64,000 nt of DNA from Lacrimispora amygdalina (GTDB taxonomy: Bacteria > Bacillota > Clostridia > Lachnospirales > Lachnospiraceae). The notes beneath the pieces are model-generated. The model worked only from the letters and a program-made list of their open reading frames with translations. It was not told the origin of the DNA and did no database searches. The position numbers and the translations under genes were made by a program. Positions 1-64,000 of the stretch are shown piece by piece (positions within the stretch are counted from its first letter, which is position 1; each line of letters starts with the position of its first letter). The stretch spans positions 62,001 through 126,000 of the forward strand of contig NZ_QOHO01000030.1 in NCBI RefSeq assembly GCF_003432035.1, read 5' to 3'.

Positions 1-1305
1 ATAAATAAAGATCAGTGTAATAACCACATAAGATGCCGTCAGGATATCGGTAAATGCCCATAAAACATCGGCTTTTATATTATAAAAGATCAGGCACGGA
101 ATCAGATAGTAAACCATATAAACCGGCATGGCAAGTTTATTAAGCCTTGTATCTCCCAGTGCATAGTTTACTGATTTTTCGCAGGCATAATACATTCCGA
201 TAATGGTTGTCCAGGCGAAAACAGCGATTGCCAGAGAAATCATCACCCCTCCGCCGCTTCCGTACGCCTGCTTAAAAGCAATGGTGGTAAGGGCTCCGGA
301 GGTGGCATCTGCCGTAATATAGGAATCTGTGGAAAGTATGGAAAATGCAGTGATGCTGCAGATCACAATGGTATCCAGAAAGATCTCTCCCCAGCCCCAG
401 GAAGACTGTCTCACCGGATGGTCGGTCTTTGCAGAGGCATGAGCGATAATCCCGTAACCGGTTCCTGCATCATTGGAATAAAGCCCTCTCGCCACACCGT
501 ACTGAATGGCATCCCGGACAGTCGCTCCGGCAAATCCCCCTGCTGCTGCAGTGGGAGTAAAGGCTGAACGAAAGATCAGCAGAATGATTTCAGGAACCCT
601 CTGGTAATTTAAAATGACAATGCCGATACCAGCCATAACATAAAAAACAGCCATAACAGGAATTACCTTTTCCATAAAAAGGGATATCCTCTTTAAACCT
701 CCGGCAATCGTGACAAAGCAGGTGATGCCAATGAGTAAAACAGTGATCCAGGGGGCGATTCCCAGCCCTTCCTTCATGGAGCTTGTGACGGCCTCCGTCT
801 GGACACAGCAGGTCCATGGTCCGAATACCAGACAGAATACGGCTAATATGACAGCTCCCTTATTCCAGCCAAATGCATTCTTCATAACGAAGGAACGGTC
901 GCAGACATATTCATCCATGGATTTCTCATATTTCTGTCGGTACCGCTGACCGATTATGATTTCACTCGCCTTTATGGACATTCCAAAAAAGGCAGAAACC
1001 CACATCCAGAACAGCGCTCCCGGACCGCCGCTGACAATGGCAGTTGCCACACCGCTGATATTGCCTGTACCGATGGTGTTGGCAAGTGCCGTACATGCGG
1101 CCGCAAAGCCGGATACTGTCCCCTCCCCCTCTGATTTGTGAAACATCTTTCCGTAAGTGTTTTTAAAATGAAAAAGCACTTTTCTCTGGTAAATGAAACG
1201 GAAACGAACCGTTAAATAGATCCCGGTGCCCACCAGGATAAGAATCATTGGCAGTCCCCAGATCAGATCATCCAGCCGGTATAAAAAATCTGACAGTGGC
1301 TTCAT
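1..1305 (-). CDS. Sodium:alanine/glycine symporter, AGCS family (3' end beyond window)
   Basis: Membrane carrier that imports alanine or glycine with sodium. My translation from the ATG at 1303-1305 is open through all 435 codons to the window edge, so the C-terminus is missing (the family usually has about 450-490 residues). It starts MKPLSDFLYRLDDLIWGLP. It then carries the family hallmark near residues 65-95 (ALANTIGTGNISGVATAI), NDAGTGYGIIAHAS in the middle, and many hydrophobic helices. It is the last visible gene on this strand. A terminator-like hairpin between it and the upstream amidase suggests its own promoter. The substrate (Ala or Gly) cannot be read from sequence. Confidence 0.93.
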   Translation of the reverse strand, partial: MKPLSDFLYRLDDLIWGLPMILILVGTGIYLTVRFRFIYQRKVLFHFKNTYGKMFHKSEGEGTVSGFAAACTALANTIGTGNISGVATAIVSGGPGALFWMWVSAFFGMSIKASEIIIGQRYRQKYEKSMDEYVCDRSFVMKNAFGWNKGAVILAVFCLVFGPWTCCVQTEAVTSSMKEGLGIAPWITVLLIGITCFVTIAGGLKRISLFMEKVIPVMAVFYVMAGIGIVILNYQRVPEIILLIFRSAFTPTAAAGGFAGATVRDAIQYGVARGLYSNDAGTGYGIIAHASAKTDHPVRQSSWGWGEIFLDTIVICSITAFSILSTDSYITADATSGALTTIAFKQAYGSGGGVMISLAIAVFAWTTIIGMYYACEKSVNYALGDTRLNKLAMPVYMVYYLIPCLIFYNIKADVLWAFTDILTASYVVITLIFIY

Positions 1306-1420
1306 GCTGATGGATCCTCTCTTATCTTTTGTTTATTTTTCATTCCTTGCTAATAGATATTATAAGTCACAGGCTGCAGATTCAGCAACCTGTTTTGTAT
1401 TTTCTCAGGATTTTGCACAC

Positions 1421-1460
1421 AAAAAATGCTTTCTTTGAAGTTTTTACCTCAAAGAAAGCA
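1421..1460 (-). terminator. Rho-independent terminator after the amidase
   Basis: Perfect 12-bp inverted repeat (TGCTTTCTTTGA at 1427-1438 with TCAAAGAAAGCA at 1449-1460) followed on the minus strand by six T residues (1426-1421). It lies 22 bases after the amidase stop and separates it from the AGCS symporter. Confidence 0.85.
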
Positions 1461-1481
1461 CAATTCACCGGCAGTTTAACT

Positions 1482-2051
1482 TTAAGCAAAACCAAAGTAC
1501 CGGAGAAGTCCCAGATAAATTCCGTAAGCGAATCCATACTGGTCATTACGCAGTTTTTCCGCATCGGAATAATTGCTTAAATATCCCAGTTCTACCAAGT
1601 TGGCAGGCATATCCGCATTCCTGAGCACATATAAGGAAGGGTTTTCCCGGATTCCATTGTTCCTGGTTCCAACCATATCATTAATTCCGCCCATGATCTG
1701 TTCCGCCAGCCACTGCGCCTGGGTGAAATACTGATAAATGTATACTTCCGTTCCATTAATCTCAGGATTAGGATTTAAATTACAGTGTATGCTGATAAAA
1801 TAATTTGCCGGCCACTGGTTCGCCATGGCAACTCTGGCCGCCAGGCTGGTGGTATTGTTGGTACCCAGAACCGTATCCGGCTCTGGTCTTGAGACTCTTG
1901 CCTCAAACCGCGGATCACTGTTTAAGAGGTTTCGAAGATAAAGTCCTACCTGAAAATTAATTTCTGATTCCTGTAATCCATTGGCCTCTGCACCGCTGTT
2001 AAAATATCCGCTGGGATTATGACCCTGATCAATAAATATTTTAATTGCCAT
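1482..2051 (-). CDS. N-acetylmuramoyl-L-alanine amidase (Amidase_3 family)
   Basis: Zinc amidase predicted to cut the bond between N-acetylmuramic acid and L-alanine in peptidoglycan. The family's metal and catalytic residues are visible in order: H in DQGHN near the N-terminus, E in GLQESEIN, H in SIHCNLN, and E in VELGYLSN. The protein is 189 residues, essentially a single catalytic domain without signal peptide, cell-wall-binding repeats or anchor. How it reaches the wall is therefore unclear; action on lysis or inside a sporulating cell is possible. I start at the ATG at 2051, preceded by AGGAAAGGA; an in-frame start eight codons upstream lacks a comparable site. Zinc amidase family assignment is firm, role is not. 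Confidence 0.9.
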   Translation of the reverse strand: MAIKIFIDQGHNPSGYFNSGAEANGLQESEINFQVGLYLRNLLNSDPRFEARVSRPEPDTVLGTNNTTSLAARVAMANQWPANYFISIHCNLNPNPEINGTEVYIYQYFTQAQWLAEQIMGGINDMVGTRNNGIRENPSLYVLRNADMPANLVELGYLSNYSDAEKLRNDQYGFAYGIYLGLLRYFGFA

Positions 2052-2147
2052 TTCGCATTTCCTTTCCTGCTTCACTATAATAAATATATTCCCAGTTCCG
2101 GTAAATGCTACATAATTTGGACTTTTTTGTATATTTTTGAATATATT

Positions 2148-3002
2148 TTATTGATCCGGGCGTGTATAAAGCACCCTTTCTCCATGCCTTCCCAGCCAGT
2201 ATGGCAAGCCTGGATATTTAGCAGTTATATAATCCTCAAAACGGTCAGGATCTTCCTGATTACCGGAAAACATCTCATAATGGCCGGGAACTGCAAGGCC
2301 CGGTTTTATTGCACCGGCCAGATCCACCGCCTCCTGATAAGTCATATTCCCAATGATATTGGAGCGGTAGCGCTCCCCATCCCTTCCATTAATGGGAAGA
2401 AACATCACATCCATATCTCCAAAACTTCTTAATTTGCTGTAAAGCCCCTCATAAATGCAGGTATCTCCCGAATGGTACAGCCTTACTCCCATTCCTTCCA
2501 GCACCACTCCTGTGTAAGGGTATTGGCCGGTAACCGGATCCTGATCCAGAAACTCGTGGGCAGAGGCAGTCCCTGTTGCCTGTATTCCACGTTTGAGAAT
2601 CAGGGTTTTTCCATCATTAAGTCCCAGAAAGCGGCTCTCATCAATCTGCAGCTCCGTACCTAGGGAAGGAATCAGCTTTTCAGGCACAAGAAAGGTGGCT
2701 TTTTGTGAACTGAGGGAAAGCTGATGCCAGACGTTGCGGTCAATGTGGTCAGAATGGTCATGAGTTCCGATTATGTAATCTGCGTTGGTTATTTCTCCCG
2801 GATCAAATAGCGGCGCAATTCGTCTGTCAGGACGTTCTGAGAGAAATGCATCAATATAGAATGTGACAGCACCCAGTTTCACCGCATATCCCAGCTGCCC
2901 CAGCCACCAGAATGCAGCCTGTCCCTTTTCTGGTACTGTCTCATTCATTTCTGCTATTAAGTCCTTCCCGCTTTTCGCGGTTTCCATGTACTGCTGTTTC
3001 AT
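2148..3002 (-). CDS. MBL-fold metallo-hydrolase, UlaG-like
   Basis: Metallo-beta-lactamase-fold hydrolase of 284 residues. The N-terminal FWWLGQLGYAVK and the metal motif GTHDHSDHID (HxHxDH) are typical of the UlaG (L-ascorbate-6-phosphate lactonase) group. Later metal ligands are HSGDT and GHYEMF. No ascorbate PTS or other ula genes are nearby, so the substrate is open; a lactone or phosphodiester is plausible. It is a stand-alone minus-strand gene. The start has a purine-rich GGAAAGGCGG upstream. No signal peptide is seen, so it is cytoplasmic. Confidence 0.85.
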   Translation of the reverse strand: MKQQYMETAKSGKDLIAEMNETVPEKGQAAFWWLGQLGYAVKLGAVTFYIDAFLSERPDRRIAPLFDPGEITNADYIIGTHDHSDHIDRNVWHQLSLSSQKATFLVPEKLIPSLGTELQIDESRFLGLNDGKTLILKRGIQATGTASAHEFLDQDPVTGQYPYTGVVLEGMGVRLYHSGDTCIYEGLYSKLRSFGDMDVMFLPINGRDGERYRSNIIGNMTYQEAVDLAGAIKPGLAVPGHYEMFSGNQEDPDRFEDYITAKYPGLPYWLGRHGERVLYTRPDQ

Positions 3003-3380
3003 ATTAAATCCGCCTTTCCGGTTAAATTTTACTTACAGGATGTATCATATCACAGATTTTTCCAGATGCAATCAGGAATAATGAAAATAAGGATTGTCTC
3101 TTTCTTATGCCGGAAAATACCGGGCTGCATCAGACAGCCCGGCAATGCTATGTGCATGCTGGAGGAAAATTTCCGGCTTTCTTGCAAAAGCCTATGTCAG
3201 CATATTCTTAAACTTTGCTATATTAATAGTTCTGAAATACCTCTCTTATTTTATCTTATGTATTATAGCTTTTCCCCGTGATGAAAAAGGCAGTTTTTTT
3301 ATACTCTTTTTTTCATTATTCTTATCAAGAATGCCATATCTGACGACAAACTAAACAGAAATAATAAAAGGAGACGATAT
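3003..3380. other. Intergenic region between divergent genes
   Basis: About 380 bases without a convincing gene, between the divergent UlaG-like gene and the AIM24-family gene. It holds a perfect 8-bp hairpin (CCGGGCTG at 3120-3127, CAGCCCGG at 3135-3142) without a T run on either side. It also has an AT-rich stretch from about 3210 that should contain the promoter of the downstream gene, and one copy of a short dispersed repeat at 3335-3364. I cannot fix a promoter with confidence. Confidence 0.5.
3335..3364. repeat. Dispersed repeat copy 1
   Basis: The 17-mer CATATCTGACGACAAAC occurs here and again at 28551-28567. In both places it is followed after 3-4 bases by AGAAATAA. No other copy was seen in the window. 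The two sites lie in different kinds of intergenic space, so the function is unknown. Confidence 0.55.
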
Positions 3381-4136
3381 ATGATAACCTACAATAATCT
3401 TTACGACAACGGGAATATGCTTAAAATTGGCGAACGCGGATGTGTGAAAGTGTTTGAACATCAAAAAGATTTAAGTGTGAACTCCGCTTCTGCCATAACT
3501 TCCTACTACGCATCAAAAATGAATATACGCAAAAGACAGGTTCTGATTGAACTCAATGGCAATTCCTTCACTGTCCAGGCTGGTGCCATGCAGTGGACTT
3601 CCGGTTCCGTTTCCATGACTTCCGGAATTAAGGGAGTGGGCGATTTTCTCGGTAAGGCACTTGCTTCCAAAGTGACAAAAGAATCCTCTGCAAAACCGGA
3701 ATTTAAGGGCAGCGGTCTTCTGATGCTGGAGCCAACCTACAAGCATATTCTGCTGGAAGAGATTTCCGACTGGGGAAGCATGGTGCTGGAAGACGGATTA
3801 TTCCTCGCCTGTGATTCCAACATCAAGCAGAATGTGGTTGCCAGAACCACACTGACCTCCGCAGTTGCCGGAAAAGAAGGTTTATTCAATTTATGCCTGA
3901 CCGGACAGGGAATCGCAGTGCTGGAAAGCCCCGTTCCAAGAGAAGAACTGATTGAGTTTGATTTAAAGGACGACGAAGTTAAAATTGACGGAAATATGGC
4001 GATTGCCTGGTCCAACTCCTTAAAATTTACGGTAGAGCGTTCCTCCAAATCCCTGATCGGTTCCGCAGTCTCAGGAGAAGGTCTGGTAAATGTATACCGG
4101 GGTACCGGCAAAATTCTTATGGCACCAGTGGAGTAA
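3381..4136 (+). CDS. AIM24 (DUF124) family protein
   Basis: 251-residue protein resembling the AIM24 family of beta-rich repeat proteins: GNSFTVQAGAMQWTSGSV near residue 55, FKGSGLLMLEPTYKHILL near 110, and the repeated glycine-rich strands ending GEGLVNVYRGTGKILMAPVE. The biochemical role of bacterial AIM24 proteins is not established. It has no signal peptide and no membrane segment. AAAGGAG lies just before the ATG. It stands alone, closed by its own terminator and separated from the two-component system that follows. Confidence 0.85.
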   Translation: MITYNNLYDNGNMLKIGERGCVKVFEHQKDLSVNSASAITSYYASKMNIRKRQVLIELNGNSFTVQAGAMQWTSGSVSMTSGIKGVGDFLGKALASKVTKESSAKPEFKGSGLLMLEPTYKHILLEEISDWGSMVLEDGLFLACDSNIKQNVVARTTLTSAVAGKEGLFNLCLTGQGIAVLESPVPREELIEFDLKDDEVKIDGNMAIAWSNSLKFTVERSSKSLIGSAVSGEGLVNVYRGTGKILMAPVE

Positions 4137-4168
4137 TATCCCGAATCTTTTATATGAATGAAGCAGAA

Positions 4169-4209
4169 ACCGGACATGCCCTGTGATGAATGGCATATCC
4201 GGTTTTTTT
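4169..4209 (+). terminator. Rho-independent terminator after the AIM24-family gene
   Basis: Stem ACCGGACATGCC (4169-4180) pairs with GGCATATCCGGT (4192-4203) with one mismatch, then seven T residues (4203-4209). Confidence 0.88.
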
Positions 4210-4263
4210 CTTTTTGAAATCTAAAAATATTCAAACACAATTACGGAAATAATGTCTCACTAT

Positions 4264-4324
4264 TTCTTAATAATTCTTAATTCAGCCTATATTGCCTTGT
4301 TATTGCGTCTATAAGTGCTATAAT
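4264..4324 (+). promoter_or_regulatory. Promoter of the two-component/dlt-like operon with tandem direct repeats
   Basis: A TATAAT -10 box at 4319-4324 sits 16 bases after TTGTTA (4297-4302). Just upstream, TTCTTAAT occurs at 4264-4271 and again at 4274-4281. A 10-bp period is what tandem OmpR-family response-regulator dimers typically bind. This suggests autoregulation by the regulator encoded 36 bases downstream. The boxes are seen directly; the binding protein is inferred. Confidence 0.6.
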
Positions 4325-4359
4325 TCACATGATCAAAACAATCAAGGAGGCATCTGTCC

Positions 4360-5073
4360 ATGAGTTCCATGCAACAGATTTTAGTGGTGGATGATGACGC
4401 AGATATCAGGGAAGTAATCCGTATACAGCTGGAGAACAAAGGGTATCTCGTTTTGGAGGCCGCTAACGGAAGCGATGCGGTGAATACAGTCAGAAAAAAT
4501 CCCGATATCGACCTGATTATACTGGATATCATGATGCCAGGCATGTCCGGGATTGAGGCATGTGCACAAATCAGAACCTTTCATTCCGCTCCGGTTTTAT
4601 TTTTAACTGCGAAGTCAAAAGAAACCGACAAAAAAGATGCCTATGAAAACGGCGGAGATGATTATCTGGTGAAACCATTTTCCCAGGCAGAGCTTTTTAT
4701 GAAAATACAGTCCCTGTTAAGAAGATATGTTGTCTATAAGGGAAAGGCAGAATCCGGGGTAAATCTCTCGGAAGTTCATGTTCAGGATATCGTTATTGAT
4801 ACTGTAAACCACTGGGTATACCGGGAAAATCAGAAAATAGAGCTGACCGATACGGAATATCTGGTTTTAATGTATCTGGTTAAAAATAAGGGGAACGCAA
4901 AAGATGCCCAGGCTATTTACGAGGGAGTATGGAATGAAAAATTTCTTCCTTCCTCTACCAATACAATCATGGTTCATATTTTAAAGCTGAGAAAGAAACT
5001 GGAACTGGATTTTAACAATCCTTTAATCATCCGCACTGTCTGGGGAAAGGGATATCAGATTGATGAAGGGTAA
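4360..5073 (+). CDS. OmpR/PhoB-family response regulator
   Basis: 237-residue two-component regulator. The receiver domain (about 1-120) has the acidic pair D11/D12, phospho-acceptor D56 (ILDIMMPGMSG), T83 and K105 (LVKPFS). The C-terminal winged helix (about 140-235) has the typical RNTIMVHILKLRKKL-type recognition region and ends VWGKGYQIDEG. AAGGAGG lies nine bases before the chosen ATG. It overlaps the kinase gene and leads a seven-gene run into the dlt-like genes, so it likely controls cell-envelope charge modification in response to envelope stress, as VanR/CprR-like regulators do. The signal is unknown. Confidence 0.95.
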   Translation: MSSMQQILVVDDDADIREVIRIQLENKGYLVLEAANGSDAVNTVRKNPDIDLIILDIMMPGMSGIEACAQIRTFHSAPVLFLTAKSKETDKKDAYENGGDDYLVKPFSQAELFMKIQSLLRRYVVYKGKAESGVNLSEVHVQDIVIDTVNHWVYRENQKIELTDTEYLVLMYLVKNKGNAKDAQAIYEGVWNEKFLPSSTNTIMVHILKLRKKLELDFNNPLIIRTVWGKGYQIDEG

Positions 5074-6394
5074 AATATTTTCATCACTGCGTTATAAGCA
5101 GGTATTTGTACTCCTGTTCGGAGCATTCATAAGCTTCGCCATGTATCTGATTGTAGGAACTGTGGGAGAATACCTGGTTTCAAAGAAACACATGGATGAA
5201 GACTCGGTGCGAAACCGGTTAAACAGCTACCAGAATTCCTTTGAAAATTATGTACGGAAAAACAAGATTTCCGTGAAGGATGTACGGGCTATATCAAGAT
5301 GGGTGAAGAGCCATAAATATGTGTATCTCACCATATATAACGGGGACGAAATTCTTTATGAATCGGGATTCTGGAATGATTCCTACTCTTCCTATGAAAC
5401 GGCTGCAACCATTGTGGACGGCTGTACCCAGCAGGAACGGGATATTACCTTTTCAGACGGCACATTCTCCGTATCCATCATTGATTCTTCCCAGATCAAA
5501 TGGCTTGACTTAGTACTGTACTGTTCCTGGATTATATTCTTTATTATATTTTTCATTATTATAATCCTTTATAACCGAAGGATCATTGACCGCATCGTCC
5601 TTCTGTCAAAAGAAGTGTCACTCATTGAGAAAGGGGACTTAGAGCAGCCCATTTATCATAAAGGAAACGATGAAATCTCACTTTTAGCTAAAAATGCGGA
5701 CAATATGAGGCATTCCATAATCACCAGATATAAAAGTGAAAAAGATGCATGGGAAGCAAACAGCGAGCTAATCACCTCCATGTCCCACGATATCCGCACA
5801 CCATTAACTTCCTTAATCGGATATCTGGAAATTCTGGATTCCAAAGACTACCGTTCAGAGGAACAGCTGGAGAAATACATTAAAAGCTGCAGGGAAAAGT
5901 CCATTCAGCTGAAGGATTTGTCTGATAAGCTGTTTCAGTACTTTCTTGTATTCGGTAAGGATACCATCTTAATGGAGATGGAAATTTTTGATGCAAGAAT
6001 TCTGCTTCAGCAGCTTTTAAGTGAACACGTTTTTAATTTAAACAGCCTTGGTTTTGAAGTACAGACGGAATTTATGGATGAACCATGCACCATTAAAATT
6101 GATATCCAGTATTTGAAACGTCTCTTTGACAACCTGTTTTCCAATGTAAGAAAATACGCCGGTCACGGCTCTCCCGTTGTCGTCAGGGGGGCCAGGGAAG
6201 GGGACTTTTTAATCATCAGCATTACCAATGAAATCCGTACCGATCTGGTCTTTCAGGAAAGCACCAATATCGGACTGAAAACATGCAGAAAAATTGCCGA
6301 GCAGATGGACGGGAATTTTGAAATTCTCACTACGGAAACTCTCTTTACCGCCCGCGCCACATTTCCTATAACATCGGCAGGAAAGGAATCTTAA
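5063..6394 (+). CDS. Membrane sensor histidine kinase
   Basis: 443-residue kinase. TM1 lies at about residues 12-36, followed by an extracellular loop of roughly 115 residues and TM2 near 150-175. A HAMP-like linker comes next, then the HisKA H-box TSMSHDIRTPLTSL with the phospho-His at about residue 242. A HATPase domain with N-box LFDNLFSNVRKYAG follows. The usual DxGxG G1 motif is not visible (ISITNEI instead), while a G2-like GLKTCRKIAEQM is present. That degenerate ATP lid occurs in some peptide-sensing kinases but makes autokinase strength uncertain. The gene overlaps its regulator and is separated from the DltA-like gene by two bases, so they are co-transcribed. An in-frame TTG three bases upstream is the alternative start. 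Confidence 0.92.
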   Translation: MKGKIFSSLRYKQVFVLLFGAFISFAMYLIVGTVGEYLVSKKHMDEDSVRNRLNSYQNSFENYVRKNKISVKDVRAISRWVKSHKYVYLTIYNGDEILYESGFWNDSYSSYETAATIVDGCTQQERDITFSDGTFSVSIIDSSQIKWLDLVLYCSWIIFFIIFFIIIILYNRRIIDRIVLLSKEVSLIEKGDLEQPIYHKGNDEISLLAKNADNMRHSIITRYKSEKDAWEANSELITSMSHDIRTPLTSLIGYLEILDSKDYRSEEQLEKYIKSCREKSIQLKDLSDKLFQYFLVFGKDTILMEMEIFDARILLQQLLSEHVFNLNSLGFEVQTEFMDEPCTIKIDIQYLKRLFDNLFSNVRKYAGHGSPVVVRGAREGDFLIISITNEIRTDLVFQESTNIGLKTCRKIAEQMDGNFEILTTETLFTARATFPITSAGKES

Positions 6395-6396
6395 TC

Positions 6397-7902
6397 ATGA
6401 ATAATATATTAGAATATCTGGAATGTTCTGCAAACGAATTTCCGGACAAAACGGCCATTATTGATCCGGATGACAGCTGCACCTATAAGGAGCTGTATGA
6501 CCGTGCCCGACAGATCGGAAGCTTTTTAACAGAGCATACAAAAGCAGGAAGACCGGTTGTGGTATTCATGGATAAGTGTGTGGAAGCACTGACCTCATTT
6601 ATGGGGATTGTTTATGCAGGCTGTTTTTATACAGTTATAAATCCGGACCAGCCCGCTGCCAGAATCAGCCAGATCCTTGATGTCTTAAAGACAGACTGTA
6701 TTATCTCACTTGGAGATTCTGACGATAAGCTTAAGGAACTTTCTTTTAAAGGAACCATCTTTGACTACCGGAAGCTTCTTTCTTCTCCCATAAACACGGA
6801 CCGTCTGAAAGCTGTCCGGGAAAAGTCCCTGGATATCCAGCCATTGTATTGTAACTTTACTTCCGGTTCTACCGGAGTTCCCAAAGGGGTGCTGGTGAGC
6901 CACCGGTCCGTTATCGACTTTATGGAATATTTCCCGTCCATGTTCGAGATTACGAAGGATGATGTCCTGGGCAATCAGGCTCCTCTGGATTTTGATGTAT
7001 CGGTAAAAGACATCTATTCTGCCTTTAAAACCGGTGCATCCATTGTTCTCATACCGAAAAAATATTTTTCCATTCCCACCATGCTTTTGGACTGTCTTTG
7101 CAGCTATCAGGTGACCACACTGATCTGGGCTGTTTCGGCGCTGTGCATGGTCACTCAGCTGAGGGGATTTACTTATAAAGTACCAGACCGCGTCAATAAG
7201 GTTTTATTCAGCGGGGAAGCCATGCCGGCAAGCCATCTGGCGCTCTGGCAGAAGAACCTTCCCCATGCGAAGTTTGTAAATCTTTACGGTCCCACAGAGA
7301 TTACCTGCAACTGTACCTATTACCCGGTTTTAAGAGTATTCGAACCGGAAGAAAAAATTCCCATTGGAAAACCATTTCCCAATGAAAACGTATTTCTTCT
7401 TGGAACCGGTGACAAGCTCATCTCAGCCGAAGGGGAAACCGGAGAAATCTGCGTATCAGGTACCGCTCTCGCCCTTGGATATTATAACAATCCGGAGCAG
7501 ACAAAAAAGGCGTTTGTTCAAAATCCGTTAAATAATCTCTATCCTGAGACCATTTACCGGACCGGAGACCTTGCTTTTTATAACAGCCGGAGAGAATTGT
7601 GTTTCGCTGGGCGCAGGGATTTTCAGATTAAACACATGGGACACCGGATTGAACTGGAAGAGATCGAGCTGATCTTAAACAGTTATCCGGAAATTGACCG
7701 GGCCTGCTGTGCGTTTGACAGTGTAAAAAACCGCCTTGCTGCATTTTACAGCGGGGATTTAGATAAAAAGGAACTGCTTAAGCGTATGCGGGAGACGCTG
7801 CCGTCTTACATGATTCCCAGCCTTTGCATTCCTGTACTTCACATCCCCGTTACTGCAAACGGTAAGATGGACAGAAAAAAATTATTGGAGATGTGTCTAT
7901 GA
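6397..7902 (+). CDS. dltA: DltA-like amino-acid:carrier-protein ligase (adenylation enzyme)
   Basis: 501-residue stand-alone adenylation enzyme. In characterised dlt operons DltA activates D-alanine and loads it onto DltC. Adenylation motifs are present: the A3 loop FTSGSTGVPKG, NLYGPTE (A5), YRTGD (A7), GRRDFQIKHMGHRIELEEIE (A8) and NGKMDRKK (A10, catalytic Lys). The residue before the GE of A4 is Ser272 (VLFSGEAMP). From memory, Bacillus DltA has Cys here (Cys269 in B. cereus), reported to matter for D-Ala selection. The substrate may therefore differ from D-Ala. The ribosome binding site AAAGGA lies inside the kinase gene's end, and the next gene overlaps its stop by four bases. Family call is firm, substrate is not. 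Confidence 0.88.
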   Translation: MNNILEYLECSANEFPDKTAIIDPDDSCTYKELYDRARQIGSFLTEHTKAGRPVVVFMDKCVEALTSFMGIVYAGCFYTVINPDQPAARISQILDVLKTDCIISLGDSDDKLKELSFKGTIFDYRKLLSSPINTDRLKAVREKSLDIQPLYCNFTSGSTGVPKGVLVSHRSVIDFMEYFPSMFEITKDDVLGNQAPLDFDVSVKDIYSAFKTGASIVLIPKKYFSIPTMLLDCLCSYQVTTLIWAVSALCMVTQLRGFTYKVPDRVNKVLFSGEAMPASHLALWQKNLPHAKFVNLYGPTEITCNCTYYPVLRVFEPEEKIPIGKPFPNENVFLLGTGDKLISAEGETGEICVSGTALALGYYNNPEQTKKAFVQNPLNNLYPETIYRTGDLAFYNSRRELCFAGRRDFQIKHMGHRIELEEIELILNSYPEIDRACCAFDSVKNRLAAFYSGDLDKKELLKRMRETLPSYMIPSLCIPVLHIPVTANGKMDRKKLLEMCL

Positions 7903-9095
7903 AACAAGAATTGAACGATATAAAAATGAAAACTGCATTTGAAACATATCAAACACCATTCTATCTTTTTGATACAGACATTCTGACCAGCCGGATCGCG
8001 GACATACGGTCAGCGCTTCCGCCGCGAACACAATTGTGCTTTGCCATGAAAGCCAATCCCTTTTTAGTAAAGGACATGGAGAAGCATGTGGATTATTTTG
8101 AGGTATGCTCACCGGGAGAATTTCACATCTGTGAAAGAGCGGGAATTGATAAAAAACGGATTGTGATGTCAGGCGTACATAAGAAACAGGAAGATATGGA
8201 GTACGCCATTACCAGATATTCAGACAGCATTATTTTTACCGTGGAATCTTTTGAGCACTGGAAGATCCTTACCTCCTGTGCTATTAGAGAAAAAAGAAAT
8301 ATCCGGGTCCTTTTGCGCCTTACCAGCGGAAACCAGTTTGGAATGGATGAACCGTCCATACGCAGGATCATCTCCGGGGGGCCTTATGAATATGTAGAAA
8401 TCTCAGGCATCCAGTACTTTTCCGGCACCCAGAAAAAATCAGGAGCGAAACTTGAGGGCGAACTTAAGATGCTGGACCAGCTTTGCGCTGATTTACAAAA
8501 GCAGTATCAGTTTACGGTTCAAAAGCTGGAATACGGTCCGGGGCTTCCGGTGTGTTATTTTGAAGGAGAAACGGATGAGGAAGAGGCTATGCTTCTTGCC
8601 CTGTCAAGTGCCATTGAAAGTCTGACCTTCAAAGGACAGGTGACACTTGAAATGGGGCGATTTATCGCTGCATCCTGCGGATTTTATGCAACAAGCGTGG
8701 TAGACTTAAAAACCAACAATGGCCAGTCTTACTGTATCGTTGACGGAGGCATACACCAGCTGAACTATTATGGTCAGATGCTGGCTATGAAAAAGCCATT
8801 TATTACCCATTACGGAAGGCAGGACGGGGAAGCCGCAGAGTGGACCGTATGTGGTTCTCTCTGCACTTCCAGTGATGTTCTGGTAAGGCAGTATCCGTTT
8901 CATGCTTTGGAACAGGGCGACAGGCTTGTATTTCAGAAGACAGGTGCTTACTCTGTCACAGAAGGGATGGCGATGTTTTTAAGCCGTGATCTTCCTTTGG
9001 TACTTCTATATTCAGAAAATGAGCAGTACCGGGTTGCAAGACCGGCTCTTGCAACAGACCAGTTTCATTTTTTCACTCAGAAAGGAGATAAATAA
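7899..9095 (+). CDS. Fold-III PLP enzyme, LysA/Orn-DAP decarboxylase-like, embedded in dlt-like operon
   Basis: 398-residue alanine-racemase-fold PLP enzyme. The PLP lysine is K51 in CFAMKANP. The substrate-side loop reads GIQYFSGTQ where diaminopimelate decarboxylase has HxGSQ. EYGPGLP, LEMGRF and the cross-dimer Cys motif CGSLCTSSDVL follow. The changed loop resembles decarboxylases of secondary metabolism, such as BtrK-type enzymes that act on carrier-protein-bound amino acids, more than housekeeping LysA. It overlaps the DltA-like gene (ATGA) and is one base from the carrier-protein gene, so translation is coupled. It could decarboxylate or racemise the amino acid, free or loaded on the carrier. 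Neither reaction can be chosen from sequence alone. GGAG precedes the ATG at 7899; an upstream GTG at 7893 is less likely. Confidence 0.85.
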   Translation: MKQELNDIKMKTAFETYQTPFYLFDTDILTSRIADIRSALPPRTQLCFAMKANPFLVKDMEKHVDYFEVCSPGEFHICERAGIDKKRIVMSGVHKKQEDMEYAITRYSDSIIFTVESFEHWKILTSCAIREKRNIRVLLRLTSGNQFGMDEPSIRRIISGGPYEYVEISGIQYFSGTQKKSGAKLEGELKMLDQLCADLQKQYQFTVQKLEYGPGLPVCYFEGETDEEEAMLLALSSAIESLTFKGQVTLEMGRFIAASCGFYATSVVDLKTNNGQSYCIVDGGIHQLNYYGQMLAMKKPFITHYGRQDGEAAEWTVCGSLCTSSDVLVRQYPFHALEQGDRLVFQKTGAYSVTEGMAMFLSRDLPLVLLYSENEQYRVARPALATDQFHFFTQKGDK

Positions 9096-9323
9096 ATGAA
9101 TGAATTATTAGCAATTTTAAACGAAATTAACCCGGGGATTGATTATGAAAAAGAGACAGGGCTGATCGACAACGCTCTTTTAGATTCCTTTTCCATTCTC
9201 TCACTGATTCCTGAGCTGGAGGATGCCTTTGGTATTACTATTACACCGGCAGATATGATTCCTGTTAACTTTAATTCAGCAGATGCGCTATGGAGCATGA
9301 TCAACCGGCTGAAAGAGGAATAA
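9096..9323 (+). CDS. dltC: DltC-like acyl/aminoacyl carrier protein
   Basis: 75-residue acidic carrier protein. The phosphopantetheine serine is predicted at S31 in LLDSFSILSLI (DSL/DSF signature), with short helices on both sides. Size and position next to the ligase and the MBOAT protein match DltC, which receives an aminoacyl group as a thioester and hands it to the membrane transferase. AAAGGAG lies eight bases before the start. The MBOAT gene starts four bases after its stop. Confidence 0.92.
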   Translation: MNELLAILNEINPGIDYEKETGLIDNALLDSFSILSLIPELEDAFGITITPADMIPVNFNSADALWSMINRLKEE

Positions 9324-9326
9324 GCT

Positions 9327-10910
9327 ATGACCTATACGTCTATCCTTTACCTCATCATCTTTCTTCCCGGTGTCATACTACTTTATCAGCTGGCACCGGT
9401 GCGCCACCGGTATAAGGTTTTACTGGGAGCCAGCTGGCTTTTTTTTCTTTCCCTCAGCGGAACGCTTATTGTGTATCTGCTGATCTCCACGCTTTCCGTT
9501 CATCATATCGGGCTGTGGCTTTCTTCCTGTAAGAAAGAACTTGATTTAACGGGCGCATCCCCGGAAGAGAAAAAGGCTTTAAAAGCAGCCTGCGCCGGAA
9601 AAAGGCGGAGAATCCTCTGGTTTGGTATGGGAATCCAGCTTGGCATGCTGGTAGTACTGAAATATTCCGGATTTTTCAGCGATAACATCAATCATATATT
9701 AAAGGCAGTATCTTATCCAAACCTGCTGCCTGCCATGAGATTTGCCCTTCCCATCGGGATTTCATTTTATACCTTACAGGCCGTCTCTTATCTGGCAGAC
9801 GTATATTTTGAAAAAATTCCCGCTGACGACCACCTGGGCAGACTGGCTTTATATCTGACCTTCTTTCCCATATTGATGGAAGGACCCATATGCCGCTACT
9901 CTCAGACCGCATGCGCTCTCACAGCGGGAAAACCCCTGGAATATAAAAACGTGACCTACGGGTTTCAGAGAATTTTATGGGGACTGTTTAAGAAGCTTGT
10001 CATTGCAGACCGGCTGAATCTGCTTGTTGAAACAGTCTTTGGATCTTATAACCAGTACGGAGGCATTATTGTAATTGTCAGTGCCATCCTTTATACCTTT
10101 CAGCTTTACGCGGATTTCTCCGGCTGTATTGACATGACAATCGGAACCGGTGAAATCTTTGGAATCTCCATACCGGAAAACTTCCGGCAGCCATTTTTTT
10201 CAAAAAACCCTTCCGAATTCTGGAGGCGGTGGCATATTACTCTTGGTACCTGGCTGAAGGACTATATCTTTTATCCCATTTCCCTGACTGCTCCGGTAAA
10301 GAAGTTCGGGAAAAATTCCAGAGCAAAATTAGGAAAGCACCTGGGACAGGTGGCTGCCACTTCTCCCGCACTATTTGGAGTATGGATCTGCAATGGCTTC
10401 TGGCATGGCACCGGCTGGCATTATCTTTTTTTCGGCATGTATTACTTTGTTCTTATTTTACTGGAAAATATCACGGAACCTTACGTTGTAAAAGCAGCCG
10501 AAACACTGAAGATCAACCGCAGCAGCCTGATATACCGTATCTTTCAGTCCGTAAAGCTCCTTATCATTGTCTTTACAGGCGAATTATTTTTCCGGGCTGA
10601 AACACTGACAGCTGGATTTTCCATGTTCCGGTCCATATTTACAGGATTTCAGTTCTCCTCCCTGACTGACGGTTCTCTTTTACAGCTGGGGCTGGCTTTA
10701 CCTGATTATGCAGCCGTATTTTTAGGCTTTCTGGCAGTACTGGCAGTTGGTGTGATCCACGAACGCGGTATTTCCATAAGAGATCAATTATCCGGTTATA
10801 AACTTCCGGTTCGATGGAGTCTTTATTATGGAGCGATTTTACTTGTAATCGTCCTCGGTGCATACGGCGACGGATATTTACCGGCAAAACTGATCTATGC
10901 CGGATTTTAA
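9327..10910 (+). CDS. dltB: DltB-like MBOAT-family membrane transferase
   Basis: 527-residue polytopic membrane protein of the MBOAT family, expected to move the aminoacyl group from the carrier protein across the membrane for transfer to lipoteichoic acid. Family signatures are present: FWRRWHITLGTWLKDYIFYPI with H303, and CNGFWHGTGWHYLFFG with the invariant MBOAT His H360. The protein is longer than the roughly 400-residue Bacillus DltB. The extra length comes mostly from an enlarged cytoplasmic loop near residues 65-95 and additional C-terminal helices. The ribosome binding site GAGGAA lies inside the end of dltC. Confidence 0.92.
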   Translation: MTYTSILYLIIFLPGVILLYQLAPVRHRYKVLLGASWLFFLSLSGTLIVYLLISTLSVHHIGLWLSSCKKELDLTGASPEEKKALKAACAGKRRRILWFGMGIQLGMLVVLKYSGFFSDNINHILKAVSYPNLLPAMRFALPIGISFYTLQAVSYLADVYFEKIPADDHLGRLALYLTFFPILMEGPICRYSQTACALTAGKPLEYKNVTYGFQRILWGLFKKLVIADRLNLLVETVFGSYNQYGGIIVIVSAILYTFQLYADFSGCIDMTIGTGEIFGISIPENFRQPFFSKNPSEFWRRWHITLGTWLKDYIFYPISLTAPVKKFGKNSRAKLGKHLGQVAATSPALFGVWICNGFWHGTGWHYLFFGMYYFVLILLENITEPYVVKAAETLKINRSSLIYRIFQSVKLLIIVFTGELFFRAETLTAGFSMFRSIFTGFQFSSLTDGSLLQLGLALPDYAAVFLGFLAVLAVGVIHERGISIRDQLSGYKLPVRWSLYYGAILLVIVLGAYGDGYLPAKLIYAGF

Positions 10911-10921
10911 GAGGTGACGGA

Positions 10922-11893
10922 ATGCATGCAGGAAACAAAATAAGAACATTTTCCTTTTTCACGGGACTTATCATTCTTTTGTATATCATGTCCTTTCTTT
11001 TCCTGCCGGTAAACACCGGGGCAGAGGGACTTTACAAAAAAGCCGGGGGGATCTATAAGGAACCCAAAAATACCATCGGCTACTTATCCATCGGAGACAG
11101 TGAATGCAGCACCAGTATCTCTCCCATGGAGATCTGGAATACCTTCGGGTACACAGGCTTTAACTGCGGGGTACCCGGCCAGAGGCTTCAGGATACCTAT
11201 TATCTTCTGGAAAAGGTATTAAATAAGCAGTCTCCAAAAGTAGTGCTGCTTGAAACCAATGCCTGTTTCCGGGATTTTAAATACATCAATGCCCTGGAAA
11301 CTGCAATTGATGAAAAAACAAAGAAATTATTTCCTATTTACCAGTACCACAACAACTGGAGATATTTTCATTTCTATATGCTGAAAAATATCAGTGCCGG
11401 AAAATCAGAAAAACCGTCACCTGTTTATAAAGGGTATCAGTATAATATCATCAACAAGCCTTATACCGGAGGACCTTATAACATGGAAACAGATGAGGTT
11501 TTCGATATACAGGAACAGCCCTTTCTGTATCTGACGAAAATCAATGAACTGTGTAAGGAAAAGGGAATTACTCTGATTTTATACAGCTCTCCCTCCCCCA
11601 AATGCTGGACCTACGCAAAACACAATGCTGTAAAGCAGTTTGCTGATAAAAATAACCTTGATTATATCGATTTAAACCTGTCTTTAGACCAGTTATCCAT
11701 TGACTGGACCACTGATTCCAGAGACGGAGGAGATCATATCAACTATTACGGAGCAAAAAAAGTATCTGCATATATGGGCAGTTACTTATCCGGTTTAAAT
11801 CTCCTGACAGATCACAGAGAGGATCCCCGGTTTGCTTCCTGGAATACTGAACTTAAAAGCTATCAGACACAGACAAATCAAAATTCAAAGTAA
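10922..11893 (+). CDS. SGNH-type membrane-anchored protein in the DltD position
   Basis: 323-residue protein with one N-terminal membrane anchor (about residues 8-28) and an external domain. GDSE at 58-61 with candidate nucleophile S60, and DGGDHINYYG with H272 near the C-terminus, fit a Ser/His hydrolase-like (SGNH) fold as in DltD and AlgX/PatB-like partners of MBOAT proteins. Overall similarity to classical DltD is low, so I call it DltD-like by position. GAGGTGA precedes the ATG at 10922; upstream in-frame codons overlap dltB and are unlikely. No small DltX-like ORF was found in the operon. Confidence 0.8.
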   Translation: MHAGNKIRTFSFFTGLIILLYIMSFLFLPVNTGAEGLYKKAGGIYKEPKNTIGYLSIGDSECSTSISPMEIWNTFGYTGFNCGVPGQRLQDTYYLLEKVLNKQSPKVVLLETNACFRDFKYINALETAIDEKTKKLFPIYQYHNNWRYFHFYMLKNISAGKSEKPSPVYKGYQYNIINKPYTGGPYNMETDEVFDIQEQPFLYLTKINELCKEKGITLILYSSPSPKCWTYAKHNAVKQFADKNNLDYIDLNLSLDQLSIDWTTDSRDGGDHINYYGAKKVSAYMGSYLSGLNLLTDHREDPRFASWNTELKSYQTQTNQNSK

Positions 11894-11900
11894 GTAAAAA

Positions 11901-11945
11901 TCCGGCCATGCAGGCAAATCCGCTGCAGGGCCGGTTAATTTTATT
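11901..11945. terminator. Bidirectional terminator between the dlt-like operon and alaA
   Basis: Stem CCGGCCATGCAG / CTGCAGGGCCGG (11902-11934, one mismatch), flanked by T-rich tracts on both strands (TTAATTTTATT on plus, ATTTTTA on minus). It closes the seven-gene operon and ends the convergent aminotransferase gene. Confidence 0.85.
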
Positions 11946-13158
11946 CCTGTCTGTAGTAAGATAGAAAATCTTCCAGCCGGCTGCAGGCGGATTTCAGCTG
12001 CTCCATTTCCGGTAAATAAACCACCCGGAAATGATCGGGTTTTTCCCAGTGAAAGCCTCCGCCGTGGGTAAGAAGAATCTTTTTATCTCTTAGAAAATCC
12101 AGAACAAACTTTTCATCGTCATAAATTCCAAATCGCTTCGTATCGATTTTAGGAAATACATAAAAAGCAGCTTTGGGCTTTGTTGCAGATATTCCCGGGA
12201 TCTGGTTCAATGCCTGGTATATGTATTCTCTCTGTTCATAGATCCTGCCGCCCGGAACCAGCAGTTTCTTTGTCTCCTCTTCCATCTCAAGGGCAGTTTC
12301 AATCACAGACTGGGCGGGAACATTGGAACACAGTCTCATGGAAGACAGCAGATTGATTCCCTCCACATATCCCTTTGCAAAGGATTTATCCCCGCAAAGG
12401 CTCATCCAGCCGCAGCGGTATCCTGCGATTAAATGGGATTTGGACAGCCCGTTAAACGTGATGGTCAGAAGGTCCGGTGCAAGAGACGCAATGGAGGTAT
12501 GGGTCAGTCCGTCAAGCACCAGCCTGTCATAAATCTCATCTGCAAAAATAATGAGTCCGTTTTCCCGGCAGAGCTTAACGATTTCTTCTAACAGCTCTTT
12601 GGAATAGAGGGTTCCTGTGGGGTTATTGGGATTAATAACAACAATACCCTTAGTCCTGTCTGTAATCTTGCTCTTAATATCATTGATGTCCGGATACCAG
12701 TCTGCAGCTTCATCACAGATATAGTGAACTGCCGTACCGCCCGCCAGAGTTACAGACGCAGTCCAAAGCGGGTAATCCGGAGAGGGAACCAGGATTTCAT
12801 CACCGGAATCCAAAAGTCCCTGCATGGACAGAGTGATTAATTCACTGACTCCGTTTCCTGTATACACATCCTCTGTTTTCACCCCATGGATTCCTTTTTT
12901 CCGGCAATACTTCACAATTGCTTCCCTGGCGGATAATAAGCCTCTGGAATCGGAGTAGCCTTCTGTGTTGGCTAAATTATCATTCATTTTCTTTAAAAGC
13001 GCTTCCGGTGCGCGAAAGCCAAATGGAGCCGGATTGCCGATATTCAGTTTTAAAATTTCTAATCCCTGGGCGATCATACGGTTTGCTTCGTCCATAACCG
13101 GTCCCCTGATGTCGTAGCATACATAATCCAGTTTTTTTGATTTTTCAAATTTTCTCAT
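11941..13158 (-). CDS. alaA: Alanine aminotransferase, AlaA-type (glutamate-pyruvate)
   Basis: 405-residue class I PLP aminotransferase. It matches E. coli AlaA almost block by block: YDIRGPVMDEA, LKLNIGNPAPFGF, GNGVSELI, PSPDYPLWTA, INPNNPTGTLYSKELL, FADEIYDRL, and the PLP lysine in TFNGLSKSHLIAGYRCGWM. AlaA makes alanine from pyruvate and glutamate. An upstream T-box with an apparent GCA (Ala) specifier independently supports the assignment. AGAGGGA precedes the start. It is monocistronic, with terminators at both ends. Confidence 0.95.
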   Translation of the reverse strand: MRKFEKSKKLDYVCYDIRGPVMDEANRMIAQGLEILKLNIGNPAPFGFRAPEALLKKMNDNLANTEGYSDSRGLLSAREAIVKYCRKKGIHGVKTEDVYTGNGVSELITLSMQGLLDSGDEILVPSPDYPLWTASVTLAGGTAVHYICDEAADWYPDINDIKSKITDRTKGIVVINPNNPTGTLYSKELLEEIVKLCRENGLIIFADEIYDRLVLDGLTHTSIASLAPDLLTITFNGLSKSHLIAGYRCGWMSLCGDKSFAKGYVEGINLLSSMRLCSNVPAQSVIETALEMEEETKKLLVPGGRIYEQREYIYQALNQIPGISATKPKAAFYVFPKIDTKRFGIYDDEKFVLDFLRDKKILLTHGGGFHWEKPDHFRVVYLPEMEQLKSACSRLEDFLSYYRQE

Positions 13159-13187
13159 AATACATTCCCTCTTTCTTAATTTTGCAT

Positions 13188-13221
13188 AAAAAAAGGCCCC
13201 AAGCGTTAAAACGCTTAGGGC
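13188..13221 (-). terminator. T-box conditional terminator
   Basis: On the minus strand GCCCTAAGCGTT and AACGCTTGGGGC form a stem with a two-base loop, followed by seven T residues (13194-13188), 30 bases before alaA. It is the expression platform of the T-box leader. Confidence 0.88.
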
Positions 13222-13456
13222 GAATATACAATCCGTGTTACCACCTAAATTCAGAGAATTCTCTGCACTCCATACGGTACTGACATACCGCGTCCCTGTA
13301 ACGTGGGAATCCGTTGAAGCCTACTTGGAGAATCTCTCCGTTGGGTTCAAAGCTCCGAGACTGCTTCCATATACTTCAATAAAGGTTCACACCAGCCACC
13401 TTCTCTCTGAAATTCTCCGTATACGTACTATTCCTCTTCATTGCCTTTTCACTATT
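13188..13456 (-). ncRNA. T-box leader riboswitch, predicted alanine specific, controlling alaA
   Basis: The minus-strand leader carries the conserved T-box core AGGTGGTAACACGG (13246-13233), immediately followed by the terminator. Stem I elements AGAGAGAAGG and GGTGTGAACC are visible upstream. The specifier region reads GGAAGCAGTC, placing codon GCA (Ala) at 13364-13362. The T-box TGGT can pair with an ACCA tRNA end, that is discriminator A, as in bacterial tRNA-Ala. It should allow alaA transcription when tRNA-Ala is uncharged. The specifier frame is read by eye from the usual GAA-NNN context. Confidence 0.9.
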
Positions 13457-13462
13457 TCGGAA

Positions 13463-13491
13463 ATGATACCACAGCCGTATGGAAATGTCAA
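13463..13491 (-). promoter_or_regulatory. Sigma-A promoter of the T-box-alaA transcript
   Basis: On the minus strand TTGACA (13491-13486) and TATCAT (13468-13463) are separated by exactly 17 bases. The -35 box overlaps the stop codon of the upstream padR gene, so alaA has its own promoter inside the padR end. Confidence 0.85.
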
Positions 13492-14030
13492 TAGTCTTCT
13501 TTGCTAAAACCAATACATTCATCAATCCAGGCTATGATATTCTGCTGCCGCATAATTGCACCGCGCAGCACAACAAAATCCCCGAACCTGTCCGAATTAC
13601 GAGGCGGAACTTCAGAGTACTGTTCAAATCTCTTTTTTAATGTATTTAACCGCTTCACATGCTGCTGCCGCTGATTTTCCAAAAGATGTATTCTCGCTTC
13701 CATATCAAGATTACCTGAAAAATACATCCGGAGACGAAATATATCTTTGGGCGTCTTCTGCATCTTTTCATCCTTATTCAGCCACTTATCAAATTCCTTA
13801 TATCCCTCTTCCGTAATAGTATAACGTTTTGCTTCCAGAATCTCTCCGCTGATTTCAATATCGTAACTGACAAGTCCCTCTTCATTTAACTTTTTGAGTT
13901 CCGGGTAGATCTGGCTGTGATTGGCATACCAGAATTCTGCCAGTTCATAATTAAATTCCTTGGCTATTTCATAACCGGTCATAGGATGACGGCATAATAG
14001 CCCTAAAATGGCATATTTCAAACTTCTCAT
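13488..14030 (-). CDS. PadR-family transcriptional regulator
   Basis: 180-residue repressor-type protein. The N-terminal winged helix is LKYAILGLLCRHPMTGYEIAKEF (first half shown), with NHSQIYPELKKLNEEGLV and KRYTITEEGYKEFDKWL completing the PadR DNA-binding fold. The C-terminal half is a helical dimerisation domain. It is divergent from an oxalate/formate-type transporter, and a PadR-consensus operator lies over that gene's promoter, so the transporter is the likely target. GGGGAAAATGAA precedes the ATG. The inducer is unknown. Confidence 0.92.
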   Translation of the reverse strand: MRSLKYAILGLLCRHPMTGYEIAKEFNYELAEFWYANHSQIYPELKKLNEEGLVSYDIEISGEILEAKRYTITEEGYKEFDKWLNKDEKMQKTPKDIFRLRMYFSGNLDMEARIHLLENQRQQHVKRLNTLKKRFEQYSEVPPRNSDRFGDFVVLRGAIMRQQNIIAWIDECIGFSKEDY

Positions 14031-14129
14031 TTCATTTTCCCCAATTTTTTTAATTTCTAGATATAACTATAGCAAATATGGAGAATATGTCAATATAACA
14101 GTGTTGTATAAAATATTGAAATTTAAAAC

Positions 14130-14167
14130 ATGTTTGTATTGACATGTCTTAATGATCATGATATAAA
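14130..14167 (+). promoter_or_regulatory. Promoter of the MFS transporter with overlapping PadR-type operator
   Basis: TTGACA (14139-14144) and TATAAA (14162-14167) with a 17-base spacer. ATGT (14130-14133), eight bases, ACAT (14142-14145) exactly matches the ATGT-N8-ACAT operator known for PadR-family repressors and covers the -35 box. Binding there would block RNA polymerase. Confidence 0.75.
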
Positions 14168-14200
14168 CATTGTTATAATAATAACAATTAGGAGGGTAAC

Positions 14201-15433
14201 ATGAATTACAACAAAAAAAGATGGCTGATCCTGACCGCCAGCTGCTTCATCAACCTGTGCATCGGTTCTTTGTATGCATGGAGCGTTCTTTCTGTACCAA
14301 TGGCAGAACATTTAAGTCAGATAACAGGGGTGACACTGACTGCCAGAGATTTATCCATTGTATTTGTAATTGCCAACGCAGTAGGTCCTATTACCATGAT
14401 AACCGGAGGTACCATTAACGACACTCTTGGTCCGAAATTAGCGGTCTTAATCGGAGGTATCATGTTCGGCGGCGGTATGTTTCTGTCAGGCTATGCGAAT
14501 AGCGTGAACTTTTTAATCGGAACATACAGCATCTTACTGGGGTTAGGTCTTGGAATGGTATATGGTGCGACCATCAGCACATCCATTAAGTTCTTCCCTG
14601 ACAAAAGAGGACTGGTAGGAGGGCTTACCACAGCAACGTTTGGAATCAGTTCCGTTATTATTCCCCCCATCGCAGCCATGATTATTTCAACAACAGGAGT
14701 TACTTCTGCATTTAAAATTATTGGAGCTGTTTTTACAGTGATTATCTGTCTGGGCTCTATATTTATGGAAAAATGCCCTCCTGATTTCGTTCCGGAAGGA
14801 TATACACCTCCTTCTGTAGGCAAACAGGCCGCCGTTAATAAAAACTGGAAAGAGATGTTAAAAACACCTGTTTTCTACATTATGATTGTGCTGCTTACCT
14901 GCGGTGCGTTTGCTGCCCTGATGTTTATTCCCATGGCTTCCCCTCTGGCTCAGAACATTGTGGGAATGTCTGTTGTTTCTGCAACAGCTGCCGTTTCTAC
15001 CCTGGCCCTGTTTAACGTTCTGGGCAGAATCCTGGCAGGATCTGTCTCCGACAGAATCGGACGTATCAACACCCTTGCTCTTGCCTGTGTACTGTCTGTA
15101 ACCGGTCTGATTTTGCTTTATTTCTGCAATAAAGGAGATGTGGTTTTATTCTATATAGCCATCTCAGTTATTGGAATTTGTTTCGGAGCTTTCATGGGTG
15201 TATTCCCGGGCTTTACAGCCGACCAGTTCGGACCGAAAAACAACAGCGTCAATTACGGAATCATGTTTATCGGATTCGCTCTGGCTGGCACTGTAGGACC
15301 AATTATTTTAAACAAGATCTTTGCTGCTACCGGAAACTATAAAAATGCGTTCCTGACAGCTATTGTCATCTCCCTTGCAGGACTTGTGCTCACATTTTTT
15401 TATAGAACCATGAATAAATCAAAAACGAACTGA
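14201..15433 (+). CDS. MFS transporter, oxalate/formate antiporter (OFA) family
   Basis: 410-residue, 12-helix major facilitator. The start WLILTASCFINLCIGSLYAW and the GMVYGATISTSIKFFPDKRGL segment between helices 4 and 5 are typical of the OFA (OxlT-like) subfamily, as are GRILAGSVSDRIGR and the C-terminal NYGIMFIGFALAGTVGP. Substrates in this group include oxalate, formate and other monocarboxylates; which one applies is not readable. AGGAGG lies close to the ATG. It is regulated, I infer, by the divergent PadR. Confidence 0.9.
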   Translation: MNYNKKRWLILTASCFINLCIGSLYAWSVLSVPMAEHLSQITGVTLTARDLSIVFVIANAVGPITMITGGTINDTLGPKLAVLIGGIMFGGGMFLSGYANSVNFLIGTYSILLGLGLGMVYGATISTSIKFFPDKRGLVGGLTTATFGISSVIIPPIAAMIISTTGVTSAFKIIGAVFTVIICLGSIFMEKCPPDFVPEGYTPPSVGKQAAVNKNWKEMLKTPVFYIMIVLLTCGAFAALMFIPMASPLAQNIVGMSVVSATAAVSTLALFNVLGRILAGSVSDRIGRINTLALACVLSVTGLILLYFCNKGDVVLFYIAISVIGICFGAFMGVFPGFTADQFGPKNNSVNYGIMFIGFALAGTVGPIILNKIFAATGNYKNAFLTAIVISLAGLVLTFFYRTMNKSKTN

Positions 15434-15452
15434 TCCATGGGAAACCGGATAG

Positions 15453-15501
15453 AAAAACGCGTCCTGCCAGGCCAGACTGCCTGGTAAGACGCGTTTTTAT
15501 T
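15453..15501. terminator. Bidirectional terminator after the MFS transporter
   Basis: AAAAACGCGTC ... GACGCGTTTTT form the outer stem and GCCAGGC / GCCTGG the inner stem, with T runs on both strands. It separates the plus-strand transporter from the convergent oxidoreductase. Confidence 0.88.
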
Positions 15502-15509
15502 TTCCTCAA

Positions 15510-16505
15510 TCACTGCGCTTCTTCTACTTCTGCCGGAAACACAATCCCCGCCATTCTCCTTGCTTCTGTCTGAATTGTGCATACACACAGACTATGATCC
15601 AAATACCGATAGCAGGTCTCTAAATCTCCGGAAAAGATCATTTTTTCAAACTCCAGAAATTCACTGATCATTCGATGACTGTACGAATGATCCACTACCG
15701 TCTCTTCCGCTCCGTCATTTAAAACCATACGGACTCCCTTACAGATATTCGCCGGACTGTTCTGTATCAGATATCCCTTGTCCCCCTGTATCATACAGGA
15801 ATTTGGAGCACTGCAGTCCTTTGCTCCGGTCAGACTGCAAAGAAAGCTTCCGTAATCCAGCAAAAGCACTCCGGATGTATCAATTCCTCTTTCTATGTTT
15901 GCAAAATAATGAACCGATTCAGGCATTCCAAAAAGTCCCGCAGTATAATGGACATTATAGATATTAATATCCATCAGCGCACCTCCGGCGCACGCAGGAT
16001 CAAAGGCAGGAAGCACCTCCCCGTTCTTAAAGCGGTCATACCTTCTGGAATACTGGGAATAGCTGCACTGGACAAGCCTGATGCTGCCGAGAGCCGGCAG
16101 CAGATCTTTTACCCTCCTGTAATCAGGCTGGTAAAGGGTAGTCACGGCCTCAAACAGAAATAAACGGTTCTCCCTGGCTGTCCGGCTTAAAACCAAAGCC
16201 TGCTCTATAGAGGGAGTAAATGGTTTTTCCACAATCACATTCTTACCTGCCATCAGTGCCCGGTATGTATAGGTAAAATGAAGATGATTGGGCAGGCCGA
16301 GATATACCGTATCCGCTTCACTCCTTAAAAACTCCTCATAATCTGTAAAAATCTGCCCGATTAAATACTCCTTTGCAAGCGCTCTGGCTTCGTCTTCGCT
16401 CCTTTTTGTACAGCAGAGAGACAAAATCATGGTATGCTTAAGGTGGCGGGCAATGGAAAGGAATTCCTTTACGATAATTCCCGAACCAACGATTCCCAGC
16501 TTCAT
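15510..16505 (-). CDS. Gfo/Idh/MocA-family oxidoreductase
   Basis: 331-residue NAD(P)-dependent dehydrogenase. It has an N-terminal Rossmann motif MKLGIVGSGIIVKEF, the family Lys motif VEKPFTPS (catalytic K) near residue 100, and a C-terminal alpha/beta domain containing GGALMDINIYNVHY. It is likely to oxidise a sugar or cyclitol, or a trans-dihydrodiol. It is monocistronic or leads into the carbonic anhydrase's neighbour set, with GAGGAGAAGGGG upstream of the ATG. No substrate clue comes from the neighbours. Confidence 0.88.
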   Translation of the reverse strand: MKLGIVGSGIIVKEFLSIARHLKHTMILSLCCTKRSEDEARALAKEYLIGQIFTDYEEFLRSEADTVYLGLPNHLHFTYTYRALMAGKNVIVEKPFTPSIEQALVLSRTARENRLFLFEAVTTLYQPDYRRVKDLLPALGSIRLVQCSYSQYSRRYDRFKNGEVLPAFDPACAGGALMDINIYNVHYTAGLFGMPESVHYFANIERGIDTSGVLLLDYGSFLCSLTGAKDCSAPNSCMIQGDKGYLIQNSPANICKGVRMVLNDGAEETVVDHSYSHRMISEFLEFEKMIFSGDLETCYRYLDHSLCVCTIQTEARRMAGIVFPAEVEEAQ

Positions 16506-16537
16506 AACCCCTTCTCCTCTTCCTTTAAAAATCCGGA

Positions 16538-17080
16538 CTAAACCACTTTACTTAACTCACCTGTGACAGAATCAATCACCAGCCCATATACCCGGATCTC
16601 TTCCGGAACCAGTGGATGGTTTCGGATCAGTTCCACTGATTTTTTAATGGATTGGTCCAAATCCTTAAATCCGCCCAGCCAGGACTCAAAATCGATTCCA
16701 TAGTACTTGATTAAATCGATATCCTTCTGCCTGATTCCCCGTTCTTTCATCATCTCGATCATTTTGCTGCTGTCCGTATATCTGGCCCCGCAGTCCGTGT
16801 GGCCAATCACTAGAATTTCCCTGACATCCAGTTCATAGATCCCGATTAAAAGGCTTCTCATAACACTGCCGAACGGATGGGAAATAACCCCTCCTGCGTT
16901 TTTAATAATTTTTGCATCGCCGTTTTTAAAACCAAGTGCTGCAGGAAGCAGTTCTGTCAGTCTTGTGTCCATACAGGATACTATTGCTGTTTTCTTTTCC
17001 GGATATTTATTTGTAATAAATTTTTCATAACCTTTATTCTTAACAAACTCTTTGTTATATTCCAATATCTCTTCCAGCAT
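16538..17080 (-). CDS. Beta-class carbonic anhydrase-like protein
   Basis: 180-residue beta-carbonic anhydrase fold. Zinc ligands are seen as CMDTR (C-x-D-x-R, including the Asp/Arg dyad) and HTDCG (H-x2-C). NAGGVISHPFGSVMRSLLIGIYELDVREILVIGHTDCG shows the core strand-helix order (first part quoted under 20 residues at a time: IKNAGGVISHPFGSV). It is a short clostridial type and should hydrate CO2 to bicarbonate. GAGGAG is nine bases before the ATG. Confidence 0.9.
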   Translation of the reverse strand: MLEEILEYNKEFVKNKGYEKFITNKYPEKKTAIVSCMDTRLTELLPAALGFKNGDAKIIKNAGGVISHPFGSVMRSLLIGIYELDVREILVIGHTDCGARYTDSSKMIEMMKERGIRQKDIDLIKYYGIDFESWLGGFKDLDQSIKKSVELIRNHPLVPEEIRVYGLVIDSVTGELSKVV

Positions 17081-17107
17081 ATTCTAAATCTCCTCGTATT
17101 TGTATCA

Positions 17108-18478
17108 TTAATCATTAGTGTGAAATATTCTCCAGACCACTCCTGTTCCGGGAATAAAAATATTAGGATCTCTTTCAATATTTAAACCCATGTCAACGAT
17201 ATACATGGATTCATTAGGTCCAAACACCAGATGGCTTGGTCTTTCAAATCCGCCTCCCTTTGAAATGGAGGCAGGGAATCCGCTTTTGTTGATGGCAAAC
17301 GTGCTGATGGTTCTTGCCCTCATATCAACTTTTGATATCCGGTGGCCGGAACCGGCATAGGAAAGCCCGTCTCCCACCGTAGCCGTTATCGTGCTGCCGT
17401 ACTCCGCCACGTAAACATCTCCGTAAGGGCCAAACTTCTGATTGTAATTAAAATCAAAGCTCATCAGAGTGGAATTGGGCGGAAAACTGACATAGGGTCT
17501 TGGGGGAATGTTGGGCGGGTTTTTAAAAATCAGGGTAGGCTGATACCCCCCGGTTGGTGTAAATCTTGGAGAATTGACAGGTTCCCCTGCTGAATAATCC
17601 GGCCAGCCATACCATAGATCCGGAGTTATGTAATAGAAATCGTCCGTCGCATTTTCAATGGGTCTGCTGCCTACCGGATTAAACCCGTTATTGATCGCAT
17701 ACAGCTGGCCGCTGTTATTGAACTTTAAAAAAAGGGGATTGCGAAATCCCCATGCTACCTGCTCTAAATTTGAGCCATCAAGGTTTGCCCTTATGATACT
17801 GCCGGAGGCTTTGACATGTCTTTTTCTGGTTTCAAACTCAATATTAGGTATTCCATAAGGAGAAAAGGCACCGGTAAATGCAAGATCATCTGTCATTGCT
17901 TCTGTGAGAATATTATCCGTTGCATAATTCTGACCGTTCAGCAAGACATAATCTCCCGTATAATCACATAGCAATGGAGATACCGGTACCCATTCGTTGT
18001 CATTGCCTACAACGCCGCTGTTGGTAACAGTCCCCTGTCCAAAATAGATCTTATAATCAGGCGAAAATGCAACCGGACCATTGTAATGATCTCCGTTGCT
18101 TGGCAGACCCATTATAATATTCTGCCTTGTACCATCCTTAAATATTCTGGTGACAAAGCCTCTGTGTGACACATAAAGAATACCATTTAAATAATTGATT
18201 CCCGAAATGGGTATCACAAAATTTTCGGCTATTAATTCCAGCTCACCGTTCACCAGTTTCAGTACCTGGGGATTACCGGTTGACAGACCGGAATCAGCGA
18301 TATAAAGACTCCCAGCCTCATCAAAAACGATGCCTGCCGGTGAATTGAGATTTTCTAAAAAAACTTCTATCCCATACCCTTTAACAATATAAATATCAGC
18401 AGGGTTTAAATATCTTTGGGGAACAGGTTCTACGTCATTACAGGAATGAATCCTACTGCCGTTATTCACACCAAACAT
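17108..18478 (-). CDS. Sorbosone/glucose dehydrogenase-like beta-propeller protein
   Basis: Predicted six-bladed beta-propeller of 456 residues related to soluble aldose/sorbosone dehydrogenases: GIVFDEAGSLYIADSG, NGDHYNGPVAFSPDYKIYFG, GFRNPLFLKFNNSGQLYAINNG, DLWYGWPDYSAGEPV, YGDVYVAEYGS and the final RPSHLVFGPNESMYIVDMG. In characterised members PQQ is the cofactor; no PQQ biosynthesis gene is in view and no signal peptide is evident. I choose the ATG at 18478, which has AGGTGA five bases upstream. An ATG at 18553 is open but has no ribosome site and overlaps msrAB by 26 bases. Real activity is uncertain. Confidence 0.75.
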   Translation of the reverse strand: MFGVNNGSRIHSCNDVEPVPQRYLNPADIYIVKGYGIEVFLENLNSPAGIVFDEAGSLYIADSGLSTGNPQVLKLVNGELELIAENFVIPISGINYLNGILYVSHRGFVTRIFKDGTRQNIIMGLPSNGDHYNGPVAFSPDYKIYFGQGTVTNSGVVGNDNEWVPVSPLLCDYTGDYVLLNGQNYATDNILTEAMTDDLAFTGAFSPYGIPNIEFETRKRHVKASGSIIRANLDGSNLEQVAWGFRNPLFLKFNNSGQLYAINNGFNPVGSRPIENATDDFYYITPDLWYGWPDYSAGEPVNSPRFTPTGGYQPTLIFKNPPNIPPRPYVSFPPNSTLMSFDFNYNQKFGPYGDVYVAEYGSTITATVGDGLSYAGSGHRISKVDMRARTISTFAINKSGFPASISKGGGFERPSHLVFGPNESMYIVDMGLNIERDPNIFIPGTGVVWRIFHTND

Positions 18479-18527
18479 CCACTTCACCTGGTATTTTTTA
18501 CTATTATATTCATCAAACCGGAAAATA

Positions 18528-19502
18528 TCAATCCTGTTTGGAGACATCTGCATTCAGTAATGCCAGATATGCTTCGTAACCTTCCGTTTTCATCTCCTCT
18601 TTTGGAATAAATCTCAAAGCCGCACTGTTGATGCAATAGCGCAGTCCTCCCATCTCCTTAAGTCCGTCTGTAAAAACATGACCAAGATGAGCATCTCCCA
18701 GACTGCTTCGTACTTCCATACGCAGTCTGCCAAAGCTCTTATCTTCCAGCTCCCGGATTAAATCGGCAGTCAGCGGTCTGGAAAAGCTTGGCCAGCCGCA
18801 TCCGGACTCAAATTTATCACAGGACAGGAAAAGCGGCTCTCCTGTTGTCACATCAACATAGATTCCCTCCCTGAATTCATCATAGTACTCATTCTGAAAA
18901 GGTGGCTCTGTGGCGCTGTTCTGGGTCACCTCAAACTGGGTTTCAGTCAGTCTGCTGCGCAGCTCTTCCTTAGATTTGCGCGGAAATTTTTTGCTTTTAT
19001 CCACTGCAAGCTTTGCCTTTTCAAACTTATCCCCGGATATGTGACAGTAGCCCTCCGGATTCTTATCCAGATACTTCTGATGATATTCCTCCGCTTTGTA
19101 ATAGTTAAGTAGAGGCACCCGTTCAATGGCAATCTTTTCTTTGTATTTCTTTTGAAGCTCCTCCACAGACTTCTCGATAACCGGCATATCCCCGTCATCG
19201 GTATAATAAATACCGGTTCTGTACTGTGTACCGGTATCACCGCCCTGGCGGTTTACGCTGACCGGATTGATGACATCATAATAAAGTTCCAGAATATAAG
19301 GGAGTCCTATTATGGAATCCTCATATTCCACTTTGACGGTTTCCGCATGTCCGGTATTTTTATGGCACACCTCTTCGTAAGTAGGATTCTTAGTTGTTCC
19401 ATTGGCATACCCCACTTCTGTACTTAAAATTCCCGGAATATTTTCCAGATATTTTTCTGTTCCCCAGAAGCAGCCGCCTGCTAAATATATCTCTTTTTTC
19501 AT
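18528..19502 (-). CDS. msrAB: Fused peptide methionine sulfoxide reductase MsrA-MsrB
   Basis: 324-residue fusion that repairs both stereoisomers of methionine sulfoxide. The MsrA domain (about 1-155) starts MKKEIYLAGGCFWGTEKYL with catalytic C11. The MsrB domain (about 180-310) has SGCGWPSFSRPL, GDAHLGHVFTDG and the catalytic Cys in RYCINSAALRF. No signal peptide, so it is cytoplasmic. The ATG at 19502 follows AGGTGG; an in-frame GTG three codons upstream overlaps that ribosome site and is rejected. The Nudix gene lies just upstream on the same strand. Confidence 0.95.
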   Translation of the reverse strand: MKKEIYLAGGCFWGTEKYLENIPGILSTEVGYANGTTKNPTYEEVCHKNTGHAETVKVEYEDSIIGLPYILELYYDVINPVSVNRQGGDTGTQYRTGIYYTDDGDMPVIEKSVEELQKKYKEKIAIERVPLLNYYKAEEYHQKYLDKNPEGYCHISGDKFEKAKLAVDKSKKFPRKSKEELRSRLTETQFEVTQNSATEPPFQNEYYDEFREGIYVDVTTGEPLFLSCDKFESGCGWPSFSRPLTADLIRELEDKSFGRLRMEVRSSLGDAHLGHVFTDGLKEMGGLRYCINSAALRFIPKEEMKTEGYEAYLALLNADVSKQD

Positions 19503-19516
19503 AATTGCCACCTTTC

Positions 19517-20140
19517 TTAATTCATAGAATCAAACAGATTATACTGTTCCATCAGTTCCAGACAGGACTTAAGTATCTGCGCCGTCATTCCCCAGATTAC
19601 CCATGACTCATACCGGTAAAACAAAATATCCCGGGGTCCTTTCGTCCACGTATATTGATTGCCTCCCGGAATCCATTCATAGGGAAAATCTTCGGGGGGC
19701 TCTGTAACCAGCATGCTTTTAAAGGTTTCCGGTGTCATGCTTCTTAAATAATCAAGAGGCACCTTGATGATTTCCTCCACCTCATCGGTGCTGAACGTGT
19801 CTTTGTAGTCTTTCAGCTCTCCGATAAACGAATGAATGATGAGACGAAAGGGAGAAATGTAGATATCCCCTGGTCCAAGCACCTCAATCTGTCCGGAAGC
19901 CACGTTTAACTCCTCCATGGTTTCCCTGACAGCGCATTTTTTAAGTGTTTCCCCCGGCTCCAGCTTACCTCCCGGAAAACAGATCTCTCCAGGCTGATGC
20001 CTTAATTTGCTGGATCGTTTTTCAAACAACAGATACTTTGCTCCGTTCATCGTAAGAACCGGTACAAAAACCGCATACTTTCTGTATTTTTCTTCCTCAA
20101 TCATACCGGGCTTCCTGCGGGAAAATGTCTGCCTGTCCAA
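19517..20140 (-). CDS. Nudix hydrolase, CoA pyrophosphatase-like
   Basis: 207-residue Nudix enzyme. The Nudix box GGKLEPGETLKKCAVRETME (followed by ELNV) keeps the catalytic RExxEE, and the preceding KRSSKLRHQPGEICFPGG is the signature of CoA diphosphatases of the YeaB/NudL type. The predicted reaction is cleavage of CoA or oxidised CoA into phosphopantetheine and 3',5'-ADP. I place the start at a TTG (20140) because AGGAGG lies eight bases upstream. A longer ORF from 20257 would run through that ribosome site with no conserved sequence. It sits 14 bases from msrAB, so oxidative-stress co-expression is plausible. Confidence 0.88.
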   Translation of the reverse strand: MDRQTFSRRKPGMIEEEKYRKYAVFVPVLTMNGAKYLLFEKRSSKLRHQPGEICFPGGKLEPGETLKKCAVRETMEELNVASGQIEVLGPGDIYISPFRLIIHSFIGELKDYKDTFSTDEVEEIIKVPLDYLRSMTPETFKSMLVTEPPEDFPYEWIPGGNQYTWTKGPRDILFYRYESWVIWGMTAQILKSCLELMEQYNLFDSMN

Positions 20141-20276
20141 AACGGCCACCTCCTTTATGCTATGAGGATTATAGCATCTTTTTCTATTTCTCACAATATG
20201 AGGAAGCCATCCGGACGAATAGTTCTTATCCGGCTGGCATAGGATGCAGTAATTCAATAATCATGGAGCAACCCAT

Positions 20277-21170
20277 ATGACCTCAAAAGAATCTTATATA
20301 CAATGCTCACTCCAGTATCATCTCTTCTGGATCCGGATATTAAAGGAGCATGCCATATTTATTGAGGCTACTATGCCCCCGCCCGGAAAAGAATATGCAG
20401 ATCAGGCAGATACTTACAAACAGCAATACGACCAGCTGTTGGAAACAGCCATTAAACTGTCAGACGGTGCCATCCCATTAAGTGTTCTTGAATCCGGGCA
20501 GTTTTATACCCAGTATACGGAAGAGGCGGAACGGCTGGCACAGCTTAATACGGGAATCTCAATCAATTCTCAGCTGACCCGCATGACCTATGACATTAAG
20601 CCCTGCACGGAATACTATACGGCCACCAACAAAAATGAACAGGATGTTTTCATGCTGAACCAGAATCTTTTAAACCTGACCACGTCCTTTGTCCAGTTTC
20701 AGGCGGATCTTTTAAACAGACGTGTATCCTGCGGCCTTTTCACCATGATGTACACAGCCGATATCTTACATATTCTCTTAGAAGCCAAACGATACCTTGA
20801 AATTCTAAAACGGCTTCAGAACAGGGACGAAACTCTCCTGTCTGACTATAAATCATTCTGGACCCGGAATATGGCCGATCATGCAAAGGTAATGCGGGGA
20901 CAGTTCGACCCGACGGAAACAGCATATTTCAATACAGCCAACCAGTTCTCAGATACTTTTGATTATCTGGGGCGGGCTGAGATGCAGCCTGAAACATTCC
21001 CTTCTGACCGGGAAATTCTATCCGATGCCATTGCAATCAGTGATTTTAAGTCCGACACTACAAACGGACTAATTACCTGTAAAATTCAGGCGATCATGCT
21101 TTCTCTTTATACCGATCACCTTTTAAGAGAAGCAAATCATTTTATCTATCTTATGTATGCCGGAAGCTGA
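20277..21170 (+). CDS. DUF2935 domain protein (ferritin/hemerythrin-like helical bundle)
   Basis: 297-residue all-helical protein with two DUF2935 repeats. Repeat one has HLFWIRILKEHAIFIEA (H, E, H metal-type residues), and repeat two has FWTRNMADHAKVMRGQFDPTE with a closing DHLLREANHFIYL. The spaced His/Glu residues suggest a di-metal four-helix bundle. The family is common in spore-forming Bacilli and Clostridia and its function is not established. It is transcribed alone, divergent from the Nudix gene, with GGAG upstream of the ATG and a terminator after the stop. Confidence 0.85.
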   Translation: MTSKESYIQCSLQYHLFWIRILKEHAIFIEATMPPPGKEYADQADTYKQQYDQLLETAIKLSDGAIPLSVLESGQFYTQYTEEAERLAQLNTGISINSQLTRMTYDIKPCTEYYTATNKNEQDVFMLNQNLLNLTTSFVQFQADLLNRRVSCGLFTMMYTADILHILLEAKRYLEILKRLQNRDETLLSDYKSFWTRNMADHAKVMRGQFDPTETAYFNTANQFSDTFDYLGRAEMQPETFPSDREILSDAIAISDFKSDTTNGLITCKIQAIMLSLYTDHLLREANHFIYLMYAGS

Positions 21171-21182
21171 CTTAAATGATAT

Positions 21183-21215
21183 AAAAATGCGTCTTGATTT
21201 CAAGGCGCATTTTTG
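21183..21215. terminator. Bidirectional terminator after the DUF2935 gene
   Basis: AAAAATGCGTCTTG (21183-21196) pairs with CAAGGCGCATTTTT (21201-21214), one mismatch, with T runs on both strands. It separates convergent genes. Confidence 0.88.
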
Positions 21216-21230
21216 TGTTCACTTCCAGTT

Positions 21231-22958
21231 TTAATCCGTTTTAGCAGTTGGAAAATATTTCTCCGCAATCTTTTTCGCAGTCCTTACAGCAAGCGCCTGG
21301 GTGGTGAGGGTGGGATTGGGGCCGCCCAGTCCGTTGCATAAGACGCTGTTGTCTGCGATAAACAGGCGTTTTACCTGATATGCTTCACAATTGGAATCTG
21401 TTACAAATCCAATCCTCATGGTGCTCATAATGTGGATACCGACATCCGGCGGCCAATTGGCCCTGCTGACTGTCTTTGCCCCAGCTTTTTTTAAAAGCTC
21501 AGCGGCAAGTCCTGTCAGCTGGTCTCTTCTCTCCCTGTCAGCCTCACTCATTTCATAACTGATAATGGGAATATAGCCATTTTCGTCCATGCGCTCCGGG
21601 TCCAGCGTCACTCCGTTTTTCTGGTTCACATCGTCATCTGGAAATACCAAAATGCTGAGTGTTCTGTTATAATCGCGCATAAACTCTTTTAAAAGGTCTC
21701 CTGCAATAATACCCTCTCTGTCCCATGGCTCCTCTTCGTTTGTCTGATTCTGAAAATAGTACCCCTTCTGGCTCGTTCCGTATATCAAGGCAGCATAGAT
21801 ACCGGGACTTGTTCCAAAGGGTTCAAACACTCCCAGTCCGGGGTAATCCAGTCTGGCTGCGGAATTCTGTCCTTTGTAAGGCATTACATCGGACATTCCG
21901 AGGATGTTCATCAGATCCTTTTCTTCAAAAATACCAGAGACGCAGTCAAATACATGAGTGGTCATCCCTCTTCCCACCCATTCATTCTCAGGAAGACGGG
22001 AATTCAGCCAGAGTCTGGGGGATTCAATGGCGCCTGCAGATAAAACGATCACTTTTGCCTTTAATTCACTGACTTCGCCGGTCCAGGTATTCCTGACGGA
22101 TACGCTGGCTGCATACAGCCCCTCCTCCTGATTTTCGCCGGTATGTATGGCTGTGACAAATGAGTTGGGCATAATATCCACATTTCCCGTTGCCAGGGCA
22201 TATGGAATATAGCTGACCAGAGTAGAACGCTTGGCAACACTTCCCACATTTGGACCGATGCAGCAGCCATTGACACAATGCCCCCGAAGAGTGCAGCCGA
22301 CTGCCTGATTATTTTCCAGGTCAAAATCCGGATTATTTAACATGGGATTGATGCCCAGAATGCCGTTTTGCTGGAGACGGTATCCTGGTTTGGTTATATT
22401 TATTTCACGTGTATACTCAAACCCCAGCTTTCTGGCTCCGTAGAAAAACAAATTCTCTTTGGATGTTGCTGTAGCTTCGCGCACGGGAAGGGTCTGCTCC
22501 ACTTCTTCATAATAGGGAATTAATTCTTCGTATCTAAAGGGCCAGTCACGTTCAAATGCTGCGGGAAAAGCACGGGGACAGTTGGCAAAGTACAATTGCG
22601 TGGTACCCCCCACTCCTGCGCTCTGCCAGACAAAGCCTCCCTTTTCATTGATTCTCTGCCACGGACTTAAATTTCTGTCTGCCGGACCCCATCTGAATTT
22701 TCCTGTTATGAAATCATTCATGTCGTCCTCTAAATCTGTAAAGGTACTTTTAAGCAGCTGTATATCCAGATCATCGTTGCTTGAGCTTTCCGCTGCACCT
22801 GCATTTGTATTCGGATTCGGCCATTTCCGGTTTCCGTACCATGGCCCTGCCTCTAAAACCAGCACTTTTAATCCCTTTTCTCCCAGCTCTTTCGCTGCAA
22901 CCGCGCCTCCGCCGCCTGCACCAATCACAATTACATCTGCATCATAGCCGTTATCCAT
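21231..22958 (-). CDS. GMC-family FAD oxidoreductase
   Basis: 575-residue flavoprotein, about 60 residues shorter than many alcohol dehydrogenase GMC members. The FAD-binding VIVIGAGGGGAVAAKEL is at the N-terminus, ESPRLWLNSRLP lies mid-protein, and the C-terminal GMC domain has GIHIMSTMRIG (catalytic-site His), NSVLCNGLGGPNPTLTTQALA and a final FAD contact. It is expected to oxidise an alcohol or sugar. The small partner subunit gene lies 26 bases upstream, as in gluconate/sorbitol dehydrogenase complexes. There is no cytochrome subunit and no signal peptide. The ATG at 22958 follows GGAGGTG; the in-frame TTG four codons upstream overlaps that site. Confidence 0.9.
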   Translation of the reverse strand: MDNGYDADVIVIGAGGGGAVAAKELGEKGLKVLVLEAGPWYGNRKWPNPNTNAGAAESSSNDDLDIQLLKSTFTDLEDDMNDFITGKFRWGPADRNLSPWQRINEKGGFVWQSAGVGGTTQLYFANCPRAFPAAFERDWPFRYEELIPYYEEVEQTLPVREATATSKENLFFYGARKLGFEYTREINITKPGYRLQQNGILGINPMLNNPDFDLENNQAVGCTLRGHCVNGCCIGPNVGSVAKRSTLVSYIPYALATGNVDIMPNSFVTAIHTGENQEEGLYAASVSVRNTWTGEVSELKAKVIVLSAGAIESPRLWLNSRLPENEWVGRGMTTHVFDCVSGIFEEKDLMNILGMSDVMPYKGQNSAARLDYPGLGVFEPFGTSPGIYAALIYGTSQKGYYFQNQTNEEEPWDREGIIAGDLLKEFMRDYNRTLSILVFPDDDVNQKNGVTLDPERMDENGYIPIISYEMSEADRERRDQLTGLAAELLKKAGAKTVSRANWPPDVGIHIMSTMRIGFVTDSNCEAYQVKRLFIADNSVLCNGLGGPNPTLTTQALAVRTAKKIAEKYFPTAKTD

Positions 22959-22984
22959 ACGCACCTCCAATCAAATTCCCAGCC

Positions 22985-23608
22985 TCACTGTTTCTGTGCA
23001 AAATCAAAGGCTCCTGCCATCCGGTATCCCATAGAAGGCCCCGGATACCCCACCTGCTTCCAGCTAATCGGCTCATATTCCAGTATGCGCTTATCCGGAG
23101 GCATAAACCTTGTAGAACCGTAGCCGGACCACTCGGAATAATATCCCATCATAGTGAGCCGGTTTAGTGCCGGAAGTACAGGTGCGATATCTCCCGGCTT
23201 TATGGTAAGACCTGCCGGAATATAAACGATGCCGTCGGGGCTGGTGATCCGGTCAATGATTTTCAGACGGTCTTCCTGAGATAACTGGGTAAAATAAAGT
23301 CCGCCCGAACCTTTTTCTAAATCCGGATTCCCTCCCTTTTCCATAAGGTACTGTTTTGCAGCCAGATTTAATATTTCTGCCGTTGCTATTGCAAAGGGTG
23401 TGGGGTAGCTGTCAAGAGACATAATTAAATACTCTGCCGTATAGGACTCCAATGCTCCGTAAAACTGAATCCTTCCATACTGCTCTGCCAGGTCCGGTGA
23501 ATGGGGTACCATTGCATCGGCATAGGCCTTGAATGTATGAACCACATAATCGTAGACTGCATTCTCGTCCCATAATCCATCCTTTTGATTATCTTTGTTC
23601 TCTTCCAA
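22985..23608 (-). CDS. Gluconate 2-dehydrogenase subunit 3-like small subunit
   Basis: 207-residue helical protein resembling subunit 3 of membrane gluconate/2-keto-gluconate dehydrogenases, which partners a GMC flavoprotein. Recognisable segments are YDYVVHTFKAYADAMVP, LEKGSGGLYFTQLSQEDRL and STRFMPPDKRILEY. No Tat signal is seen, unlike in Proteobacteria. I favour the TTG at 23608 because AGGTGG lies just before it. The frame is also open to an ATG at 23725 that overlaps the upstream EamA stop by four bases (ATGA), so a coupled longer form cannot be excluded. Confidence 0.75.
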   Translation of the reverse strand: MEENKDNQKDGLWDENAVYDYVVHTFKAYADAMVPHSPDLAEQYGRIQFYGALESYTAEYLIMSLDSYPTPFAIATAEILNLAAKQYLMEKGGNPDLEKGSGGLYFTQLSQEDRLKIIDRITSPDGIVYIPAGLTIKPGDIAPVLPALNRLTMMGYYSEWSGYGSTRFMPPDKRILEYEPISWKQVGYPGPSMGYRMAGAFDFAQKQ

Positions 23609-23721
23609 TGATCCACCTGCTTCCTGTAAAAATGCATGTTCATAAAATACTATGAAAATCAATGGAAAAGTATCACATTTACTTCCCTTGTAGTGCAAAA
23701 ACTGAGAAATACGAAACTGGC

Positions 23722-24573
23722 TCATGCCGTTTTTCTCTGTGAAACAAAAATACTGGTTATAATCACACCAACGCCCACAATCTGAATAAAACTGATGCTC
23801 TGCCCCAGCACCACATACCCTAAAAGAAAGGCGGTTAAGGGATTAACCGGACTTAAAAGAGATACCCGGACCGGTGAGAGGATCTCAATTCCCCGAAACC
23901 ACAGATAATAGGCAAGCCCAGTATTGACAACTCCCAGTATGGCAAGTCCGGCGATATTTACAGGTGTAAGAACTGGTATACTGCCTTCCATTATTAACAC
24001 TGCAGGAATCAGAATCAGACTGCCGAAAAACAGCTGCCAGGAGGTAAATACCATCTGACTGATTCCTTCCGGCTTTCCCCAGTACTTAGTCAGCACCACA
24101 CCAAGAGACATAACCACTGCTCCGCATAAAGCCGCTGTCACTCCCCATATATCAATGGTCATCTGCTGCTTAAGCAGGAGCAGCGCTACCCCCGCCACCA
24201 TCATAATGATTGCTGCATAGGACCGGAGAGCCGGTTTTTCTTTTAAAAAGATCCAGCTGAAAAGTATCACAAACACCGGCTGGACACTTCCGATAATTGA
24301 TGCGATTCCTCCAGGAAGCCGGTAAGCCGCAATAAATAAAAACAGAAAGAAAATGCCGATATTGAAACTGCCAAGTATAAGTGACTTTAAAATCCAGATT
24401 CCCTTCGGCAGCTTTCTGTACCATAAAATCATAATCAATCCTATGGGAAATGCTCTCATAAGCGCAACAAACACCGGCCGCTGTATGGGTATTAACACGG
24501 AAGCAATGATATATGTGGATCCCCAGAGCATGGGAGTCAGCATTGTCAGTAATGTATCTTTCATCTGCTTCAT
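23722..24573 (-). CDS. EamA/DMT-superfamily transporter
   Basis: 283-residue membrane protein with ten predicted helices in two EamA repeats. Signature segments are PMLWGSTYIIA, GGIASIIGSVQPVFVILFSW with the following FLKEK, and in the second repeat LLSPVNPLTAFLLGYVVLGQ. It is probably an exporter of a metabolite or drug. It is divergent from a MarR regulator, with palindromic operators between them, so MarR control is likely. GAGG precedes the ATG. Confidence 0.9.
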   Translation of the reverse strand: MKQMKDTLLTMLTPMLWGSTYIIASVLIPIQRPVFVALMRAFPIGLIMILWYRKLPKGIWILKSLILGSFNIGIFFLFLFIAAYRLPGGIASIIGSVQPVFVILFSWIFLKEKPALRSYAAIIMMVAGVALLLLKQQMTIDIWGVTAALCGAVVMSLGVVLTKYWGKPEGISQMVFTSWQLFFGSLILIPAVLIMEGSIPVLTPVNIAGLAILGVVNTGLAYYLWFRGIEILSPVRVSLLSPVNPLTAFLLGYVVLGQSISFIQIVGVGVIITSIFVSQRKTA

Positions 24574-24611
24574 CTCTTGTTCCTCTTTTCTTATTTTTTT
24601 CTCACCATTAA

Positions 24612-24684
24612 ATATCTTAATATTAAGATATATTAAGAGTAAAGCATGGTTTTTCTTTTGTCAATTATTTTAACGTTAAGATAT
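24612..24684. promoter_or_regulatory. Paired MarR-type operators between eamA-like and marR genes
   Basis: Perfect 20-bp palindrome ATATCTTAATATTAAGATAT at 24612-24631. A related imperfect site, TTATTTTAACGTTAAGATAT at 24665-24684, matches it at 16 of 20 positions. Both lie in the divergent intergenic region, one near each gene, as expected for a MarR protein repressing itself and its transporter. The sites are seen directly; the binding protein is inferred. Confidence 0.75.
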
Positions 24685-24751
24685 TTAAAATTAAGAAAAC
24701 TTACTTTGAAATTTCCTTGTGCTTTTTATTTCCAGATGTTACACTAAAAAC

Positions 24752-25246
24752 ATGAAAAAAGATAATGTTGATAAAATTATTGAGCAATGGGCCCGTGAGC
24801 TGCCTGAGCTTGATGCGTCACCAATGGCCGTTTGGGGAAGACTTAAGAGAACTGTCAAACATTCAGAAAGGAGACTGGCAGAGAATTTTTCCTTATACCA
24901 GTTAAACAGCGGCGAATTTGACGTATTGGCGACTCTGCGGCGTTCCGGTCAGGAATTCAAATTAAAACCTACGGATCTATATCAATCACTTATGATCACT
25001 TCCGGAGCCATAACAAACCGGATTGATACTCTGGAGAAAAAGGGACTAGTCAAAAGAGTTCATGACAACGAAGACAGGCGGACCATCTATGTCCAGCTGA
25101 CAGAGGCTGGATATGAACTGATCTCCCGGGCGGTGCTGTCCCATACCCAGACAGAAGAGTCTTTATTGAAAGGTCTGACAAAAGAAGAACTGGCCCAACT
25201 GGACCAGTTATTGAAAAAACTCCTTTGTTCTCTGGAAAATCAGTAA
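24752..25246 (+). CDS. MarR-family transcriptional regulator
   Basis: 164-residue winged-helix protein. SGEFDVLATLRRSG, the recognition helix TSGAITNRIDTLEKKGLVKR and the wing DNEDRRTIYVQLTEAG are classic MarR. I start at the ATG at 24752 (MKKDNVDKI). The frame is open to 24719 but that N-terminal extension is not MarR-like. No clear Shine-Dalgarno sequence precedes either start. The divergent EamA transporter and the shared operators make it its likely target. Confidence 0.9.
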   Translation: MKKDNVDKIIEQWARELPELDASPMAVWGRLKRTVKHSERRLAENFSLYQLNSGEFDVLATLRRSGQEFKLKPTDLYQSLMITSGAITNRIDTLEKKGLVKRVHDNEDRRTIYVQLTEAGYELISRAVLSHTQTEESLLKGLTKEELAQLDQLLKKLLCSLENQ

Positions 25247-25262
25247 AGCCGGCACTGTCAGC

Positions 25263-26219
25263 TTATGACTTTTGCCGTTCATATTTCTGATGAATCCGAA
25301 TACAGTCATTGAGCAGTTCAAGAAGCATATAAAGCTGGGACAGCTTCTTTCTCCCTTCGGTGAAGCTCTTTGTATCGTCTGCTGTCCTTAATATTTTTCT
25401 GTTATCTGCACGCAATCTGTTAATCGCAGATTTTACCCTGTCAGCAGCAGGCTGGGATACCTCTTTAAAGACACCAAAGATCTGAATGGCTGTTTTTTGA
25501 ACAGCCTCCATATAGGTATTGATCTCTTTTTCGCCGGCAGAAAGAGTCTTTTTTCTTGTAACCAGTTCTTTGCCTTTTTCCGATAGTTGTGCAGAAAGCT
25601 TAAGATCGGCAGCTTCACCCATCTTTTTAAATTCTTCCACATTTCTTCGAAAATGTCCAATATCTTCTTCCAGCTTAAGTTTCTTATCTTTTATATTCCT
25701 GATCTCAGGCATCATGGTCAAAAACGTCTGCTCCAAATTGAATATGCTTTTTTGCAGAATCTCTAACTGAAGGACAAGCTGCGATTCCAGCTGCAGCCCA
25801 TTCTTTTCTTCAAGGAGCTGTGAAATGGCATGGTGCATCCGGGGAATCTCTTCCACTGCTTTGGATTGGATAAATGTTTCTGTGTCTGTCACCTCGTCCT
25901 GATATGGATATGGTCTTGTCAATTCACTTAGAATTTCATTCCACAATGCAAGATTAGACTGAACCCTTTTGGCTTTTTCTGAAATAACTACAAAAGCTTC
26001 CACATCATCCTTTAAATGATCAATTTCTGTTCTCACTGTGACAGCCAGTTCTGCAATATCCTTCAACTTAAGATTGTCTTTGTCTGCCAGGCTTTTAAGT
26101 TCTTGTGCATATGGGGGCATCTCACCGGCAGGGACATATTCCTCCACAATTTTTTCCAATGCAAAGTGAAGCGGTTTTTTCAATCTGCCTTTTTCAAGCA
26201 GCATATTCAGAAATCCCAT
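25263..26219 (-). CDS. Coiled-coil protein of unknown function
   Basis: 318-residue hydrophilic, almost wholly helical protein that I do not recognise. Heptad-rich stretches occur near residues 65-100, 140-235 and 255-300, rich in K, E and L. There is no signal peptide, membrane segment or catalytic motif. GAGGGGTGA lies right before the ATG. It is a single gene, convergent with marR and leaving 16 bases between the two stops. A structural or toxic-anion-resistance-type coiled coil is conceivable, but nothing supports a specific role. Confidence 0.75.
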   Translation of the reverse strand: MGFLNMLLEKGRLKKPLHFALEKIVEEYVPAGEMPPYAQELKSLADKDNLKLKDIAELAVTVRTEIDHLKDDVEAFVVISEKAKRVQSNLALWNEILSELTRPYPYQDEVTDTETFIQSKAVEEIPRMHHAISQLLEEKNGLQLESQLVLQLEILQKSIFNLEQTFLTMMPEIRNIKDKKLKLEEDIGHFRRNVEEFKKMGEAADLKLSAQLSEKGKELVTRKKTLSAGEKEINTYMEAVQKTAIQIFGVFKEVSQPAADRVKSAINRLRADNRKILRTADDTKSFTEGRKKLSQLYMLLELLNDCIRIHQKYERQKS

Positions 26220-26327
26220 TTAATCACCCCTCAGGATTTATGCACACAGTGGCATCATACCTTACTTTATGCATCCCAGGTGTTTTTGTTGCAGATTATA
26301 CTTTAAGATTTAGCCGAAAGTATCACT

Positions 26328-26957
26328 CTATAATTCTGATATTTTATAAATTACTATACACAATAACACGGCTTGCAATATGTTTATAATGCAAGAAAGA
26401 ACAAAGTAAAACCAGAAATGACTATGTTTATGCTCTATTCTCTTTATCCCCCTCAAGAATTCCCTTTTCTGGACCAGTTCACTAATAAATGCTCCCATAT
26501 AGCCTATATATATAATATCAGCCGTTCCAACAAACATTAAATTTAACCAGCCACGATTAAATCCATTTTCAATTAAATGGAATCGTTCAAAAAAATATAG
26601 AAAACAAATTGGAAAAACAAATAAAAAAGCGGCATTTGATACAGGTATATTATCATAACTTTCATCTATTTCAACATCAGTAAATTCATCTTTTTTATTA
26701 GAGGAAAAAATATAATGCTTATTATTTTTTCCAATTAACTTCCATTTATCATAATCTATAGATAAATTGCAATTTCTAATTCTTGGTATCACCTTATAAT
26801 TCACGGCAATTGGCTTTTCTACTTTGTAACAATCAGCCCAGGAATTACTTCTACATAATATTAAACCTAATCGGCTCATTTTTTCATACAATATTTCTAA
26901 ATCGCAGACTCCTAAACATGAATATAAATGTAAAATCCAAATATGATTACCTAACAT
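26328..26957 (-). CDS. Small membrane protein with DUF2812-like N-terminus
   Basis: 209 residues, AT-rich. The N-terminal LEILYEKMSRLGLILCRSN...YKVIPR pattern and KWKLIGKNNKHYIFSS resemble DUF2812-type cytosolic domains, though weakly. It is followed by three hydrophobic segments (about residues 110-130, 140-165 and 185-205) separated by a charged loop with EHKHSHFW. DUF2812 genes often accompany PadR regulators; none is adjacent here. I chose the ATG at 26957 over a GTG three codons upstream. It marks the start of an AT-rich accessory stretch. Confidence 0.6.
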   Translation of the reverse strand: MLGNHIWILHLYSCLGVCDLEILYEKMSRLGLILCRSNSWADCYKVEKPIAVNYKVIPRIRNCNLSIDYDKWKLIGKNNKHYIFSSNKKDEFTDVEIDESYDNIPVSNAAFLFVFPICFLYFFERFHLIENGFNRGWLNLMFVGTADIIYIGYMGAFISELVQKREFLRGIKRIEHKHSHFWFYFVLSCIINILQAVLLCIVIYKISEL

Positions 26958-27053
26958 AAAATACACAACCCTTCAAGTCTGTTTAGAACTTAATATTAAC
27001 CATCTTATATTAGATAAACGTTTTAACTCTATAATTAGTAACACTTTTTTTGA

Positions 27054-27218
27054 TTTTGCCATAATGAATTTCCTAAAGTAATATCATTCTGTAAAAAGTT
27101 TCCTGGCATTAAGCTGACATTTGAACTTAACAGTTCAGAAATCATTACACAAAAAATAGTTGATAACCAGCTGGATATTGCAATCGGATTTAAGCGATGT
27201 AAATTTACTCCTTACTGA
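27054..27218 (+). pseudogene. LysR-family regulator fragment (effector domain piece)
   Basis: A 54-codon open stretch between stop codons reads KVISFCKKFPGIKLTFELNS and SEIITQKIVDNQLDIAIGF. That matches the start of the LysR substrate-binding domain, where families have a KFPGIxL ... VxxxxLDIAIGF pattern. No DNA-binding domain lies upstream and the frame stops after about 50 residues, so this is a remnant. It is the only gene content seen in the 26958-27255 gap. Confidence 0.6.
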
Positions 27219-27255
27219 AAGAGCACCTCTAATAATCATCACCATTAAATATATG

Positions 27256-28077
27256 TTATTTCTGCACTTGTCCCAGATATTCCAGCAAGTCAGTTACATT
27301 CATATGCAGTTTCTCCGGTATTTCCTTTCTGCCCGGCAGCACTGCCTGAAAACGCTTCCTGGAACTCACTTCTTTCTGGAAAACAGGTTCTTTTAATTTC
27401 AGAATTCTGGAAAGCTCTGATTGAAAACGCATATAATTACAGGTATCCTTTGTACCAATGTGAAATATTCCACTAAGATTTTCTTTCGTAATATACGCGA
27501 TCCATTCTGCAATTTGAACATCTGTTGTATAATTCATATACAAATTGGGACAGGTAATAATTGACGTGTTATTTTCCGTATCCTCAGTCAGTTTTAATAT
27601 CCTGGGACAATTTTTCCCGAAGATCTGGGGTATGCGAATAATAACACATCTTTCTTTTAATTTGTCCTGAAGCATATGTTCGCATACCATTTTAAATTTC
27701 CCATAATCCGATTGTGAGTTTGTTTTATCTGACTCATAATGCGGTTTTTCCATTGCTGCATCAAATACATTGGAGGAAGACATGAAAATTATTTTTCCAG
27801 CTTTGTTTGTTAATAAATAATCGGCAATAATGCTATGTACCTCCAGCTGTAATTGGAAATCTCCTCTCAAACTGGAAATGATTATTTGCGGCTGTATCTG
27901 ATCCAATATGTTTTTTATAGAATCAGAATCGCCTAGCTGCATCTGAAACATTTTATTTTCAGCCAGGCAGCTTTTTCTGTGTGTGTGATAGGTTCCATAT
28001 ACTTCATGGTTTTCTGCAAGCGTTTTCGCAATAGCCTGACCGGCATAACTACTTGCCCCTAAAATCAAAATTCTCAT
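27256..28077 (-). CDS. NAD(P)-dependent sugar epimerase/reductase (extended SDR, RmlD-like)
   Basis: 273-residue Rossmann protein. The nucleotide-binding motif ILILGASSYAGQAIAKTL is at the N-terminus, followed by SSLRGDFQLQ, FMSSSNVFDA (Ser of the triad) and SQSDYGKFKMVCE (YxxxK). The shape fits RmlD/dTDP-4-dehydrorhamnose reductase-like enzymes, but no nucleotide-sugar operon is nearby. It starts within the stop of the broken GNAT gene (ATGA overlap), with AAAGGAG upstream. Confidence 0.85.
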   Translation of the reverse strand: MRILILGASSYAGQAIAKTLAENHEVYGTYHTHRKSCLAENKMFQMQLGDSDSIKNILDQIQPQIIISSLRGDFQLQLEVHSIIADYLLTNKAGKIIFMSSSNVFDAAMEKPHYESDKTNSQSDYGKFKMVCEHMLQDKLKERCVIIRIPQIFGKNCPRILKLTEDTENNTSIITCPNLYMNYTTDVQIAEWIAYITKENLSGIFHIGTKDTCNYMRFQSELSRILKLKEPVFQKEVSSRKRFQAVLPGRKEIPEKLHMNVTDLLEYLGQVQK

Positions 28078-28490
28078 TTACTTACTCCTTTGTTTAACTG
28101 TTTCCTCATAACAAGCCCCTGTTCCGCCTCCAGCAGCACATGAAACCCCGCTTTTTTATACATCTCAAAATGACCGCCATAATCTGATGACTGATAACTT
28201 GATTCCTTGTACGGATATGCCTCCACAAAGTCAAATCCCTCCTGAGCCGCATTCTTACAGACACGTTCCAACAACCGCGTGGCTATACCCTGTCTTTTCA
28301 TCTCCGGAGCAATTACGAAACAGAATATGGATTTTACCTTTATGCCGGAATTGGATTCCTCCAGCGGTACGTAAGATAACCCTGAATGTTACTGCCTTTC
28401 ACATATTGCAGGGCATATTTTCTTCTATTTTCTGCGATTGAAAAATCTTTGCCCGCATAGTCATCATTACACCAACATGCACAATAGCAT
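28074..28490 (-). pseudogene. GNAT acetyltransferase, internally deleted and frameshifted
   Basis: The upstream frame reads NKCYCACWCNDDYAGKDFS and then RKYALQYVKGSNIQGYLTY before running into a stop. Another frame resumes with VPLEESNSGIKVKSIFCFVI, APEMKRQGIATRLLERVCKN and YPYKESSYQSSDYGGHFEMYKK. Both halves belong to one GNAT type (N-terminal Cys-rich part and C-terminal acetyl-CoA fold). The roughly 30-40 residues usually between them, including the GWCNAND-type segment, are missing. The downstream half alone is open as 75 codons (28074-28301). I infer a deletion with frameshift. Confidence 0.65.
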
Positions 28491-28550
28491 TTGTTATCAT
28501 CCAAATTATTGTTGGGTTATCTCCCTTTTATTTCACTAAAAAGAGTATAT

Positions 28551-28579
28551 CATATCTGACGACAAACAACCAGAAATAA
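28551..28579. repeat. Dispersed repeat copy 2
   Basis: Same 17-mer as at 3335-3351 (CATATCTGACGACAAAC), again followed closely by AGAAATAA. Confidence 0.55.
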
Positions 28580-28674
28580 CAGTTAATCGAACAACCTGCC
28601 TATGGTATAATTATTGATCAGATAGATACCTCAGTTATATGGTATAACAGAAGTTATTTTATAATACATAACAG

Positions 28675-28708
28675 GGCTGGCAGAAGCAATCATTTACTTC
28701 TGCCAGCC
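28675..28708 (-). terminator. Terminator-like hairpin after the sugar-catabolism operon
   Basis: Perfect 12-bp stem GGCTGGCAGAAG / CTTCTGCCAGCC with a ten-base loop, 35 bases after the last gene of the operon. The following T tract is weak, so termination is probable rather than certain. Confidence 0.65.
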
Positions 28709-28742
28709 ACCATATTTAACCCAGGCTTATCTATTGAGTATC

Positions 28743-29795
28743 CTATAAGTATACTACACTGTTCTGCTCTGCCGAACGGAAAACAGCCTCCATGATATGC
28801 ATGACTTCCATAACTTCATCCAGTTGAATAAGCGGTTTTGCCCCTTCATGTATGCAGGCATTCACATTGCGGTAAAAATCCCGGATATCGGAATGTACTT
28901 CCGGCAGTGGATATTTCTTCACTGTTTCATCCGTGCGGGGAGCCATGGTCTTCGTCAAACCTGCTGCAGTTACGACTGGTACCGCATCACGTTTTTCCCA
29001 ATCCGAGACCATGACAATTTCGCCGTTTAACTTCCAGTCATGTATAACGGCGGTACCGTTTTCTCCCTGGAGGTACCAGCGGGGCATGGAAATAAAATTA
29101 CTGGTGCCTACTTCCACTAAAAAAGTCAGCTGATCATCAAATTGAAATAACGCCCGGAAGCCATCATCTACCGCTTCGTTGGTAACATTTGTCAATTGTG
29201 CAAATACGCTGAGAGGTTTGCGGCTGCCAAGCATCATATTCATCTGATCCAGAAGATGCACGCCCCAGTCCAATACCATACCGCCGCCATGCTGTTTCTG
29301 ATTTCGCCAGTCTCCCGGTATTCCGCGGGAGCCATGTACGCGGCTCTCAATATTAAAAATCCTGCCCAGAGACTGCCGGTCATACAACTGTTTTATGATC
29401 AGATAATCCTCATCCCAGCGGCGGTTTTGATGTACCGTGAACAATACCCCCATTTTTCTTGAATAATCAGTCATCTGTGCCAGCTCTTCCCTGTTTAGTG
29501 CAACAGGTTTTTCACAGACTACATGCTTTCCAGCACTCATGACCGCAAGTGCAACAGGTAAATGGGTATCATTTGGAGTCGCAATGGTTACTGCTTCCAC
29601 TGTTATGTCATTCAACAATTCCTGCTGCGACTCATAGACATGTATTCCAGCCGCAGCCGCTGCTTCCCTGCGGTCAGGATCAATGTCCCAGATACCGCAC
29701 AGACTGGTTTCAGGTATTTCGTTAAGCATACGGGCATGCCAGCTTCCCATGCCGCCGTATCCAATTAAGGCAATATGTAGTTTTTTCTTTTCCAT
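28743..29795 (-). CDS. Gfo/Idh/MocA-family dehydrogenase
   Basis: 350-residue NAD(P)-dependent sugar or cyclitol dehydrogenase. It has an N-terminal HIALIGYGGMGSWHARML Rossmann motif, CEKPVALNREEL with the catalytic Lys, and GGGMVLDWGVHLLDQMN. It is the last gene of a four-gene minus-strand operon made of two such dehydrogenases and two TIM-barrel isomerases, a composition typical of inositol, ketosugar or modified-glucose catabolism. AGGAG lies upstream. The exact substrate is unknown. Confidence 0.9.
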   Translation of the reverse strand: MEKKKLHIALIGYGGMGSWHARMLNEIPETSLCGIWDIDPDRREAAAAAGIHVYESQQELLNDITVEAVTIATPNDTHLPVALAVMSAGKHVVCEKPVALNREELAQMTDYSRKMGVLFTVHQNRRWDEDYLIIKQLYDRQSLGRIFNIESRVHGSRGIPGDWRNQKQHGGGMVLDWGVHLLDQMNMMLGSRKPLSVFAQLTNVTNEAVDDGFRALFQFDDQLTFLVEVGTSNFISMPRWYLQGENGTAVIHDWKLNGEIVMVSDWEKRDAVPVVTAAGLTKTMAPRTDETVKKYPLPEVHSDIRDFYRNVNACIHEGAKPLIQLDEVMEVMHIMEAVFRSAEQNSVVYL

Positions 29796-29816
29796 AATCG
29801 AATGTTCTCCTGACTT

Positions 29817-30782
29817 TTAGTTCCACCAGGCTTGTGCAGGCCGGTCGTGAATAACGATGTCCTTTAAGAAATCAATGGCTTTTTCAAGTCCTTCCTCAAC
29901 GGACATGAAAGCATCTTCATGCTCAATGCTGATGGCCCCGTCATAACCGATCAGCCGCAAAGCAGAGATGATCTCCTTCCATTCATCAGCATCATGGCCC
30001 CAGCCAACGGAGCGGAATGACCAGCTGCGTTCTGATAAATCACCATAGTTTCCGGTATCCAGTACACCATTGATCTGTGTATTAACCGCATCCACTTTGG
30101 TATCCTTTGCATGAAAATGATAGATTGCGCCCTTGAGTGCCTTAATGGCCTCAGCCGGACGAATTCCCTGCCAAAACAGATGGCTGGGATCGAAGTTGGC
30201 ACCGATTGCATCGCCAACTGCTCTTCTTAACCGCAGCAATGTAGCAGTATTGTATACACAAAAGCCGGGATGCAGCTCCAATGCAATCTTTTTGACACCA
30301 TAATTGGCGGCCTCAGCAACAGCTCCCTGCCAGAAAGGAATCAATACCTCATTCCATTGATAATCCAGGACATGCTGATAATCCGTCGGCCAGGAGCACG
30401 TTACCCAGTTTGGATATTTTGCGCCTTCATAGTCACCGGGACACCCGGAAAAACTTACCACCGTATCGACTCCCAGTTTCTCAGCCAGACGCAGGGTCCG
30501 GGTGTAATCTTCGGCAGCCAGTGCACGGATATCTGCGTTGGGATGTACATGGTTGGAATGGCAGCTCAAAGCACTGATTTCTAAATTATATTTTTTCAGC
30601 ATATCCTTATAAGCCGACAATCTGCTCTCACTTGAAAGCAATTCATCTGGATTGGAATGTTTGCTGCCCGGTGAGCCGCCGGTACCAATCTCCACTGTCT
30701 GCACCCCCAGACTGCTTAGATAGCGGAATGCCTCCTCTGCACTCCGGTCATATAACGGAACGGTTAATACTCCTAATTTCAT
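29817..30782 (-). CDS. Sugar phosphate isomerase/epimerase (xylose isomerase-like TIM barrel)
   Basis: 321-residue AP-endonuclease-2/xylose-isomerase-like barrel: LGVQTVEIGTGG, ISALSCHSNHVHPN, KIALELHPGFCVYNTATLLR (metal Glu/His), GANFDPSHLFWQG (metal Asp/His), IYHFHAKDTK (His) and AISIEHEDAF (metal Glu). These ligands fit a divalent-metal isomerase or dehydratase, such as IolE/IolH-like or ketose 3-epimerase enzymes. AAAGGAG lies seven bases before the ATG. Second from last in the operon. Confidence 0.9.
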   Translation of the reverse strand: MKLGVLTVPLYDRSAEEAFRYLSSLGVQTVEIGTGGSPGSKHSNPDELLSSESRLSAYKDMLKKYNLEISALSCHSNHVHPNADIRALAAEDYTRTLRLAEKLGVDTVVSFSGCPGDYEGAKYPNWVTCSWPTDYQHVLDYQWNEVLIPFWQGAVAEAANYGVKKIALELHPGFCVYNTATLLRLRRAVGDAIGANFDPSHLFWQGIRPAEAIKALKGAIYHFHAKDTKVDAVNTQINGVLDTGNYGDLSERSWSFRSVGWGHDADEWKEIISALRLIGYDGAISIEHEDAFMSVEEGLEKAIDFLKDIVIHDRPAQAWWN

Positions 30783-30803
30783 ACGAATTCTCCTTTCAGG
30801 AAT

Positions 30804-31550
30804 CTAAAGATTCATAATGTGTTTATACCCTTTTTCTATGCTTTGGTAAGGTGATACAGCAAATTCCTCCTGTTCCAAAATACAGTGCTGTACTCCGATT
30901 TCCAGTCCTTTGCATATAATCGCATGGAAATCCAGAACACCTTCGTCTAAATCTACACACTTCCTGCTTTCAAAATCGGCCATTTGCTTTAAATGCAGCA
31001 ACCGGATACGATTCCTCTGTTTTTCCATGTATGCCAGCACATCCACACCTGCATAAGCTGCCCAATATACATCTAATTCCAATATTATATCCTTCGGATC
31101 AGTCAGTTGCATCAGTAAATCCAGAAGAACTGTTCCGTCTTCTGACTTTGCAAATTCATGGGCATGGTTATGATAACCAAACATAAAACCTTTACTGCGC
31201 ACAGCCTTGGCTATCGGTGCAAGCTGTTCTGCCAGAATTTCCACGTCATGGATCGTTTTAAGGGGATAATAGGGCACAATAATCGTTTGTGTCCCGATCT
31301 CCCGGTTATAGCTCAGCTCCTCATCCAAATTATTGATCAGCCGTTCCAGCGATACGTGACTGCTTATGGACTTTAATCCGTTTTCTTTCAGCAAACTGTG
31401 CATCTGGCTGGCAGTCAGACCTCCATAACCGGCAAATTCCACACCGGTATAACCAATCTCCCCAACCCGTTTCAGAACACCGGGAAAATCTTCTTTTATC
31501 AGTTCACGCAGTGAATAAAGCTGAAGACTGAACTCCTCAATCAAACTCAT
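30804..31550 (-). CDS. Sugar phosphate isomerase/epimerase (xylose isomerase-like TIM barrel)
   Basis: 248-residue barrel: FSLQLYSLRELIKEDFPGVL, GYTGVEFAGYGGLTA, FGYHNHAHEFAK (metal-site His/Glu), ILELDVYWAAYAGVD (Glu/Asp), RLLHLKQM (His) and the final CILEQEEFAVSP (Glu). It is a small isomerase in the same operon as two dehydrogenases, probably acting on a keto-sugar made by one of them. I use the ATG at 31550, preceded by AGAGGTG. The open frame upstream to 31616 overlaps the next gene and has no ribosome site. Confidence 0.88.
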   Translation of the reverse strand: MSLIEEFSLQLYSLRELIKEDFPGVLKRVGEIGYTGVEFAGYGGLTASQMHSLLKENGLKSISSHVSLERLINNLDEELSYNREIGTQTIIVPYYPLKTIHDVEILAEQLAPIAKAVRSKGFMFGYHNHAHEFAKSEDGTVLLDLLMQLTDPKDIILELDVYWAAYAGVDVLAYMEKQRNRIRLLHLKQMADFESRKCVDLDEGVLDFHAIICKGLEIGVQHCILEQEEFAVSPYQSIEKGYKHIMNL

Positions 31551-31569
31551 AAGATAACACCTCTTTGTT

Positions 31570-32643
31570 TTATAATAGAATCTGCCGTCCTTCTCTGGCA
31601 GACTGATAAACCGCATCTAAAATCTGTGTAACGACTGCAGCCTGCTCCGGCAAGACCACCAACGCTCCATTACCAAGAATCGCATCAAAAAATGTCTGCT
31701 GTTCTAATACCTCAGGAGTGACGGCATCCCCGTCATAAAAAGCAACTCCTCCCGCTTCCAGGTCTGGCTTCAGTTCATATAAGCGGTCATTTTTAGTACC
31801 GTTGATCGTCAGCCCATTGAGCATATCCGCACCTGCTTTTGTACCGCACAGAACGGTTTTGGCCTCATGGACATCCAGGGTGTTAAGTGCCCAGCTTGCT
31901 TCCAGGGTTATTGTGGCCCCATCCTCCATAATGACAAATCCAAAAGCACTGTCTTCCACAGTGAAATTATCAGGTTCCCATGGTCCCCAGGCATTGGCAG
32001 GCTGTCTCTCACCATTGAGTTTATGATATATGGTACCTACCACACTTTTGGGCTTATAATTGTTCATCATCCATAACGTCAGGTCAAGTGCATGGGTGCC
32101 AATGTCAATCAGCGGTCCGCCTCCCTGCTCGTATTCGTTTAAAAATACACCCCATGTTGGAACTGCCCGGCGGCGGATGGCTTTTGCTTTCGCATAATAT
32201 ATCTCACCCAGTTCCCCGTTGGCACATTCCTGTTTGAGATAGATGCTGTCGGCGCGATAACGGTTCTGGTAACCAATGTTTAGCAGTTTACCGGTTTTCC
32301 TGGCTGCTTCTACCATTTCCATTGCCTGGTTATAATTGACAGCCATGGGTTTTTCACACATGACATGCCTGCCGGCATTCAGAGCGGCTACCGTGATTTC
32401 ACAATGGGAACGGTTGGGCGTACAGACATAAACCGCATCCAGATCCAGCTTGATGAGTTCCCGGTAATCCGTAAATACCTTAGCATCCTTTGTGCCATAT
32501 TTTTTTGCAGCTTCACAGGCACGTTCTTCAACAATATCACAAAAAGCCACAACCTCTGCCCTGCCTTCTTTTCTGACAGCCGGCAGGTGTTTGCCGTTTG
32601 CAATGCCTCCGCACCCTATAATTCCCAGCTTTAATGATTTCAT
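31570..32643 (-). CDS. Gfo/Idh/MocA-family dehydrogenase
   Basis: 357-residue dehydrogenase and first gene of the operon. LGIIGCGGIANGKHLPA begins the Rossmann fold, MCEKPMAVNYNQAM holds the catalytic Lys, and GGGPLIDIGTHALDLTLWMM begins the C-terminal domain. It belongs to the same superfamily as the last gene of the operon but is clearly divergent in sequence. The ATG at 32643 follows GGAAGGGG; the frame upstream to 32673 is not conserved. The AraC regulator is divergent from it. Confidence 0.9.
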   Translation of the reverse strand: MKSLKLGIIGCGGIANGKHLPAVRKEGRAEVVAFCDIVEERACEAAKKYGTKDAKVFTDYRELIKLDLDAVYVCTPNRSHCEITVAALNAGRHVMCEKPMAVNYNQAMEMVEAARKTGKLLNIGYQNRYRADSIYLKQECANGELGEIYYAKAKAIRRRAVPTWGVFLNEYEQGGGPLIDIGTHALDLTLWMMNNYKPKSVVGTIYHKLNGERQPANAWGPWEPDNFTVEDSAFGFVIMEDGATITLEASWALNTLDVHEAKTVLCGTKAGADMLNGLTINGTKNDRLYELKPDLEAGGVAFYDGDAVTPEVLEQQTFFDAILGNGALVVLPEQAAVVTQILDAVYQSAREGRQILL

Positions 32644-32799
32644 ATACCCCTTCCTTTCATTGCCCAATGTCAATTAACTCGTTACTTGTAATTTTTTACA
32701 GTTTGATTATAATATAATAAAACAGTATTAGCTTGCCGTAATAAACATAATTTGTGCCATAATTGGCTGCGTTTCTTTTTCATAAAAAGGAGGCTTACA

Positions 32800-33681
32800 A
32801 TGATCGATTCAAAATATAATTATGAGATATCACGGGACAGCCAGACTAACTCTTCCTCCTGGTATTCCATCAATAACAGCTGTGTTCCCCATTTCCACAG
32901 TGCATTAGAACTGGTATATGTAAGAAACGGTACCATGGAAGCAACATTAAACGGGAAATTTTACTGTATTCAGGCCAGGGAGCTGCTGCTGGTGCCAAGC
33001 TATACCGTACACCGTTATTTAACGCCTGAATACTCAGATACCATCGTGATGACCATACCCCTTTCCTATATACCTGTCTTCCAAAGGAAACTGAAGGGAA
33101 AGACCTTCTCTTTATGTCATATATCGAACAAAGTACTGACCCAGGAGGTGGCCCGCTGCATGCGGTGCTGTTGTGACCTGCAGAGAAGAACACCTGAATC
33201 TCTGGCTGCCAGAGGGTATATTCATGTAATACTGGCTTTGCTCACAGAAAACATTCCCATGGAAAATACTCATACAAAGGATGACGATGCTCTGGTACGC
33301 AACGTTCTCACTTATCTTCATAATAATTACAAGAACACATTATCCCTAAAAACCATTGCTGAGGAATTCGGCTACAGTAACAGCCGGTTTTCTCACATAT
33401 TCAACAAACATGTAGGATGCAGTATCAGTGAATACATTAACTCACTCCGCTGCAGACATGTCGCAGGTATGTTGTTAGAGAGTGAGGAAACCACCATTAC
33501 AGAGGCGGCCATGAGTGCCGGATTTAACAGCATGCGCACGTTCTACCGGTCCTTTATGTCCATATTTGGCGTCAGTCCAAGCAAATATACTGATGTATAT
33601 AAAGAAAACGATACACTAAAACACTGCCAGCAGGAATGTCTTACCTGGGATAACAATAAATGTCCATGTTTACTCAAGTAA
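32800..33681 (+). CDS. AraC-family transcriptional regulator
   Basis: 293-residue regulator. The N-terminal cupin sensor domain (HFHSALELVYVRNGTMEATL) binds a small ligand. The C-terminal double HTH has TLSLKTIAEEFGYSNSRFSH and the family motif TITEAAMSAGFNSMRTFYRS, then FGVSPSKY. A Cys-rich tail (CQQEC, CPC) is unusual. AAGGAGG precedes the ATG at 32800. It is divergent from the sugar operon, which it probably activates in response to the sugar. The 156-base gap between them is very AT-rich; I could not fix promoters. Confidence 0.92.
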   Translation: MIDSKYNYEISRDSQTNSSSWYSINNSCVPHFHSALELVYVRNGTMEATLNGKFYCIQARELLLVPSYTVHRYLTPEYSDTIVMTIPLSYIPVFQRKLKGKTFSLCHISNKVLTQEVARCMRCCCDLQRRTPESLAARGYIHVILALLTENIPMENTHTKDDDALVRNVLTYLHNNYKNTLSLKTIAEEFGYSNSRFSHIFNKHVGCSISEYINSLRCRHVAGMLLESEETTITEAAMSAGFNSMRTFYRSFMSIFGVSPSKYTDVYKENDTLKHCQQECLTWDNNKCPCLLK

Positions 33682-33715
33682 CATTTTAGATCGGGGCAGA
33701 ATCCCTGCACGAAAC

Positions 33716-33767
33716 AAAAAAATCAGGATTGATGGCATGTTTCCCCGCCTTCAATCCTGATTTTTTA
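33716..33767. terminator. Bidirectional terminator between the araC and sulfite reductase genes
   Basis: AAAAAAATCAGGATTGA (33716-33732) and TCAATCCTGATTTTTT (33751-33766) form a perfect stem with A/T tails on both sides. It separates convergent genes. Confidence 0.92.
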
Positions 33768-33794
33768 ATTCAACTAAAACCGATGCACGCTGAT

Positions 33795-35360
33795 TTATGG
33801 AATAAGAAACGGTTTCGTCAAATCCTCAAACTCTTCTCCGTATTCCTTCAGATAGTCCATAAAATACATTCCTTTGGCATTTAATGCCTGAGAAAGTTTT
33901 ACCATAAAGTCCGGAATATCTTCTTTTTTTACTGCGCCCATACATTTTCCTAAATGGGTGTTATTGTTCCCTGCCGCTCCCCCTATATGAAGTTCAAATG
34001 CATCTGCCGGAGCATTAGAAATACGTTTTTTACAGCCGGCAAAGCCAATTTCACTTATCTGATGCCTGGAACAGGAATTAAAACACCCGGAAATGGAAAC
34101 TCCCGGCAGATAATCCGTCTTTATCTTATTTTCCATCAGTACCCTGTTTATTTCTTTTAATAAAGTCTGGCTCTCTAAAACTCCTATCTGGCAGGTTGGA
34201 ACTCCCACACAGCTGATACTCATACCAATCGGGGTTACCTGATTGACCTCTTCCAATATTGCCAGGAGCTTTTCTCCTTCTTCTCTGGTCAGATTGCGGA
34301 TGTACATGCTTTCCGTCATAGTAAGACGTATGTCCTGTTGTTTATCCATGAGAAATGCAATTATATTTTCAAGGGCTTTTACAGGCAGCTGTCCGCATTG
34401 GGGGTGAATGACTGCAGTAAAGAATCCCTCTTGTTTTTGGGCTATCAGATTACCGCTGTCTGTATGGATATAAAATGACTGCATCTGATCTGATGGTTCC
34501 CATATCTCTTCTGCATCCACATTTATATTCAGTTCCATGGATTCTTTCACCTGGGCGAGATGCTTTTTGTAACACTCCATAAATGCTTCTTCTCCCATTC
34601 TTTTTGGGATGTACCTCAATCTTGCTTTTCCCTTATTCTGATAATCCCCTTCCGCCGCAAATATTCTGGCAACAGCCTCCACATGATACAGTACCTGGTC
34701 TAAGGGGATCAGCTCGTCATACGGTAAAGCAACTGCCGGATTATTACCTAATCCGCCCGCAAGAAACATTTTAAAAAAAGGTTTTCCCTGATGCAGAACT
34801 GACAGAAAGCCCAAATCATTAATAGTACAGTTTGCAGTATCCGCTTCATTGTTGGAAAAGGCAATTTTCAGTTTACGGGGCAGATGGTATTCCATGATCC
34901 GTTCCATGACATACCGGTTCACCTCCAGCGCATAGGGAGTAGGATCAAAGGCTTCTGCTTTATCCACACCGGACAGGGGGGACAGGGCAACATTCCGAGG
35001 GAAATTACCGCCTCCTCCTCTGGTATACAAACCATGGTCAATGGCTGTTTCCATGATATCACAGACAGAATCAATATCCAGATCATGAAGCTGTATGGCC
35101 TGCCTGGTTGTAAGATGAATTCGCTGTAAACCATATTGTAAGGCAAATTTATGGATTAACTTCATATGGGCAAATGATAAGATACCGCAGGGTATCCTTA
35201 AACGAATCATAAAAGCTTGCCCGCCCTTTTGAGCATAAACCCCCATTCCTCCTGATTTTCCCTTAAAATCAGCAGTCGTAATTTCCTTATTAACAAACTT
35301 ATGACCGGCTTCTCTGAATTTTGCTATTTCCTCTTTTAGTTTTTTATTATAATCATTCAC
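33795..35360 (-). CDS. Siroheme nitrite/sulfite reductase-like protein
   Basis: 521-residue one-polypeptide siroheme/[4Fe-4S] reductase. The siroheme-binding half contains TTRQAIQLHDL and GGGGNFPRNV. The Fe-S/siroheme Cys motifs are CVGVPTC (C-x5-C) and SGCFNSCSRHQ (C-x3-C). It is shorter than plant-type NirA/Sir but has both ferrite-like repeats. It could reduce sulfite or nitrite with ferredoxin; no cys or nar genes are adjacent to decide. The start is a GTG with AGGAG eight bases upstream. Confidence 0.9.
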   Translation of the reverse strand: MNDYNKKLKEEIAKFREAGHKFVNKEITTADFKGKSGGMGVYAQKGGQAFMIRLRIPCGILSFAHMKLIHKFALQYGLQRIHLTTRQAIQLHDLDIDSVCDIMETAIDHGLYTRGGGGNFPRNVALSPLSGVDKAEAFDPTPYALEVNRYVMERIMEYHLPRKLKIAFSNNEADTANCTINDLGFLSVLHQGKPFFKMFLAGGLGNNPAVALPYDELIPLDQVLYHVEAVARIFAAEGDYQNKGKARLRYIPKRMGEEAFMECYKKHLAQVKESMELNINVDAEEIWEPSDQMQSFYIHTDSGNLIAQKQEGFFTAVIHPQCGQLPVKALENIIAFLMDKQQDIRLTMTESMYIRNLTREEGEKLLAILEEVNQVTPIGMSISCVGVPTCQIGVLESQTLLKEINRVLMENKIKTDYLPGVSISGCFNSCSRHQISEIGFAGCKKRISNAPADAFELHIGGAAGNNNTHLGKCMGAVKKEDIPDFMVKLSQALNAKGMYFMDYLKEYGEEFEDLTKPFLIP

Positions 35361-35453
35361 TGTATTTACTCCTATTAACCTATATATTTAATTGTTTTAT
35401 ACTATAATAAATTATAAATTAAATAAAAGCAATACTTATATCTGCATTTCCGC

Positions 35454-35993
35454 CTAATATCTGCCTCCCAGTTTACGAGCCTCCGCAAGTGCTGGATTAC
35501 CGAGTATATCGCCCTTTTCAGATACACCGGAGACTGTGATCATTCCCCCGTTTCTAAGGGAAAAATAGCTCAGTACCGCATGATACATGGATATCAGAGA
35601 ATCAAAAACGGTGGGTATTGTATCAGCACAAACAGCTAACAAGACGAGTTCTTTCATTTTAAACGTATTGCGTATGGGATTATGCAGCCGGTCAATTATG
35701 CACTTCAATTGAGAACTAACCCCATAAAAATAAACAGGAGTGGCTATCACCAGAACCTCTGCATCTGCAAGTTTCTCATAGATTCCCAGCATATCGTCTT
35801 TCTGCACACAGTTATGGCTGTTATCTCTGTAGCAAAAATTGCAGCCTGTACAACCGTAGACGCGTTTTCCTGTTACAGAAATCACTTCCACCGTGTTTAC
35901 CTGTTTATTGACTCCAGCTATAAACGCATTTGCAAGTATCTCAGTATTGCCGTTTTTCCGGGGACTGCCTATTAACACTGTAATTTTTGACAT
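35454..35993 (-). CDS. Flavodoxin-fold NAD(P)H-dependent FMN reductase
   Basis: 179-residue flavodoxin-like oxidoreductase. The FMN phosphate loop is IGSPRKNGNTEILANAF. The Cys-rich GCTGCNFCYRDNSHNC near residue 45 and IATPVYFYGVSSQLKCIIDR are typical of clostridial NADPH-dependent FMN reductases sometimes described as iron-sulfur flavoproteins. GGAGGT precedes the ATG at 35993; the open frame upstream to 36068 is not conserved. It may supply electrons to a neighbour, but no partner is evident. Confidence 0.88.
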   Translation of the reverse strand: MSKITVLIGSPRKNGNTEILANAFIAGVNKQVNTVEVISVTGKRVYGCTGCNFCYRDNSHNCVQKDDMLGIYEKLADAEVLVIATPVYFYGVSSQLKCIIDRLHNPIRNTFKMKELVLLAVCADTIPTVFDSLISMYHAVLSYFSLRNGGMITVSGVSEKGDILGNPALAEARKLGGRY

Positions 35994-36034
35994 TTTGTTA
36001 ACCTCCATTGTATTGTCTGCCCGCTTGTTTTGAG

Positions 36035-36892
36035 TTAAGATTTGCTGAATGCACATTTGCGGTGCCACCCTCTTTTAAAGTAAATTATAATAACAATTAA
36101 AAATGAGATAGTCTGAGCAACCGAAATACGAATTACCTGCAATTCATCTGCACCGGATATGGTTGTGATATGCAGCAGATTAATGATTGTATTATTAAAA
36201 AAATGATCAGCCATGGGCATCCAAAGCGATCCGGTGATTTTAGCCAGCAGGCAAAATTTAAAACCGGCAATTCCTGTCGTTATTATAAGGATTATAACAG
36301 TCGGGATTACTCCCATCAGATTAATTTCTCCATCCAATAAATTTCTTACGGGTGCTGCGATATGCCAGAAGCCAAAGAGAACAGAGGAAAATACCGCTGC
36401 TTTCATAAAGGAGTATTTCACTTCAAGAAGTCTGATAAATAATCCCCGGAAGATCCCCTCCTCCATAGCTACATTGATGACGTTCCCAACAATACAAAAC
36501 AGGAAAAACAGTATGCCGGTCTGCATGCCCCGATTCCCATCAATCGCATAGCTGGTCACATAAACGATCAGAGAGGGGCTGCTGTTTCTCGATAATTGCA
36601 TAAAAAACTCAATGCCATATGCAATCAAATAAGCAGCTGCCCCAAGAAGCAGACCACAGAACATATCCCTTCCCGCTGTTTTATGTGTAAAACCGATATC
36701 TGACCATTTAAGCGAAAAATATCGTATTGCCAATGCAAGCACAAGAATACCTGCCAGTTTATGTACAAACGCCTCGCCAAAGATTGACTGGTCTGTGCGG
36801 ATCATCATGTACTCAACGGCTCTGAATGCAAAACATATCAAATAGATAATTAAAATGCATACCACTGGATGATAGGGGTTATTCTCTTTCAT
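36035..36892 (-). CDS. CPBP-family intramembrane metalloprotease
   Basis: 285-residue polytopic protein with about eight membrane helices. CPBP (CAAX/Abi) motifs are present: MEEGIFRGLFIR (EExxxR), FGFWHIAAPVRN (FxxxH) and MADHFFNN (HxxxN/D). These proteases process prenylated proteins or small peptides, and several protect against self-made bacteriocins. GGAGGT lies five bases before the ATG at 36892. The longer frame to 37024 overlaps the divergent gene and is rejected. It is divergent from a small membrane protein gene. Confidence 0.9.
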   Translation of the reverse strand: MKENNPYHPVVCILIIYLICFAFRAVEYMMIRTDQSIFGEAFVHKLAGILVLALAIRYFSLKWSDIGFTHKTAGRDMFCGLLLGAAAYLIAYGIEFFMQLSRNSSPSLIVYVTSYAIDGNRGMQTGILFFLFCIVGNVINVAMEEGIFRGLFIRLLEVKYSFMKAAVFSSVLFGFWHIAAPVRNLLDGEINLMGVIPTVIILIITTGIAGFKFCLLAKITGSLWMPMADHFFNNTIINLLHITTISGADELQVIRISVAQTISFLIVIIIYFKRGWHRKCAFSKS

Positions 36893-37002
36893 ATGGAACC
36901 TCCAATAATGATATTCTATCTTTTTTATAATGACTTTCCCATAAGTGTAAGCTATAATAATAACAATAATAAACTGATCAGTTTTGTAAAGGAGGATTCC
37001 CT

Positions 37003-37314
37003 GTGATAGAAAACTGCAATTCAATTAGTATCATATTAGGATCTGCCTCCTTGCTTCCTCCACTGATTATCCTTAGCCAATCCCATAAAATCAGCTGCCC
37101 AAAGTACGCTGCTCTTATGGCAATAAGTTTTGTATCCTGTGCCCTTTCAATATGTGCACAACTTTTTTCTACTAGTTATTTAGTGAAAGCAAAAGATTGG
37201 CCGGCTCTTATGGATACATCTCATGATATAGCGTTATTCTCTGTGCAGCTGATCGTTATTACGGTCAGCATTAATATTATAGCGTCGCTGGTATATTTCA
37301 ATAAAAAAAAGTAA
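37003..37314 (+). CDS. Small membrane protein of unknown function
   Basis: 103-residue protein with three hydrophobic helices (about 8-24, 36-58 and 75-97) and a KKK tail. It starts at GTG with a strong AAAGGAGG site nine bases upstream, which is why I accept it as a real gene. It is divergent from the CPBP protease gene. Its 3' end overlaps a truncated GNAT gene on the other strand, so the two read the same DNA for about 80 bases. I do not recognise the family. Confidence 0.6.
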   Translation: MIENCNSISIILGSASLLPPLIILSQSHKISCPKYAALMAISFVSCALSICAQLFSTSYLVKAKDWPALMDTSHDIALFSVQLIVITVSINIIASLVYFNKKK

Positions 37315-37521
37315 ACACACTGCAACACTTGAAACAGCTGTATCTTCGTACATAAGAATATATGGTTTATAACGGTTATCCATATAACCGGATTGATACC
37401 ACTTTTCATACTTTAACTTATAAATTTCTTTAGCAAGCTGAAAGTAACTTTTTCTAGTAATCTCTTCTTCCATAACATTATCAATAAAATTATATGCTTC
37501 ACCTTTAATTATACATTGCAT
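37234..37521 (-). pseudogene. GNAT-type acetyltransferase, 3'-truncated
   Basis: The first 65 or so residues (IIKGEAYNFIDNVMEEE, SYFQLAKEIYKLKYEKWYQS, YKPYILMYEDTAVSSVAV) match the N-terminal part of a clostridial GNAT of roughly 270 residues. The frame then passes into unrelated sequence antisense to the small membrane protein gene and stops. Its own start has a good GGAGG site, so the fragment may still be translated. I infer that the rest was lost in a deletion whose junction lies near 37310-37320. Confidence 0.65.
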
Positions 37522-37591
37522 TTCTGATCCTCCATTTGAATTCCATCAGCATACATTTCTTTTAAAATATGTACTCTACAAGCTATCTGAT

Positions 37592-38449
37592 TTATCGGTT
37601 ACTGTCCTTCCCATCATAAGTAACTCCGATTAACGTGGATAGCTTATCCAATTCATAAGGAGGTATGAATAACTCATAATTCTCATCCTGCCATGTAATG
37701 CAAAGTGCATAATAAGGTTTAAAAAATAGTAAACCCATACCATTTTTTCTGATTTTATATTTTTTATAAATACCTTTATTATAAGGAATTTCCTTTAACC
37801 ATTCAGGAACAAATATTAATTTATTTATTTTTGTAATTCCGGTAATGGAAGCAAGAGGTATAGACCATTCATTACCAAGATCTGCCATATGTAAAACAGC
37901 GTCTTTAACATTAACATAAACATTAGAATTTTTTATATAATGAAAATCTGATACATCAATGCCTTTTCTTTTTTTATTCTTGTAATATATTAATATAACT
38001 TCCATTATTTCTGCATCATCCGGTATATGAAGTAATTCTTTTGCATAGTTTTGAATATTTTGAACATAATTCCTATCGTAATCATATTTGTCGCTATATT
38101 GACTTTTTCTACTTTTTTCTACTAAAAATAAAATTAACCAAACTGTAAAAAAAATTGCTGAGATAAAGAACAACTCAGGAGCATCAGCATATTTTTCTTT
38201 AAGAGATCCGTCAGATAAATCTAAAAAAAGACACTCAAGCATCAATAAGGTTGTTAAGAAGGAAAGTAATTTAATAACTCTCAGCCAGAATGGCATAGAT
38301 GTTTGTTTTAAATAGTTTTTATATAGACTATCACATTTTTCAAAAGCTTCTCCCAATACAGGGACTGAAGAATTAGAAATGAATATCTCACCATCCAACC
38401 TGGTGTTATTTTTGTCATCTGTTATGTTTATTCCAAAAATATATTTCAT
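37592..38449 (-). CDS. Hypothetical membrane protein
   Basis: 285 residues, AT-rich. A short soluble start is followed by two membrane helices (about residues 55-75 and 92-110), then a soluble domain of about 170 residues with strands typical of a PH/YcxB-like fold (VLHMADLGNEWSIPLASITG, LFFKPYYALCITW, FIPPYELDKL). YcxB/PH-like assignment is a guess from pattern only. The ribosome site is weak (GAAGGG, 15 bases away). Confidence 0.65.
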   Translation of the reverse strand: MKYIFGINITDDKNNTRLDGEIFISNSSVPVLGEAFEKCDSLYKNYLKQTSMPFWLRVIKLLSFLTTLLMLECLFLDLSDGSLKEKYADAPELFFISAIFFTVWLILFLVEKSRKSQYSDKYDYDRNYVQNIQNYAKELLHIPDDAEIMEVILIYYKNKKRKGIDVSDFHYIKNSNVYVNVKDAVLHMADLGNEWSIPLASITGITKINKLIFVPEWLKEIPYNKGIYKKYKIRKNGMGLLFFKPYYALCITWQDENYELFIPPYELDKLSTLIGVTYDGKDSNR

Positions 38450-38476
38450 TAGATCATATTTTTTCCCTTCGTATTC

Positions 38477-38764
38477 CTAAACGTTTATATTCATAGCACT
38501 AAACTGCGATCTGGTAATGGAATATACACTTGTTTTTATATTTTTCTCATCTGCATATTCCTCACGCAATGACATCCCCATTTTTTCAGCCACTTTTCTT
38601 GATGGAATATTCGTCGCCTTTTGATATGAGAAAACCTCATCAAAATCTGTATTCTCAAAGGCATACCTCAAACAAGCTTTCGCTGACTGCGAAGCATACC
38701 CTTTGTTCCAAAATCTCTTATCAATATGATAGCCGATTATTTTACTTAAATATTGGTTACTAAG
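38477..38764 (-). pseudogene. GNAT acetyltransferase (RimJ-like), 5'-truncated
   Basis: The open frame reads KIIGYHIDKRFWNKGYASQS, AKACLRYAFENTDFDEVFSY and SRKVAEKMGMSLREEY, the C-terminal two-thirds of a RimJ/RimL-type GNAT. Its N-terminal third is absent. The frame begins right after the stop codon of the intact GNAT gene upstream, with no start codon or ribosome site in place. A downstream ATG could give a 64-residue piece. This is a remnant. Confidence 0.7.
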
Positions 38765-39208
38765 TCATAAAGCCTTACTCAAATAAATCATATCCACTAA
38801 TTGAATTCCGCCGTCAAACATTGGATGGTCATAATTATCTATGAAAAAGTTCTTAACTCTATGAGAAATCCTAAAACCGTTTTTTTCATAAAACCGTAAT
38901 ATCCATGGACTGTCACCAGTCCCTACAACCATAGTTGTGTACTTTTCTTTGTAATGCAAAAAGATGTGGTGCAAAAGTTTACTGCCATACCCATTACCAT
39001 GCCATTTTTCGTAAGTGGCTATGTTTTTCAGTTCGCATACATCTTCACTCTCCTGTGTAACTACGCACACGCTTTTCAAGCCGTTGTCATATAAGGCGAA
39101 AAGATCCCCTCGCTCTAAGTATTTGTCTATCATGGATTCTTGTTCATCAGCTAATAAGAGCAGATCCAAGAACTGCTTTTTGTTTTCGTAAATGCTTTTT
39201 ATTTCCAA
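38765..39208 (-). CDS. GNAT-family N-acetyltransferase
   Basis: 147-residue complete acetyltransferase. The acetyl-CoA pyrophosphate loop is [38 protein letters not shown] and the end [16 protein letters not shown] are typical of YvbK-like GNATs. TTGGAGG lies seven bases before the ATG. Its stop codon abuts a truncated GNAT. The substrate is unknown. Confidence 0.9.
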
Positions 39209-39268
39209 AATGAATCCTCCAATCTTTATCGTAAGTCTTGCTCAATTCACGGAGTGTCACAAACTAAT

Positions 39269-40447
39269 TCAATGTTTTTTTTCAATTTCGTCCTTTACTC
39301 TTTTTGCATATTCTGAAAGTTTTCGGGTATCCTTAAGCACATTTTGATAAAAAAGTTTTACATCCAAATCGCCCAATAAGTAAAATACCTGACTATTCTC
39401 AACTGCAATTTTAAATAGCAGTTCTTTTTCGTCTAATGACCAATTTTCAAATATATTAAGTTCTTTTATAGTGGAATGTGTCGTTGCAAAATTCCCACTG
39501 CCCTCCAGTGCAATTAATAAATCAGTTTTTTTACGTACCTCTTCACTGTTTTGTTTATCGGCTTCATATTTTTCCTTTTTACATTGGTAGAAAAATTCTT
39601 CCAAAGTCTCATTGGCAGCCGTACGGTTAATAATTGATTTCACCAAATTATCCAATTCGGTTCCTTCTGAATAATCAGCCGGTGCGTAGTACTTTATTCT
39701 TCCATCATGCATCATTTTATAAACTTTAGATTTATCATTTGTTGCAGCATTATATACGCCAATCGAATGTCCGCCATATGAATTCACAAGTTTCATGCAT
39801 GGAATATCTGTGTCGCTGTCGCCAATATAGACCATATTGCGAAATGGTACACGCATTTCTTCGGGAGCAAAAGAATCATTAACCCCTTGATCGTTTATGT
39901 CCAGAACTCCTTTTTCAATACGGAACAAGAATTGTGTCTTATTCGTATAGTTTACGACCTGTGCCGGCCATTTTGCAACGCCGGTTCTGGGATCATAATA
40001 AAATGAACTTGCATATATTTTTTTGAAAGCGCCCTTTTTTGCGACAGATGTTCCCTCAATCATCTCTTTCAGTCCGGAAGAAATTATGTAATGTTCCACG
40101 ATGACGCCATGATCAGTCCCATATTCACATATTCTTTCAAACCATTCTCCCACACCCGGAAACAAATTGACCTTTGCACCATAGTCTTCTAATGTCTTTT
40201 TGTTGAAGATTAAGTTTCCCTCTGCCTCCTGAACCATTTTGTACATATACGCAAGATTCTGATCCATCTCATTGTTTTCTGCCAATTCATTGGATTCAGT
40301 CCAAAAATCTCCCACGTCATAGCCTACTGATTGAATATAACCTTGCGCCTGCATATCATCTGGCGATAAGGTTTTGTCAAAGTCGTAGCAGATTGCCAGT
40401 ACAGGTTTCTTTTCTTTGCTTTCCCGTTTAAACTCTTTTTTGCTCAT
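39269..40447 (-). CDS. HAD-superfamily phosphatase-like protein with C-terminal extension
   Basis: 392-residue protein. The HAD domain is visible: motif I CYDFDKTLSPDD (nucleophile Asp), motif II IISSGL, a cap-region Lys, and motif IV YIGDSDTDIPCMKLV. The C-terminal 120 residues are helical, acidic and unassigned. Standalone HADs of this type are common in accessory regions and their substrates are unknown. GAGGT lies upstream of the ATG. Confidence 0.85.
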   Translation of the reverse strand: MSKKEFKRESKEKKPVLAICYDFDKTLSPDDMQAQGYIQSVGYDVGDFWTESNELAENNEMDQNLAYMYKMVQEAEGNLIFNKKTLEDYGAKVNLFPGVGEWFERICEYGTDHGVIVEHYIISSGLKEMIEGTSVAKKGAFKKIYASSFYYDPRTGVAKWPAQVVNYTNKTQFLFRIEKGVLDINDQGVNDSFAPEEMRVPFRNMVYIGDSDTDIPCMKLVNSYGGHSIGVYNAATNDKSKVYKMMHDGRIKYYAPADYSEGTELDNLVKSIINRTAANETLEEFFYQCKKEKYEADKQNSEEVRKKTDLLIALEGSGNFATTHSTIKELNIFENWSLDEKELLFKIAVENSQVFYLLGDLDVKLFYQNVLKDTRKLSEYAKRVKDEIEKKH

Positions 40448-40457
40448 GATTAATACC

Positions 40458-40616
40458 TCACTTAAGGAGTTTTAATTGGTAATTCCAATAATTTCTTTTA
40501 TCTTGCTGCAGTGTTATTGAATTTTTATCCCAATCACCTTCACATAAATACCCAATATAAATTGTATTATCTCTTTTACAAGAATATATCTGTATTAATT
40601 CACTTGCCTCTAACTC
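40458..40616 (-). pseudogene. Remnant C-terminal open frame, family unknown
   Basis: A 52-codon frame (ELEASELIQIYSCKRDNTIY, IGYLCEGDWDKNSITLQQDK) begins at the stop codon of the GNAT gene and ends in a TGA, without a start codon or ribosome site. Its composition looks coding (IYIGYLCEGDWDKNS). It is probably the tail of a lost gene, but I cannot name the family. Confidence 0.35.
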
Positions 40617-40617
40617 T

Positions 40618-41070
40618 TTATAACAAATTTAACACCATACATTCATTTGAATTTATAAAACCTTGTTTTTTATATAACTCTCTTCCTGAATCAGTCGCAT
40701 CTAAACTTATTTCCGTAACTCCTTTTTCTCTTGCCTCATCTATTAAGGTGCTTAACATTTGAAAAGCAATTCCTTGTCTGCGGTATTGACTACTCGTATA
40801 CACATTCATCAAATGTGCCCTCTTTCCCGTAGGATGCGAAAAGGTAGGCATTATTTCAATGTAACACATAGTCGCACAGCCCACCACCTTTTCATCAATT
40901 GCTAAAATAGTTGTTTGATTGGCATTTTTAAAATACTCTCTGCTGCAATGAATCAAATCCTCAGGAAAAATATAATTTTCTGGTAAGTTATTTACTGCTT
41001 TTAACATCTCCAGTCTACTTTGCATAAGTAATTCTATATCATCCTCTGTCGCTTTAATATATGAAATCAT
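40618..41070 (-). CDS. GNAT-family N-acetyltransferase
   Basis: 150-residue complete acetyltransferase. It has an acetyl-CoA loop SQYRRQGIAFQMLSTLIDEA, a preceding beta-strand GKRAHLMNVYTS, and a late SGRELYKKQGFINSNECM. GGGGGAGG lies eight bases before the ATG. The substrate is unknown; the class includes small-molecule and aminoglycoside-type acetyltransferases. Confidence 0.9.
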   Translation of the reverse strand: MISYIKATEDDIELLMQSRLEMLKAVNNLPENYIFPEDLIHCSREYFKNANQTTILAIDEKVVGCATMCYIEIMPTFSHPTGKRAHLMNVYTSSQYRRQGIAFQMLSTLIDEAREKGVTEISLDATDSGRELYKKQGFINSNECMVLNLL

Positions 41071-41141
41071 TCATGTCCTCCCCCGGTAAAATATCAACCA
41101 AAATCAAAAATATAGTAATCGTCATATTTCTTACCATACGT

Positions 41142-41933
41142 TTATTCACTGTAATCAAAGTAAACGATTTCCCAATCTTTATTAAGTTTCTTTTCCATTT
41201 TTATATGAACATAAACAGTGTTCTTACTGCCTATGACTTTAATCGAGTAAACCGCTTGCCCGTGGCCTCCGGAATAATTAAGACTTCCAGCAGGCATATA
41301 GCCAAAGCCTTCAATGTTTCCGACTATACTAGAGATTTCCGGGCTTGCATTGATGTAGCTTACTGCCATTTTGTAAGAATCGTCATTTTTAAATATTGAT
41401 GATATTCCAAAGAAAAGCGAAGCCGTAAAAATTGCTGTCGCCAAAATCGCCGAAACTACAATAATAACTAATTTGGGTTTCTTAGACACCCTGTAAACAT
41501 TTGTACCCGCTATTTGATCGCCTAGTTTCGTTTTCTTCGCACCGCATATAAGAACGAGAAATTCAATCGGCCATACAAACGTAAGGATATTCCTCAAAAA
41601 AAGCTTTGGAACAGATGGTACTTCCGATGTATCCAAATTGCTTCTTACTGTCAATCCCAATGCACGCTTTCCCAGGCTTGCCCCATTAATAATATCTTTT
41701 AGAAAGTAAACTAAAAATGCCATCAGCATTAATACAGGAAACATAGTCCAAGCTTTGGCAGGGTCGCTTTGAATATGACTAAACGTAAATAGTATTGATG
41801 GACACACTAAAACCGCAACTATAATAAAATGGTCAATTAAAAATGCGCCAATCCTCATTCCAATACCTGCTGTTTCAAGTTTTTCTTGACTAGTTCCATT
41901 ATTATTTGTCTCTATATCGTCGAAATTATCCAT
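41142..41933 (-). CDS. RDD-domain membrane protein
   Basis: 263 residues. The RDD domain (about 25-150) has IGMRIGAFLIDHFIIVAVLV, DIINGASLGKRALGLTVRS and the short third helix region. A further membrane helix near 155-175 leads to an external C-terminal domain (YINASPEISSIVGNIEGFGY) like the Coa1-type domain often fused to RDD. The function of RDD proteins is mostly unknown, with transport suggested. GGAGGT precedes the ATG. Confidence 0.85.
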   Translation of the reverse strand: MDNFDDIETNNNGTSQEKLETAGIGMRIGAFLIDHFIIVAVLVCPSILFTFSHIQSDPAKAWTMFPVLMLMAFLVYFLKDIINGASLGKRALGLTVRSNLDTSEVPSVPKLFLRNILTFVWPIEFLVLICGAKKTKLGDQIAGTNVYRVSKKPKLVIIVVSAILATAIFTASLFFGISSIFKNDDSYKMAVSYINASPEISSIVGNIEGFGYMPAGSLNYSGGHGQAVYSIKVIGSKNTVYVHIKMEKKLNKDWEIVYFDYSE

Positions 41934-41986
41934 AAATATTTACCTCCATCGTTCCCCTATTTGCGGTATAATTAAATATCATTAAT

Positions 41987-42495
41987 CTAATATCCAAGCT
42001 TTTCATGAATTAAAATAACCTCATATTCACTCCCTGTAGGTTTCTTCCATAGTACAGAAAAATTTCTGCATATTCTCTGCGGGCTTTTACAATCATAGCA
42101 TTTATCACCCTTTATCGCACATGGCGTTTTTACTCCTAAACGTTTGGCATTAAGGGGTGCAGCGATATACGATTTCCAGTATTATCTATATTGATGATCT
42201 CTCCTGTTTCGGCAATTCCATTTACCGAGGAAATATAAATATCTGACAGATTGGCTCTCTTTCTTGCTTCCATGGCACTCATGTTTTCAGGTAATCGCAT
42301 ATGCCAGTACACATCATTATGAGACACCAGTGCATCATACAGTTTCATTTCTTCTACAGTAACTGAACCTCCAATTCCAATAGTTCTATCACTCAGCTGA
42401 TTAGCTAAATACTTAGTTGCTTCTTCTGCATCATTAAATTCACTTACAGTATATCCTAAGCACTCCAGACTATTTTTGAGTTTTGTAAATTCCAT
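41987..42495 (-). pseudogene. LUD-domain (DUF162) protein with internal deletion and frameshift
   Basis: The first frame (42136-42495) reads TIGIGGSVTVEEMKLYDAL and SSVNGIAETGEIINIDNTGN, then drifts to a stop. A second frame picks up as APLNAKRLGVKTPCAIKGDK, CYDCKSPQRICRNFSVLW and EYEVILIHEKLGY. Both are LUD (lactate-utilisation-type) protein segments in the right order. The intervening stretch of about 35 residues (typically containing VYFIVGRNKI and RARN) is missing. The reading frame changes near 42150. A deletion event is the simplest cause. Confidence 0.8.
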
Positions 42496-42564
42496 TATTG
42501 TGCGCTCCTTTTCATACTGGTTTTCTTTTTTTTATAAAAATGCTTTATGGATGGCAGCATAATC

Positions 42565-43311
42565 CTATATTATTTCAGCAATTGAATTACCGCCCCCTAA
42601 AACTCCTGTACTTTCTAAATAAATTATTTCTTTTCCTTTTTGTTTAGCATATCCTATTTCTTTTTTTACACTTTCTCCAATATAACCATCAACATTTACA
42701 ACAAAAATTGCATCTGACAAATCGATTTTTATTCTATGTAATTCACCTAATGTATCTTTTTCATTTTCTGTTAACTCTCTATCCATAACATGTGGTATAA
42801 TTCCTATTACAGCATATTCATTTTCTAATTCTAATCGTTCAGACATCTCTTGTATTTTATTCCAAAACCTTACTGATCCACAGATTGTTACTACCTTTCT
42901 CTTCACAGCTATTTCTCCTCGCCTTGGAAGTGACTTAATAAGGGCAAATATTCCTGCCCCTCCTCCTATAAAAAACACCTCTATTGTGCCTATCCAATGC
43001 AAAGTGATATTGCCGTTAGTTGTTGTTAGCGCGTAAAAAAGGTGGTGTCCTCCCAATAAAATGCAAAGTACAACCGAGATAAGCGTAAGTATTTTTGCAT
43101 ATTCAATGTTATGCCTGATCAGTGTAATTATAATACCCGTATCAATCCCCAAATTCCATAAAGCAATTTCGGTCTGCCAGCCACGACTCATCCTCCATAC
43201 CGAAAAAATTTCTGAAACATTAGGAAAAAACATCTGCCATACAAATGCACCTAATGTCATCAGCAAAAATAGAAGTAAATAAAAATACAAATATCTTTCT
43301 TTCCTCACCAT
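42565..43311 (-). CDS. Membrane domain fused to nucleoside 2-deoxyribosyltransferase-like domain
   Basis: 248 residues. The first 140 residues contain four hydrophobic helices with charged ends. The last 100 residues (KRKVVTICGSVRFWNKIQEM, LGELHRIKIDLSDAIFVVNV, GYIGESVKKEIGYAKQKGKE) match the DUF4406/nucleoside 2-deoxyribosyltransferase-like Rossmann family, which is usually a free soluble protein. Either this is a natural membrane-tethered enzyme or a deletion fused two genes. The start at 43311 has GGGGGA seven bases upstream; a start at 43335 would overlap the neighbour. The next gene upstream is a phosphoribosyltransferase. Confidence 0.7.
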   Translation of the reverse strand: MVRKERYLYFYLLLFLLMTLGAFVWQMFFPNVSEIFSVWRMSRGWQTEIALWNLGIDTGIIITLIRHNIEYAKILTLISVVLCILLGGHHLFYALTTTNGNITLHWIGTIEVFFIGGGAGIFALIKSLPRRGEIAVKRKVVTICGSVRFWNKIQEMSERLELENEYAVIGIIPHVMDRELTENEKDTLGELHRIKIDLSDAIFVVNVDGYIGESVKKEIGYAKQKGKEIIYLESTGVLGGGNSIAEII

Positions 43312-43331
43312 AGTTACATCCCCCATTATAT

Positions 43332-44555
43332 TCAAAATTTATTCATTACCTCCTTAATCCTCTTATAAATACTCAAAATTCTTGTCTTTGTTGAAGTTTC
43401 TGTACAATTGTTATTTATATATAAACTGTAGTCTATTTTATCATAAATCATATTTATTTTACTAAATTTGATTAAATCATATCGAAAGTTAATATCTTTT
43501 CCATTCTTTAGAAATTCTAAATGTTCCTCAAGTATTTTAAAATATCTGTAGCAAAGGGGCGTTATTAGATCTATTTCATCTAGTTGAAACGCCGGATAAT
43601 CAGTTCTAAAAATCTTTCCCTCCCAATAATACTCTAATGCGCAAGTTGAGATGTTTTTAAAATATTTTAACAATTCTTGTTTAATAGATTTTATCGTAGT
43701 TGCAGTACCTGTATTATCATCTATCAATAAAATATTCGTATTCTCCGGATACTGAGTTCCCAGTAAATGCACCTGGTCTGGCAAGGATAATTCACAATAA
43801 TGAGTATTATCATATTTTGAAAACCTGACATACTCATACCCTGAAAAACCGGAATACCTATTCACGATATTGGTGTATTTTTGCATAGATATAAAAAATG
43901 GTGGTATTAGTGCGGCCCCCTGTAACGGTGAAATGATAATATCGTGCTCTCCAATATAATCGCATAACGCAAAATATGTAATAAACATAATAAGAATATT
44001 GTCCATCTCTGAATATTCACGGACTTCGGATATATTAAGTTCCCTCAAATCCGATATGATACTATCAATTAAACCAAAAGATAACGGTGGAAATCGGTTT
44101 AATTCTTCATCAAAAATAATTTGAGTTATATAATCAGTCAAATCTATCAGATATTCTTTGAGCGCTTTATAATAATTATAATCCAAAGATGTATAAGAGA
44201 ATATGACACCAACCAATTTTGCTATACATGACAACATATATTCCGTGAGTGAGAATATAATATATCTTTTATTATCATACGATAATTCTAAATTTAAAAT
44301 TACAGGTGCATCTAATGCTATATTTTTTACTAAGTCTGTTGTTTCAATTAAATCCGTTGAATAATAAGTATAATTTCTGTTACAATAATATGGTTTTTTC
44401 AGACTAAAATACTTTTCTAAAATCGGAAGATATTGGTTATATTCTTCTTCAAACTTATCTGTCTCAATATATACCTCCCCGGCAAAACCGAAGTTATATC
44501 TGGTTAATATAGTTTGATTTAAAAAAGGTTTAATCATTTTATATAAATCATCCAA
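43332..44555 (-). CDS. Phosphoribosyltransferase-domain protein
   Basis: About 407 residues, strongly AT-rich. A PRPP-binding loop is visible near residue 270 (NILLIDDNTGTATTIKSIKQ), preceded by the type I PRTase-like strand DIIISPLQGAALIPPF. The N-terminal 180 residues and the C-terminal 80 are not assigned. PRTases of this size without purine/pyrimidine context occur in stress and defence-type nucleoside pathways. The TTG at 44555 has AGAGGTG upstream. The frame is open to a TTG at 44612 without a ribosome site. A HAD phosphatase lies upstream and a deoxyribosyltransferase-like gene downstream. Confidence 0.65.
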   Translation of the reverse strand: MDDLYKMIKPFLNQTILTRYNFGFAGEVYIETDKFEEEYNQYLPILEKYFSLKKPYYCNRNYTYYSTDLIETTDLVKNIALDAPVILNLELSYDNKRYIIFSLTEYMLSCIAKLVGVIFSYTSLDYNYYKALKEYLIDLTDYITQIIFDEELNRFPPLSFGLIDSIISDLRELNISEVREYSEMDNILIMFITYFALCDYIGEHDIIISPLQGAALIPPFFISMQKYTNIVNRYSGFSGYEYVRFSKYDNTHYCELSLPDQVHLLGTQYPENTNILLIDDNTGTATTIKSIKQELLKYFKNISTCALEYYWEGKIFRTDYPAFQLDEIDLITPLCYRYFKILEEHLEFLKNGKDINFRYDLIKFSKINMIYDKIDYSLYINNNCTETSTKTRILSIYKRIKEVMNKF

Positions 44556-44721
44556 ACTAACACCTCTCCAGTTAATTTCATTTCTTCTGTAAGCACGACT
44601 CTTCTTTATCAAACCATGTTACAATGTCATTTCGCATGGAAAGAACAGAATCATTCAGCGATATGTATACCATCAATGCAAATACCGCAATCCGCCAGAA
44701 ACATTTTCATCTACTGAAATA

Positions 44722-45399
44722 TCAACCTATATCAACAAAATTTAGCAAGTCTAATGGTTTCTCTATTTGGTAAAAATCATGCATTCTCTTTGCTGGTTGT
44801 GATGTACCTTCCTTCAGATACCAGACTGCCTGAGCCGCTTTCATTCCAAGTTTCCTGGCAGTTTCCAATTCATTACTACCACCATCGCCTATATATATAC
44901 ACCTCTCAGCCTCCACTGATAAGTGATCCATACATCTTTGGAATATCTCTTCTTCTGGCTTTTGTATTCCCTGTTCATAAGAAAGATAAACAGCGTCAAA
45001 ATATGGGAATAGCTCACTTCTTCTGATAACAGCAGCTTCCTCTGAAAAACAGTTGCTTATTAATCCCAGTAGAAACCCCTTATTTTTTAATGCTGAAAGC
45101 ATTGGAATAATCTCTGAATGTAAATGATTAAAGCAATCTTCCTTTGTTGCTATACGTTTCTTCACTATTTTCTTTAAAAGTATTTCTGAGTAGCAATCAT
45201 TCTCTCTAAGAATTGATTCCAGTACGGCCTCCAATGTCACCTTACCTATAGACCGTTCAGATTCTGTGGAGCGCCATCGTGACTGAAATATATCTGTTGG
45301 AATTCCCGCATCCTCCGCCATCTCTGCCCCAAAATAGAGAGGACTATGATAGTGGGTAATCAACGTCTCATACATATCAAAAATTACTGCTCGTTTCAT
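44722..45399 (-). CDS. HAD-superfamily hydrolase, subfamily IA
   Basis: 225-residue phosphatase-like protein. Motif I is VIFDMYETLITH (nucleophile Asp and the usual D/Y), motif II LLGLISNCFS, the motif III Lys is in GIQKPEEEIFQRC, and motif IV is IYIGDGGSNELETARKLG. A helical cap lies between motifs I and II. Similar to phosphoglycolate or nucleotide phosphatases; the substrate is open. AAGGA lies before the ATG. Confidence 0.9.
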   Translation of the reverse strand: MKRAVIFDMYETLITHYHSPLYFGAEMAEDAGIPTDIFQSRWRSTESERSIGKVTLEAVLESILRENDCYSEILLKKIVKKRIATKEDCFNHLHSEIIPMLSALKNKGFLLGLISNCFSEEAAVIRRSELFPYFDAVYLSYEQGIQKPEEEIFQRCMDHLSVEAERCIYIGDGGSNELETARKLGMKAAQAVWYLKEGTSQPAKRMHDFYQIEKPLDLLNFVDIG

Positions 45400-45498
45400 T
45401 TTTTTCCTTCCCGAAAGTTCTGATTATGCTATACTGTCTTTTATCTCATGGAATAAAATTACTGCTTCTGAATACTTGACAATGGAAAGCTACTTCGA

Positions 45499-45906
45499 TC
45501 AGTTTTTCCCATCCCAATAATCATAATCCTCTGGTGGACGATGAGATACCGTAGATAAATACCACCATACGCCAAATTCATCAACTATTGAAGCCGCACA
45601 AGGGCTCCATGGAAGTTCTCCTATTGGCATGTCAATTCTTCCGCCTTTTTTTAATAATTCATATGCACATCTTACTTCTTCTGGACTATCAAATTCGTAA
45701 CCTAACTGAACTATACTCTCCTCTGTATTAGCCCTTGATGCTTCTACTACAGCTAAAAAGCATTCTCCATTTCTATAGAGCTCTGAATGAAAAAAAGAAC
45801 CATCTGGATTTTTTACATGATACCCCAACTCTAATCCAAATACCTGTTGATACAATTCAACCGCCTTTGCACTGTTTTTCACATATACGCCAATACCAAT
45901 CCCCAT
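45499..45906 (-). CDS. VOC-family (glyoxalase/bleomycin-resistance fold) protein
   Basis: 135 residues with the paired beta-alpha-beta-beta-beta pattern of the VOC fold: GVYVKNSAKAVELYQQVFGL, FHSELYRNGECFLAVVEA, and a second half starting SIVQLGYEFDSPEEVRCAYE and ending SIVDEFGVWWYLS. It resembles PhnB-like proteins; no substrate can be inferred. AAGGAG lies before the ATG at 45906. Confidence 0.88.
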   Translation of the reverse strand: MGIGIGVYVKNSAKAVELYQQVFGLELGYHVKNPDGSFFHSELYRNGECFLAVVEASRANTEESIVQLGYEFDSPEEVRCAYELLKKGGRIDMPIGELPWSPCAASIVDEFGVWWYLSTVSHRPPEDYDYWDGKN

Positions 45907-45945
45907 TTTTTCTCCTTCCATACCATCTAATTAATCTATGTGCTA

Positions 45946-46134
45946 TCATATAAGGTAACAAAGTATTATATCTTCAATTTCTCCCGGAATTAAATCATTC
46001 TCCACCAATTTGGGCGTGAGTGGAAATGGTTTTATCCTATACGTCAGATATTTGCATTGAACTAACTGTTCTAATGAGCGGTATGTTCGAATGCAAAACC
46101 AGGGACTCAAATCTTTAGATATGAGGTTGTCCCA
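45946..46134 (-). pseudogene. Remnant open frame, family unknown
   Basis: Open for 62 codons without a start: DNLISKDLSPWFCIRTYRSL, EQLVQCKYLTYRIKPFPLTP, KLVENDLIPGEIEDIILCYL. The sequence looks coding and ends in a natural stop, but there is no ribosome site and the upstream part is occupied by a TraX fragment in another frame. I do not recognise the family. Confidence 0.4.
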
Positions 46135-46283
46135 TTAAATCCCCATACCATACAAAAAAAGAAGATAGGGGCCGAGACTCTTCCTATCCAGTGCAACCAG
46201 ATTGGAACTCCCGGAATGAATTCCGCAATATGATCTAAAAATATAAATATGAGTGCCAGTATTTTTAGCATCGTACTTGTCAT
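46107..46283 (-). pseudogene. TraX-family acetyltransferase fragment
   Basis: 58 codons: MTSTMLKILALIFIFLDHIA, EFIPGVPIWLHWIGRVSAPI, FFFCMVWGF. This is the N-terminal helix pair of the TraX (membrane O-acetyltransferase, conjugal-transfer pilin acetylation) family. After CMVWGF the sequence diverges and stops, so about 180 residues are missing. A weak purine-rich site lies before the ATG. Confidence 0.7.
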
Positions 46284-46351
46284 AAATTTATTCTTCTTTC
46301 CTGTAATTTTATCATTACATCATAAGAAAAATATTGGACGATCGTAGTTAT

Positions 46352-46435
46352 CTACAAAAAAGTAACAATTTTTGAATCTTGTTGACCTTCTATTGTCAGA
46401 GGTCGTGCATGTCGTATAAAATAAACAATCGTCAT
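46352..46435 (-). pseudogene. Histidine phosphatase N-terminal fragment joined to a GNAT tail
   Basis: After GGAGGG and an ATG the frame reads MTIVYFIRHARPLTIEGQQD and stops within 27 codons. It starts like a histidine phosphatase (YFIRHA), but RHA is joined directly to RPLTIEGQQDS. The 10-15 residues normally between them (such as EPDFSVHDD) are gone. Just downstream another frame spells FFVDNYDRPIF, matching the end of YvbK-like GNATs ([11 protein letters not shown] at 38765-39208). Confidence 0.6.
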
Positions 46436-46451
46436 AATTCCCTCCAATACA

Positions 46452-47828
46452 TTATTTTAATATCCACCGTTCTACAAAGGCCTTCTCCACAAATGCTTCT
46501 TGCATAACGTATTCTTGTATTATATCTCTCAAATATTCTTTGCTATACTGTTCGTCGTGATTCCTGGCTAATGTTTGGTATCCAGTTCCCCTTTGAAGGT
46601 AATCAGACGAAGCTACTGTATACCATTTCTCCATATTAATGCTGACACCATGAATATAAATATTCAAAATATTCCTACCATTATGTTCAATTACTGCGCC
46701 TGATACATGCAACCTCCCCACATATTTCCCCCGAAATCCCGCACCTTTTCCATCCGCATAGCAATAATCCGTATCCAGAGAGTTTTGCAAGGCTTCCCAC
46801 AAGTCTTTTCCCTGTATCTGAAAGCTGGTGGGATTTAAAGGAGATGGACAAAGCTCTATGATCTTTTTCCTTGAAACATCACCCTTTTTAATTCCACCGT
46901 TTATCACGCCACTATTTATAATTGCAAGATCACACCCAAGGAAGTCCTGTAGGGCATCTGCAAGGAGATTCGTCATAGGGTTCTCTTCCACAACATCATG
47001 CCATAAATTTTTATTTATCCTGCAGAAAGGTTCGCTGAGTCTGTCAATAGCCTTTATTTTATTCTGTTTGACTATCTCTTGAACTATAGTAGATCCTTCT
47101 GAGTTTAGAACGTCGATATTAATTCCTTCTATCAGTTGCACCTGATTATTTTTCACTTCAACTACAAGCTTTCCAATATATTCTCCTTGTGCTCCTGAAG
47201 TATGAATAATGGTTCCATTTACTATCTCCGGCTGGTCCATTAATATATGAAAATGACCACCAATTATGATATCAACACCACTTATTTTTACTGCTATTTC
47301 CTTATCCTTATCCATGCCAAGATGTGAAAGCAGTATGCACATATCATACTGCTCATGATATTCATCAATCTCGTGTTGAACCGCTGCCAGATAATCTATA
47401 AGAGTAAAGCCAAGCAATTCATTAAAAGGTCCGATATCCGGTGATGCCCCAATGATTAGTATTCTTAACCCATTTTTATTTATTATAATACTTCGTTTTA
47501 CTTCTTTTATTTCTGAGTGATCAGCGCAGCGCAAGTTACTGCTCAGCAACGGGATCTTCGCATTAGCAGCCATATATTTCAGCACATCCAACCCTTGAAA
47601 TATTTCATTATTTCCAACCGCCAAAGCATCGTATCCAGTAGAATCAAGCAATTCCATCGCTGCCAATCCGTCAGTCCCAAGCAATTCAATTCTTTTAAAA
47701 TCAGCAAAATCTCCGGCATCAAGTACAAGAGTATTACTATCCTTCCATCCGGTCATTTGGTTTACTATCTTAGAAAAATTATCAAAATTACTATGTATGT
47801 CATTTGTATGTAATATCGTTAACCGCAT
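46452..47828 (-). CDS. 5'-nucleotidase / 2',3'-cyclic phosphodiesterase family protein
   Basis: 458-residue bimetal phosphoesterase. Metallophosphatase motifs are LTILHTNDIHSNF, VLDAGDFADF, AVGNNEIF (GNHE variant with a second N), and IIIGGHFHILMDQP. The C-terminal 5'-nucleotidase substrate domain follows (NSGVINGGIKKGDVS). UshA/YfkN-like enzymes are normally exported, but this protein has no signal peptide from the ATG at 47828, so a cytoplasmic role is likely. GGAGGG lies four bases before that ATG. The frame upstream to 47900 overlaps the next gene and is not conserved. Confidence 0.88.
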   Translation of the reverse strand: MRLTILHTNDIHSNFDNFSKIVNQMTGWKDSNTLVLDAGDFADFKRIELLGTDGLAAMELLDSTGYDALAVGNNEIFQGLDVLKYMAANAKIPLLSSNLRCADHSEIKEVKRSIIINKNGLRILIIGASPDIGPFNELLGFTLIDYLAAVQHEIDEYHEQYDMCILLSHLGMDKDKEIAVKISGVDIIIGGHFHILMDQPEIVNGTIIHTSGAQGEYIGKLVVEVKNNQVQLIEGINIDVLNSEGSTIVQEIVKQNKIKAIDRLSEPFCRINKNLWHDVVEENPMTNLLADALQDFLGCDLAIINSGVINGGIKKGDVSRKKIIELCPSPLNPTSFQIQGKDLWEALQNSLDTDYCYADGKGAGFRGKYVGRLHVSGAVIEHNGRNILNIYIHGVSINMEKWYTVASSDYLQRGTGYQTLARNHDEQYSKEYLRDIIQEYVMQEAFVEKAFVERWILK

Positions 47829-47862
47829 ATTCCCTCCACTTAATCGCACCATATGATAACCC

Positions 47863-49143
47863 TTATAACCATTTATCCAGCTCGTTTTCAACGTCGGCAT
47901 ATTTCTTTATTTTGGGGTGTTTGAAACGTCTACCGCAGGTCACGACCATATAAGGTGTTCTTAATGCACTCAAATCCTCCAGCGGGTTGCCCTCGGTGAT
48001 CAAAAAATCGGCTGATTTACCCACTTCAATAGAACCAGTTACGGTTCCGATATTCGCAATCATGGCATTTCGCTTGGTTGCCGTATAAAGAGCAAAAGAA
48101 TTGGAGACATTTACATACTTATGAAAATAGACCAGTTCGCGCCACATATCATAGTGCGTGACAAAAGGGCATCCGGAATCAGTGCCAAGGCCGACCGGCA
48201 TATCGTTTGCAAGGGCCGTCTTCACACCGGAAATAATGCCATCCATGACCACTTTACCATTAAACTGTGTCACTTCAGAACTGTGAGAGATATTTTTGTT
48301 GAACAAGGCAATAGGAAGTGCCGGAGAAATCGTGCAGATGAGACTGGATTTTTTCGCCTTGAACAAGGACACAAGATTCTCGTCCAAAGCAGAACCGTGT
48401 TCAACTGTATCAACGCCATTTTCCAGTGCCACAAGTACCCCCTCAGGGCTCTCTGCATGAGCGGCAACCGGATAACCTGATTTATGCGCCACTTCACAGC
48501 AACCTTTCACATAATCTGGTGGCATTCGCAGCACACCCGGCTCTCCCTTAGTTTTGGCATCCAACACTCCGCCTGTGATCATCAGCTTGATCAGATCTGG
48601 ATGGTCTTTTATAATTTGCTCTACATCATGGCAAGCTTCTTCCAAACTGGACGCTTCATATGCCAGAGAGCCGGCCATGTGGCCTCCTGGTACAGATACC
48701 GCCATATTGGCCGCCAACATGCGGGGGCCTACAATTTTTCCCATAAGGATGCTGTCACGAATCTTGGTATCAACGTTGGTAATGCCTCCCACTGTACGGA
48801 CCGTTGTTACCCCAGACATAAGTTGTGTTTTGGCGCTGTTTTTGCATATACCCACAAGAATGGCACGGGATAGAGCAGTACTCGTAAGCAATTTCACTAA
48901 TTTGGTCGCATCTGTCTGTTTTTTTGTCGGCTTTCCGCTGGACGGCAGGTGAATATGAAGATTGATCAGTCCCGGCATCAAATAACGTCCTTCCAAATCG
49001 ATAACCTGATAGTTGACGGTTTTTTTGCTGCTTCTTTCAATGGCTACAATTTTTCCGTCTTCCTCAATTATGGTCATTTGGGGAATTGGTTTCATTTGTT
49101 CGGAACCATCTAAAATTGTGCAGTTTATGTACGCAGTTTTCAT
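47863..49143 (-). CDS. Amidohydrolase-family protein (prolidase-like)
   Basis: 426-residue metal-dependent hydrolase of the amidohydrolase superfamily. The HxH metal motif is in MPGLINLHIHLPS, a Lys (candidate carbamylated ligand) in DLIKLMITGG, His in VAAHAESPEGV and TVEHGSALD, and the final Asp in GLGTDSGCPF. The arrangement is that of Xaa-Pro dipeptidase/imidazolonepropionase-like enzymes. The substrate is unknown. GAGGTGAAA lies before the ATG; the nucleotidase gene follows 34 bases after its stop. Confidence 0.9.
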   Translation of the reverse strand: MKTAYINCTILDGSEQMKPIPQMTIIEEDGKIVAIERSSKKTVNYQVIDLEGRYLMPGLINLHIHLPSSGKPTKKQTDATKLVKLLTSTALSRAILVGICKNSAKTQLMSGVTTVRTVGGITNVDTKIRDSILMGKIVGPRMLAANMAVSVPGGHMAGSLAYEASSLEEACHDVEQIIKDHPDLIKLMITGGVLDAKTKGEPGVLRMPPDYVKGCCEVAHKSGYPVAAHAESPEGVLVALENGVDTVEHGSALDENLVSLFKAKKSSLICTISPALPIALFNKNISHSSEVTQFNGKVVMDGIISGVKTALANDMPVGLGTDSGCPFVTHYDMWRELVYFHKYVNVSNSFALYTATKRNAMIANIGTVTGSIEVGKSADFLITEGNPLEDLSALRTPYMVVTCGRRFKHPKIKKYADVENELDKWL

Positions 49144-49162
49144 ATTTTCACCTCTTTATTTT

Positions 49163-49288
49163 TTATTCCGGTAGTATTAAGTCTATTGTTGTTTTGATCA
49201 ATCTAACCTCATAAATGTCTGCACTTATTGCTTGGATTAAATCATCCTGAAAAATGCAACTTTGATATTCATATTTATCACCACTTTC
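49163..49288 (-). pseudogene. Remnant open frame directly after the kinase stop codon
   Basis: 41 codons, in frame with and immediately after the TAA of the P-loop kinase gene: ESGDKYEYQSCIFQDDLIQA, ISADIYEVRLIKTTIDLILP. No start codon or ribosome site. It may be the tail of another deleted gene or a former extension of the kinase. Confidence 0.35.
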
Positions 49289-49870
49289 TTAGACAAATTC
49301 AAGAATATCTATAATTTTCTCTAGATTGTTTATCACAGATAATGTTCCATCAATTACAATAACAGGACAACCAAGTTTCATTGCACATTCTTCAACTGCT
49401 TTTGAATCGCGATTTTTTACTACTTTTAGGAATTCCATTTGTTGTGCAAACATATCGCCACCATCAAGAACTCTTGTTCCGAACCTTTTTACTTCCCTCG
49501 CTTGAATTCTCTTCAATCTTTCTTCAAGTGGCGTTTGAACCCAAAAAGCAATATCAATACGAGAAAGAATTTCATCACTCCAATTCATTGTAACTCCAGA
49601 AATAATAAACCTTGGATAAGTCTTTATATTCTCCATAATCGCAGTTTCTACTTCACTTTTTGTTCTAGGATTAGAAAAAGGTAGTTCGTCTAAATGCACT
49701 GTATCATTTACACAGTCATTTTCTAAAGCCCGTTTTCTTGATTCTCTTTGCTCAGGGAAATAATAATCTTCCACATCCATCTCAAAATAACCTGTTTTTT
49801 TTGCTAACGCATGAGTTAGAGTCGACTTTCCGCCTCCATTCAGCCCGAATATAGCAATCCCTTGAGTCAT
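49289..49870 (-). CDS. P-loop small-molecule kinase-like protein
   Basis: 193-residue ATPase/kinase. Walker A IFGLNGGGKSTLTHAL, a DxD-like acidic patch MDVEDYYFPEQRES (AAA_33 type), and a lid region LEERLKRIQAREVKRFG. Similar to shikimate/adenylate kinase-like proteins of unknown substrate found beside acetyltransferases in clostridial accessory regions. There is no strong ribosome site. Family level only. Confidence 0.85.
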   Translation of the reverse strand: MTQGIAIFGLNGGGKSTLTHALAKKTGYFEMDVEDYYFPEQRESRKRALENDCVNDTVHLDELPFSNPRTKSEVETAIMENIKTYPRFIISGVTMNWSDEILSRIDIAFWVQTPLEERLKRIQAREVKRFGTRVLDGGDMFAQQMEFLKVVKNRDSKAVEECAMKLGCPVIVIDGTLSVINNLEKIIDILEFV

Positions 49871-49976
49871 TCTTTATACCCCATATTCTAATTTGTTGAT
49901 GCACTAACATTGTATAGTGATAATACATTTTCTTAATATTTCAATGCCATCCTGATATACGAAAATGAATCCTTAT

Positions 49977-51173
49977 CTAAAAAACCCCAAACTTCTTTTT
50001 CTTATAAAACGGTATTATGTTCTCGACAGCTTCTTTTCCGAAACCGCTTGATAAGGGAACTAAATCAAGATATTTACCGTTCGAAAAAGGAACTCCTGCA
50101 TTAGCTATGCTACTAAAAACCACATTTTTATCACCTGAGAAATCAACAACAATAAGATAACTTTGCTCATTATCTTTTACCATTAATCTCAGGTATGCGG
50201 CATTAACATTTTTATTGGTTTTAAGATATTTACAGATCTCATCAATCATCTTTTGAGGATACTCTGCCGGTTCTCCAAGCATAACCTTTGACTCTTTCTC
50301 TGCTACCTGTTCTTTTATCACTGTATTTTGAAGTGAACCTTCTGCTGCACTTTCAATAACATTTAACATATCTTTCGTCAAAGTAATATTTACACCATAT
50401 GGATTAATAGAAATACCATCAGCCTTATCAATAAAATATTTGATATCTTCAAAGGTCGCAATATTACCACTAAACTTTTGCTCTTTATCAAATCTTCTGA
50501 ATTCATTCCAGTCAGTAAAAAACGGATAGAAGCTTTTATCTTCTGAATTCGTTATTAATGGGAATTGCATAATGCTCTTTTCCTTTACAACACATTCTCC
50601 GTTATCTGCATTTGTTTTTTCCATATTCATTTTACTAGTATCAAGAGGCATAAGATACTTCGCATTGTATATTTCCTTGAACATATTTGCTTCCATATCA
50701 CGTGTTACTCTTTTTGTACTCAGCCCCTGAAAGAAATGGTTAGCGGCACAAACTAATGAAGGGTTCATTATTGGCCTTTTTATTTCGGGAACATCTGAAA
50801 AATCAGGTTTATCAATAATATCAAACAAGCTTATAACCAAATGAGTCTGACCGCTGTCAATCACTATCATTTCAAAACCGCTTCGATACAAATCGCCAAA
50901 CATTAACATTCTTTGTTCTTCATTGTTTTCCACATGCTTAACAATTATCTGTTGCTGCATCATATAATCCTGATATTCTTCGTAGTATTTTTTTTCAGTA
51001 AATATGTAGCATGCTGGCTTACCATTTTCAAAGTCAAGATAGTAATTATTCGTGAACGGCATATATGAAATCAACAACAATTCTTTCGTTTTAATTCGTT
51101 CAATTATTTCACTATATATCTGTTTATCCTTAGTAGCTTCAAACTTTTTTATGATCTCTTGTATTGTTTCCAT
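49977..51173 (-). CDS. SseB-family protein
   Basis: 398 residues. Two SseB-like N-terminal modules are visible (LISYMPFTNNYYLDFENGKP ... YRSGFEMIVIDSG; MQFPLITNSEDKSFYPFFTD ... DGISINPYGVNITLT). A C-terminal SseB_C-type domain (INAAYLRLMVKDNEQ-like stretch NVNAAYLRLMVKDNEQSYL) follows. E. coli SseB enhances serine sensitivity; the molecular role is unknown. It is cytoplasmic. It is the first gene of the long minus-strand accessory run. Confidence 0.85.
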   Translation of the reverse strand: METIQEIIKKFEATKDKQIYSEIIERIKTKELLLISYMPFTNNYYLDFENGKPACYIFTEKKYYEEYQDYMMQQQIIVKHVENNEEQRMLMFGDLYRSGFEMIVIDSGQTHLVISLFDIIDKPDFSDVPEIKRPIMNPSLVCAANHFFQGLSTKRVTRDMEANMFKEIYNAKYLMPLDTSKMNMEKTNADNGECVVKEKSIMQFPLITNSEDKSFYPFFTDWNEFRRFDKEQKFSGNIATFEDIKYFIDKADGISINPYGVNITLTKDMLNVIESAAEGSLQNTVIKEQVAEKESKVMLGEPAEYPQKMIDEICKYLKTNKNVNAAYLRLMVKDNEQSYLIVVDFSGDKNVVFSSIANAGVPFSNGKYLDLVPLSSGFGKEAVENIIPFYKKKKFGVF

Positions 51174-51452
51174 TATCCCACTTCCTTTTCCTTATCATAT
51201 TTACCCCCATAAATAATAATAACGCCTTTTTATTTCAATTTATTTATACAATTTTCCTGCAGACATATTATCGTCTTATTCATTAATTAGCTATTAACAT
51301 TTTATGACAAATTATAGAATTATACAATCAAATATTCCTAATTTATTATTTGATTATCTAATTCTTCTCTACAACATAAATCAGAATATTCTCCCTTAAA
51401 TTTCTTAATTTATATACCATCTTGTCATCTATCTACAATCTCATTAGTTCTA

Positions 51453-51533
51453 CTAAAAGCAACTACGTAACATCCTTTTGCAGATTTCCTCACTGTTAAA
51501 AAGTCCAGAAGTCGCCAGTATAATTTTTTTCAC
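51453..51533 (-). pseudogene. Probable peptidase E (S51) N-terminal remnant
   Basis: From a GTG preceded by GGTGGA the frame reads MKKIILATSGLFNSEEICKR and stops after 26 codons. The start KKIILxSxGF is characteristic of peptidase E-like proteins. In an overlapping frame CYVVAFSRTNEIVD continues as another short coding-like piece. Very short, so only a tentative call. Confidence 0.35.
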
Positions 51534-51623
51534 TCCACCAAACCACCTATCCCGCCTAAAAGCAATTAATTATCATTAATCCCCATCAACCAAAACTATT
51601 CAAAAAAATGCTGCGAAAGAATC

Positions 51624-51679
51624 TTGACACTTCCACATTTCCTGTGATATAGTTCGTGTTGGTTAGTATTAACTAACCA
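51624..51679 (+). promoter_or_regulatory. Promoter with inverted-repeat operator
   Basis: TTGACA (51624-51629) and TATAGT (51648-51653) are 18 bases apart. Starting seven bases later, TGGTTAGT (51660-51667), four bases, and ACTAACCA (51672-51679) form a perfect 8-bp inverted repeat over the predicted transcription start. TetR-type repressors often bind such sites; the regulator is not adjacent. Confidence 0.7.
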
Positions 51680-51736
51680 TTATACAAAAATCCACACCCA
51701 CACCACCACAAACAAGAAAGGTGAAAGGAATTATTC

Positions 51737-52498
51737 ATGATATTCTTAATTGCATTACTGGAAGCCATATTATTTGTTTTCTTCTTCAAAAATGCCATCC
51801 GCAAGCGCCCCGCCATCTTCTACGTACTGTCCATAGCAGTCATCGGATTTATCGTATGTTACACAAAACTAAATTTATACGAAGTCTTTCCGGAATGGAC
51901 CTACCTCTATGTCATTTCCGTATTTTACAGAGGTGCCTTTTCCACTGCATTGTTTGTCATTGTAATGTATATCGGTGCCTTAAATCCGAAGGGCAAAATA
52001 GTCCGGGCGCTGATGCCCATCAGAGGCTATCTGTCAATCATCGCCTGCCTGATTACATTAGCACATTCCTTTGCTTACGGAATCTATTACATATCAGCCG
52101 TTTTACATACCCCTGACGAGCTGGATCTCAGGCAGATCCTTGCATTAATACTGACCGTACCGCTCTTTTTGATTATGATCGTTTTAATGGTCACTTCTTT
52201 TAAAGCAGTACGAAAAAAGATGAATCCCAGGGTTTGGAAAAATGTCCAGCGGCTTTCCTACCCCTGGTTTGCCATCCTTTACGTATACTTAATGGTTCTC
52301 TTAGTCCCCAGCATGCTGGAATCCTTAAGCCCTTCTTCTGATATGGAGATGATCTATAAAGTTAATTACGTTTTATCAGTATTATCATACACAGTTGTAT
52401 TTGGGACTTACCTGATTTTAAGAGTTTGTAAATACCGGAAAGACCAACTTAGACGAAAGCAAAATCTGCAAAAACCCGCAGCTCCGGTCTTATCATAA
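51737..52498 (+). CDS. Ferric-reductase-like/MsrQ-like membrane protein
   Basis: 253 residues with about seven membrane helices. RGYLSIIACLITLAHSFAYG has a His in the position of the heme ligands of ferric reductase-like/MsrQ membrane domains, and a second His lies in SAVLHTPDE between helices. No FAD or NAD domain is attached. Heme binding and electron transfer are inferences. It ends in a basic tail. AAAGGA lies seven bases before the ATG. It is transcribed alone from an operator-controlled promoter and is convergent with the ceramidase-like gene, two bases apart. Confidence 0.7.
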   Translation: MIFLIALLEAILFVFFFKNAIRKRPAIFYVLSIAVIGFIVCYTKLNLYEVFPEWTYLYVISVFYRGAFSTALFVIVMYIGALNPKGKIVRALMPIRGYLSIIACLITLAHSFAYGIYYISAVLHTPDELDLRQILALILTVPLFLIMIVLMVTSFKAVRKKMNPRVWKNVQRLSYPWFAILYVYLMVLLVPSMLESLSPSSDMEMIYKVNYVLSVLSYTVVFGTYLILRVCKYRKDQLRRKQNLQKPAAPVLS

Positions 52499-52500
52499 AC

Positions 52501-53814
52501 CTAATACTCCTTCCACGCCTTTACCGCCTCATCCGCAAGACGGTCTGCCGTATCTCTGTTTAACGGCATGACTCTCCCATGATACTGGTAGTAAAGGAGG
52601 TTGGACCAGAGGACTTCATATCCGCCCCTGTCATATTCGGCAGCTGTCGGAAGGTAGCTGGTACAGCCATTTGTATAACCATTGAAAAATACCATTGGAT
52701 TACTGGTTTTTTTCCAGATTTCAACTGCAATATCAGACATGACTTCACTGGGAACTCCGCAGAGGCAGCCGTCATTGACTGTAAAAAACTGTAGTTCAAT
52801 TTCGGCACTCTGCCTGGTTTCGTGATTGTTTAAAAGTCTCTCCACTTCTAAAAGCCAGCCTGTACCATCGATTTTCCCCTGCTCCCAGGCTTCGGACGCA
52901 ATTTGCCGGGCCCGGTTTAATTCCGGCACATCAGCATAAAAGGTCGATTTAACGGAAAACATGGATATTCTGTTGATCGGTTTTGGATTAATCTTGTCTA
53001 TGACCGGCTCCAGGGACTTACAGATATCATCTGCCATATTCTTCAATGCTTTTTGGCTCTGCGCAGTATACCTTACTTTCATCTGATCGCTGATATCCAT
53101 GAAATGTACCTCTGCCGGATGAATTTCCAGAAAATCCGCATTTTCCTGGCGGTATCTGGGTCTTACATCCCCGGAGGCCCCCTGCACCATCATCACTTTA
53201 CAGCCATATCTGCGTTCTAACACTTCTCTTGCCTCCCCGAAATAATCCGGCGAAATCAGGAAATTATCCGGCATCAGAACGTTGCAGTGAGCGGTTATCC
53301 GGACGATCAGAACTTTTGTTTTTTCCTGCCTTTCCCCACATATCTTTAAGATCCCAATCCGTGGATCAATTGGCTGACCGCTCCCTCTCCTGTTAATTCC
53401 AACGGTATTTTCACCGCTTCCCCACCCGGCGTAAACGGGTTCCATGGATTCTTCCGCCTTTTTTACTCCTGAGAGAATTGACTGGCATACGGATTCATAA
53501 TAATCTTTTTCAACTGCAGCATTAGGTGCAGCGTGGGTGTGGGAAAAACAGACCATGACCTGCTCCATTTTTGCTGGCAGTATCTCTGCTATCCTTTCCC
53601 GCAGCACATTGGTCAGCCCGACTGTAAAACCCAGACTGTCGATTGTTACAAGACAGAATCTGTCCTCATTTCTTTTCCCTACCAGAATCTGGGCCTTTAA
53701 ATCCTTCATGGTTCCCCTTGAACAGTTGTCAATTCGGGCATCATATCCTGCTATCTGTACTGGTTTTTTTGGTGTTATGATTCGCTCCTCATATCCCATA
53801 TAAGTCAAATCCAT
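52501..53814 (-). CDS. Neutral/alkaline ceramidase-like protein
   Basis: 437 residues resembling the N-terminal catalytic domain of neutral/alkaline non-lysosomal ceramidases: ITPKKPVQIAGYDAR, CLVTIDSLGFTVGL, the metal/catalytic-type CFSHTHAAPNAA, VMMVQGASGDVRPRY and FFNGYTNGCTSYLPTAAEYD. Characterised members are about 650 residues and secreted; this one has no signal peptide and lacks the C-terminal immunoglobulin-like domain. It may act on another amide substrate inside the cell. No strong ribosome site is seen (CCATTTTTATTTCCTCCC on the plus strand gives GGGAGGAAATAAAA before the ATG, adequate). Confidence 0.85.
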   Translation of the reverse strand: MDLTYMGYEERIITPKKPVQIAGYDARIDNCSRGTMKDLKAQILVGKRNEDRFCLVTIDSLGFTVGLTNVLRERIAEILPAKMEQVMVCFSHTHAAPNAAVEKDYYESVCQSILSGVKKAEESMEPVYAGWGSGENTVGINRRGSGQPIDPRIGILKICGERQEKTKVLIVRITAHCNVLMPDNFLISPDYFGEAREVLERRYGCKVMMVQGASGDVRPRYRQENADFLEIHPAEVHFMDISDQMKVRYTAQSQKALKNMADDICKSLEPVIDKINPKPINRISMFSVKSTFYADVPELNRARQIASEAWEQGKIDGTGWLLEVERLLNNHETRQSAEIELQFFTVNDGCLCGVPSEVMSDIAVEIWKKTSNPMVFFNGYTNGCTSYLPTAAEYDRGGYEVLWSNLLYYQYHGRVMPLNRDTADRLADEAVKAWKEY

Positions 53815-53904
53815 TTTTATTTCCTCCCATTACGGCTTTTATAGTAATTGTATCCGCCTCTCTTAATGAATTCAATACACCATATGCTTCTGTATTATTC
53901 TGTA

Positions 53905-53934
53905 TAAAAATTCGGAGCTGCATCTGCAGCTCCG
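53905..53934 (-). terminator. Rho-independent terminator after the CD3324-type gene
   Basis: Perfect 10-bp stem CGGAGCTGCA / TGCAGCTCCG (53913-53934) with a two-base loop, followed on the minus strand by AATTTTT. Confidence 0.85.
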
Positions 53935-53939
53935 TGGGT

Positions 53940-54203
53940 TTATTGCTGATATATGATTTTTCTGATAGCAGAGAGGGAAAGACAATATTGTTCTGCAAGG
54001 GATTCCATGGATCTGCCATTATGGTACTGGATTCTGATTGTGCTATTTCTCTGTTTTAATTCATCTCTGTACCCGGTCTTCTCACCCCACTGTTTTCTCT
54101 GCCTTAAGAGGGCGGGTATATAAATATATTCTCCCTGGATATATTGCTGCAGTTCCCTGACCAGTTTATCAGGAAGAATTGTTTTTGCGTTTACATATTT
54201 CAT
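53940..54203 (-). CDS. CD3324-type small HTH protein (Mor-like)
   Basis: 87-residue basic protein. MKYVNAKTILPDKLVRELQQ and YIQGEYIYIPALLRQRKQWG are the family start. NGRSMESLAEQYCLSLSAIR is a helix-turn-helix typical of the Mor/CD3324 family. It is presumed to bind DNA; the target is unknown. AGGAGG lies eight bases before the ATG, and a possible leader peptide gene precedes it. Confidence 0.88.
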   Translation of the reverse strand: MKYVNAKTILPDKLVRELQQYIQGEYIYIPALLRQRKQWGEKTGYRDELKQRNSTIRIQYHNGRSMESLAEQYCLSLSAIRKIIYQQ

Positions 54204-54253
54204 GCTGGTTTCCTCCTATTTTTTAAAGATCAGAAGGCAAAACCGGCATTTAT

Positions 54254-54346
54254 TCAGTGACAGAATCTTCTCCATGCAATTGTCACTGAAACCTCCGGCT
54301 TTGCATGGAGCCAATCATCATTTTTTCTTTTTTTATTTGTACACAT
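54254..54346 (-). CDS. Possible leader peptide upstream of the CD3324-type gene
   Basis: 30-codon ORF, MCTNKKRKNDDWLHAKPEVS then VTIAWRRFCH, with a good AAGGAG five bases before its ATG. It ends 51 bases before the CD3324-type gene. Its coding sequence contains both halves of two interleaved inverted repeats, so ribosome movement could change which one forms. It may be a regulatory leader, an independent small protein, or a gene fragment. Confidence 0.45.
   Translation of the reverse strand: MCTNKKRKNDDWLHAKPEVSVTIAWRRFCH
54255..54310 (-). promoter_or_regulatory. Interleaved inverted repeats (alternative hairpins or pseudoknot)
   Basis: Pair A is CTCCATGCAA (54310-54301 on minus) with TTGCATGGAG (54279-54270). 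Pair B is CAGTGACA (54288-54281) with TGTCACTG (54262-54255). The order A-B-A'-B' allows either two mutually exclusive hairpins or an H-type pseudoknot. All arms are perfect. Confidence 0.6.
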
Positions 54347-54418
54347 GAGTTCTCCTTAAAATATTAATAGTTTCTATTCAAAAAATAGTAATAAATATAC
54401 TAATTTTTTTACATTCAT

Positions 54419-54446
54419 TTGCTATAAAAGAAACATATGATATAAT
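54419..54446 (+). promoter_or_regulatory. Promoter of the GntR-type regulator gene
   Basis: TATAAT at 54441-54446, with TTGCTA at 54419-54424 and a 16-base spacer. The predicted transcript start is about 15 bases before the GTG at 54468. Confidence 0.55.
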
Positions 54447-54467
54447 TAGTGTCATCTAAAAAAATAT

Positions 54468-55250
54468 GTGAAAGAAAGGGGGAATTATGAAAATCAAGCG
54501 CTGCCCAGCGATTTTCATAATCAATTTAGTATGGGGAAAGTTCCGGCTTATATGGTAGTTCATGATTTAATAAAAATGAAAATTAAAGATGGAACCTATC
54601 CTGTCTCAGAATTCCTTCCAACCGAACCAGAACTTGAAAAGATATACAAGGTAAGCCGCACCACTGTCAGAACTGCCATGGAAATTCTGAAGGAAGAAGG
54701 TCTTGTTGAAATCAGACAGGGAAGAGGTACGATCGTACTGGACTCCAGAGCAATTCAATCATTAAACAAAGTCACCTCAGTTACAGAATGTCTTCGCAAA
54801 AGGGGATTTGATGTCCGCACCAAAAGCATGTACATTGACATTATTTACGCTACTGAAAAGCTGGGAAAAGAGCTCCATCAGGCTCTGGGAACCCCAATTG
54901 CCAGAATCCAGAGAATCCAGCTGATTAATGAAAAACCCATAGCCATTATAAAAGACTACATACCCTATGTGCTGGTTCCTAATATTGAACAGTTCACAAA
55001 CAAGTTTAACGGTCTTTATGAATTTCTGGAGCAGCAATATCATCTGGAGATCCAGTCTGCTGCTGATAAAATCTTTGCAAAATCTGCAGACTTTGCAGAA
55101 TCTGAGATGCTGGCGGTGCCGCCCGGAACTGCTCTTTTGAGTATCCAGAGAGTCTGCTACAGAGGTAACGAACCGATTTTATCCGATGATATCTGCATCC
55201 TGGGCGATCAGTATGAGCTTTCCATCACCTCCAGCGGCCGTTACAAATAA
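54468..55250 (+). CDS. GntR-family regulator (HutC/UTRA type)
   Basis: 260 residues. The N-terminal GntR winged helix is AYMVVHDLIKMKIKDGTYPV, then LPTEPELEKIYKVSRTTVRT and GLVEIRQGRGTIVL. The C-terminal UTRA ligand domain includes ARIQRIQLINEKPIAIIKDY and the final SIQRVCYRGNEPILSDDICI. It probably senses a sugar phosphate or amino acid derivative. The start is uncertain: the GTG at 54468 has no ribosome site and little leader, and an ATG at 54531 (MGKVPAYMV) would also give a whole domain. Neighbouring genes give no clear regulon. Confidence 0.88.
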   Translation: MKERGNYENQALPSDFHNQFSMGKVPAYMVVHDLIKMKIKDGTYPVSEFLPTEPELEKIYKVSRTTVRTAMEILKEEGLVEIRQGRGTIVLDSRAIQSLNKVTSVTECLRKRGFDVRTKSMYIDIIYATEKLGKELHQALGTPIARIQRIQLINEKPIAIIKDYIPYVLVPNIEQFTNKFNGLYEFLEQQYHLEIQSAADKIFAKSADFAESEMLAVPPGTALLSIQRVCYRGNEPILSDDICILGDQYELSITSSGRYK

Positions 55251-55326
55251 AATCCGTCCGGTCCTTCCTGTGTCATTCATTCCTTTCTGCAGCGAGGACC
55301 GTTCCATTTTATAGTTTATGCACCAT

Positions 55327-57975
55327 TTATGATTCTTTACCTCCCGCATCTTTTAACTGTTCTTTTATCTCATCTGACAGGGAATCCAGAAGAAAATGGC
55401 GGCTTTGGGGTCTGGAATCCTGAAATTCCTCAGTCACTTTTTTGTTTGCTGCTTCCATCTCTGCCTTTAACTCTCTTGCTGATAACAAAGCGCATCCCGC
55501 TCCTCTTACGATCATCTGCTGCAAACCGTCGGAGGTGGCAACGGTAATCCGGTATTTCCGATTGTTATCATGGGCAAATTTTTCAATATAATGGTCTGCT
55601 GTCTGCGCCTCTCTGGTATATACCAGATGAATATTTTGATAGGCGATAAATTCTTCCCGATGTTCCTTTACCCGGTATGCGTCAAATACCGCAATGATCT
55701 GGCATTTACGGATTGCCTGATAATTGCACAGCTGGTCCAGAAGCTTCATTCTGGCTCCATCCATATTTTCCTGTGCCATACCGGCAAGCTCCGGCCAGGC
55801 AAATACAATGTTATAACCATCCACAAGGAGATATTCTTCCCTTTGTTCTGAATCATTCATATTATGGTATACCGGGTCCCTGCGTGTCTCATAAACAGGC
55901 TTTTTTCTCTTCCATTCTGTCCGCTTCCCTCTGTTGGCATAGAAGGTACTTTCAATAATCCGGTCGATTTCTTCCAGACTCATAAGGGGGTTTTCCTGGC
56001 CGGAAGATCCGCCCCCCTGGATCTTTTCAGCAGCTTCAGACTGGGGCAGTTTTAAGAAAGGCTCCAGATGCATGTGTTTTTTAACCTGATCCCAGGGAAC
56101 CACAAACCCGGCACCGTGGGAACAGAATACAGATCCGGCAGGATTGTCCAGATCACTTTCAAAATCGTAGCCGGTCTCCTTTATTACATCTTCCGGATTA
56201 TGGCAGGGCTCATAGCCTTTTAAAGTACAAAACAGCCTTCCCATACCTTTGGAATATGCCGATACCTCTTTCTGATAATTTCTCATGGTGGACACCGGCG
56301 CACTGCCGGTAAGAACTGCAATTTCTCCGTCTGTATGGGATATCTCACAGGTTCCGCACATCTTTTCAATGTCTGTCATTGCTCTTCCTACCAGATTCTC
56401 AGCCAGTTCAAGAGTAAAACCATAATATGGCTCCAATAGTACCGGCTGAGCCTCTTTTAAGCCCTGGCGCACCGCCCGGTACGTTGCTTCCCGGAAATCC
56501 CCGCCTTCCGTATGCTTCTGGTGGGCTTTTCCTGATACAAGGGTGATTCTCATATCTGTAATTGCAGATCCGGTCAGCACTCCTTTGTGACTTTTTTCCT
56601 CAAGATGAGTCAGTATAAGCCTCTGGTAACTTTTCCCCAGCAGATCCTCACTGCAGGCAGTGCAAAATTCCAGTCCGCTGCCCGGCTCTCCAGGCTCTAA
56701 AAGAAGATGTACCTCTGCATAGTGTCTCAGTGGCTCAAAATGTCCCACACCTTCCACAGGGCCTTCAATGGTCTCTTTGTATACAATTTTTCCCGCATCA
56801 AAGGATACATCCACTCCAAAACGCTCTAAGATCAGGGTCTTTAATATCTCAATCTGTATTTCCCCCATAATCTGTGCCTGAATCTCCTGTACATGATCAT
56901 CCCATACAATATGAAGCTCCGGCTCCTCTTCTTCCAGCTGGCGCAGCTTTGGAAGCATCTGCCTTGGGTCACAGCCTTCCGGCAAGGCAATCTGATAAGA
57001 CAGGACCGGTTCCAGTACCGGTGATTCATATGCTTCTTCAAATCCCAGCCCCTCACCTGGCCTGGTCTGGGTAAGTCCGGTTACTGCACAAATGAAGCCG
57101 GGAGTAACTTCATTCACTGTCTCGTATTTTTCTCCGGAATAGATGCGGATCTGGTTGATTTTTTCCTCCCAGACTCCATTGGTCAGGGTATTCTTTACGC
57201 TGAGTGCACCGCCGGTAAGCTTTAAGTGAGTCAGCCGGTTTCCCTGGTCATCTCTTGTTATTTTAAAGATTTTGGCTCCGAATTCATGGGGATACTCTGG
57301 TATCAGGGCATATTGGCTGATTCCTGTAAGAAGGGCTTCTATCCCCTGTAATTTCAGTGCTGAACCGAAAAAGCAGGGGAATACAGTCCGGTTTCTGATC
57401 CCCTGCCGGATGTGATCCCCGCTTACTAAGCCGTTTTCTAAATATTCATCCATCATGCTTTCGCTGCACATGGCAAGCTGATCATAAAAGCTGTCTGTAT
57501 CATTCAGGGAAAAATCGATACAGCTGTCATGAAGCTGCTTTTTGACCTCACTCATCAATCTGTCCTGATCGGCAGCAGGCTGATCCATCTTATTAATAAA
57601 AAGGTAAACAGGGATCTGGTACATGGACAAAAGACGCCATAAAGTTCTGGTATGTCCCTGTACTCCGTCTGCACCGCTGATTACCAGTATGGCATAGTCC
57701 AGCACACGAAGGGTCCGCTCCATCTCAGCACTGAAATCCACATGCCCCGGAGTATCTAAAAGGGTGATTTTAATATCTCCCATATCAAAAACTGCCTGTT
57801 TGGAAAATATGGTGATCCCTCTGGCTTTTTCCAGCTCGTAGGTGTCTAAAAATGTATTTTTATTATCAACTCTTCCTGGCATTCCGATCTTCCCGCTTGC
57901 ATAAAGAATTCCTTCTGACAGCGTGGTCTTACCTGCATCGACATGAGCCAGTATTCCTATGGTTAATTGCTTCAT
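55327..57975 (-). CDS. TetM/EF-G-like ribosomal GTPase fused to a Rae1/YacP-like NYN nuclease domain
   Basis: 882 residues. The N-terminal 650 or so are an EF-G-fold translational GTPase of the TetM/TetO group: ILAHVDAGKTTLSEG (G1), ARGITIFSKQAVF (G2), LDTPGHVDFSAEM (G3), LFINKMDQP (G4). EF-G-type domains follow, ending PVSTMRNYQKEVSAYSKGMG. After a charged linker, residues about 713-850 form an NYN/PIN-like domain: EYLLVDGYNIVFAWPEL, IIAVFDAYRVKEH, YTREAQTADHYIEKF and RITVATSDGLQQMIVRGAG. These conserve the acidic residues of YacP/Rae1, a ribosome A-site endoribonuclease of Bacillus. The ATG at 57975 aligns with TetM's start. An ATG at 58005 is also open. Tetracycline resistance is possible but unproved. 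Confidence 0.9.
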   Translation of the reverse strand: MKQLTIGILAHVDAGKTTLSEGILYASGKIGMPGRVDNKNTFLDTYELEKARGITIFSKQAVFDMGDIKITLLDTPGHVDFSAEMERTLRVLDYAILVISGADGVQGHTRTLWRLLSMYQIPVYLFINKMDQPAADQDRLMSEVKKQLHDSCIDFSLNDTDSFYDQLAMCSESMMDEYLENGLVSGDHIRQGIRNRTVFPCFFGSALKLQGIEALLTGISQYALIPEYPHEFGAKIFKITRDDQGNRLTHLKLTGGALSVKNTLTNGVWEEKINQIRIYSGEKYETVNEVTPGFICAVTGLTQTRPGEGLGFEEAYESPVLEPVLSYQIALPEGCDPRQMLPKLRQLEEEEPELHIVWDDHVQEIQAQIMGEIQIEILKTLILERFGVDVSFDAGKIVYKETIEGPVEGVGHFEPLRHYAEVHLLLEPGEPGSGLEFCTACSEDLLGKSYQRLILTHLEEKSHKGVLTGSAITDMRITLVSGKAHQKHTEGGDFREATYRAVRQGLKEAQPVLLEPYYGFTLELAENLVGRAMTDIEKMCGTCEISHTDGEIAVLTGSAPVSTMRNYQKEVSAYSKGMGRLFCTLKGYEPCHNPEDVIKETGYDFESDLDNPAGSVFCSHGAGFVVPWDQVKKHMHLEPFLKLPQSEAAEKIQGGGSSGQENPLMSLEEIDRIIESTFYANRGKRTEWKRKKPVYETRRDPVYHNMNDSEQREEYLLVDGYNIVFAWPELAGMAQENMDGARMKLLDQLCNYQAIRKCQIIAVFDAYRVKEHREEFIAYQNIHLVYTREAQTADHYIEKFAHDNNRKYRITVATSDGLQQMIVRGAGCALLSARELKAEMEAANKKVTEEFQDSRPQSRHFLLDSLSDEIKEQLKDAGGKES

Positions 57976-58111
57976 AATATTATACGAATCCTTTGTGCCA
58001 TTCATTTCTTGTCTGATATATCATTATTATCATACCAGTTTCCCTTAATTTTGTATACGGGAAGATCACAATTCGATCTGACTCTGACACAATGTTTTTA
58101 TCAGCAAAGCT

Positions 58112-58606
58112 CTAAACTGCTTCAACTGCTACGCTTCCACCTCTGACAATTTCAACCGGATTATCCAGTCTCTTGTATAATAACTGCAGCATAAGATTGT
58201 TCTCTTCTTCCGCTTTTATGCTTTCTATCAATACCGAATCTTTGTTAAAATCAAGAATTCTAATTCCGTATACCTCTGAAAACTGAAAAAGGAAAGTGCG
58301 GTCATTTTCTGTGCATTTCAATATTTTTAAAAACATAATCTCTTTTCTGTAAATGTCAATATCTGTATAATCGATTACTTTAAAAACTTCCACCATGCGG
58401 TTCAGCTGTTTTTTAATCTGTTCAAAAAGCTGGTCATCACTGAAAAGGCTGATGGTTACCCGAGATGCCGTCTCATCCTGCGTCGTCCCTACCGTAAGGC
58501 TGTTAAGATTGTAAGCTTTCGCAGAAAAAAGCCCGGTAATTCTGGCAAGTACACCCACTTCATTTTCCACAAACAGACAAAGCCACCTTTTTTTCATATC
58601 CTTCAC
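58112..58606 (-). CDS. ilvN: Acetolactate synthase small (regulatory) subunit
   Basis: 164 residues. The N-terminal ACT domain (RWLCLFVENEVGVLARITGL, then FSAKAYNLNSLTVG) is followed by a short C-terminal domain. In the holoenzyme this subunit activates the large subunit and gives valine feedback. It sits nine bases after the large-subunit gene. The second domain (DFNKDSVLIESIKAEEENNL) is more divergent than in IlvH of enteric bacteria. Confidence 0.93.
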   Translation of the reverse strand: MKDMKKRWLCLFVENEVGVLARITGLFSAKAYNLNSLTVGTTQDETASRVTISLFSDDQLFEQIKKQLNRMVEVFKVIDYTDIDIYRKEIMFLKILKCTENDRTFLFQFSEVYGIRILDFNKDSVLIESIKAEEENNLMLQLLYKRLDNPVEIVRGGSVAVEAV

Positions 58607-58615
58607 CTTCCTTAT

Positions 58616-60337
58616 TTAATATTCCATAATCATTTCACTTAACTGGCTTCCCGGCGGAACAATAGGAAGAACATTTTCTTCCGGTTCAATGATAAACTCT
58701 ATTAACGTAGGGGCAAGATCATTTTTGAGAGCTCGTTTAAATGCCGCCTCGACTTCTTCTTTGCTGGTCACACGGATCCCAAACGCCCCGTAACTTTCTG
58801 CCAGCTTCACAAAATCCGGAGTATAAACAGGACACGTTTTTCCAGGACCTGTGCAGCCCGCTTTGCACCGTTTTCTATACTTCAGGCAAGTAGAAGAATA
58901 CCGGTTATTGTAAAACATCTGCTGCCACTGCCTTACATTACCTAGATAGCCATTATTCAGAATGCAGACAATCACAGGCAGCTCCTGCACGACTGCTGTT
59001 GCCAGCTCCTGAATATTCATCTGAATTCCACCATCCCCGCAGACAGCAACAACGTGTTTCTCCGGATTGCCAAGCTTTGCTCCCAGTGCGGCGGGAAGAC
59101 CATAGCCCATGGTTCCAAGACCTCCTGATGTCAGCAGTTGTTTCTCTTCATTTAACTCCAGAAACTGTGTCGTCCAAAGCTGGTTCTGCCCCACGTCCGT
59201 CACTACAATAAGTTTGTCAAACATTTCATTGATCTTCTTAATGATAAACAGGGGCGTCAGACCGGTCTGTTTCATTGCAAGAGGATACAACTTTTTTAAC
59301 TCTTCCAGCTGCTTCTTCCATGCTTCGCAATTACAGGGCTCCGTTTTTTGAAGCAGATGACTGATCGCTTTTTGGGCATCACCCACAATGGGGATATCAA
59401 CTGTGATATTCCTTGATATGGAAGCCGGGTCTATATCAATATGGATCAGCGTTGCCTTGCTGGCAAAGGTACCCGCTCTCCCGGTGATTCTGTCGTTAAA
59501 CCTTGTTCCAATGGAACAAAGTACATCGCATTCACTGATTGCTTTATTAGCTGCATAACTGGCATGGATTCCTATATTTCCTATGTATAGCGGGTGGTTT
59601 GTGGGTATGGCACCTTTTCCCATTATGGTTGACACCACCGGAATGCCGGTAACATCCACAAGTTTTTCCATTTCTTTTCCTGCTCCGGCTGCCAGTACAC
59701 CTCCCCCAACCAGGAACAGAGGTTTTTCTCCCTGTTTCAGTGCTGCCAGAGCCTTTTTTATCTGCCCCTCATGGACTGTCGCAATGGGCTTATACCCCCT
59801 GATTTCCACCGTATCCGGATAAGTATCATCACCATATGCCTGCTGGATGTCTTTTGGAATATCCACTACCACAACTCCTGGTTTTCCGGTGGCAGCGATA
59901 TGGAATGCTTTTTTTATGATCTTTCCCAGTTCCTGTCTGCTTCGGACAGTAACCGCATATTTACAGATATTTCTTGTAATTCCTACGATATCAACTTCCT
60001 GAAATGCATCATTACCTATGAGATGCGTCGGCACCTGTCCCGTGAAGCATACCAGCGGAACACTGTCATAATTGGCTGTTGCTATGCCTGTCACCAGATT
60101 CGTCGCACCGGGCCCGCTGGTAACCAGACAAACTCCGGTCTTTTTGACAGACCGTGCATATCCGTCAGCAGCATGAATCAATCCCTGTTCATGACGAGGC
60201 AGAATTATCTCGATCTCACTCTGCCCATACAGTGCATCAAAAAGATCGATTGCCTGACCGCCCGGATATCCAAACAGGATATCTACTCCCTCCATTCTTA
60301 AGGCTTTTACAAAAAGCTGGGCACCTGTTATATCCAT
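58616..60337 (-). CDS. ilvB: Acetolactate synthase large (catalytic) subunit
   Basis: 573-residue TPP enzyme making acetolactate or acetohydroxybutyrate, the first committed step of valine, leucine and isoleucine synthesis. GYPGGQAIDLFDALY and the catalytic Glu in PRHEQGLIHAADGYAR, and the TPP motif CGDGGIQMNIQELATAV ending LNNGYLG, are all present. A Cys-rich insertion occurs near residues 484-502 (C-x6-C-x3-C-x6-C: CLKYRKRCKAGCTGPGKTC). The ATG at 60337 has AAGGAGG; the frame upstream to 60448 overlaps the operator and tetR. Probably repressed by the adjacent TetR protein. Confidence 0.94.
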   Translation of the reverse strand: MDITGAQLFVKALRMEGVDILFGYPGGQAIDLFDALYGQSEIEIILPRHEQGLIHAADGYARSVKKTGVCLVTSGPGATNLVTGIATANYDSVPLVCFTGQVPTHLIGNDAFQEVDIVGITRNICKYAVTVRSRQELGKIIKKAFHIAATGKPGVVVVDIPKDIQQAYGDDTYPDTVEIRGYKPIATVHEGQIKKALAALKQGEKPLFLVGGGVLAAGAGKEMEKLVDVTGIPVVSTIMGKGAIPTNHPLYIGNIGIHASYAANKAISECDVLCSIGTRFNDRITGRAGTFASKATLIHIDIDPASISRNITVDIPIVGDAQKAISHLLQKTEPCNCEAWKKQLEELKKLYPLAMKQTGLTPLFIIKKINEMFDKLIVVTDVGQNQLWTTQFLELNEEKQLLTSGGLGTMGYGLPAALGAKLGNPEKHVVAVCGDGGIQMNIQELATAVVQELPVIVCILNNGYLGNVRQWQQMFYNNRYSSTCLKYRKRCKAGCTGPGKTCPVYTPDFVKLAESYGAFGIRVTSKEEVEAAFKRALKNDLAPTLIEFIIEPEENVLPIVPPGSQLSEMIMEY

Positions 60338-60356
60338 GAGTAATTCCTCCTTATTA

Positions 60357-60376
60357 ATGCAAGTATCCACTTGCAT
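60357..60376. promoter_or_regulatory. TetR-type operator upstream of ilvBN
   Basis: ATGCAAGTATCCACTTGCAT, two perfect 8-bp arms around four bases, 20 bases before the ilvB ATG. The same motif occurs at 61029-61048. Confidence 0.8.
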
Positions 60377-60434
60377 TTTGTTTTTTATAAATGGCATCAC
60401 CAATAAATGATGATACCACTGAATCATAATCCTG

Positions 60435-61013
60435 TTATTCCTGTTCAATTCCTTTTAAAAACAAAGACACACTGCCTATAATGTACTCCTCCTGCCTGAT
60501 CTTTGTAAGCTGGTCATTAAAGGAGGCTTTTAAAAAGGTAAAACCAAATGTAGAGGAAAAAATCGTCATTGCCAGACACTCATAATCAAGAAAAGGGATT
60601 TTTCCCCTTTCATGCATTGCTTCAAAATACATAATTAATGTTTCAAGAAATGCCTTCGGTATTTTTAAAATTTGGGGTCTGGTATCCTCGTAGATCTGGG
60701 GCGCCCGCAGTCCAATGGACAAGTTAACAAAATCCGGGGTAATACGATCCAGATAATTACGCATAAACATCTCCAGATCAGGCTGAAGCTCCCACTTAAC
60801 ATTTTGAAAAATTGCCGGTGATATATTTCCACGCCACTTTTCCTGTTCCATTCCAGTAAGGACAATGTCTTTTTTACCTTTAAATTTCCGAAAAATGGTA
60901 CATTCATTGATATTGGCACGGCCTGCTATATCTTTTGTCGTTGTAGCAACATATCCCTTCTCTTTAATAAGTTCCATAGCTGCATCAATGATTTTCTGAC
61001 TTGTATCGTCCAA
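60435..61013 (-). CDS. TetR-family transcriptional regulator
   Basis: 192 residues. The N-terminal HTH (KIIDAAMELIKEKGYVATTT, then KDIAGRANINECTIFRKFKG) is of TetR type. The C-terminal domain is variable (PDFVNLSIGLRAPQIYEDTR). It starts with TTG; GGAGG lies eight bases upstream. It sits between two copies of one palindrome, one at its own promoter and one before ilvB, implying autoregulation and control of branched-chain amino acid synthesis. The ligand is unknown. Confidence 0.9.
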   Translation of the reverse strand: MDDTSQKIIDAAMELIKEKGYVATTTKDIAGRANINECTIFRKFKGKKDIVLTGMEQEKWRGNISPAIFQNVKWELQPDLEMFMRNYLDRITPDFVNLSIGLRAPQIYEDTRPQILKIPKAFLETLIMYFEAMHERGKIPFLDYECLAMTIFSSTFGFTFLKASFNDQLTKIRQEEYIIGSVSLFLKGIEQE

Positions 61014-61028
61014 TCAGCCTTCCTCCAT

Positions 61029-61048
61029 ATGCAAGTATATGCTTGCAT
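61029..61048. promoter_or_regulatory. TetR-type operator at the tetR promoter
   Basis: ATGCAAGTATATGCTTGCAT, a palindrome with 7-bp perfect arms, matching the site at 60357-60376 at 16 of 20 bases. It lies just upstream of the tetR ribosome site. Confidence 0.8.
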
Positions 61049-61086
61049 TCTAGCGCATCAGCCTGGTTTTGTCAATTGTTTCGTTT

Positions 61087-61518
61087 TTAAGCCCAGTTCC
61101 GGCTCCATGCCATCTGGTATTCCACTTCTCCGTTTTCCTTATCCTCCTGTTTTTCAGTCACAACAAATCCCTCTCTCTTATAAAAATCCACGGCACGTTT
61201 ATTCTTTTCATACACCTTTAATGATAACTCGTCGTGATTCCCTTTCACATAATGAAGCAGCCGGCTTCCGATTCCTCTGGACTGATGGTCTTTGGAAATA
61301 AAAATTCCAGCTATATAACTGTCCATCAGACCAATAAATCCCTGTATGCTTCCATTGTCTTCGTATACATAAACAGATGCCTTTGGCAGTATCTCCATTA
61401 CTTCACCGAAATGGTCCTGCCAATAGCTTTTTTTAATAAAATCATGTGCCTGTATGTTGGTGTCCAGCCATAGTTCCATAATACGGCTTAAATCATCTGC
61501 CTGAAATTCCCTTACCAT
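61087..61518 (-). CDS. GNAT-family N-acetyltransferase
   Basis: 143 residues. VREFQADDLSRIMELWLDTN and QAHDFIKKSYW are YiaC/PhnO-like starts. The acetyl-CoA loop is ISKDHQSRGIGSRLLHYVKG, with KVYEKNKRAVDFYKREGF later. Probably modifies a small amine or a protein N-terminus. AAAGGAG lies eight bases before the ATG at 61518. The frame upstream to 61599 runs through the terminator hairpin and is rejected. Confidence 0.9.
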   Translation of the reverse strand: MVREFQADDLSRIMELWLDTNIQAHDFIKKSYWQDHFGEVMEILPKASVYVYEDNGSIQGFIGLMDSYIAGIFISKDHQSRGIGSRLLHYVKGNHDELSLKVYEKNKRAVDFYKREGFVVTEKQEDKENGEVEYQMAWSRNWA

Positions 61519-61555
61519 TTCTCTATCTCCTTTGTCTAACTTTCTTTGATAATAG

Positions 61556-61595
61556 AAAAACAGATAACTCCTGCACAAAGAGCTATCTGTTTTTT
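61556..61595. terminator. Bidirectional terminator between the DUF4397 gene and the GNAT gene
   Basis: AAAAACAGATA (61556-61566) and TATCTGTTTTTT (61584-61595) pair, with an inner CTC/GAG extension and A/T runs on both sides. It ends the upstream DUF4397 gene. Confidence 0.82.
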
Positions 61596-61617
61596 CCATC
61601 TAATTCTAAGTTATACC

Positions 61618-62241
61618 CTAAAATTCATCCGTTGTCAAGAGAACCTCAAGCTGGGGATTTCCCTGCAGCAGCCCGACAGCATAGATTGTATTAAAACTGT
61701 CTTCAGATAAGGGTACATTGGGTATCTCTAACACGATATCTGTTGACCCGGCCGGTCTTACCTGAAGCGTTAAGTTCATGGGGTCTGCGGCAATATAAGG
61801 AGTAATCTGTTTAAATGCAACATTTGGGAAAATCACAGTTCCATCCGGAAGTGTAATATCCACTGCAGGTGCATCAGGAGATAAATGTATAAAACGTACC
61901 ATTGATCTCCCCTGAACAATTTCTCCATTGGCATCGGTGATGGATAGAAGTCCGATGTCATCAGGAGTTCCTACTGCAGCCACGGTGAGCATTACATCCC
62001 GCTCTACCGGAAGCATATTTTCAATAATAGGATCATCCTGAGTTCCCGTTACATAAAGAGAAACTTTATAGGTTCCCTCCTGTACGGTTAAGTAATCTGT
62101 AAAATCTCCATAAGAAAGACTTTCAATGATCATCTCATCATCCACGTATATGTCAACATTGGGCGCATTGGGAACTGTGTGCATAACACGCACATAGCCT
62201 ACATGTACTTCATCTGACGGTCTGGTTGTGTACTGGTCCAT
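61618..62241 (-). CDS. DUF4397 domain protein
   Basis: 207 residues with two beta-sandwich repeats: VRVMHTVPNAPNVDIYVDDE and VRFIHLSPDAPAVDITLPDG, each starting with the DUF4397 signature (H...P.AP.VD). Family members are usually extracytoplasmic or spore-surface proteins. This copy has no signal peptide. In clostridia such genes are found beside spore or stress proteins, but nothing adjacent confirms this. GTGAGGT lies five bases before the ATG at 62241. Confidence 0.85.
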   Translation of the reverse strand: MDQYTTRPSDEVHVGYVRVMHTVPNAPNVDIYVDDEMIIESLSYGDFTDYLTVQEGTYKVSLYVTGTQDDPIIENMLPVERDVMLTVAAVGTPDDIGLLSITDANGEIVQGRSMVRFIHLSPDAPAVDITLPDGTVIFPNVAFKQITPYIAADPMNLTLQVRPAGSTDIVLEIPNVPLSEDSFNTIYAVGLLQGNPQLEVLLTTDEF

Positions 62242-62313
62242 ACTATACCTCACGAATGTTTATATACGGTATAATATATGCTTGTGACAGGGGATGTGAC
62301 CGGTTTTTTCCTT

Positions 62314-63252
62314 TTAATCCATGCGGTAAAAATATGTTTCCATTCCTTTTAGCTGTTTCGCCACATACATGGCTGCATCCGCCTTTACAATCAGCTGGTC
62401 TATGGTATCGGCATCGGCTGGATAAAAACTGATTCCTCCGCTGATGGACAGGGGGATCGTTATATTCTGAATTTCCACCGCATCTTTGGTCAGTTCCACG
62501 ATTCTGGAGACTACAGCATTATAATTTTCCACCTCTTTCATGTCAGGCAGAAGTATAAGGAACTCATCCCCTCCATACCGGCAGACCAGGTCATTTTCCC
62601 TGGCTGCCTTACTTAACAGTTCGGCAACATGAATCAAAACCTTATCCCCAAACTCATGGCCATATGTATCATTGATGGACTTAAATTTATTCACGTCACA
62701 AAACATCAGCCCCAGCAGACTTTTATCTCTTTTGGCCTTCGCCAGCAAAGCGGCGGAAACTTCATAGAATAAGCTGCGGTTTGCAACTCCCGTTAATTTG
62801 TCATAGTAAGCAAGCTTCTGAATTGTCTTTTCCTTCTCCTTTAACTCCTTATTGGTTTCCCATAACTGATTCACATAGGATTTCAGCTGCTTAATCTGAT
62901 TAAACTGACTGGTAACATTGATAAATTCCAGTTGGATAAAAAGTTTTCCGTTATTTTCAATTCTGGTAACCTTCAAATTAAAATGATCGGAATTATTTAA
63001 CATCTGCTTGTGGATTGCGCCGGAAAAGAAACGGATAATTCCCTGCTCCTGTACGTCATGAAAGGCATCCAGATAATAGTTCCTGCCTAAATCAGGCAGT
63101 ACATCAGTAATGGACTGATTCAGGATATGATATCGCTTCAGATTTGTAGTTTCCTCCATGTAATAATTCCAGTACATGATTTGCAGATCCTCATTTAATA
63201 TGACAATCCCTTCATTAAGATTATCCAGTACCTGATATAATAATTTATTCAT
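62314..63252 (-). CDS. PAS-GGDEF diguanylate cyclase
   Basis: 312 residues. The N-terminal PAS-like domain (about 5-125; VLDNLNEGIVILNEDLQIMY) is followed by a coiled-coil signalling helix (about 125-150) and a GGDEF domain starting KLAYYDKLTGVANRSLFYEV. The active-site motif is intact (CRYGGDEFLILL) and an RxxD inhibitory site (REND) lies five residues before it, so product-inhibited c-di-GMP synthesis is likely. It overlaps the CheX-like gene by eight bases. GAGGAA precedes the ATG. Confidence 0.93.
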   Translation of the reverse strand: MNKLLYQVLDNLNEGIVILNEDLQIMYWNYYMEETTNLKRYHILNQSITDVLPDLGRNYYLDAFHDVQEQGIIRFFSGAIHKQMLNNSDHFNLKVTRIENNGKLFIQLEFINVTSQFNQIKQLKSYVNQLWETNKELKEKEKTIQKLAYYDKLTGVANRSLFYEVSAALLAKAKRDKSLLGLMFCDVNKFKSINDTYGHEFGDKVLIHVAELLSKAARENDLVCRYGGDEFLILLPDMKEVENYNAVVSRIVELTKDAVEIQNITIPLSISGGISFYPADADTIDQLIVKADAAMYVAKQLKGMETYFYRMD

Positions 63253-63877
63253 ATAGTGATTCCTCTAGCAGGCTGATTCTCTTTAATAAATCATTCAGCG
63301 AATGAAGCGATAAATCAACAATAATTGCACCTTCAATTTCCGTATCACCAATAACAAACGTAATATATAAAATCAAAACATATAAATTACCCGTATTCTG
63401 GTAGTCATATTTAAATTCGGACAAATTAAAGAGTCTGACTTCCGGAAGTGTATATTTAAAACTGATATTCAGGAGATTGCCTGTTTCCCCTATAATGCAG
63501 TTTAATATAATATTGCCAATTTCTTTTATAATATCAAAATCTACATCGTTAAAATCCATATTATCTGTGTCGGTCTGTTCTTCCTGAAGGCAGAGACTGA
63601 TAAATGTCTTCATCTTTTCCGCCGAAAAAATCAGGCTTGCCTTGCCTGTATAATTTTCCTTAAATGAAAGAGTGGATACCATAAGGGTTCCGTTTTTTTT
63701 CATCGAGATATATTCATCAATCGCATAAGGCTCCGAGGAAACATTAAGGATTTTCACATTGGGCACATTCAGATGTATTTTCTGCTGAACAATATCTGAC
63801 AGGATTCCTGCTGCACGTCCTACACTGATATTAAACAGCTCCTTTAAAATATCCTGTGTCATATCACGGTTTTCCAT
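63245..63877 (-). CDS. CheC/CheX-family phosphatase-like protein
   Basis: 210 residues with the two E-x2-N signatures of CheC/CheX/FliY proteins: ILKELFNISVGRAAGIL (E, N) and DIIKEIGNIILNCIIGE (E, N). In chemotaxis these residues dephosphorylate CheY-P. Here it lies between a CheY-like receiver gene and a GGDEF enzyme, so it probably acts on that receiver. AAGGAGAAGGA precedes the ATG. Confidence 0.9.
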   Translation of the reverse strand: MENRDMTQDILKELFNISVGRAAGILSDIVQQKIHLNVPNVKILNVSSEPYAIDEYISMKKNGTLMVSTLSFKENYTGKASLIFSAEKMKTFISLCLQEEQTDTDNMDFNDVDFDIIKEIGNIILNCIIGETGNLLNISFKYTLPEVRLFNLSEFKYDYQNTGNLYVLILYITFVIGDTEIEGAIIVDLSLHSLNDLLKRISLLEESLYE

Positions 63878-64000
63878 TGTCCTTCTCCTTCATTATATTA
63901 CAGATAATCCGGGCTTTCTCATCGGTAAAAGGTTTATTAATAAATGTCATGATATGATGTTTTTCAATCTCTTCCCTGACATGATTCTGTACATCGGCAG
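63864..64000 (-). CDS. Response regulator receiver protein (5' part beyond window)
   Basis: The last 44 codons of a CheY-like receiver, reading VREEIEKHHIMTFINKPFTD and EKARIICNIMKEKDNGKP. The invariant Lys-Pro of the receiver is in NKPFTD. The stop overlaps the CheX gene start by 14 bases, so the genes are co-transcribed. The phospho-acceptor Asp lies outside the window. Confidence 0.8.
   Translation of the reverse strand, partial: ADVQNHVREEIEKHHIMTFINKPFTDEKARIICNIMKEKDNGKP

Follow-up and report, generated by a model that had tools for sequence, protein, structure and literature searches.

The window, a 64,000-nucleotide stretch of the Lacrimispora amygdalina genome, includes a set of seven genes, all on the + strand and packed as one operon (4360-11893). 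The first encodes an OmpR/PhoB-type response regulator (4360-5073), with PF00072 and PF00486 over cut-off, and the second a membrane sensor histidine kinase (starting at 5060 or 5063 and ending at 6394), for which HisKA is over and HATPase_c and HAMP are slightly under cut-off. These are followed by a standalone amino-acid adenylation enzyme, hereafter the ligase, with the pocket code DVKILSLCNK (6397-7902; PF00501, 219.6 bits), a fold-III PLP decarboxylase with an ATG start (7899-9095) and a carrier protein with its phosphopantetheine site at Ser31 (9096-9323; PP-binding, 20.7 bits against a cut-off of 20.8). The last two genes encode an MBOAT acyltransferase with a C-terminal acyl-shuttle tail, LIYAGF, containing Tyr524 (9327-10910; PF03062, 63.6 bits) and a membrane-anchored SGNH protein, assigned from its predicted fold, with Ser60, Asp268 and His272 and an ATG start (10922-11893). 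The kinase start overlaps the regulator end, and the kinase and ligase genes are 2 bases apart. The ligase stop and the PLP gene start form an ATGA overlap, and the downstream gaps are 0 (PLP-carrier), 3 (carrier-MBOAT) and 11 bases (MBOAT-SGNH). The tight seven-gene operon of the first-pass annotation, with its PLP gene coupled to both ligase and carrier, was thus recovered, with gaps of 0-11 bases or overlaps.

A GC-rich hairpin at 11902-11934, not assigned to a strand, is a probable terminator common to the operon and a convergent aminotransferase gene. It folds at -22.9 kcal/mol (z -3.56); it was not among the results of a simple terminator scan. Upstream of the operon, a direct repeat with a period of 10, TTCTTAAT-AA-TTCTTAAT (4264-4281, + strand), is a probable response-regulator box, as predicted from its sequence. 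Of 19 upstream regions that were aligned, 17 keep the form TCTTAA[TC]AATTCTTAA, and the aligned parts of the remaining two do not include the repeat. A promoter scan placed a sigma-70-type promoter, TTGTTA-16-TATAAT, at 4297-4324 on the + strand; such sites are no commoner in this region than in shuffles, and all 19 genus rows of the promoter alignment keep TTGT[T/C]ATT and TATAATT. The regulator and kinase probably control expression of the operon.

The five-gene order was also found in other genomes. From among the matches listed in a contig scan, 101 units were examined, a number that represents a lower bound on the spread of the unit; at least 21 of them come from the window's own genus, and the units are not all independent. 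Genes were assigned to families by profile score (SGNH at 25 bits or more, some weak), on the strand of the PLP gene and within 7 kb, with family profiles each built from 10-15 of those same loci. All five core genes share a strand in 80 of the 101 units, and 70 units keep the order ligase-PLP-carrier-MBOAT-SGNH. Among these 70, gaps of 60 bases or fewer, measured from the stop to the profile match, separate ligase and PLP gene in 64, PLP gene and carrier in 58, carrier and MBOAT in 66, and MBOAT and SGNH in 55. The full set of five is incomplete in 21 units. Nine of these lie at contig ends (L051, L077, L088, L094, L097, L116, L117, L124 and L129), and the others lack at least one gene within the stretch covered (L052, L068, L084, L092, L095, L103, L112, L119, L126, L132, L133 and L137). 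In L095, L137 and L088 the PLP gene is present and an upstream ligase was not found by profile. Ligase and PLP gene occur together in nearly all units, across orders and phyla, so the PLP gene is not a chance insert.

Among the matches listed, the unit occurs in Lachnospiraceae, Erysipelotrichia and Coriobacteriia; record titles mark many of these as gut isolates. Within the genus, the PLP gene is present in the window and in 22 of 24 other genomes. In the loci that were read (21 of the 22), all 21 hold the five genes and 19 also hold the regulator and kinase, the remaining two being at contig ends. As raw counts over 84 loci, response-regulator-type genes lie within 6 kb in 34, and the next commonest neighbour family in 9. 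Of 149 evenly sampled genomes from the window's phylum, 3 hold the PLP family (E <= 1e-60), the window's own genome among them. DltD was found in 5 of the same genomes (one weak), with no overlap between the two, numbers too small to indicate exclusion.

The ligase scores 323.7 bits against TIGR01733 (cut-off 317.4) and 265.2 bits against the DltA model (cut-off 559.85), the latter score being lower than NRPS domains encoded in the window's genome reach (as much as 330). None of 25 genomes holds a protein over the DltA cut-off. In the tree the ligase forms its own clade, apart from DltA and from VinN-like enzymes. The earlier label "DltA-like" is therefore a loose one. The pocket pattern D.K..S.CNK is present in 92 of 93 ligase copies; S272 is found in all 93, and K204 (Arg in the remaining copy), C304 and N305 in 92 each. 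As the first-pass annotation had noted, Ser272 stands in place of the DltA Cys: it aligns with the Cys of FCGE in all four clostridial DltA controls, which come from loci holding DltB and DltD. This Cys is a D-Ala pocket residue of DltA. The four controls share the code DL[ML].LC.VAK; for an NRPS domain encoded in the window's genome the code is DAKDVGVVDK, which we take to be one for Glu. Asp235 and Lys239 (putative GrsA numbering) are common to the ligase and this glutamate-type domain, ligase Lys204 being GrsA 239. The aligned residues support a predicted pocket other than that for D-Ala, and the substrate is probably an acidic amino acid, not D-Ala.

Two other assignments of the ligase were ruled out. 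A DltA with a single changed residue conflicts with the separate clade and the several pocket differences, and a VinN-type enzyme conflicts with the tree and the aligned residues. The positions of VinN Lys330/Arg331 and Ser299, which we take to be carboxylate-binding residues, read T303, C304 and G273 in the ligase. In two VinN-like genes from plasmids the basic residues are present but the Ser place reads Gly-Ala (TNTGAA), so this Ser is inconstant in the VinN group.

In 4 of the 101 units a trio in the order carrier-ligase-PLP occurs without an MBOAT. Judged by eye, these loci contain glycosyltransferase-like genes and, in the case of L084, also flagellin-like ones. Such loci would suit a trio whose omega-aminoacyl carrier serves mainly in sugar modification, with MBOAT and SGNH protein recruited later and another group added. 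However, the invariant pocket residues are identical in both settings, which points to one acyl group and not two, and we consider this explanation very unlikely.

Among PDB entries, the PLP enzyme matches BtrK best (E 1.6e-32), named there as L-glutamyl-[BtrI acyl-carrier protein] decarboxylase. K51, L321, C322 and D326 are present in 101 of 101 copies, with T or S at 323 in all 101; the decarboxylase Lys and Cys and the motif LC[T/S]..D are thus intact. LCT is also found in BtrK and in all 5 plasmid-borne relatives included in the comparison, whereas 10 of 11 LysA-type controls have CE at that place; one LysA-family control (L150) has LCT. Strict RPxxY was found in 0 of 20 operon rows versus 7 of 11 LysA-type controls (10 of 11 by a looser pattern). 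The top NCBIfam match is TIGR03099 (183 bits, cut-off 478), and the LysA model gives 167.9 bits against a cut-off of 297.9, which the LysA-like genes of the genus likewise fail to reach. The genome has a separate LysA-like gene (G000:C24). By motif, score and this separate gene, a plain LysA was ruled out, and an alanine racemase is not favoured, given the invariant decarboxylase Cys. In the tree, a VinO-like group is sister to the operon PLP enzymes (99/94). The LCT enzymes are not a single clade (2 changes), since BtrK, the exosortase-type enzyme and one other fall with LysA across the 99/94 branch, so LCT serves as a motif argument only. Judged by sequence, assignment of the enzyme to the BtrK/VinO kind and not to housekeeping LysA is supported.

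By analogy, the PLP enzyme would act on a carrier-bound substrate. Alternatively, it may first decarboxylate a free amino acid, such as Asp (giving beta-alanine), Glu (giving GABA) or a diamino acid, with the ligase loading the finished product. DAP, lysine and ornithine decarboxylases of this fold, which act on free acids, are among the solved relatives, and gene order by itself leaves the order of steps free. We regard this route as unlikely. The LC[T/S] motif and the missing strict RPxxY set the enzyme apart from most LysA-type controls, and beta-alanine, GABA and lysine offer no obvious partner for the Lys at GrsA 239. In addition, BtrK works on a carrier by its PDB name, and PMC11284099 describes VinO as requiring carrier-bound 3-methylaspartate, loaded by VinN.

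A further possibility is that the ligase attaches an acidic amino acid through the alpha carboxyl, as NRPS glutamate domains do, and that this acidic residue is itself the group transferred; the PLP enzyme would then racemize the acyl group or supply a D-amino acid. The match of Asp235 and Lys239 to the Glu-type domain suits this; alanine racemase is also a fold-III enzyme, and Ala_racemase_N matches the PLP enzyme with 37.1 bits. However, the decarboxylase Cys and motif are invariant. The leading scores are to TIGR03099 and LysA (183 and 168 bits), and the NCBIfam matches of the window protein include no racemase model, one distant copy reaching 19.9 bits with alr. We consider this possibility distinctly unlikely. 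The earlier proposal of a decoration other than D-Ala is supported by sequence as to the pocket, with a decarboxylated product as the best guess; a D-amino acid made in place is not favoured.

The transfer genes resemble those of Dlt systems. Carrier Ser31 is kept in 96 of 96 copies, and the carrier scores 25.9 bits against the DltC model (cut-off 68). DltB is the best PDB match of the MBOAT both by profile and by fold, with 144.7 bits against the DltB model (cut-off 375). MBOAT His303 is kept in 89 of 89 copies and the tail Tyr in 87 of 87 (2 gapped rows left out). In the predicted structure, tail residues 514-516 and 520-527 have pLDDT below 50, as would fit a mobile arm. PMC12148441 places the acyl acceptor on the tail Tyr in PatA and on DltX. 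A pattern search of the window operon found no DltX-like ORF besides the MBOAT tail, and a separate DltX was ruled out on this basis; a similar search found DltX-like ORFs in 3 of 4 canonical dlt loci. Two further pattern matches in the window operon are internal to the SGNH and MBOAT reading frames; the dlt-locus pattern also matched one unrelated short frame in L171.

The SGNH protein has no Pfam match, and its AlphaFold2 model (pLDDT 84, N-terminal helix 3-26) retrieves SGNH/GDSL acylhydrolases in Foldseek (E 6e-7; TM about 0.4 by query and 0.6-0.7 by target). The name given to it at first is thus borne out by the modelled fold and not by a Pfam family. Ser60 is kept in 86 of 86 copies and the His in 83 of 83 (3 gapped rows left out). 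PHROGs gave no match for carrier, MBOAT or SGNH protein. All key residues of the predicted signature of carrier-dependent MBOAT-SGNH envelope acylation are therefore kept.

Among 16 genomes searched, the window's own included, none has DltD (PF04914). With regard to a possible teichoic-acid acceptor, the TagF-type family PF04464 has no match in the window's own genome and is present in 4 of 9 genus relatives searched. A 665-aa LTA-synthase-like protein in the genome is a distant candidate only, with 31.9 bits where the LtaS model has a cut-off of 970. If this were a standard D-alanylation operon whose DltA has drifted and in which an unrelated decarboxylase is trapped, the DltB-like MBOAT would be accounted for, and two-component control of dlt is known in some streptococci. 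However, ligase, carrier and MBOAT are all under the Dlt cut-offs, and the SGNH protein is no DltD; moreover, the PLP gene stays beside the ligase across orders and phyla, and the pocket departs invariantly from that of DltA. This is the least probable of the explanations considered.

We propose that an acidic amino acid is loaded, decarboxylated on the carrier and put on an envelope polymer as an omega-aminoacyl group, and give this model as a whole a probability of roughly 0.5. It is based on which genes are present, their order and conservation, the catalytic residues, the folds and the clades. Support is good for the Dlt-like transfer half; the substrate, linkage and acceptor are our inference. 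First, the ligase would adenylate Asp or Glu and load it on the carrier phosphopantetheine, most likely by the side-chain carboxyl, which would leave both alpha groups, amino and carboxyl, free; Lys204 may bind the distal carboxylate. Side-chain loading lacks homology support because the ligase has no VinN carboxylate-binding residues and lies outside the VinN-like clade; moreover, a Glu-type code is equally compatible with ordinary alpha loading, in which case an alpha decarboxylase would have no task. Secondly, the BtrK/VinO-type enzyme would strip the alpha carboxyl on the carrier, giving a beta-alanyl- or 4-aminobutyryl-carrier. Third, the MBOAT would carry the omega-aminoacyl group across the membrane onto its own Tyr524, its C-terminal tail replacing the separate microprotein DltX. 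Lastly, SGNH Ser60 would take the acyl group and esterify an extracellular polymer, adding positive charge.

The titles and abstract openings of the open-licence PMC papers listed in the searches hold no description of this operon. It shares with DltABCDX a standalone adenylation enzyme, a carrier, a DltB-like MBOAT, an SGNH protein and an acyl-shuttle tyrosine in an FxYxxF-like hexapeptide. Unlike DltABCDX, it has a ligase of its own clade with Ser for Cys and with Lys239, an extra PLP decarboxylase, a shuttle tail on a longer MBOAT with no DltX seen, and an SGNH protein without a PF04914 match. The VinN/VinL/VinO (vicenistatin) and FlvN-type starter cassettes likewise combine an adenylation enzyme, a standalone carrier and an LCT-type PLP decarboxylase. 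However, the operon ligase is of another lineage, without the VinN residues, and its product would go to an envelope acyltransferase and not to a polyketide synthase. In the butirosin system, BtrI is loaded by an ATP-grasp ligase; BtrK is the best PDB match of the operon PLP enzyme but not its sister in the tree, and about 14 residues before QFGMD form a short loop in BtrK that the operon enzyme lacks. PatA/PatB, AlgI and other MBOAT-SGNH pairs have no carrier protein and are evidently acyl-CoA users, whereas the operon encodes both carrier and carrier ligase. The exosortase-A-associated genes (TIGR03098/TIGR03099) resemble the operon in their PLP enzyme, and ligase and PLP genes of this type are adjacent in Sinorhizobium meliloti pSymB; unlike the operon ligase, the exosortase-A-associated ligase falls among VinN-like enzymes, where its branch is long.

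With somewhat less confidence than in the model, we suggest that these operons represent an undescribed, widely scattered envelope chemistry of gut Bacillota and Coriobacteriia, in which beta-alanine or GABA esters would be made on a carrier and transferred by a single MBOAT with a built-in tail, replacing D-alanylation as a tunable charge. Through the operon, the cell surface may come to carry an unusual amine, for instance beta-alanine or GABA. If the model is true, bacteria without Dlt would gain a means to tune surface charge, a new aminoacyl group would enter envelope chemistry, and a polyketide-type starter module would have been recruited for the cell surface.

Seven genes are close-packed on the + strand at 4360-11893 of the window and encode, in order, a response regulator, a histidine kinase, an adenylation enzyme (the ligase, A), a fold-III PLP enzyme (PLP), a carrier (CP), an MBOAT protein and an SGNH protein. 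The ligase stop and PLP start share the ATGA at 7899-7902, the carrier start lies immediately 3' of the PLP stop, the response regulator and kinase genes overlap, and the other gaps are 2, 3 and 11 bases. The packed seven-gene operon proposed in the first-pass annotation is thus borne out by gene calls, overlaps and short gaps. A hairpin at 11902-11934 (fold -22.9 kcal/mol, z -3.56) probably marks the operon end. A convergent aminotransferase gene lies at 11941-13158 (349 bits against the PRK08363 alanine aminotransferase model, cut-off 534), and each of the 21 genus loci read has such a gene no more than about 4.3 kb from the operon. An AIM24-family protein (PF01987) is encoded just 5' of the operon, at 3381-4136, and only some members of the genus have it at this position.

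The PLP enzyme was searched for in 61 genomes, with strong homologues defined by an E of 6e-77 or better. Such homologues are present in 22 of the 24 other genus genomes as well as the window's own, and in 4 of 12 genomes from other genera of the family, with none in 24 genomes elsewhere in the order, where the top match was 6.5e-19. The five genes from ligase to SGNH were in order in all 21 genus loci read (of 22), including one with split frames and one whose ligase gene is truncated where the contig stops; the two regulatory genes were also present at 19 of these 21, and contig ends interrupt the other two. Named genome contigs, when scanned, gave at least 543 confirmed relatives, from which 80 loci were taken; among the matches listed were Lachnospiraceae and other Clostridia as well as Erysipelothrix, Merdibacter, Thomasclavelia, Collinsella, Enorma and Slackia. 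Units, defined as groups of neighbouring operon-type genes around a PLP gene and counted by profile match, numbered 101 after seven of 108 stretches were removed (four duplicates, one split-frame, two LysA controls). The order was A-PLP-CP-MBOAT-SGNH in 70 units and MBOAT-SGNH-A-PLP-CP in eight. A search for the five-gene order in other genomes had been proposed in the first-pass annotation, and all five genes are kept on one strand in 80/101 units in total. The PLP family is sparse in an even phylum sample (3/149 genomes, the window's own included). The system is real, conserved and widely scattered. In Lacrimispora xylanisolvens ASCUSBR21 (L050/L063) four genes (ligase, PLP, MBOAT, aminotransferase) are split, and because the neighbouring aminotransferase gene is split too, this suggests sequencing indels rather than decay. 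Three other loci (L095, L137, L088) have a PLP gene with no ligase upstream within the stretch, by profile.

Among solved structures, the closest relative of the PLP enzyme was BtrK (E 1.6e-32), followed by diaminopimelate decarboxylases (1e-22 and weaker). Lys51, Cys322 and the motif LC[T/S]..D occur in 101/101 copies. LCT is also present in BtrK, two VinO-like genes, which adjoin annotated methylaspartate mutases, and three further plasmid genes; CE is present in 10 of 11 LysA-type controls, the exception being L150. In trees the operon enzymes group in a single clade (100/100), whose sister is the VinO-like group (97/92, or 99/94 once BtrK was added), and BtrK and an exosortase-type enzyme fall on the LysA side of the 99/94 branch. 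A separate LysA-like gene is found elsewhere in the window's genome.

The ligase scored above the cut-off of the general amino-acid adenylation model and below that of the DltA model, on which NRPS domains of the same genome outscored it. In a 32-row tree, 20 operon ligases form one clade (100/99), separate from DltA (4 rows), NRPS domains (5 rows) and VinN-like enzymes (2 rows). The ten-letter code, aligned in GrsA numbering, is DVKILSLCNK, and pocket conservation is high: Ser272 in 93/93, Lys204, Cys304 and Asn305 each in 92/93, and Val201 in 91/93. The Cys-to-Ser difference from DltA noted previously stands, as four clostridial DltAs from dlt loci (code DL[ML].LC.VAK) have Cys. The code DAKDVGVVDK, which we take to be of glutamate type, belongs to an NRPS domain encoded in the window's genome; Asp235 and Lys239 are common to this domain and the operon ligase. 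This Lys (GrsA 239) is read from the alignment as a putative partner for a distal carboxylate. The carboxylate-binding residues of VinN are absent from the aligned operon ligase. A divergent copy, L053:7763-13328, has the order A-CP-PLP-MBOAT-SGNH and the code IARGCSQASK; its ligase has Ile replacing Asp200 and Arg at 204, so Asp235 of the code is lost and a basic residue at 239 is retained, and this copy may load a different acid. Large NRPS genes are located on contigs C91 and C144 of the window's genome, the glutamate-type domain being on C91.

The operon failed every curated test made for Dlt proteins (DltA, DltB, DltC, DltD), although its transfer half has the parts of the Dlt pathway. 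The carrier Ser is invariant (96/96), as are MBOAT His303 (89/89), the MBOAT tail Tyr (87/87 copies with a letter at that place; frequent endings LIYAGF, FIYAQF and PMYAQF), SGNH Ser60 (86/86) and SGNH His272 (83/83). The MBOAT model (pLDDT 87) best matched DltB, with extra helices beyond the core and two stretches of the tail under pLDDT 50. The SGNH protein had no match in Pfam; its model (pLDDT 84) has an N-terminal helix and an SGNH/GDSL fold. DltX-like ORFs were identified in three of four canonical dlt control loci and none was found in the window operon; DltB frames in control loci were 402-467 aa, whereas the operon MBOAT has 527 aa. According to passages of PMC12148441, a shuttle tyrosine, on DltX in Dlt and on the MBOAT tail in PatA, passes the acyl group on to the SGNH protein, and MBOAT/SGNH pathways other than Dlt lack a carrier like DltC; thus, a carrier combined with an MBOAT-fused tail lies outside the description in those passages. 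No description of the system was found in open-licence titles, abstract starts, or passages of PMC11284099 and PMC12148441. Seven loci (L064, L066, L067, L069, L070, L072, L083) pair the same ligase, PLP and carrier trio with a second MBOAT/SGNH subclass (profile scores near 500 for MBOAT and 30-52 for SGNH), and some upstream genes in L064, L066, L067 and L100 resemble YbbR and diadenylate cyclase by eye. Four others (L084, L112, L119, L126) have CP-A-PLP without MBOAT and hold glycosyltransferase-like genes by eye, with flagellin-like genes also in L084, which would fit use of the same acyl-carrier in modifying sugars. Beyond the window, contig C11 of the same genome carries a second MBOAT gene (18904-19485).

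In vicenistatin biosynthesis, as described in passages of PMC11284099, VinN loads 3-methylaspartate on VinL, and decarboxylation by VinO requires the thioester first; decarboxylation on the carrier is proposed for this reason. An acidic amino acid, Asp or Glu, would be loaded on the carrier and decarboxylated there, and the tail of the MBOAT, together with the SGNH protein, would transfer the acyl group to a polymer outside the cell membrane, which we infer to be the simplest scheme using every part of the operon. For an alpha decarboxylase to act on the carrier-bound acid, attachment would have to be through the side-chain carboxyl; by analogy with BtrK and VinO such loading may occur here, and the ligase pocket is no proof of it. 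As for a candidate acceptor polymer, PF04464 had no match in the window's genome, and only a gene of distant resemblance to LTA synthase was found there.

The dlt operon is inducible in some species. Upstream of the response regulator gene are a direct repeat and a -35/-10 pair, both conserved within the genus. In addition, with the locus set thinned to four genus members, 34/84 loci have response regulator genes no further than 6 kb away, on the operon strand in 56/60 cases. These promoter-side elements and regulator neighbours suggest that the surface decoration is inducible.
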